A stretch of 20,184 nucleotides of DNA from a virus, in the IMG/VR virus record IMGVR_UViG_3300033996_000055, positions 1 through 20,184 of that record. One strand, 5' to 3'. The translations under genes and the position numbers were made by a program. How positions within the stretch are numbered: the first letter of the stretch is position 1; every line of letters begins with the position of its first letter. Positions 1 to 20,184 of this stretch are shown here, one piece after another. Below the pieces are notes generated by a model. The model saw nothing but the letters and a program-made list of their open reading frames with translations. It was not told the DNA's origin and did no database searches.

Positions 1-527
1 ATGCTTATCAGCGCGTCTGCGGCCTTCTCCCCCTCCACCACATAGATGATGCGCCCCGCTGTCTTCGCGTCCAGCAATTCGGGTAACTTGTAGGGGACTA
101 TTCTGGCGTCTCCAAGCGTTGGATGTCTGCGGCCATCAGGGTCCACCTTGTACAGGCGGTAAGTCTTGCCCGACTCGCCAATCTTCATGCGCTGCTTGAC
201 GAACACCGTGGTGCGGTCCTCGTCTTGGTACTCCCACTCTTGGTCGAACTTGATTTGCGGCAAAGGCTTGATGTTGGCGAGTGGATCTGGACGCTCTTCC
301 AGTTCTGGCAGCAGTCTCATGTCCTTGATGGTGTTGAAGACGTCTTCCTGAGTGCACCCACCGTGGCAGTGGAAGAGAGGCTTGCCGTCATCGTTGATGC
401 TGATTGAGAGTGAGGGATTCTTGTCTCCATTGCCCTTGCCGTGGCCTGGTACTGGACAGCTTGCTACCCACTGGCCATTGGCTTTCTTTGCGTTGCCGAG
501 CTGCTTGGCTATTTGTTCTGCTTGCAT
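1..527 (-). CDS. DNA primase (zinc-binding + TOPRIM), C-terminus cut by window edge
   Basis: The first 175 codons of a primase or primase-helicase that would make RNA primers at the phage replication fork. The start at 525-527 lies 2 bases after the methyltransferase stop, and a GGAG inside that gene's end serves as ribosome site. Residues C24, H29, C54 and C58 (CPVPGH ... CHGGC) match the CHC2-type zinc ribbon of phage primases, followed by an acidic/basic linker. VVEGEKAADAL at about 163-173 is the first TOPRIM motif, with catalytic-type E165. The frame is open to base 1, so the rest of TOPRIM and any helicase domain are outside the window. The DnaG/T7 gp4-like role is family knowledge; whether a helicase is fused cannot be seen. 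Confidence 0.88.
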   Translation of the reverse strand, partial: MQAEQIAKQLGNAKKANGQWVASCPVPGHGKGNGDKNPSLSISINDDGKPLFHCHGGCTQEDVFNTIKDMRLLPELEERPDPLANIKPLPQIKFDQEWEYQDEDRTTVFVKQRMKIGESGKTYRLYKVDPDGRRHPTLGDARIVPYKLPELLDAKTAGRIIYVVEGEKAADALIS

Positions 528-529
528 GT

Positions 530-1465
530 TTACTCCAGCACCAAGGACATCTGGCGCAGTCTTTTCTCTTGTAGGGGCTTGTATTCTGGATTTAGTTCGC
601 AGCCAAGATACTGACGGCCAAGGTGTTGCGCGACTTGCGCCGTTGTCCCGCTACCCATGAAAGGGTCAAGGACTATACCGCCAATAGGTGCGCCAGCAAG
701 GATGCAAGGTTCAATCAAGTCTTGCGGGAACACTGCGAAATGTGCGCCTTCGTAGGGTTTGACAGGTATCGTCCAAACACTACGCTTATTCTTGTTTAGG
801 TATTCTTTTGCTTCACTGCCAACACCGCCGCTTTGTGTGTGGTATTCAGCACCACCCTGTCTTCCCTGAAAAGAACCACCAATGATGCCAGCACTAATTG
901 CTTCTTCTTTAATCGCCTCATGGTCGTAGTGATACTTATGCGATTTACTCAACAAGAAGATATATTCGTGCGCCTTAGTGCACCTGTCTTGCACCGACTC
1001 AGGCATTGGGTTTGGCTTGTGCCAGATGATGTCTTGACGTAGATACCAGCCGTCAGCCCTCAATGCAAAGGCAAGCATCCAAGGGATACCGATCAAGTCT
1101 TTCTCTTTGAGTCCTTCCAACTTGTTGCCACGTCTTGCGCATGTCTGTGGCAAGTCTTGGTCACTGTTGGCAACTGATTGCTTGACAAGGGCTTGGCCTT
1201 TGCCTGGCCGGTAGTTGTAATAACTGTCCCCGATATTCAGCCACAACGTCCCATCGTCAGCCAATACATCCCAAACGCATCGGAACACATCGACCATTGC
1301 GGCGATGTATTCCTCTGGCGTCTCTTCAAGTCCAATCTGCCCATCGTGACCATAGTCACGCAGGCCGTAATAGGGTGGGCTGGTGACACATGTCTGCGCC
1401 TTAATGCCTTGTTCTCTCCACTTGCGCATCGTTTCTCTACAGTCGCCAAACTCTATGATGTTCAT
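530..1465 (-). CDS. Site-specific DNA methyltransferase, beta-class (N4-cytosine or N6-adenine)
   Basis: A 311-residue methyltransferase of the N6_N4_Mtase family, which transfers a methyl group from S-adenosylmethionine to an exocyclic base amine. The catalytic motif IV is SPPYYGLRDYG (S29-P30-P31-Y32) and the SAM-binding motif DPFMGSGTT is near the C-terminus (267-275). That IV-before-I order defines the beta class. SPPY is common in m4C enzymes but also occurs in m6A enzymes, so the target base is open. IIWHKPNPMPESVQDR is a further family signature. No restriction endonuclease is next to it, so it is an orphan, probably protecting phage DNA or altering regulation. It follows an intrinsic terminator and precedes primase by 2 bases. 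No clear Shine-Dalgarno sequence is seen before its ATG. Confidence 0.93.
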   Translation of the reverse strand: MNIIEFGDCRETMRKWREQGIKAQTCVTSPPYYGLRDYGHDGQIGLEETPEEYIAAMVDVFRCVWDVLADDGTLWLNIGDSYYNYRPGKGQALVKQSVANSDQDLPQTCARRGNKLEGLKEKDLIGIPWMLAFALRADGWYLRQDIIWHKPNPMPESVQDRCTKAHEYIFLLSKSHKYHYDHEAIKEEAISAGIIGGSFQGRQGGAEYHTQSGGVGSEAKEYLNKNKRSVWTIPVKPYEGAHFAVFPQDLIEPCILAGAPIGGIVLDPFMGSGTTAQVAQHLGRQYLGCELNPEYKPLQEKRLRQMSLVLE

Positions 1466-1490
1466 TTTTTATGCTGCCATTTTTTTGAGG

Positions 1491-1520
1491 AAAAAAAAGC
1501 CGAGGCTGTCACACCTCGGC
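1491..1520 (-). terminator. Rho-independent terminator after the SSB-like gene
   Basis: Read on the minus strand, a perfect 7-bp stem (GCCGAGG/CCTCGGC, bases 1520-1514 and 1505-1499) with an 8-base loop is followed at once by eight T residues (1498-1491). It lies 17 bases after the SSB-like stop and 26 bases before the methyltransferase start. It should end or reduce the HTH-to-SSB transcript before the methyltransferase and primase genes. Confidence 0.85.
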
Positions 1521-1536
1521 ACTTGACTGATGTCAG

Positions 1537-2130
1537 TTAAAACATTTCGTCTTCACTGGCGGCCACAGCAGCCGCCGCAGGCGTTGGCTTCGCCACTGGT
1601 GCAACAAACGGCGCTGGAGCTGGAGCTGCTCCCTGAGCTGTGAAGTCGGCATCTGACTGGTCCATACCGGCAGGCTTGTCAATCCACGACACCAGGTTGA
1701 AAGCTGGGATGCGGGTTGTGCCCTTGCCGATCTTCTCCAGCTTCGAGCCTGTGTACTCAAGCACTGGCATCTTTCCAGGGTTGGCTGCACGCTGTGCCGC
1801 GCAGGCCGTGTACATCTGCTCAAGGCCCATGTTGGGGCCGACACCATTAGAAGACCACTCGACTGTGCCGATCTCCTTGTTGTAGAACTTGACGATGAAG
1901 CCGCGCTTGTGTTCAGGCGTTGGCTGAGGACCTTTACGGCCAAGCTCGGCGTCAGGATTCCACTCGCGCACACCGACACCCAGCAACAGCCAGCCTGTTT
2001 GCACGGCGTCGATGTCGAACACGACCTTCTTGAGTTGGATTTCCTCGCCAAGGTTGTTGGTCCAGGCATTCGCCTGAGGGGAGAAGCGGATGTAGTTACC
2101 AGAGCCGCCAGCAGAAGAGAGATTTAGCAT
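1537..2130 (-). CDS. Probable phage single-stranded DNA-binding protein
   Basis: A 197-residue protein with a mixed alpha/beta body (to about 160), an Ala/Pro-rich flexible linker (about 168-190) and the acidic tip SEDEMF. A disordered linker ending in acidic residues plus a C-terminal aromatic is the hallmark of bacterial SSB and T7 gp2.5-type proteins, where the tip recruits partner enzymes. The body (for example RFSPQANAWTN near the start and VEWSSNGVGPNMGLEQMY mid-protein) matches no family I can name with certainty. Context supports the call: it directly follows a Cas4/RecB-like nuclease gene, and nuclease-SSB pairs are common in phage recombination modules. An AAAGG lies about 9 bases upstream of the ATG. 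A terminator follows. Confidence 0.75.
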   Translation of the reverse strand: MLNLSSAGGSGNYIRFSPQANAWTNNLGEEIQLKKVVFDIDAVQTGWLLLGVGVREWNPDAELGRKGPQPTPEHKRGFIVKFYNKEIGTVEWSSNGVGPNMGLEQMYTACAAQRAANPGKMPVLEYTGSKLEKIGKGTTRIPAFNLVSWIDKPAGMDQSDADFTAQGAAPAPAPFVAPVAKPTPAAAAVAASEDEMF

Positions 2131-2164
2131 TTGCGTTTGCCTTTAAAAGTTACAGGGGTTGTGA

Positions 2165-3274
2165 TTATTGACTGAGGCCGCGATCTCTCGCAAGCGTCAA
2201 GCCACTTGATACCTTGGCCGTGAGATCGTCCAAGATAACTCTTTGATCCTTTGGAAGCAGTTTCTCTGCCGCCGCTGGAGTAATTAGGTTTGATTCAAAT
2301 ATGTCGACATCGGATAAACCCGCAGCGATCAATTCGGCACGCGCATTGGATTCATCAAGCCACTTGCGTGAGGCGCGTTTAGGTTGCAACTGCCAGCCAG
2401 GCACGACCATGCCGTCCTTCTCCATGGCTGACATTGCATGATCACGCACTGCATCAATAAACTTCTCCACCATCGGTGCACGGTCCAAAATGTCGCTGAT
2501 CTGCTGCGGTGTGAGAGACAACATCACTTCTTTGACGTCATCTTTCTTGAGAGCTGTGATGTCTGGCTGTGCCGCCACCACGTCAAAAGATGCCTTCTGT
2601 GCACTGCAAATCGTTTTGGCGGGACACCACTGACAGGCTGACTCTGATGGCGCGTAGCGAGGAGCCTGGCTCACAGCATCTTCAATGGCGGGAAGCATGA
2701 CCTGCGTCTCCCACACGCCCAGCTCGTCAGCACTCATGCGGTGAATGCGCTTGTCTCCATGATGCGGCTGGATGATCTGGAACTCGACTTCCTTCACGCG
2801 CAGGTTGTTGGCCTTCATGGCGCCCAAGGCGTAGATCTTCATCTGTTCGCTGTCGGCATCAACGTAGCCGCGCCCTGTCTTCAGATCCGCGATGGTGAGC
2901 TTCTCTTTGGTGATGGACCAGCCAACCACGTCAGCAGTGCCTTGCAGGCTGAATTGAGGTGTGTCGTACAGCTTGAACAACTGCTCCACCTTGACGTGCC
3001 CTAGATCGTCTTGGATGGCCCAAATGGCTTGCAGGTGATCCATGGCGAACTCGCAGTTCTCCTCGGTCATGGTGATGCCCTCGACCTGCTGACCGACAAA
3101 CTTCATGGGGTCGCTGTCAAGCTGGAAACATGTCTCGGCCAGCGCGTGGATGGCTGTGCCAATCTTGGCGGCCTCCCCACTCTCCTGATAGGGCACAAGC
3201 GTTGAGAGCCGCGCAGAGGCTGGGCAGGCGATCCAACGCGAGGCAGAGGACGGCCGCAGTTTGAGTTGTTTCAT
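2165..3274 (-). CDS. DUF2800-type PD-(D/E)XK nuclease (Cas4/RecB-like) with Fe-S cysteines
   Basis: A 369-residue protein of the DUF2800 family, Cas4/RecB-like exonucleases found in phage replication modules. The nuclease core is visible: GTAIHALAE (G39, H43), E97 in VEQLF, GTAD (D115), ADLKTG (D130, K132) and Q144-x3-Y148. Four cysteines, C17 near the N-terminus and C214-x2-C217-x5-C223, follow the AddB/Cas4 pattern that holds a 4Fe-4S cluster. It probably resects double-stranded DNA ends for recombination or replication, with the neighbouring SSB-like protein coating the product. Its ATG overlaps the stop of the preceding 69-residue gene (ATGA). DUF2800 is an assignment from recalled family features; the activity is inferred from the motifs. 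Confidence 0.85.
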   Translation of the reverse strand: MKQLKLRPSSASRWIACPASARLSTLVPYQESGEAAKIGTAIHALAETCFQLDSDPMKFVGQQVEGITMTEENCEFAMDHLQAIWAIQDDLGHVKVEQLFKLYDTPQFSLQGTADVVGWSITKEKLTIADLKTGRGYVDADSEQMKIYALGAMKANNLRVKEVEFQIIQPHHGDKRIHRMSADELGVWETQVMLPAIEDAVSQAPRYAPSESACQWCPAKTICSAQKASFDVVAAQPDITALKKDDVKEVMLSLTPQQISDILDRAPMVEKFIDAVRDHAMSAMEKDGMVVPGWQLQPKRASRKWLDESNARAELIAAGLSDVDIFESNLITPAAAEKLLPKDQRVILDDLTAKVSSGLTLARDRGLSQ

Positions 3275-3480
3275 TCTTGGTCTTCGTTAATGTTGTTGTT
3301 GATGAGCAAGATATAGGCGATCTTTCGCACCTCGTTGCTGGCTGCGTGCCCCAAGTCTTCGGGGTCCAGCAAGCGCTTTAAGAAGACGATGTGCTGCTGG
3401 TTGAGCTTGCGTTGGCGTTCCAGCTCTGTACCGAGCCAGATGATGTGCTCACGCATTGTTTGGCGCTCTTTGTCATCCAT
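3271..3480 (-). CDS. Small coiled-coil protein of unknown function
   Basis: A 69-residue hydrophilic protein beginning MDDKERQTMREHI, largely helical, with a heptad-like stretch around residues 10-32 (IIWLGTELERQRKLNQQHIVFL). I do not recognise the family. The chosen start at 3480 overlaps the resolvase stop by 8 bases. A longer reading from 3594 would run through resolvase coding sequence and has no need to exist. It ends with an ATGA overlap into the DUF2800 nuclease gene, so it is translated in the replication/recombination operon and may be an accessory factor of the resolvase or nuclease. That role is a guess from position only. Confidence 0.7.
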   Translation of the reverse strand: MDDKERQTMREHIIWLGTELERQRKLNQQHIVFLKRLLDPEDLGHAASNEVRKIAYILLINNNINEDQE

Positions 3481-3949
3481 AGTGCTTGCCCCAGTAGGCG
3501 ATGAGACTGGCGTCAGATCTGCCGTCATCTTTGACGCGCTTGAAGTCGGCCTGGTTGTCGGGAAACAGTTCCATGGCGCGTGATCGGCTGGCATCTTTGC
3601 CGGCGCCTCGGTGCACGGCCTTCACCCAAGTGGCTGGCGCCACATAGGTCACAGGCAGTTTGAATGCCGCCAAGATGCCCTCGATCATGCCGAATGAACG
3701 GCCAAAGCTGAAGACGCTGGTGACGCCCTGACCTGCCATGGCTCCCACGCGCTCGCAGTAGACGTGGCAGTCTTTGCCAGAATACAGGTACAGCAGGTCG
3801 GCCAGCTCGGTGGCAGAAACTTGCCGCTTGGCTTTGCCGTTGCGCTCCACCGTCATGGTGGGCATATCGAATATCTTCAAGCTCTCAGGCGACATGACGG
3901 CGATTGCGCCAGAGAGGCCAGGGTCCACGCCAATGCAGTATTTGCTCAT
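3473..3949 (-). CDS. RuvC-like Holliday junction resolvase
   Basis: A 158-residue nuclease of the RNase H-like RuvC fold, which cuts four-way and branched DNA formed during recombination and before packaging. The four acidic positions are visible: D9 in GVDPGLSGA, E66 in YCERV, and D142/D146 in the C-terminal DDGRSDASLIAYWG. The motif KRVKDDGRSDA is typical of the phage and poxvirus-like branch of RuvC. Length fits the family (about 150-190). The start forms an ATGA overlap with the HTH gene, and its stop overlaps the next small gene by 8 bases. Location beside the nuclease and SSB-like genes fits a recombination module. Confidence 0.92.
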   Translation of the reverse strand: MSKYCIGVDPGLSGAIAVMSPESLKIFDMPTMTVERNGKAKRQVSATELADLLYLYSGKDCHVYCERVGAMAGQGVTSVFSFGRSFGMIEGILAAFKLPVTYVAPATWVKAVHRGAGKDASRSRAMELFPDNQADFKRVKDDGRSDASLIAYWGKHYG

Positions 3950-4182
3950 TTGACGGCATCTTCCATGGCTTGGTTGATGACCTTCAGACGCGCTGAGATG
4001 AGTGCATCAGCGGCTTGGTCCAGCTTGATGACGCTGCCGTAGAGTGGCTCTGTGATGCCGTTAAGCCAGCGCGAGACTTGAGCTTGATCAATCTCTGCCA
4101 CTCGGCAGACGTCAGACATCTTGTACCCAGCCGACTCGGCCTTGTACTTGATGTCGTGGATTGCTTGTTGTGAGACTTTCAT
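3946..4182 (-). CDS. Small Cro/C1-like helix-turn-helix regulator
   Basis: A 78-residue protein with a lambda-repressor-like HTH at about residues 20-62: SAGYKMSDVCRVAEIDQAQVSRWLNG, then a hydrophobic third helix (SVIKLDQAADALI). It is first in the leftward replication operon and faces the divergent control region, so it probably binds operators there and sets the balance between the two arms. The start at 4182 is preferred over 4200 because the only credible leftward -10 box (4195-4190) lies between them; neither start has a convincing ribosome site. Its stop overlaps the resolvase start. No integrase or lysogeny gene is visible, so a Cro-like early role is as likely as a repressor role. Confidence 0.8.
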   Translation of the reverse strand: MKVSQQAIHDIKYKAESAGYKMSDVCRVAEIDQAQVSRWLNGITEPLYGSVIKLDQAADALISARLKVINQAMEDAVK

Positions 4183-4189
4183 GTTTAGA

Positions 4190-4219
4190 ATGTTAACCAT
4201 GTTTTGTGGAAAGCGTCAA
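4190..4219 (-). promoter_or_regulatory. Candidate leftward promoter of the HTH/replication operon
   Basis: On the minus strand, TTGACG (4219-4214) is followed after 18 bases by TAACAT (4195-4190). The -35 matches the sigma70 consensus at five of six positions and the -10 at four of six. Transcription would begin about 7 bases later, essentially on the A of the ATG at 4182, giving a leaderless or near-leaderless mRNA as for lambda cI from PRM. This is inferred from sequence only. Confidence 0.45.
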
Positions 4220-4229
4220 GTGTACAGTG

Positions 4230-4259
4230 AAAAAAGGGGGCTGACTCACGCCAACCCCC
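4230..4259 (-). terminator. Intrinsic terminator placed upstream of the leftward operon
   Basis: On the minus strand GGGGG (4259-4255) pairs with CCCCC (4240-4236). The inner TTGGC/GTCAG adds five more pairs including two G-T wobbles, closing a GTGA loop of the GNRA type, and TTTTTT (4235-4230) follows. The plus strand has no T-tract, so it works leftward only. It lies before, not after, the HTH gene, so it would stop leftward transcripts arriving from the 4260-4400 region or from the plus-strand gene block. Confidence 0.8.
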
Positions 4260-4268
4260 AAAGGCAAC

Positions 4269-4314
4269 TGCTGGTGGAGATAACCAGCAAGCAGATTGTA
4301 GGGTATGAATACCC
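4269..4314. promoter_or_regulatory. Inverted repeats in the divergent control region (operator or leader hairpin candidates)
   Basis: Two dyads occur here. GGGTATGAATACCC (4301-4314) has 6-base arms around a 2-base centre, the size of a half-operator pair for a Cro/C1-like dimer such as the neighbouring HTH protein. TGCTGGT (4269-4275) and ACCAGCA (4283-4289) form a 7-bp stem with a 7-base loop. A TACAAT box (minus strand, 4300-4295) lies beside the first dyad but has no good -35. The function is inferred from position. Confidence 0.45.
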
Positions 4315-4344
4315 GACAAGTTTGTGTGGATTTAATAATAGTTG

Positions 4345-4372
4345 TTGACGAGTTCTGCAAATGCGATATGAT
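4345..4372 (+). promoter_or_regulatory. Sigma70-type promoter for the rightward small-gene block
   Basis: TTGACG (4345-4350), a 16-base spacer and TATGAT (4367-4372) each match five of six consensus positions. Transcription would start near 4379, about 30 bases before the ATG at 4410, which has a strong AAGGAG. It is the clearest host-type promoter in the window, which fits early expression of the plus-strand genes by host RNA polymerase. Confidence 0.75.
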
Positions 4373-4409
4373 TCACCCATCAACAACGCAACCCCAAGGA
4401 GATTTCCAA

Positions 4410-4682
4410 ATGACAAACGCAACACAAACAACTGCTCAAGAAGAACGCAACATCAACATGTATGGCATTGCTGATATTGATGCTTATGTGGAATCTGTCA
4501 AAGAATCCATCACATACCAATTCACAGGCGCAAACATGGTTGTAGCTAGCCTGATGTCTGATGCGCAAGAATTGATTGCCGGTGGCGCGCAAAACCGCAG
4601 CCGTCAAACACTCAACATTGCCAAGCACATTTTGTTTCTGATCATGGATGGCGAATTGGTTGGCACAGTAGAACGCAAGTAA
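4410..4682 (+). CDS. First gene of the early rightward block, unknown function (90 aa)
   Basis: A 90-residue soluble protein beginning MTNATQTTAQEERN. The start at 4410 has AAGGAG 9 bases upstream and sits just after the promoter. A longer frame from 4305 would contain the promoter and is rejected. The C-terminal half (about 40-85) is predicted helical, with the segment ANMVVASLMSDAQELI followed by RSRQTLNIAKHILF. I recall similar small proteins in other phages but none with a known function. As the promoter-proximal gene with the best ribosome site and a stable hairpin just after its stop, it is probably the most highly expressed product of this block. Confidence 0.8.
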   Translation: MTNATQTTAQEERNINMYGIADIDAYVESVKESITYQFTGANMVVASLMSDAQELIAGGAQNRSRQTLNIAKHILFLIMDGELVGTVERK

Positions 4683-4688
4683 ACCCAA

Positions 4689-4702
4689 GGGGCTTCGGCC
4701 CC
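4689..4702 (+). terminator. UUCG tetraloop hairpin between first and second early genes
   Basis: GGGGC-TTCG-GCCCC: a perfect 5-bp stem closed by a C(UUCG)G tetraloop, among the most stable small RNA hairpins. It starts 7 bases after the stop at 4682. Only AACTTT follows, so it is a weak terminator at best; partial termination or 3'-end protection of the first message are alternatives. Confidence 0.5.
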
Positions 4703-4720
4703 AACTTTAAGGAGATCACC

Positions 4721-4870
4721 ATGCCACTAGACGAATCAGATCTTGACTACATGCGAGCCGAAGACTTCCACCGCCGCCGGTATCAGGCCAACCTTGCCAG
4801 CCACCATGATTGCCGCGATCCAGATCATCCTGGCTGTGAGCTGTGCGAAGAGGAGAATGATGATGAGTGA
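4721..4870 (+). CDS. Small acidic Cys/His protein, possible zinc knuckle
   Basis: A 49-residue protein with AAGGAG 7 bases before its ATG. After a basic patch FHRRRYQ (16-22) come H28, H29, C31, H36, C39 and C42 in the stretch HHDCRDPDHPGCELC, then an acidic tail EEENDDE. The closely spaced Cys/His set suggests one bound zinc; the HPGCxxC ending recurs in small phage proteins of unknown role. The strong ribosome site and 8-base overlap with the following gene argue for real translation. Function unknown. Confidence 0.68.
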   Translation: MPLDESDLDYMRAEDFHRRRYQANLASHHDCRDPDHPGCELCEEENDDE

Positions 4871-4949
4871 GAAGTTTCTTGACACGCTGGCAGCTATCGC
4901 CATCGGTATTGGCTTTGCGGTCCTGCTTGTGGCATGGTGGTCATCATGA
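4863..4949 (+). CDS. 28-residue single-helix membrane peptide
   Basis: MSEKFLDTLAAIAIGIGFAVLLVAWWSS: a short soluble start, then one hydrophobic helix (about 8-26) ending in two tryptophans at the membrane interface. The GAGGAG in the previous gene's end supplies a ribosome site, and its stop overlaps the next start (ATGA). Initiation could also be at the ATG pair just upstream (4857 or 4860), adding one or two methionines. Role unknown; such peptides in early phage regions often act on host membrane proteins. Confidence 0.55.
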   Translation: MSEKFLDTLAAIAIGIGFAVLLVAWWSS

Positions 4950-5203
4950 CCGAACTCCAAGACTTCTGCCAAGAGCCGCGCACGATGGAAGAGCTGATTG
5001 ATGGCGGCTTCCCGCGCACAAAGGTCTACAACGCCGTCAAACGCAAGGAATTGATCAACACCAATGCCCAAGACGCATGGGGACGCAAGCAGCGCGGCAA
5101 GGGCCTGTTTGTGTCTGCCGTGACCCCTGTTCCATACAACGCCACATTGCTTGTTGCGGCTTGGAATAATCAGCTTACAACACAAGGAGAAACACATGTC
5201 TGA
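4946..5203 (+). CDS. Small winged-helix DNA-binding protein candidate
   Basis: An 85-residue protein starting at the ATGA overlap with the preceding peptide; the start four codons earlier (4934) is less likely. Residues 8-60 read as a helix-turn-helix with a wing: CQEPRTMEELIDGGFPRTKVYNAVKRKELINTN, then a basic turn WGRKQRGKGLFVSA that would form the beta hairpin. A recognition helix KVYNAVKRKEL followed by a basic wing suggests DNA binding. It resembles the 122-residue protein at 6433-6801 in layout but not closely in sequence. Target unknown; host or early phage promoters are possible. Confidence 0.65.
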   Translation: MTELQDFCQEPRTMEELIDGGFPRTKVYNAVKRKELINTNAQDAWGRKQRGKGLFVSAVTPVPYNATLLVAAWNNQLTTQGETHV

Positions 5204-5465
5204 AAAAATGCAGATCGAGATTGACCGCGCCGTCAACAAGTTCACCCCGCCCATGGAAGTGGGTGGCGGCTTCATGTTGCGCGATGAGTACGCCAAGCTG
5301 GCGCGGATGGCGGTGACCGAGGGCACGCTGATTGGTTGGTCGCACGCTGAAAACATGACACGCGAACGCCTGGAGAAAAAGATCTCCACCCTTGAGCACG
5401 AGGTGAGCATCCTCAGAGAGCGCGTCAAAGAGGTTGAACTTGAATTGATGGCGGCACAGAAATGA
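5196..5465 (+). CDS. Coiled-coil protein of unknown function (89 aa)
   Basis: The start at 5196 has AAGGAG and overlaps the previous gene by 8 bases. The N-terminal half (MQIEIDRAVNKFTPPMEVGGGFMLRDEYAKLARMA) is soluble and not recognised. From about residue 52 a continuous heptad pattern (TRERLEKKISTLEHEVSIL... to the end) predicts a parallel coiled coil, so it is probably a dimer. It ends in an ATGA overlap with the next gene. No enzymatic motif is seen. Confidence 0.7.
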   Translation: MSEKMQIEIDRAVNKFTPPMEVGGGFMLRDEYAKLARMAVTEGTLIGWSHAENMTRERLEKKISTLEHEVSILRERVKEVELELMAAQK

Positions 5466-5671
5466 GAAAGCTGAACTGGAACCCACCCGCTGGCACAAAG
5501 ATCGTATGGCCGACCCTGCACGTCTTTGATGCCGCCTATAAGCCAACCAGAGGCTCTGACGTGCAAGCTACATGGCGCAAGTACGGCTGGAAGCCTGTCT
5601 TTGGTAACTCGCCCAAGGTCGAGGAGCCGCAACACATTTCAAAGGTGCTGAAGTTATGGAAACAGTCTTGA
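5462..5671 (+). CDS. Small basic protein of unknown function (69 aa)
   Basis: A 69-residue basic, tryptophan-rich protein beginning MRKLNWNPPAGTKIVWP and ending KVLKLWKQS. Conserved-looking features are the five tryptophans and the SDVQATWRKYGWKP centre. The start is set by the ATGA overlap with the coiled-coil gene; the ribosome site is weak, so translational coupling is likely. I do not recognise a family. Confidence 0.62.
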   Translation: MRKLNWNPPAGTKIVWPTLHVFDAAYKPTRGSDVQATWRKYGWKPVFGNSPKVEEPQHISKVLKLWKQS

Positions 5672-5766
5672 GCTTTGTAATCCTTGGCGCGGTCGGCATC
5701 GCCATCCTGTTTGTGGTGGTCTATGCCTTCATCGTGGTGCTGCTGGACTCTTGGGAGATCAAGTGA
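5656..5766 (+). CDS. 36-residue single-helix membrane peptide
   Basis: METVLSFVILGAVGIAILFV... is almost entirely hydrophobic from residue 4 to 30 and ends with LLDSWEIK, giving one transmembrane helix with a short charged tail. It overlaps the previous gene by 16 bases and the next (GTG) by 4. AAAGGTGCTGAAGTT upstream offers a moderate ribosome site. It is too short for database-style assignment; position among other micro-genes supports translation. Confidence 0.55.
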   Translation: METVLSFVILGAVGIAILFVVVYAFIVVLLDSWEIK

Positions 5767-5915
5767 AGTGTCCAGTTTGCGCCAAATGGGTCAGCGTGCT
5801 TGAGACAAGGGCGCGGCCAAACAATGAGGTGTACAGGCGATACATGTGCGCCAATGAACACCGTTTCACCACCAAAGAAGTGGTGCAGAAAGTGATTAAG
5901 GGGAAGAGTGAATGA
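5763..5915 (+). CDS. NrdR-like zinc ribbon mini-protein
   Basis: A 50-residue protein with a GTG start at 5763, preceded by GGGAG at a good distance. It reads KCPVC, then SVLETRARPN, then RRYMCANEHRFTTKEV. This matches the N-terminal zinc ribbon of NrdR-type regulators and Ogr-like phage activators (CPxC ... ETR ... RRYxC ... RFTTxE). Here the fourth ligand would be H33 instead of the usual cysteine (C29-x3-H33). It has no ATP cone, so it is the ribbon alone. It may bind nucleic acid or a host transcription component. Short overlaps join it to both neighbours. Confidence 0.72.
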   Translation: MKCPVCAKWVSVLETRARPNNEVYRRYMCANEHRFTTKEVVQKVIKGKSE

Positions 5916-6100
5916 CAGACCGCCTTCTCATCGCCTTGGTGTGTGGCCTGATTGGCTGGAATGGGTTATTCCCTTCGCCACCCACGCCAGCATCACTGCG
6001 CGAGAAGATGATTGAGAGCCAGCACGCCAAGGTCTGCGAAAAGAAGAAGCTCAGAGCCAAGATCAAGAAACTATGTAGGAAATGGGGATATGACCGCTAA
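5912..6100 (+). CDS. Small membrane-anchored basic protein (62 aa)
   Basis: MTDRLLIALVCGLIGWNGLF forms one N-terminal membrane helix (about 4-20), then a short Pro-rich linker (PSPPTPAS) and a strongly basic tail (CEKKKLRAKIKKLCRKWGY). GGGGAAGAG upstream and an ATGA overlap with the zinc-ribbon gene support the start. With a helix and a positively charged cytoplasmic tail it could bind nucleic acid or acidic lipid at the inner membrane; this is inference. Family not recognised. Confidence 0.6.
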   Translation: MTDRLLIALVCGLIGWNGLFPSPPTPASLREKMIESQHAKVCEKKKLRAKIKKLCRKWGYDR

Positions 6101-6269
6101 GACAGCATTCAATTGGAACGATGGCACGCCATCCATCTTCAGCAAAGATGACTCACTGCGCAGGCACATTGCTGGCAAGAAGTCAGCCGCCACGCAACAG
6201 CAGAATCAAGGCATCGGCAAGAAGAAGCCGATTCTGGTTTACGCATTAGCTAAGGCAGCCAAGAAGTGA
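6090..6269 (+). CDS. Small basic protein of unknown function (59 aa)
   Basis: Starts at the ATG at 6090, 11 bases before the end of the previous gene, with GGAAATGGGG as ribosome site. The protein is hydrophilic: MTAKTAFNWNDGTPSIFSKD, then a Lys/Gln-rich middle (GKKSAATQQQNQGIGKKK) and a helical LVYALAKAAKK end. A longer reading from 6012 in this frame is not needed. No family recognised. The 4-base overlap with the following GTG-started gene suggests coupling. Confidence 0.58.
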   Translation: MTAKTAFNWNDGTPSIFSKDDSLRRHIAGKKSAATQQQNQGIGKKKPILVYALAKAAKK

Positions 6270-6436
6270 TTGAGCCAGTGCGCACCTTCTATGGCCGCAC
6301 CAAGGGTCTGCACAGCGAGAGAGAGACTGTCGTGGTGCAGCAAACTTGGTGGCGGTGCACTGAGTGCAACAAGTACTTCCAGCGTAAAGATGAGGCTGAT
6401 AGGCACGCCAGACGCGAGCACAGCGACACCAAATGA
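6266..6436 (+). CDS. C2H2 zinc-finger mini-protein
   Basis: A 56-residue protein read from a GTG at 6266 (no in-frame ATG is available), overlapping its neighbours by 4 bases on each side. The C-terminal half is a textbook C2H2 finger: WRCTECNKYFQRKDEADRH followed by ARREH, i.e. C31-x2-C34-x12-H47-x4-H52, with aromatic and hydrophobic core residues in place. The N-terminal 28 residues are basic and unassigned. Classical C2H2 fingers are rare in bacteria but known in Ros/MucR proteins and small phage proteins. DNA or RNA binding is likely; the target is unknown. Confidence 0.72.
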   Translation: MIEPVRTFYGRTKGLHSERETVVVQQTWWRCTECNKYFQRKDEADRHARREHSDTK

Positions 6437-6801
6437 AGTCAGTGCGCCTGCCCCGCATCGTTGACCTGCTGACGCGTCAGAGCTTGACTGCGCATGAGCT
6501 GGCGGCCATGACTTACTGCACCCAGCGGTCTGCTCAGATACTTGTTGCCAAGCTGCGCAGATCTGGCCTGATATACGTCACAGAGTGGCGCAGGGTTGGC
6601 ACTGTATGGGTGGCGGTGTACGCCTACGGCATCGGCTCTGACGCGACAAGGCCAAAGCCTTTGACGGCCAAGGAGAGGCTTGAGAAGTGGAGAGCCAAAG
6701 AGTCCCTCGATGACCATGCCTTCAGGATGGCGCGGGAGAGGGCCAAGAAGTGGAAGATTAAACGCGACCCGCTGGTGGCTGCGTTGTTTGGAGAGAGATG
6801 A
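6433..6801 (+). CDS. Winged-helix DNA-binding protein (122 aa)
   Basis: Residues 5-65 form a winged helix: LPRIVDLLTRQSLTAHELA, a turn, TQRSAQILVAKLRRSGLIYV as recognition helix, then the hairpin EWRRVGTVWVAVYAYG. This is the usual arrangement of small phage and archaeal MarR/ArsR-like regulators. A basic C-terminal tail (about 75-122: KERLEKWRAKESLDD, then RMARERAKKWKIKRD) is helical and could contact nucleic acid or a partner. ATGA overlaps link it to both neighbours. It lies at the distal end of the early block, possibly regulating the shift away from early expression; this is inference. Confidence 0.75.
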   Translation: MKSVRLPRIVDLLTRQSLTAHELAAMTYCTQRSAQILVAKLRRSGLIYVTEWRRVGTVWVAVYAYGIGSDATRPKPLTAKERLEKWRAKESLDDHAFRMARERAKKWKIKRDPLVAALFGER

Positions 6802-6977
6802 TGAAATTAATTATTGAGATTGGGCAAGGCCAAGACCCTGACATTGATGTCGCTGGGTCTGATGAATTTTTTGCTTTGACTGAATTAGAGCAAACAGAAT
6901 TAATTGACCAAATAAAAAATGCGCTTGATCAATATGCAACAAGAATTAATCTTGCATCATCTTTTTCAGCCTCTTGA
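6798..6977 (+). CDS. Small acidic AT-rich gene at the convergent junction (59 aa)
   Basis: MMKLIIEIGQGQDPDIDVAG... is an acidic 59-residue protein. GAGAGAG precedes the ATG pair at 6798/6801, which overlaps the previous stop. Its base composition is clearly more AT-rich than the genes before it. Its last 32 bases overlap, tail to tail, the 3' end of the opposing virion gene. Family not recognised. Beta-strand then helix (LTELEQTELIDQIKNALDQYA) is predicted by eye. Confidence 0.6.
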   Translation: MMKLIIEIGQGQDPDIDVAGSDEFFALTELEQTELIDQIKNALDQYATRINLASSFSAS

Positions 6978-8436
6978 TTGTCTTGGCGTCAAGAAATAAA
7001 GAAGTGCCAGACTCTCCAGAGCTTAATGCACCCATAGTCAATTGGTCTAGATCCAGTTTTTTACCTGCCGCAAGTTGGCTGGCAACTTTAGGCGCAGCCT
7101 TTGTTTGCTCATATATCTGTTGATATTTATCACCAAATACATCCTTAACTGGAGCCGACTTCAATGTGCCCTTGTACACGCCAGGCATCCCATGCGAATA
7201 GGTACTGTGAGCGCCACTTAGCAAACCAATCTCAGGCATTGCTTCATAGAAAGTTTCGCCAAGACTATATTTAGGAATGTCAGCAAGGTTTGGATCAAGC
7301 AGTGATCGTCTCAAGTCTGGATAGTTGTATCCAAACGCTTTTTCGCCGTATACAGAACCCATTTTTTCTGTGAATAATTTGCGCAAATCCCCAGCACTTC
7401 CTTTTGTTAAGCCAGCGCCAGTAAATAGTTGATCGCGCAATGACTTATCTCGCAACCCAACAAACTCAGAAAATTTACCTTTTTCACCTTTGACGGTTGC
7501 CTCTCTGATTCGTTTATTTAATTCATCAACGACATCTTTCTTAGCGCCAACAGTTTCATATAAAGATAACAACGCATCAGTTGGCATTGTTGAAAAATCT
7601 TCAGCGCCATAAGCCATCGTGTGTGGAGCAACAAGCACTTTCTCTCGTCCACCAAGATTTTTGTTTTCTTCAAGCGCTTTAAATACGCGATTGTTTTGTC
7701 TTTGCGCAGCACTCAGCATTGACGCATAGGCTCTTAAGTCTTGAATGTTCTTTATATCCCTTGGGAATGCAAAGCCGCCTTCAGTAATTATTGGTCGATT
7801 CAAAGTAATATCACTGAACTCGGTTACTTTTTCTCCTCTGCTTGTGATGTCTGATGGGAAAGTCAGAAGACTATAGCCCTCATAATCTTCAAGATTGAAT
7901 GGGCTTCTTGGCGCGAGGTTGCCAACATATTGAGTTTTATATCTAGTTCCAACTAATGGATTTGGATTTTTTGGTGTAACTGGCAGATATATATTGCTTG
8001 TCGTACCCTGCGCCAAATCACTCAGCAGTCCAGCACCAACGCCACCCTTCTTCATGGTGCGTTCAACCATTGGCGCGACTTTGCGTTCAGCGGCTCTGCC
8101 AGCGCGTTCAGCTTGTGCGGCATAAGCCTGCCGAGGGATTGATGCCAGCATCCCTACTTCAGGAATAACTGGCGGCAGCTTGCTCTCTTCAAGCAGGCCG
8201 CCAATGCTTTGAAGCATCTCAGGCGCGACATTGCCGCGAGGCTGGTAGGTGTACTGCTCCATGAACTTGCGAGCCTCTTCCTCGGCAATCCTGTTAGCTT
8301 CTCGCGTGCCTAGCTTGCCGCTGGTGGCGCCCTTGTACACGCCGTACGGCATACCCAACAAGCCAGCCGCTGCGCCACTACCAAGTGTGGCGCCAGTCTC
8401 GCCAAGGCCCATCAAGTAGTCAAGGTAATCTGCCAT
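6946..8436 (-). CDS. Virion-associated protein with polyvalent-protein-like domain (496 aa)
   Basis: Last gene of the leftward virion operon. The N-terminal ~130 residues are Gly/Ala-rich with an amphipathic stretch (TGATLGSGAAAGLLGMPYGV), like other ejected internal proteins. From about residue 150 the sequence changes: ITLNRPIITEGGFAFPRD, YASMLSAAQRQNNRVFKAL and LVAPHTMAYGAEDFSTM follow the order I recall from domains found in large phage and plasmid polyvalent proteins, which enter the host with DNA. No catalytic residues can be named. The DNA of the second part is much more AT-rich (hand counts: 21 of 60 GC at 7501-7560, 37 of 60 at 8281-8340), suggesting a swapped module. Starts 9 bases after the 636-residue gene. 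Confidence 0.7.
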   Translation of the reverse strand: MADYLDYLMGLGETGATLGSGAAAGLLGMPYGVYKGATSGKLGTREANRIAEEEARKFMEQYTYQPRGNVAPEMLQSIGGLLEESKLPPVIPEVGMLASIPRQAYAAQAERAGRAAERKVAPMVERTMKKGGVGAGLLSDLAQGTTSNIYLPVTPKNPNPLVGTRYKTQYVGNLAPRSPFNLEDYEGYSLLTFPSDITSRGEKVTEFSDITLNRPIITEGGFAFPRDIKNIQDLRAYASMLSAAQRQNNRVFKALEENKNLGGREKVLVAPHTMAYGAEDFSTMPTDALLSLYETVGAKKDVVDELNKRIREATVKGEKGKFSEFVGLRDKSLRDQLFTGAGLTKGSAGDLRKLFTEKMGSVYGEKAFGYNYPDLRRSLLDPNLADIPKYSLGETFYEAMPEIGLLSGAHSTYSHGMPGVYKGTLKSAPVKDVFGDKYQQIYEQTKAAPKVASQLAAGKKLDLDQLTMGALSSGESGTSLFLDAKTIKRLKKMMQD

Positions 8437-8445
8437 TGTGTTATC

Positions 8446-10356
8446 TCAATCTAATGGAAATCTTAACTCTGGCGGCATCTCGTCAACGCCTTGTGCAGCG
8501 CCAATGGTAGTGCCAAATCCAAGCTGTTCAGCCTTCTGACGCAATGACTTAGCCAGCGGCTCAACCTTCATCATGTTGGCCTTGCTTATCAGTACAGAGG
8601 CCAGCTTGGGGTCCAACATAGACTCAACCAGCAACTGCTGAACTTGTTGATCTGGCAGCTTGTAGAGCCAATCAAGAGGCCTTGTCATGGTGCGCAGTGT
8701 GGTGTTGTCGGCCATCGACTCAGAGAAGACACGGCCAATCAAATTACCCATGCTCATGTTTTGGAAAGTGTTGGAGCCTGGTGCTCTCACGCCTGGCGCT
8801 GTTGACGCCATGCCGCGATTGATCTCGTCAATGATGTTGTCCAAGCGCTTTTGCGCGGGGATAGACAGTTTCAGATCAAGATCTTTGGCCTTGGTAGCCA
8901 ACTGGCGGCGCAGGCTTCCAGCGGCCAGCACAGGCTCACCAGTCATCAGATTTGGCTGGCCTGTCGTGACCTTGCGCTCAATCTCTTGCAGCATCTTCAT
9001 CTGGTCAATGGGGCCAGACATCTTGGAAAATTTGTCCATGTAGGCTCTGAAGCCTGGCGCTGATGCGTCAATCACATCATCAACAGCCTTAATTACGTCC
9101 TTTAATTGCCCTTTTGCAAGGCGCAGGCTTGGGTTTTCTTGGTTGTATTTACCTTGAACTGCGTCAGCCAAGTCCTTGCGAACCTCATACAAAGACATTG
9201 GCGTTTTTCCCTTTGCCACGCGCTCAGTCGCCCACTTCATGGCGCTCTCAACGTCCATGCGCACGCCAACAGGGCTTGCCATGACGTTATCAATTGCCCT
9301 GTTCACCACCAAGTTGACGCCACTCTGGAACGTCACAGGGTCAACCGTGACGGCGGCAAAGGCCTCCTCACGCATTGGCCGTGTCACTTCAGTGCGCTTT
9401 GTTTCTGCCGCAGCCACAGAGCCAGGCTTGCCAGAGATTCTGCGGAATGCGTCCAACAAGGCCTGCTGATTTGCAGACAGTCTTGCGCCAAACAGGTTTG
9501 ACGGGTCAAAGGTTGCAGACCGCAGTGAAGTCTCCAAACCAGCCAAGCCAGGATCAAATGCCGTGGCGGCTGTAGTTGGGCGCACACCAGGCACAAGTGG
9601 CTCGGCCTGCGCCAAACGTGAAGCCGCCAAGTTAGGCTCTGTTGCCAGCTTGCGCAATACGTTACCGACAATCACCTCACGGCCAGCCTGAGTGAACGGC
9701 TGAACCACGGTTGCGGGTGCGGCAATGGCGCGTTGTGTGATTGGCAGCTTTGGACCGCCAGGCGCAACCATACCGGCCAGCAATGCACCGCCCATCTGCG
9801 CGGATGGCCCTGCACCGCCTTCACGCAACATGCCGCCAGCGGCGGTGGCCGCAGTGGCAGCCGAAGCCTGCGCCTGTGGGTTGGTCGCAATCATCTTCAA
9901 GAACTCTTGCGCTGTCTGCGATGTGGCCGCAGGCAGGGCACGCTGTGCCAAGTTGGCAGCGCCAGAAACGCCGTAGCCTGCTGTCGCCATGTCTTGCACC
10001 ACACGCTCTGTGGCTGTGGCTGGCTCTGGGAATCCCATGGCCGTCAGTGTCCGAGGCATTGCCTGAGACATTGTCGGCACGTTAGTACCTGCGGCCAAGT
10101 TGAAGAAGTTGACGGCAGGATCGACCACCAGAGGCAACATGCCGCCAGCAGACATCACGGCCTGCGCCATTGGACGTGTTGCCAAACCCATTTGACGGCC
10201 AAGCTGATCAGTCATGCTTGGGCCTTGTGGCGCCACTTCAGGCGCTGCTTGAGGTATTGGCGGCAACTTCCTTAAAGCCGCAGCCATCTCCTCCTTGGAC
10301 ATCCCATCAGGAAATGTGACAGGGCCATAACCAATTACATTGACTGTTTGTGGCAT
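8446..10356 (-). CDS. Large internal/ejection-type virion protein (636 aa)
   Basis: A 636-residue protein. It begins MPQTVNVIGYGPVTFPDGMSKEEM, a short beta-then-helix opening seen in many phage internal proteins, followed by a Pro/Ala linker and several small-residue hydrophobic segments between about 65 and 215 (for example AQAVMSAGGMLPLVVDPAVNFFNLAAG). From about 270 to the end it is helical and mixed-charge (EVRKDLADAVQGKY, DVIKAVDDVIDASAPGFRAY). Membrane-compatible segments plus long helices fit a protein that leaves the capsid with DNA and helps cross the envelope. No lytic transglycosylase motif was seen. Spacing to both neighbours is 9 bases. Confidence 0.68.
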   Translation of the reverse strand: MPQTVNVIGYGPVTFPDGMSKEEMAAALRKLPPIPQAAPEVAPQGPSMTDQLGRQMGLATRPMAQAVMSAGGMLPLVVDPAVNFFNLAAGTNVPTMSQAMPRTLTAMGFPEPATATERVVQDMATAGYGVSGAANLAQRALPAATSQTAQEFLKMIATNPQAQASAATAATAAGGMLREGGAGPSAQMGGALLAGMVAPGGPKLPITQRAIAAPATVVQPFTQAGREVIVGNVLRKLATEPNLAASRLAQAEPLVPGVRPTTAATAFDPGLAGLETSLRSATFDPSNLFGARLSANQQALLDAFRRISGKPGSVAAAETKRTEVTRPMREEAFAAVTVDPVTFQSGVNLVVNRAIDNVMASPVGVRMDVESAMKWATERVAKGKTPMSLYEVRKDLADAVQGKYNQENPSLRLAKGQLKDVIKAVDDVIDASAPGFRAYMDKFSKMSGPIDQMKMLQEIERKVTTGQPNLMTGEPVLAAGSLRRQLATKAKDLDLKLSIPAQKRLDNIIDEINRGMASTAPGVRAPGSNTFQNMSMGNLIGRVFSESMADNTTLRTMTRPLDWLYKLPDQQVQQLLVESMLDPKLASVLISKANMMKVEPLAKSLRQKAEQLGFGTTIGAAQGVDEMPPELRFPLD

Positions 10357-10365
10357 CTCAGAACC

Positions 10366-11811
10366 TCATTCCCATTGTTGTGTTGCAGGATTCCAGTTCA
10401 GACCGCCACTTGGCGTGTAAGACCTGCCAGCAGATTTCTTCATGGCCTCAGTGGCGATTCGACGTGCCTCTGCTTTTTGTTTGATGTTGGCTGGCGTGTC
10501 ATTTATTTGCGGGAAGTAGGTGCGATATTCCTGCGCCATCTCATCAACACCAATGGCAGCGCCAGACTCTTTGCGCAGCTTGGCGCGAATCCACGCCTGC
10601 GCTGCTTGTTCATATTGTTGAGTGGCTTCGGGTTGCACAAGTCTCTTCGTAACATCACCGATAAAAGGAACTGATCCTGCAATTCCACTGCCAGCGCCTG
10701 GCTGAGATCCAGCAGGCAATGCCTTAATGATGGCCTCTGAGTTTTCCATCTGATTGGCAAAGCCTGCGGCATTTGCCTCTCCCTCTGTTGGCTTTGGCGG
10801 CGCCTTGCCTTTGAGAGGAACACCGCCAGGGCCAGCCACAGGGATTGCCGGCAAGCCTGGGACCTTGGGCACATAGAACACGCCATCTTCGTTTTCCATG
10901 CGCTCAAACTGGCCGCGCTGTAATTCTTGCTTGGAAATGTTCAATCTGCGAGCTTCCATACCAAGGCGCTGGCGCTCCATCTTCAGGCGCTCAACATCCA
11001 ATCCAAAACGATCTGCGTCCATCTTCAGTCGCTGCTGCTCGGCTGGCGTGATGCCTGTGCCATAGACTTCGCCGCCCTTCAAGGCGTTCTTGTCAATCGC
11101 CATGACTCGGCCATCAACATTCTGCAACACCACTTCGCGTTTGGGGCCAAAGCCTTCCAGCGTCTTGATCTTGCCGCCTTTGAACTGCTGAACCATCACA
11201 GGCTTGCCGTCAGAGCCAGTCACCTCAAAGGGCTGGCCTGTGACTTCCTCGCGGGGCTTGATTGACATCGCCATCTTTTGGTAGGCTTCGGCCTTTCCAG
11301 GATCTGAGGCGGCATATAACTGAGCCGCTCTCATGAACTGCTCATAGCGCATGTCTTCAGGAGACACTGCGGCGGCCTCTGGCATTTGACCAATCATGGC
11401 GGCGCGTTCAGCAGTAGGACCAACCTGACCGCCAGGCGCGGCCAAGGCTTGCTGTGGCGTCATAGGCATACCAGCCGTAGGCGCTTGCGCACCAAAGATC
11501 TCCTCAAGCCTGCGGCGCTGTTCTTGCGCCATCTTGTACTCATCCATCTTCTGCTTGGTCAGCAGTTGATTGATGGCGCTTTGCTGTGCCTCTCCATAGC
11601 CCTTGGAGCCAGCCTGCAATGCGCCACCCAAAGCCTGACCAAAGCTGATGCGTTGCGTGCTTGGTCCACCAGCTTGGAGAAACGCGCCAGCAGCCTGAAG
11701 CAGTGCCTGACGCTGAATTGCTTCGCGCTGTGTTTCGTTCAGATACTCATTGAGGCCATTGTCACCACCGCCAAACAATAAGCCGCCAAGATCAAAAGAA
11801 TTTGTAGCCAT
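10366..11811 (-). CDS. Internal/ejection-type virion protein with coiled coil (481 aa)
   Basis: Begins MATNSFDLGGLLFGGGDNGL, then a helical Gln/Ala-rich region with ALLQAAGAFLQAGGPSTQRISFGQALGGAL (about 36-65), a form that recurs in short-tailed phages near the tail genes. A charged coiled-coil stretch follows (LTKQKMDEYKMAQEQRRRLEEIF), then a linker, a compact middle domain (EVTGSDGKPVMVQQFKGGKIK) and a second helical part with MDADRFGLDVERLKMERQRL. The last ~100 residues resemble an end domain with RKESGAAIGVDEMAQEYRTYFP. GAGGTAA precedes the start. Likely one of the ejected or head-interior proteins; the individual role cannot be told from sequence. Confidence 0.68.
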   Translation of the reverse strand: MATNSFDLGGLLFGGGDNGLNEYLNETQREAIQRQALLQAAGAFLQAGGPSTQRISFGQALGGALQAGSKGYGEAQQSAINQLLTKQKMDEYKMAQEQRRRLEEIFGAQAPTAGMPMTPQQALAAPGGQVGPTAERAAMIGQMPEAAAVSPEDMRYEQFMRAAQLYAASDPGKAEAYQKMAMSIKPREEVTGQPFEVTGSDGKPVMVQQFKGGKIKTLEGFGPKREVVLQNVDGRVMAIDKNALKGGEVYGTGITPAEQQRLKMDADRFGLDVERLKMERQRLGMEARRLNISKQELQRGQFERMENEDGVFYVPKVPGLPAIPVAGPGGVPLKGKAPPKPTEGEANAAGFANQMENSEAIIKALPAGSQPGAGSGIAGSVPFIGDVTKRLVQPEATQQYEQAAQAWIRAKLRKESGAAIGVDEMAQEYRTYFPQINDTPANIKQKAEARRIATEAMKKSAGRSYTPSGGLNWNPATQQWE

Positions 11812-11819
11812 GATTTACC

Positions 11820-12512
11820 TCAAAGAAGTCCGAATGCTTTTGCAATCGTTGCATATCCAGCAATATTAGATACAGGATTTTGATAAAGAGGCTGGCTTGT
11901 AGTGCCACCCAAATTGGCTGGCGTCAAACCTAACGCGCCTTGCGCAATCTGAAGTTTCTGCAAATCCAAATTGCGAGCAGCATCCAACTGTTGTTGTTGC
12001 AACTGCTGACGCGCACTGCCAAGGCCAAGCACTGTTTGAGCACCTTGCAGCCCCATCTGACGTGCGGCTTGAGCCATTTGTGCAGCTTGACCATAGCCTT
12101 GCTGGCGCATCTGAGCCGCAGTCTTGGCGGCTTGCGCCAATGCGCCTTGATCTGTCAGAGACTGCTGGACGCCGTAGCGTGAACCGCCAAATGCTTTGGC
12201 GGCAGTAGCTTGCTGCGCGTTTTGAATGCCAGCCATTTGACGTGATTGCTCAATGTCGCCCAATGTTCCTTGGATGACCTGCTGCTCATAAGGATTCATG
12301 AACTCTTGAATGCTGGCCTGATTGAATGGCGTCAAGCCGATATTTGTCAGAGCCTCTTCGCCACGCTGATACAGAGGATTGAATCCAGCAAACTGCTGTA
12401 CTGGCAACGCGCCAGCAACACTGCGAGCCTGCTCCAGATTCTTGAAATACTCTTCCTTGATCTGTGGATCAATGCTTGTTGTGACTTTTTGTGTGCCGCC
12501 GCCTTTTGACAT
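11820..12512 (-). CDS. Gln/Ala-rich virion protein with AFGGSR motif (230 aa)
   Basis: The start at 12512 has AAGGGGAAAG before it and leaves a 10-base gap to the previous gene; a start at 12545 would run into that gene. Residues about 63-110 contain MNPYEQQVIQGTLGDIEQSR and AAKAFGGSRYGVQQSLTDQ, a conserved phage virion block. A long helix rich in Gln and Ala (AAQMRQQGYGQAAQMAQAAR ... QQLQQQQLDAARNLDLQKLQ) follows, ending with a small hydrophobic segment. Size and order match the smallest member of podovirus ejection sets (T7 gp14-like in position, not by detectable sequence). It probably lines the injection channel; inference. Confidence 0.68.
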   Translation of the reverse strand: MSKGGGTQKVTTSIDPQIKEEYFKNLEQARSVAGALPVQQFAGFNPLYQRGEEALTNIGLTPFNQASIQEFMNPYEQQVIQGTLGDIEQSRQMAGIQNAQQATAAKAFGGSRYGVQQSLTDQGALAQAAKTAAQMRQQGYGQAAQMAQAARQMGLQGAQTVLGLGSARQQLQQQQLDAARNLDLQKLQIAQGALGLTPANLGGTTSQPLYQNPVSNIAGYATIAKAFGLL

Positions 12513-12522
12513 GTCTTTCCCC

Positions 12523-13677
12523 TTAAACCGTTTCGCCGTTTTCACGAATGAATTTTGTATCAGTTCCCAAGGTGTTGAACACCCTCATCCAGAACTTCTC
12601 AACTGGCTTGAATAACCAGCCATGCTTGTTTTCACCATAGTGGTACTTGCCGTATGACACCAATGGGTCTGCAAATGTCTTTGCCACCAAGAATTTGAAT
12701 AATCGAGATTCACGCATCAATGGGACAAAGACTTCGGCCAGCTTGTAATAGCCACGGCGATTCTTGTCGGTCATCTTTTCATCACGGTATCTGCGCACCA
12801 CGGCATCCATCGTGCCGTCACCGTAGCGAGCTTCCAGCATGATGAAGCAGCATCCACCGCCGCCTCCACCACCGCCACCACCGCCACCAGATGCAGTGCC
12901 GCCTACCCCAGCAGTACCTCCTGCACCAGTTGCAAAACCACCGCCACTACTTGCGCCAAGACCTGGAGCGCCTGGGCCTCCACCGCCGCCGCCAGATGAT
13001 CCACCACGACCGCCGCTTGCGGCAGCCGCCGCTTGTCCACCCATCGCAGAACTTACAGCATTGCCAGGTGTAGTTGATGCCATGCCTGGGCCGCTAATGC
13101 CAGACAGGCCAAGCAGGCCGCTGTTGCTGATCACGCCATAACTTGGAGCTGTGACGCCATCACCATCTGCCACAGCCTCACCTTCGCCAACAGTGACAAC
13201 GCCTGCCTTTTCACCGCCCAGCAAACCATCGCCCAAAGTGAATGGCAAGAACCCTTTATATCCCATCTTCTTGGCGGCCAAATCTGCCAATTGCAAAGGC
13301 ATTGGCGTCAGTAATTTGTTGATAAAGTCTGCGTTTTTCTTCTGGAACTGAGCCAATTCTGCTGGCGTCATGGCATCAAAGAATTGATCAATGCGCTGCT
13401 GCTCAGCTGCGCTTCTGCCGCCGCCACCAGCAGCGTTTAAGGCGTTCAGCTCGTCAACCATCTCCTCAACAGTGCGAGTCGCATATATGCCAGGCTTATA
13501 ACCGACAGCACTTCGAGGAGCGCCAGTTACATTGGCAGGCTCTGCCGCCATCTCTTGCATGATCTGCTGGTAGTAGTTGGTAGGCGTAGGCGCTTGACCC
13601 TGTCCAAGCAAACCAGTATTCCACTGTGCTGGTGGCAGATTACGCCATGCTTGACTCGGTAAATCTTCGTAGGCCAT
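12523..13677 (-). CDS. Gly-rich virion protein with CFI-box-like C-terminal domain (384 aa)
   Basis: The start at 13677 has AAGGA and lies 2 bases after the previous stop. Three parts are seen: a helical N-terminal half (to about 155) with EQQRIDQFFDAMTPAELAQF; a Gly/Ala/Ser-rich flexible region (about 185-275) ending in twelve consecutive glycines; then CCFIMLEARYGDGTMD followed by VVRRYRDEKM and a basic-aromatic tail. The last part resembles the CFI-box C-terminal domain known from secreted or surface bacterial proteins (CFIATAAYG, then LRxFRD) with the core CFI ... YG ... RYRD kept. In the virion it could be a membrane- or envelope-acting module on a flexible tether. Neighbours are ejection-type genes. 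Confidence 0.75.
   Translation of the reverse strand: MAYEDLPSQAWRNLPPAQWNTGLLGQGQAPTPTNYYQQIMQEMAAEPANVTGAPRSAVGYKPGIYATRTVEEMVDELNALNAAGGGGRSAAEQQRIDQFFDAMTPAELAQFQKKNADFINKLLTPMPLQLADLAAKKMGYKGFLPFTLGDGLLGGEKAGVVTVGEGEAVADGDGVTAPSYGVISNSGLLGLSGISGPGMASTTPGNAVSSAMGGQAAAAASGGRGGSSGGGGGGPGAPGLGASSGGGFATGAGGTAGVGGTASGGGGGGGGGGGGCCFIMLEARYGDGTMDAVVRRYRDEKMTDKNRRGYYKLAEVFVPLMRESRLFKFLVAKTFADPLVSYGKYHYGENKHGWLFKPVEKFWMRVFNTLGTDTKFIRENGETV
12853..12888. repeat. GGN trinucleotide tract encoding twelve glycines
   Basis: Twelve consecutive glycine codons of mixed third base (GGT, GGC, GGA) directly before the CysCysPheIle block of the virion protein. Codon mixing means that the protein run is selected and is not a pure DNA slippage tract, although further CCN/GGN-rich stretches lie nearby (about 12940-13015). 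Confidence 0.85.
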
Positions 13678-13679
13678 GA

Positions 13680-14042
13680 TCAAAGTTCCTTGCTCAAAAT
13701 GAACCACTTAGGCTCATATCCTTCATCTTTTAAGAAGGTCTTTTGCCAGCCAGGACGGCCAGCTAAAGACACTCGCGTGCAACCTATGCTCTTTCCCCAA
13801 GACTCGATCAAAGGTCGCATCATCTTGAGTTCATCTAGGTCGCCGCCAGCAAGGAAATAATGCAAGTCCTTGAGTCGCGGGTAGACAATGATCTCTGTCA
13901 CCACCGCTGAATTCAAGCCAGGCCAGAACTGAAATCTGCCTGCACTCAACCCTTCAGCAATATCCTCTATTTTGTGTGTTCCTCCAGAGTATTCTAAGGC
14001 CGCCTCCACATGCTGGCGCAGTCTCTCAAAATCTCCATCCAT
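13680..14042 (-). CDS. GNAT-like small virion-block protein (120 aa)
   Basis: A 120-residue protein whose start overlaps the nozzle-like gene stop (TGATG). The layout is that of a reduced GNAT fold: strands VVTEIIVYPRLKDLHYFLAG, a helix LDELKMMRPLIESWGKSIGC, strand TRVSLAG, then RPGWQKTFLKDEGYEPKWFILSKEL, which parallels the GxxGWxRxLxxxGF ending of phage acetyltransferase-like proteins found next to tail genes. The usual acetyl-CoA pyrophosphate loop (Q/RxxGxG/A) is not obvious, so it may be structural. Similar genes sit at this position in many short-tailed phages. Confidence 0.65.
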   Translation of the reverse strand: MDGDFERLRQHVEAALEYSGGTHKIEDIAEGLSAGRFQFWPGLNSAVVTEIIVYPRLKDLHYFLAGGDLDELKMMRPLIESWGKSIGCTRVSLAGRPGWQKTFLKDEGYEPKWFILSKEL

Positions 14043-15526
14043 CAGCGCTTACCAGCCGCCACAGCTTCCAATCTCATGACGCCAACGCGCCAATCGTCCA
14101 GCAGTGCGCCAGTCACAATCATCTTCACCTGACGTCCAGAGAACCTCGCATCTGTCGGCTGTGAAGCTGAATATGGACCGTGCGTTGTCTCTGTTGACGT
14201 TGGATACATTCGCGTCTTAAAGCTGATGGCAACCTCGCCCAGCGTCTGCTCATCAGGGATCACCTGACGCACCGACATGATGTTGTCACCAGATCCAATC
14301 TCAAAGGGTCCAGACTCGGCATAGACATTCCCGCCGTCATACGCAAAGCCGACCTCATGCTCGTAGATGTAGCCATCAGACGACACCATCAGAGGATTCA
14401 AATAAACACCACGGTCTGTGCCAGCCGTGCGAGCCATGGAGCCAATGTTCCAGTGATTCTCGCGGTAGTTGTATGTGACGTAGGAATCAACCTCGTTGCT
14501 GGCGCTTGATGGGTAGAACCACCAGATCTCGCCATACTTGGAGTTGTGCACCGCATAAACCTTTGACGACTGGTTGTAGTTCATGTTCTGGAACACATAG
14601 TCAGACACATCGCAAGGCAATGGCTTGACATAGCCGTCAAATATCCAGAAGCCTGATGAAGACATCCACATGGCGGCAGTGTCAATGGCTGCCACAGCCT
14701 GCGAGGAGATCAGACCGCAGCCAGAGCCAGCCTTCTCAAAGGCGTAGACATAGGGCAGGCCGACATAGCTGGCGGTGTGCACGTCAACGTCAGTGAATAG
14801 CAAGTTGATGCCGCGCACCTTTTTGCCAGCCTTCAACGCGCCAACCGTCTGCAATTCAAAGTCACCAGCCTGATTGGTAGCCGCAGCCGTCCAAACAGTG
14901 TTGTTCTCCTGATCGCACCACTTCACCAGCCGAGGATTACTGGACGCGCCCAGGGCAAAGATAAACCTTTCGGCAGTTGACATCACAGCCTCGCAGCCTG
15001 TTGGTGCATTGGTGATGGCTGCCGCCAGTGTTGGCGTTGTAAAACCTAATTGCCATTCGTATAACTTGCCATCAAAATTTGAACAGGCAATCAAATACTC
15101 TCCCCAAGTATCTAATGACCAGGTAGTCGCTGGCTCAAAAGTTTGAGATGCCGGTCTTTGAACGCCATAGGCAAATGTGCCGTATGTGTTGTATCCATAT
15201 CCAGTCAAAATAGTAGCATCCGCAACACCAGATAAGAACCCTGTTGGCGTAATGTCCTTTAAGACATTGGTTGTTCCACTCAAAACATAAAGTTTTGAAT
15301 GAGTGCCAAATGCGGCCCAAGCAGTTGCGCCGTTGTCCCGCCAAGTAAGCAGGCCACGACACTTGCCGGTCATTTGCGTTTCTAATTTCTTACGCCACCC
15401 GCCAATTGGGCGCAGGGTATTCTCAAACCAGCGAACAAGGTTTGCGTCATACCAACGGCCCGAAGACTGGTACTCAGTACCGTTTCGGTAGATGCCTGGT
15501 GGGATTTTGAGAGGTACGAATGCCAT
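14042..15526 (-). CDS. Tail nozzle / DNA-stabilisation type protein (494 aa)
   Basis: A 494-residue, beta-rich, Trp/Tyr-rich protein starting MAFVPLKIPPGIYRNGTEYQ. The N-terminal block SSGRWYDANLVRWFENTLRPIGGW and repeated strands such as LYVLSGTT, GEYLIACSNFDGKLYEWQ, VYAVHNSKYGEIWWFYP are what I recall from P22 gp10-like and T7 gp12-like nozzle proteins, beta-propeller rings that close the short tail. It would sit below the portal/adaptor and hold packaged DNA. About 500 residues is normal. Only a weak ribosome site is visible. The family name is by resemblance, not by a unique motif. Confidence 0.75.
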   Translation of the reverse strand: MAFVPLKIPPGIYRNGTEYQSSGRWYDANLVRWFENTLRPIGGWRKKLETQMTGKCRGLLTWRDNGATAWAAFGTHSKLYVLSGTTNVLKDITPTGFLSGVADATILTGYGYNTYGTFAYGVQRPASQTFEPATTWSLDTWGEYLIACSNFDGKLYEWQLGFTTPTLAAAITNAPTGCEAVMSTAERFIFALGASSNPRLVKWCDQENNTVWTAAATNQAGDFELQTVGALKAGKKVRGINLLFTDVDVHTASYVGLPYVYAFEKAGSGCGLISSQAVAAIDTAAMWMSSSGFWIFDGYVKPLPCDVSDYVFQNMNYNQSSKVYAVHNSKYGEIWWFYPSSASNEVDSYVTYNYRENHWNIGSMARTAGTDRGVYLNPLMVSSDGYIYEHEVGFAYDGGNVYAESGPFEIGSGDNIMSVRQVIPDEQTLGEVAISFKTRMYPTSTETTHGPYSASQPTDARFSGRQVKMIVTGALLDDWRVGVMRLEAVAAGKR

Positions 15527-15533
15527 GGCTTAA

Positions 15534-16199
15534 TTATGCGGTTTCTGTGGACAAATTGGACACAAAGCTCAAAGTGGCAATTACTGATGGAACGGCTGGT
15601 CTGGTGGGTGAGCTACTAGATGCAAAATGCTCAATACTGACACCAACATTTGTTGGCCTCCACATGATCTCTACATAGTCATTGGCCGCCAAACTGACAA
15701 AGAAGTTAAGCGACGCAATTAAATGAGATGGATCACCTGCCGATTTTCTTGTTGATAAATGAAATCTGCTGTTTGAATTGTCAATGTTTGTGCCGTTCTT
15801 GCGAAACCATACATCAACATCTTGGCCATCATTGGTGGTGTTCTTGAACTGGATGCTGAATTGCAGGTTGTAGATCCCAGCCTGCGCCACATTAAGCCTT
15901 GACGAATTCGACAAGGTGACGCCATTGGTGAAGTCGGTGGTGTCAAAGGTGATGGCGTAGGCCGTGGTGGTGTTGGCCGCCGTCTGGTCTGTGGAGTCCT
16001 GAAACGCGCCATAGGGGCTGTTTATCCACTTCCCGCCTGCTGGGCCAAGCAACGCACCAAACAGGTTGCGCAGCTTGTTGAAGTAGACATTGAGGCCGCC
16101 ATTGGTCTGCCTGAAATAGCTTTCGCTGTAAAGCACATCAGGCGTCCCCAAGTTGGGTGGCGCCGGTGTGTCGAGCTGCTGAGTCAGATTGGTTGCCAT
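15534..16199 (-). CDS. C1q/TNF-like fold virion protein, fibre or head decoration (221 aa)
   Basis: The N-terminal ~65 residues (DVLYSESYFRQTNGGLNVYFNKLRN, then LLGPAGGKW) look like a virion-binding segment seen in other phages. Residues about 70-215 have the strand order of a C1q-like jelly roll: AYAITFDTTDFTNGV, LNVAQAGIYNLQFSIQF, VDVWFRKNGTNI, LIASLNFFVSLAANDYVEIMWR, PSVIATLSFV. The GxYNLQFSxQ and NDYVEIMWR motifs are typical of phage C1q-like domains, which trimerise and bind surfaces. It probably forms a short trimeric knob. Placed between nozzle and endolysin genes. AGG lies 5 bases before its ATG. Confidence 0.75.
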   Translation of the reverse strand: MATNLTQQLDTPAPPNLGTPDVLYSESYFRQTNGGLNVYFNKLRNLFGALLGPAGGKWINSPYGAFQDSTDQTAANTTTAYAITFDTTDFTNGVTLSNSSRLNVAQAGIYNLQFSIQFKNTTNDGQDVDVWFRKNGTNIDNSNSRFHLSTRKSAGDPSHLIASLNFFVSLAANDYVEIMWRPTNVGVSIEHFASSSSPTRPAVPSVIATLSFVSNLSTETA

Positions 16200-16207
16200 G
16201 ACCTAAA

Positions 16208-16675
16208 TTATGCGACCAGACCAGGCAAATATTGCGTCTTACCGGCAACCTTGGTGGCGGTCAATTCTTGCTTCTTGAGGTTGTTCGGGTCATAGCTGAC
16301 GTGCACCCAGCCGCTGTCTGGAATGCCTGGCGTGTAGAACTCCAGAATCAATTGCGTGTAGCTCAGATTGTCCATGATGAACTGAGCCAGATCGGCATTT
16401 GCAACGCCAGGGATCTCGATGTCAGCAGCCATGCCTTTGCAATGGTCGCTGGTCTTTGACCCGCCGACCGCCGCATTGGACTCAGGGCTGCGATAAGCTG
16501 AGTTCACCTTCACGCCCTTGCCGTAATGGTCACGAACAGGCTGCAATACCTTCTCGCACAGCAGGCGCAGATTCTCTGTCGCTTCGTCATCTGGCGTGTT
16601 GTCTAGACCCATGCGCAAGGCTGTTTCTGACTTGCTGAGTTCATGCAGGCTAAAGTTGACGGTGAGTTGTGTCAT
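16208..16675 (-). CDS. Endolysin, M15-type peptidase (155 aa)
   Basis: A zinc peptidase of the M15_3 type that cuts the peptide cross-links of peptidoglycan for host lysis. The zinc site is visible: SDHCKGMAAD gives H78 and D85, and GWVHVS gives H125; SAYRSPESNAAVGG (59-72) is the conserved substrate-binding loop before it. The length is that of a single-domain cytoplasmic endolysin without signal peptide, so export depends on a holin. The start overlaps the Rz stop (ATGA). The N-terminal NFSLHELSKSETALRMGLDN is the standard family opening. Confidence 0.93.
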   Translation of the reverse strand: MTQLTVNFSLHELSKSETALRMGLDNTPDDEATENLRLLCEKVLQPVRDHYGKGVKVNSAYRSPESNAAVGGSKTSDHCKGMAADIEIPGVANADLAQFIMDNLSYTQLILEFYTPGIPDSGWVHVSYDPNNLKKQELTATKVAGKTQYLPGLVA

Positions 16676-17133
16676 TTGATACCTTTCTGTGATTCAAGGG
16701 CTTGGTTGTACAAATCGATGCAAGCATTCAGCTTGGTGATGGCGCGGTCACCCTCCTCTGCTATTGCGAAAAGAGCTTTTCCAACTTCTGGACTAAGTTC
16801 GGCTGATGCTTCTCCTCCACCACCTCCTGTGGCAGTGGCGGGATCTGCGGTGGCTTGTATGGGGCAGGACGCTTTGACGCGCAGCTTGAGAGCGCCACTG
16901 TCAATAGCAGCATCGCGCTGTTTTGTAGCAAGTTTGGCTTTTTCATTCGTTACCCTCAATGCGTTTGCGGTGGTTGTTACAGCGGCTTCTAAGGCCGCCT
17001 CCTTGGCCCTGGCTTCGGTATTGAGTCGATCTACCTCGGCCTGCTGGGCCTCTTGCTCATAGTGCTTGCCGGTGCAATATCCACCGCCAAACACAAGGAC
17101 CAGCACCAGCAGACCGCCAAGAAGATCCTTCAT
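16672..17133 (-). CDS. Rz: Rz-like i-spanin (inner-membrane lysis protein)
   Basis: A 153-residue protein with an N-terminal signal anchor (residues 4-19, LLGGLLVLVLVFGGGYC), then a long periplasmic helical coiled coil rich in Ala, Glu and Lys (about 25-75), a break with CPIQA and a Gly-rich linker (about 101-106), and a final helical segment ending DLYNQALESQK. Two cysteines (C89, C137) may form disulfides. It spans the periplasm with the lipoprotein Rz1 to fuse inner and outer membranes in the last lysis step. It overlaps the holin stop and endolysin start by 4 bases and contains the whole Rz1 gene in another frame. Confidence 0.85.
   Translation of the reverse strand: MKDLLGGLLVLVLVFGGGYCTGKHYEQEAQQAEVDRLNTEARAKEAALEAAVTTTANALRVTNEKAKLATKQRDAAIDSGALKLRVKASCPIQATADPATATGGGGGEASAELSPEVGKALFAIAEEGDRAITKLNACIDLYNQALESQKGIK
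16761..16946 (-). CDS. Rz1: Rz1-like o-spanin lipoprotein, nested inside Rz
   Basis: A 61-residue lipoprotein in the +1 frame relative to Rz, wholly inside it. MKKPNLLQNSAMLLLTVALSSC is a signal peptide with lipobox LSSC and lipidated C22. The mature part is short and proline-rich (KRPAPYKPPQIPPLPQE), then a helical end (VQKLEKLFSQ). Lipobox plus Pro-rich mature region nested in an Rz gene is the diagnostic architecture of lambda-type spanins. It would sit in the outer membrane inner leaflet and bind Rz. Confidence 0.9.
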   Translation of the reverse strand: MKKPNLLQNSAMLLLTVALSSCASKRPAPYKPPQIPPLPQEVVEEKHQPNLVQKLEKLFSQ

Positions 17134-17459
17134 GGCTTTGGCGGCTCATCGTTGTCGTTGTCAATGTTCTCTGCCTTGGCGGTAGCCGTGGCAACAGCAG
17201 CCGACACGGCCTTGCGGCCAGCCACACCGCCCAGCACGCCAGTGCACAGCAACATGATGTCATTGATCATCTTCGTGTATACCTTGTCGATTGGCGCCAT
17301 AGATGACATCGGCTGGGTCACGAACGTCACAGAATAGATGAAACTGAAACATGAGCCCAACAAGATGACAGAGATCACAAATATCACCCAAGCCCACACG
17401 CGAGCCTCAATCTCTTCTGGTGACAGACGGTTGTTTGGTTTGTATGCGACTGTTGGCAT
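17130..17459 (-). CDS. Holin candidate with two transmembrane segments (109 aa)
   Basis: Start at 17459 with AGGAGAAG before it; the stop of the preceding lipoprotein overlaps by 1 base (TGATG). A longer frame from 17567 is rejected because it adds sequence inside that gene. Hydrophobic segments lie at about 21-46 (VWAWVIFVISVILLGSCFSF...) and 66-90 (NDIMLLCTGVLGGVAGRKAVSAAV), followed by an acidic tail NIDNDNDEPPKP. Two helices, about 110 residues and position just before Rz/Rz1 and the endolysin fit a class II-like holin that releases the endolysin. Exact family not recognised. Confidence 0.68.
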   Translation of the reverse strand: MPTVAYKPNNRLSPEEIEARVWAWVIFVISVILLGSCFSFIYSVTFVTQPMSSMAPIDKVYTKMINDIMLLCTGVLGGVAGRKAVSAAVATATAKAENIDNDNDEPPKP

Positions 17460-17662
17460 CACTTCTTCTCCTGTTCGGGTTTGATTAACTGGTCGGGGCA
17501 TGTAGCCGTTGCTGTGCAGATTGGCGGCTTGCACTCGGCAAGTTCCCAATTCTTTGGGTCTTGGCAAGGGTATCTAAAACGATCTTCGCAGCCAGCCAGC
17601 AACCCGCAGAGGATGCCAACGCAAACAGTCAGCGCCAGCAGTGAAAGTTCATGTCTTGTCAT
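17459..17662 (-). CDS. Cys-rich phage lipoprotein in the lysis cassette (67 aa)
   Basis: Starting at 17662 (AGGAG upstream), MTRHELSLLALTVCVGILCGLLAGC is a lipoprotein signal peptide with lipobox LAGC (C25). The mature 43 residues contain EDRFRYPCQDPKNWELAEC, then PPIC and TCPDQL: four further cysteines after the lipid cysteine. I recall this EDRFRYPCQDPxNW pattern beside holin genes in other phages, without known function. It overlaps both neighbours (14 bases with the upstream gene, 1 base with the holin). It could be a second outer-membrane lysis factor or a superinfection-exclusion lipoprotein. Confidence 0.7.
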   Translation of the reverse strand: MTRHELSLLALTVCVGILCGLLAGCEDRFRYPCQDPKNWELAECKPPICTATATCPDQLIKPEQEKK

Positions 17663-17816
17663 TTTTGCGTTTCTCCTGTTCAATCTGACGTCTCAATTTT
17701 TCAACCTTCTCAAGCTGCTGCTTCGCATCGTTCTTCACCTCCAAGATGTCGAGATAAAGCATTGCACCCAAGGGGAGCAGGGCCGCAATCAGAATACAGC
17801 AAAATATCCAGCCCAC
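17649..17816 (-). CDS. Small single-helix coiled-coil membrane protein (55 aa)
   Basis: I place the start at a GTG (17816) whose G is the last base of the preceding TAG stop, with GGGGGAAG 5 bases upstream. This gives a 55-residue protein: membrane helix at 2-22 (GWIFCCILIAALLPLGAMLYL) and a charged coiled coil at 27-52 (VKNDAKQQLEKVEKLRRQIE). The same frame is open to an ATG at 17939, which would add a Pro-rich 41-residue head but overlap the upstream gene by 124 bases. Layout is i-spanin- or holin-antiholin-like, but no family is recognised. Confidence 0.6.
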   Translation of the reverse strand: MGWIFCCILIAALLPLGAMLYLDILEVKNDAKQQLEKVEKLRRQIEQEKRKNDKT

Positions 17817-18505
17817 TATTTCTTCCCCCACTGACTTACGAACAGGAACCACAGCCAAAGGTACAGGAGGAATATAGAAGTCGCCACCACTGCTGCCAGT
17901 TTTGCTTGCAGGTTTCTTTCCTCTTGCCTGTGTAGCCATGCGTCTTGCCTCTTCTGCGCCTCCTCCTTGAGTCTAGCTTTTTCCTGTTCCTCTGAGATGA
18001 CTTGACGCATCTCATAAGTCTGCGAATACAGATCAGCAAGGCCAGGGGTTTGGTAAACCATGATCTCCCTGATGGTGGTCGATAACTCCTCCATCTGCTG
18101 CCTACACATCACACGATTCATCGCGCTTTCCATCATCTGTGCATTGCTGATGGTGGGGTCATAGACTTTGGCCTTCTCTTCCTCCTCGCGCAAGTAAGCA
18201 GTTAATTGGTCCTGCAAAGCCCAAAACTTACTGAGCTGCTTGATGATGTCGGCCATTGCCTGAGTCTCGTCATAGGCAACGAACTTTTCCTTCTTTTTCG
18301 CCAAAGGCTTGGACGTGGTGGCTGCTGGTTTTGGAGCAAACAGCTTTTGCCACCAAGATCTAGCAGCCTTGGCATCTCCGATGACTTCATCAACTGTGCT
18401 TTTGACTTCAAGAAAACTTGTCTTGGCCTCACGGTACAGCGAGCAAAGCTCAGTGATCCCCTTAACGCAGGCGTTGGCAGCGAAGAGGAGGCTGATCGGA
18501 TCAAT
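17816..18505 (-). CDS. C-terminally membrane-anchored helical protein with probable ATT start (229 aa)
   Basis: The frame is open from just after an in-frame TAG near 18514 to 17816. The first conventional start is a TTG at 18304 (162 residues), but the 67 codons before it read as real protein: IDPISLLFAANACVKGITEL, then FLEVKSTVDEVIGDAKAARS and WWQKLFAPKP. I recall DPISLxFAA...VKGI openings in other phage proteins of lysis regions. The only plausible initiator is ATT at 18505, 1 base after the previous stop. The remainder is charged helix (EEQEKARLKEEAQKRQD) and a C-terminal membrane segment at about 204-223 (LAAVVATSIFLLYLWLWFLF). Function unknown; probably lysis or envelope related. Confidence 0.62.
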   Translation of the reverse strand: MDPISLLFAANACVKGITELCSLYREAKTSFLEVKSTVDEVIGDAKAARSWWQKLFAPKPAATTSKPLAKKKEKFVAYDETQAMADIIKQLSKFWALQDQLTAYLREEEEKAKVYDPTISNAQMMESAMNRVMCRQQMEELSTTIREIMVYQTPGLADLYSQTYEMRQVISEEQEKARLKEEAQKRQDAWLHRQEERNLQAKLAAVVATSIFLLYLWLWFLFVSQWGKK

Positions 18506-18506
18506 T

Positions 18507-18704
18507 TCACGCGCCTATCAGTTTGTTGACAATCGTGCCGACAAAGCCTGGCCCCAACAGCACCGCACCAATTACGACATAAAGCAAATACTCAATGCGC
18601 GTCATGCGTCTATCGCCTTCAGTAAAGGCTTTTTCAATGGCGGCATATCTCTCAGCGCAAACTGCTTCATGCACAGCAAAGTCCTTTTCCACCTCGTTCA
18701 CCAC
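18507..18704 (-). CDS. XhlA-like hemolysin/holin candidate (65 aa)
   Basis: A 65-residue protein with tandem GTG starts at 18704 and 18701, overlapping the previous stop by 7 or 4 bases. An amphipathic N-terminal helix (NEVEKDFAVHEAVCAERYAAIEKAF) and a short turn (TEGDRRMTRIE) lead to one C-terminal membrane segment (YLLYVVIGAVLLGPGFVGTIV, about 39-60). This charged helix, then MxRIEYLL, then C-terminal TM is the pattern of XhlA/hemolysin-type proteins that act with holins. It may be the regulator or partner of the two-helix holin candidate. Role inferred. Confidence 0.65.
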   Translation of the reverse strand: MVNEVEKDFAVHEAVCAERYAAIEKAFTEGDRRMTRIEYLLYVVIGAVLLGPGFVGTIVNKLIGA

Positions 18705-18988
18705 GGCACTCCAGTGGCAGTAGTTGGATTCTTCTGTGCAGCAATCTGTGCAGCCAAAGAAGCCTCAACAGCGTCCTTGTCCACACCATTAGCCCAAATC
18801 CAGCCCAACACGGTTTCTTGTGTCAACTGGTTATAGGCAACAGTAGGAGTGCCATCAGACCATGAGCAGGTGGCATAGGTGGATGCTGAGTAGTCACCAT
18901 CTACTGCTGTGGCTTGCCAGTGGGCGGTGGTTACAAATCCATCAGATGTTTGACGGTCAAGTTGGGAGATTGTCCAAGTTGTTGTCAT
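18698..18988 (-). CDS. DUF7936-like small phage protein (96 aa)
   Basis: A 96-residue protein starting MTTTWTISQLDRQTSDGFVT. Its features HWQATAVDGDYSASTYATCSW, QLTQETVLGWIWANGVDKDAVEASLAAQIAAQKNPTTATGVPW correspond to a widespread phage family (DUF7936 as I recall) found next to tail fibre genes in unrelated tailed phages. The ending AQKNP-x3-x-G-x-PW is the signature. Function unknown; a fibre accessory or assembly role is suggested only by its repeated position. The start overlaps the fibre stop (ATGA). Confidence 0.75.
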   Translation of the reverse strand: MTTTWTISQLDRQTSDGFVTTAHWQATAVDGDYSASTYATCSWSDGTPTVAYNQLTQETVLGWIWANGVDKDAVEASLAAQIAAQKNPTTATGVPW

Positions 18989-20184
18989 TTTGCTTCCAGT
19001 GCTGTGATGCGGTCAGTCAGGGTGGTGATGATGGCTTGTTGTTCTTGGATGCACTTCATGAGGGCATATTGCAAGTCAGTCTGATAGATTGACAAACGCA
19101 TCTTGGGTTCTTCTTTAGTTCCCCAATTGCTCTCCATAACCAATTCAGGCGCAACTGCTTGAACATCCTGTGCAACCACACCCAAAGTCAAACCATCATC
19201 TTCTTTAAGATTTTGGTCAATGTAGTTGAATGTCTGTACTGGGATATTGCAAATTACATCAAGATAAGACTTTGCTGGCGCAAAATTGGTTTTCTCTCTG
19301 CGGTCTGACAAGTTGACGTTGTTTGCGCTGTAATTGGCAATACCACCATTAGAACGAACAGTCATCCTTCTAGTAGAACCAGATGAATAGCAACCTAAAA
19401 ATTCATTGGCTGTTCCATTTGGATTTGCATTTGGATAAACAATTGACAAACCATAAGGGTCAGAAGCATGAGATGCGTAAAACCTAACTACTTCTGTCCC
19501 TGAAACATTTTTTGTAACCCCCAATGCTTCAGAACCGTTAGGTGTTGTTTGCCCCACCAGCAAGTTACCGCTGGAGTCGATACGCATCTTTTCTGATGGT
19601 GGAGAAGCAGTAGCATCTAATGCAAATGTTAAAGCGTTACTATTTTTTGCGGCACTACCACATTCAACAACCCATGAATTACCATAAGCGTTCATAACAA
19701 AAGCGGCTCCACCACTAGAGCCAGTATCGTCATTTTTTACTGAAATTCTAGTTGATGCATTTTGGTCTTTACGGACAGTTACACTTGATGATGCAAATTG
19801 AGAAGTAGTACCAATCCCCACATTACCAGAGGAGTCGATACGCATACGTTCGGCAAGTGAGCCAGCGTTAGCAGTAAAAAACTGCATCGCCCCAGAATTG
19901 TCAGCCCCACCACGAATCATCTCAATCGAACCGACAAGGTTGGCTTGGTGGTAATAAGACAAAGCACCAAATGTAGAGTCAGTAGTGCGTGAGCCTTGAA
20001 TGTTGATACCTGCACGAGCAGTTCCTGATGTTCCTGCGCTAACAGTTAATTCTTTGTTAAAGCTATTTAAGTTAGGACTAGTAGTTCCGACACCGACATC
20101 ACCTGCGCTAGTAATACGCATACTCTCAACACCACCTTCTGTAAAGGCAATAGTGTCAGCCGCAGGGAAGAAGATGCCTGTGTT
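18985..20184 (-). CDS. Tail fibre with C-terminal S74 chaperone/autoprotease, N-terminus beyond window
   Basis: The frame is open to the right edge (399 codons here); the virion-binding N-terminus is missing. Three copies of a MRIDSSGNVGIGTTS-like beta motif space the shaft. The last ~110 residues are a Peptidase S74 intramolecular chaperone: LSDRREKTNFAPAKSYLDVI with the Ser-x4-Lys pair (Ser codon 19308-19306, Lys five residues later) used for self-cleavage, then VQTFNYID, LTLGVVAQDVQAVAPELV and a C-terminal coiled coil (LMKCIQEQQAIITTLTDRITALEA). The domain would trimerise the fibre, then cut itself off. The fibre probably binds the host surface. Confidence 0.88.
   Translation of the reverse strand, partial: NTGIFFPAADTIAFTEGGVESMRITSAGDVGVGTTSPNLNSFNKELTVSAGTSGTARAGINIQGSRTTDSTFGALSYYHQANLVGSIEMIRGGADNSGAMQFFTANAGSLAERMRIDSSGNVGIGTTSQFASSSVTVRKDQNASTRISVKNDDTGSSGGAAFVMNAYGNSWVVECGSAAKNSNALTFALDATASPPSEKMRIDSSGNLLVGQTTPNGSEALGVTKNVSGTEVVRFYASHASDPYGLSIVYPNANPNGTANEFLGCYSSGSTRRMTVRSNGGIANYSANNVNLSDRREKTNFAPAKSYLDVICNIPVQTFNYIDQNLKEDDGLTLGVVAQDVQAVAPELVMESNWGTKEEPKMRLSIYQTDLQYALMKCIQEQQAIITTLTDRITALEAK
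19306..19308 (-). other. Predicted S74 self-cleavage serine codon
   Basis: TCA codon of the LSDRREK motif. In endosialidase-type S74 domains a Ser and a Lys five residues downstream form the catalytic pair and the chain is cut at this serine. The same spacing is seen here, so the chaperone part released would be about 107 residues. The cleavage itself is family knowledge. Confidence 0.65.
19543..19587 (-). repeat. Fibre shaft repeat, copy MRIDSSGNLLVGQTT
   Basis: A 45-base block encoding MRIDSSGNLLVGQTT, the copy nearest the C-terminus of three related shaft motifs. Its first 21 bases or so are nearly identical to the copy at 19801-19845. Confidence 0.75.
19801..19845 (-). repeat. Fibre shaft repeat, copy MRIDSSGNVGIGTTS
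   Basis: A 45-base block encoding MRIDSSGNVGIGTTS, the canonical form of the motif found in many S74-bearing phage fibres. It lies 258 bases from the next copy leftward. Confidence 0.75.
20077..20121 (-). repeat. Fibre shaft repeat, diverged copy MRITSAGDVGVGTTS
   Basis: A 45-base block encoding MRITSAGDVGVGTTS, a diverged copy of the shaft motif, 276 bases from the next. It is preceded by FFPAADTIAFTEGGVES, which is itself the usual lead-in to this motif. Confidence 0.7.

Follow-up and report, generated by a model that had tools for sequence, protein, structure and literature searches.

An AT-rich block at the junction of two convergent genes

In a 20,184-bp viral contig from IMG/VR, the whole of which was analysed and is called the window here, two convergent genes meet in DNA that is much richer in A and T than its surroundings. 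This raises the question of whether the block is an exchanged module, which genes it comprises, and what their products could do for the phage. A preliminary description of the sequence had placed the block at about 6800-8040, based on hand counts of 21 GC out of 60 at 7501-7560 and 37 out of 60 at 8281-8340. These counts turned out to be exact and the block was confirmed, with a GC content of 0.412 for 6798-8040, compared to 0.588 for 8041-8436, 0.592 for 6433-6797, and 0.521 for the whole window. Within the window, no stretch of the same length is more AT-rich (best start 6781). Segmentation of the region between 4.7 and 10.4 kb with two change points put the borders at 6796 and 7995, with a GC content of 0.41 in between, and the log-likelihood gain was 44.0 versus at most 17.7 in twenty 60-bp block shuffles. 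The contrast was sharpest in the third codon positions, where the GC content (GC3) was 0.59 for residues 1-140 of the 496-residue protein P496, 0.34 for its residues 141-496, 0.24 for c59, and 0.73 for orf122 (Table 1).

Table 1. Coordinates of the cassette, its neighbours, and the late genes discussed in the text
Feature	Position	Strand	Remarks
orf122, winged-helix-like conserved neighbour just outside the cassette	6433..6801	+	weak similarity to phrog_142 (Ren-like exclusion protein), E 2e-4
c59, encoding the small acidic partner (putative immunity protein or antitoxin)	6798..6977	+	59 codons, pI 4.1
Putative effector domain: exchangeable C-terminus of P496 (family A, residues ~148-496 and stop)	6946..7995	-	GC 0.42
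Constant P496 head, residues 1 to ~147	7996..8436	-	GC 0.59; common to phages with different C-termini; change point 7995
Putative ejection protein of 636 aa, upstream of P496 in the late unit	8446..10356	-	contiguous with P496, same strand
481-aa late-unit protein	10366..11811	-	N-terminal part conserved (~40-58%), rest variable
g494, P22 gp10-like nozzle protein that marks the late virion unit	14042..15526	-	virion structural protein phrog_3287, E 1.5e-85; podovirus nozzle PDB 8zkk, E 1.8e-9

The left border coincides with the start of c59, the last gene of the rightward unit, which had correctly been assigned to the block, and the right border lies at about residue 147 of P496, so that the block comprises c59 together with ~350 C-terminal residues of the convergent P496 gene. 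The step in composition within P496 therefore exists, only later in the protein than the roughly 130 GC-rich N-terminal and 365 AT-rich C-terminal residues estimated before. Low GC content alone is not unique to this block within the window, since a second AT-rich stretch covers a tail-fibre gene with a Peptidase_S74 chaperone end (GC 0.39-0.42 for 19.05-19.8 kb, and 0.39-0.46 for 19050-20100), which may be another exchanged piece.

Heads and C-terminal domains of P496 are exchanged in both directions

A search of viral contigs with residues 1-150 of P496 yielded 48 matching viral loci, at 50-94% identity, a few of which were contigs already found by another search. Together, these loci carry at least six unrelated C-terminal classes on the same head of about 150 residues: the type of the window (class A), an ART-like class (B), the classes represented by loci L058 (C), L017 (D), and L019 (E), and a class with a HEMQH metallopeptidase motif (F, L044). 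The naming of class B as a putative ADP-ribosyltransferase comes down to an H...GYGxY motif and a partial match to phrog_873, and the AlphaFold model of this C-terminus is poor (pLDDT 49.6). In all classes, the head has a GC content of ~0.47-0.62 and the C-terminal part a lower one of 0.37-0.48, indicating that low GC is a property of the slot and not just of one import.

The reverse exchange was found as well. The family-A domain occurs on other heads in L001-L005, at 78-91% identity. Taken together, the 18 family-A members were too divergent to scan the collection with a single alignment, and split alignments were used instead, of which alignment A2 finds the domain in 132 viral stretches. 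The heads that carry it fall into about a dozen clusters.

Two relatives delimit the exchanged piece at the nucleotide level. L015, which has another C-terminus, matches the window at 8004-8436 (93.5%) and again up to position 6791 (86.4%), with no match in between. L004, which has another N-terminus, matches only at 6801-7985. Since the homology of L015 lies outside, that of L004 inside, and the GC change points fall at similar positions, composition and homology give the same borders independently. The AT-rich block is thus one exchangeable cassette. The swapped module proposed in the preliminary description is strongly supported by this recombination of heads and C-terminal parts in both directions; instead of keeping the whole 496-residue protein as one conserved unit, relatives reassort the two parts. 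A sequencing or assembly artefact was rejected, as the layout recurs in more than 100 loci from many contigs. In bacterial genomes, a single relative was found, located on a phage-like contig of an alphaproteobacterial metagenome-assembled genome (MAG), and this gives no firm host.

The domain travels with a small partner gene

The start codon of c59 at 6798 overlaps the stop codon of orf122 (ATGA), and its 3' end overlaps the convergent P496 gene by 32 nt. That c59 is a spurious frame was ruled out by purifying selection: in 18 independent pairs of homologues, pS was 0.312 and pN 0.045, computed outside the overlap. c59 is therefore a selected protein-coding gene. For the I1 type of partner, pN/pS was 0.18 over 103 pooled pairs, likewise outside the overlap.

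In class-A loci, a small convergent frame lies between the stop codon of the C-terminal domain and orf122, and it differs by domain subtype. Of the 98 family-A genes whose 3' end is intact, about 94 have such a partner. Pattern matching identified 91 of these (67 of type I1, 21 of I2, two of I3, and one other), three more were recognised by eye (L076, L078, and L099), and in the remaining four no recognisable partner was found. The I2 partner occurs in 21 of 21 genes of its subtype, and a profile comparison of I1 and I2 showed no relation between them. Class D has its own partner in 9/9 cases, on several different heads, and freshwater class E in 7/7; in more divergent class E members the partner is unclear or missing. 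Classes B, C, and F showed no small partner gene, the space before orf122 in class C being no more than 118 nt, indicating that a partner is not obligatory for every C-terminus.

Searching from the side of the partner gave the same picture. The I1 profile matched 113 frames in the loci retrieved, 112 of which are convergent with, and at most 150 nt away from, a family-A domain. Scans in which the partner was the sole query returned 27 loci, and 25 of the 26 that were checked for position adjoin a family-A domain. The exception in both cases is L190, which ends at a contig end. The locus outside these 26 (L191) shows a family-A domain match at the contig edge. The pairing also persists when the surroundings change. 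In the MAG contig mentioned above (L164), the partner is still convergent to the domain, while orf122 is absent and terminase genes come next, and in L004 a 234-codon gene is inserted between orf122 and the partner. By eye, this inserted gene (1793-2497 of L004, minus strand, 234 aa) resembles a 2-oxoglutarate/iron oxygenase.

We then compared how far the different parts of the locus have diverged. In 24 distinct loci with all four parts, the distance correlation was 0.97 for domain and partner, 0.29 for partner and orf122, and 0.19 for partner and head, keeping in mind that the physical overlap itself forces some linkage of domain and partner and that the loci are not phylogenetically independent. 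The correlation between partner and orf122 fell to 0.07 when the domain was taken into account, i.e., they are unrelated. In a wider set of 46 loci, the values were 0.87 for domain and partner and 0.37 for partner and head. A clear example is the pair L066 and L136, whose heads are 94% and orf122 proteins 93% identical, compared to 31% for the domains and 20% for the partners. The partner lies as close to orf122 (4-nt overlap or ~9 nt) as to the domain that it overlaps, yet diverges with the domain, hence proximity alone does not explain the linked divergence of domain and partner. The AT-rich rightward gene c59 is a cognate partner travelling with the domain, something that the preliminary description had missed.

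P496 closes a late unit behind a nozzle gene

The late unit is marked by the nozzle gene g494, whose homologue in MW202879 is annotated as phage stabilization protein. A nozzle homologue was present in 18 of 18 relatives tested, two of them weak, and four relatives pass the P22-portal cut-off. P496 closes this unit. The three proteins preceding it occupy the position of ejection proteins, and two of them (481 and 636 aa) are variable between relatives. The 636-aa protein is replaced in most close relatives, in many of which it is absent or, in one case, cut down to its first 34 residues, and of the 481-aa protein mainly the first ~150-230 residues are kept. P496, the 636-aa, and the 481-aa proteins gave no family match to gp7, gp20, or gp16. 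The counterpart of the 241-aa protein in a relative has a weak match to the DNA ejection protein family phrog_4287 (E 0.033). On the other side of the cassette, orf122 is kept in loci of any C-terminal class.

A tyrosine integrase was found in none of the records of 20 relatives, which may be incomplete (controls 14/14), and in three of the 20 (L068, L136, and L157) an open frame of ~230 aa matches the serine recombinase family PF00239. These short-tailed water phages are likely lytic, as far as possibly incomplete records allow.

The family-A domain matches no family in the libraries searched

Neither the family-A domain nor its partner had a match above chance in Pfam, PHROGs, NCBIfam, PADLOC, or the PDB sequences, and the 18 family-A members gave no Pfam or PHROGs match other than one sub-threshold Agglutinin hit (E 0.045). 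In alignment A1 of the family, the Asp of an FPSD motif, a Gly, and the Ser of a YAS motif are invariant. The AlphaFold model of the domain is of good quality (pLDDT 86.2, pTM 0.81). A Foldseek search with this model against the PDB gave no match (best E 0.55), so no catalytic activity can be named. Among viral structure models, 17 matched the domain at E<=0.001. Several of these matches fall within large phage proteins (859-1489 aa), one of which bears the name structural protein, from a Flavobacterium phage. In MW202675.1 (L163), the family-A domain and the polyvalent-protein domain InPase PF18823 are combined in a single 898-aa protein (4738-7434). This protein is annotated as a type I restriction enzyme, which looks wrong given its domain content. 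The earlier proposal of a polyvalent-protein-like domain is thus partly supported: it holds in kind, through the matches of the AlphaFold model inside large multidomain phage proteins and the InPase fusion in one relative, and fails for a catalogued domain, since no curated LPD, Pfam, PHROGs, or NCBIfam family and no PDB fold was recovered.

A probable effector paired with a putative antidote

What the cassette does has to account for both the exchange and the partner. We consider it probable that it encodes a polymorphic effector domain on a putative ejection protein, P496, with c59 as the cognate, immunity-like partner. The two convergent, 3'-overlapping coding regions, for the C-terminal effector domain and for c59, would then form one functional pair. 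We infer that P496, a late product, is anchored in the virion through its constant head. It would be carried into the next host along with the DNA, and its C-terminal domain would there act harmfully on a host component. c59, encoded in the opposite, non-late unit, would bind and neutralise this domain, and may either protect the producing cell until lysis or switch off an injected domain, of the phage itself or of a superinfecting one. Phages would swap domain and antidote as one unit, recombining at the head sequence on one side and at orf122 on the other, in the manner of polymorphic toxin systems. Carriage of P496 as an ejection protein is plausible from the gene order behind the nozzle gene, and the C-terminal domain is most likely an effector. 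Against this explanation counts that the neighbouring late proteins lack a match to a curated ejection-protein family, apart from the one weak hit. The missing integrase counts against a toxin-antidote reading too, as without it there is no lysogen to protect, unlike in MuF systems. The wider picture, of integrase-less phages trading injected polymorphic toxins with convergent, 3'-overlapping antidote genes of uncatalogued families, in conflicts of phage with host or phage with phage instead of among bacteria, is offered more tentatively; it may or may not hold.

Other roles for c59 fit part of these data. It resembles type III secretion chaperones in being small, acidic, and strictly tied to one domain subtype, and swappable proteins that pass a narrow portal could need help in folding. 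c59 might therefore be a dedicated chaperone or packaging adaptor, keeping the domain in a soluble or unfolded state in which it can be loaded or ejected, and no antidote at all. However, it lies in the transcription unit opposite to the late genes that it would serve, as far as timing can be deduced, and C-termini of the ART-like and metallopeptidase-like classes do without such a helper on the same head, which makes this role unlikely. Alternatively, the 3' end of the late unit may simply be a recombination hotspot where c59 hitchhikes and the C-termini are host-specific parts for DNA delivery, with no effector role. Mosaicism has been described for ejection proteins (PMC8954989), the adjacent 636- and 481-aa proteins also vary, and the overlap enforces co-transfer of c59 and domain. 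Such mosaic variation does not account for the purifying selection on c59, for its divergence independently of orf122, which it abuts as closely as the domain, or for the retention of the partner where orf122 is gone (L164) or separated from it by another gene (L004), and we regard it as quite improbable.

A role in superinfection exclusion draws on the same data as the effector-antidote explanation. Here, c59-like proteins would be made early and block an incoming effector or ejection protein of the same C-terminal type, and the swaps would reflect an immunity-type arms race between phages. The weak resemblance of the upstream orf122 to a Ren-like exclusion protein points in this direction, and P22 SieA is known for such a function (PMC10883804). 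The present data do not separate self-protection from exclusion of others; we think exclusion rather unlikely as the explanation in its own right, and it would be compatible with a delivered effector and its antidote as a second use of c59.

Comparison with known systems

The closest known kind of system is that of the MuF polymorphic toxins of temperate phages (Jamet 2017, PMC5576092; Apk2, PMC12226406; Bxa, PMC11699363), for which, in prophages, immunity proteins have been proven experimentally (PMC11699363, PMC12226406). In both cases a phage protein of the structural region combines a constant N-terminus with unrelated C-termini, of which P496 has at least six classes on one head, and small genes are specific to the C-terminal type, here in about 94 of 98 family-A genes and with a correlation of 0.97. 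A constant head with a variable tip and a matched partner is thus already known from MuF. The head, the domain and partner families, the orientation, and the type of phage differ. The MuF partner is co-directional and downstream, whereas c59 is on the opposite strand, convergent, and overlapping at the 3' end. The phages belong to another group, without a tyrosine integrase in 20 relatives, the families of the P496 domain and its partner are uncharacterised, and no MuF domain was found in P496 using Pfam and PHROGs.

Delivery with the phage DNA has been proposed for polyvalent proteins (Iyer 2017, PMC5512222). According to the same study, these proteins do not follow the constant-N/variable-C layout of polymorphic toxins, and the term immunity protein is never used in it. 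The family-A domain resembles them in its single fusion to InPase PF18823 and in its structural matches within 859-1489-aa phage proteins. It differs in that P496 consists of one head and one domain instead of several activities, the combination with another activity occurring only in the relative L163, and its 18 members matched no catalogued polyvalent family, LPD or enzyme, in Pfam or PHROGs. With the P22-like ejection (E) proteins, P496 shares its place in the late unit behind a gp10-like nozzle gene and its mosaic evolution. A review of ejection proteins describes such mosaic evolution and mentions no toxin or antidote, the term toxin being absent (PMC8954989). In the literature searched we found no podovirus counterpart of the P496/c59 system, which is no proof of absence.

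If the proposed explanation holds, one environmental phage group would offer dozens of natural effector-plus-partner pairs from families absent from the curated libraries searched. Whether phages inject toxins requiring an antidote could then be tested directly, a question on which the evidence so far comes mainly from MuF proteins of prophages. A convergent partner may mark those C-termini that are harmful to the producing cell, considering that the ART-like and metallopeptidase-like C-termini on the P496 head have none, and the pairing of domain and partner could serve as a search rule for further phage effectors.

Other features of the window and its relatives

The effector heads of the three relatives with a serine recombinase-like frame look like one type (MALL..EE/DL.PFFGNPNIQRQGA). 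In the window, a 394-aa protein (12526-13707, minus strand) contains a CCFIMLEARYGDGTMDAVVRRYRDE segment after an extended stretch of Gly; in several relatives, its C-terminal ~110-136 residues show 80-88% conservation and the rest is unmatched. Elsewhere, a lipoprotein-like frame of 61 aa (16761-16946, minus strand) lies wholly inside the gene for a 153-aa membrane protein (16672-17133, minus strand), in another frame, and by eye this arrangement looks like an embedded Rz/Rz1 spanin pair.
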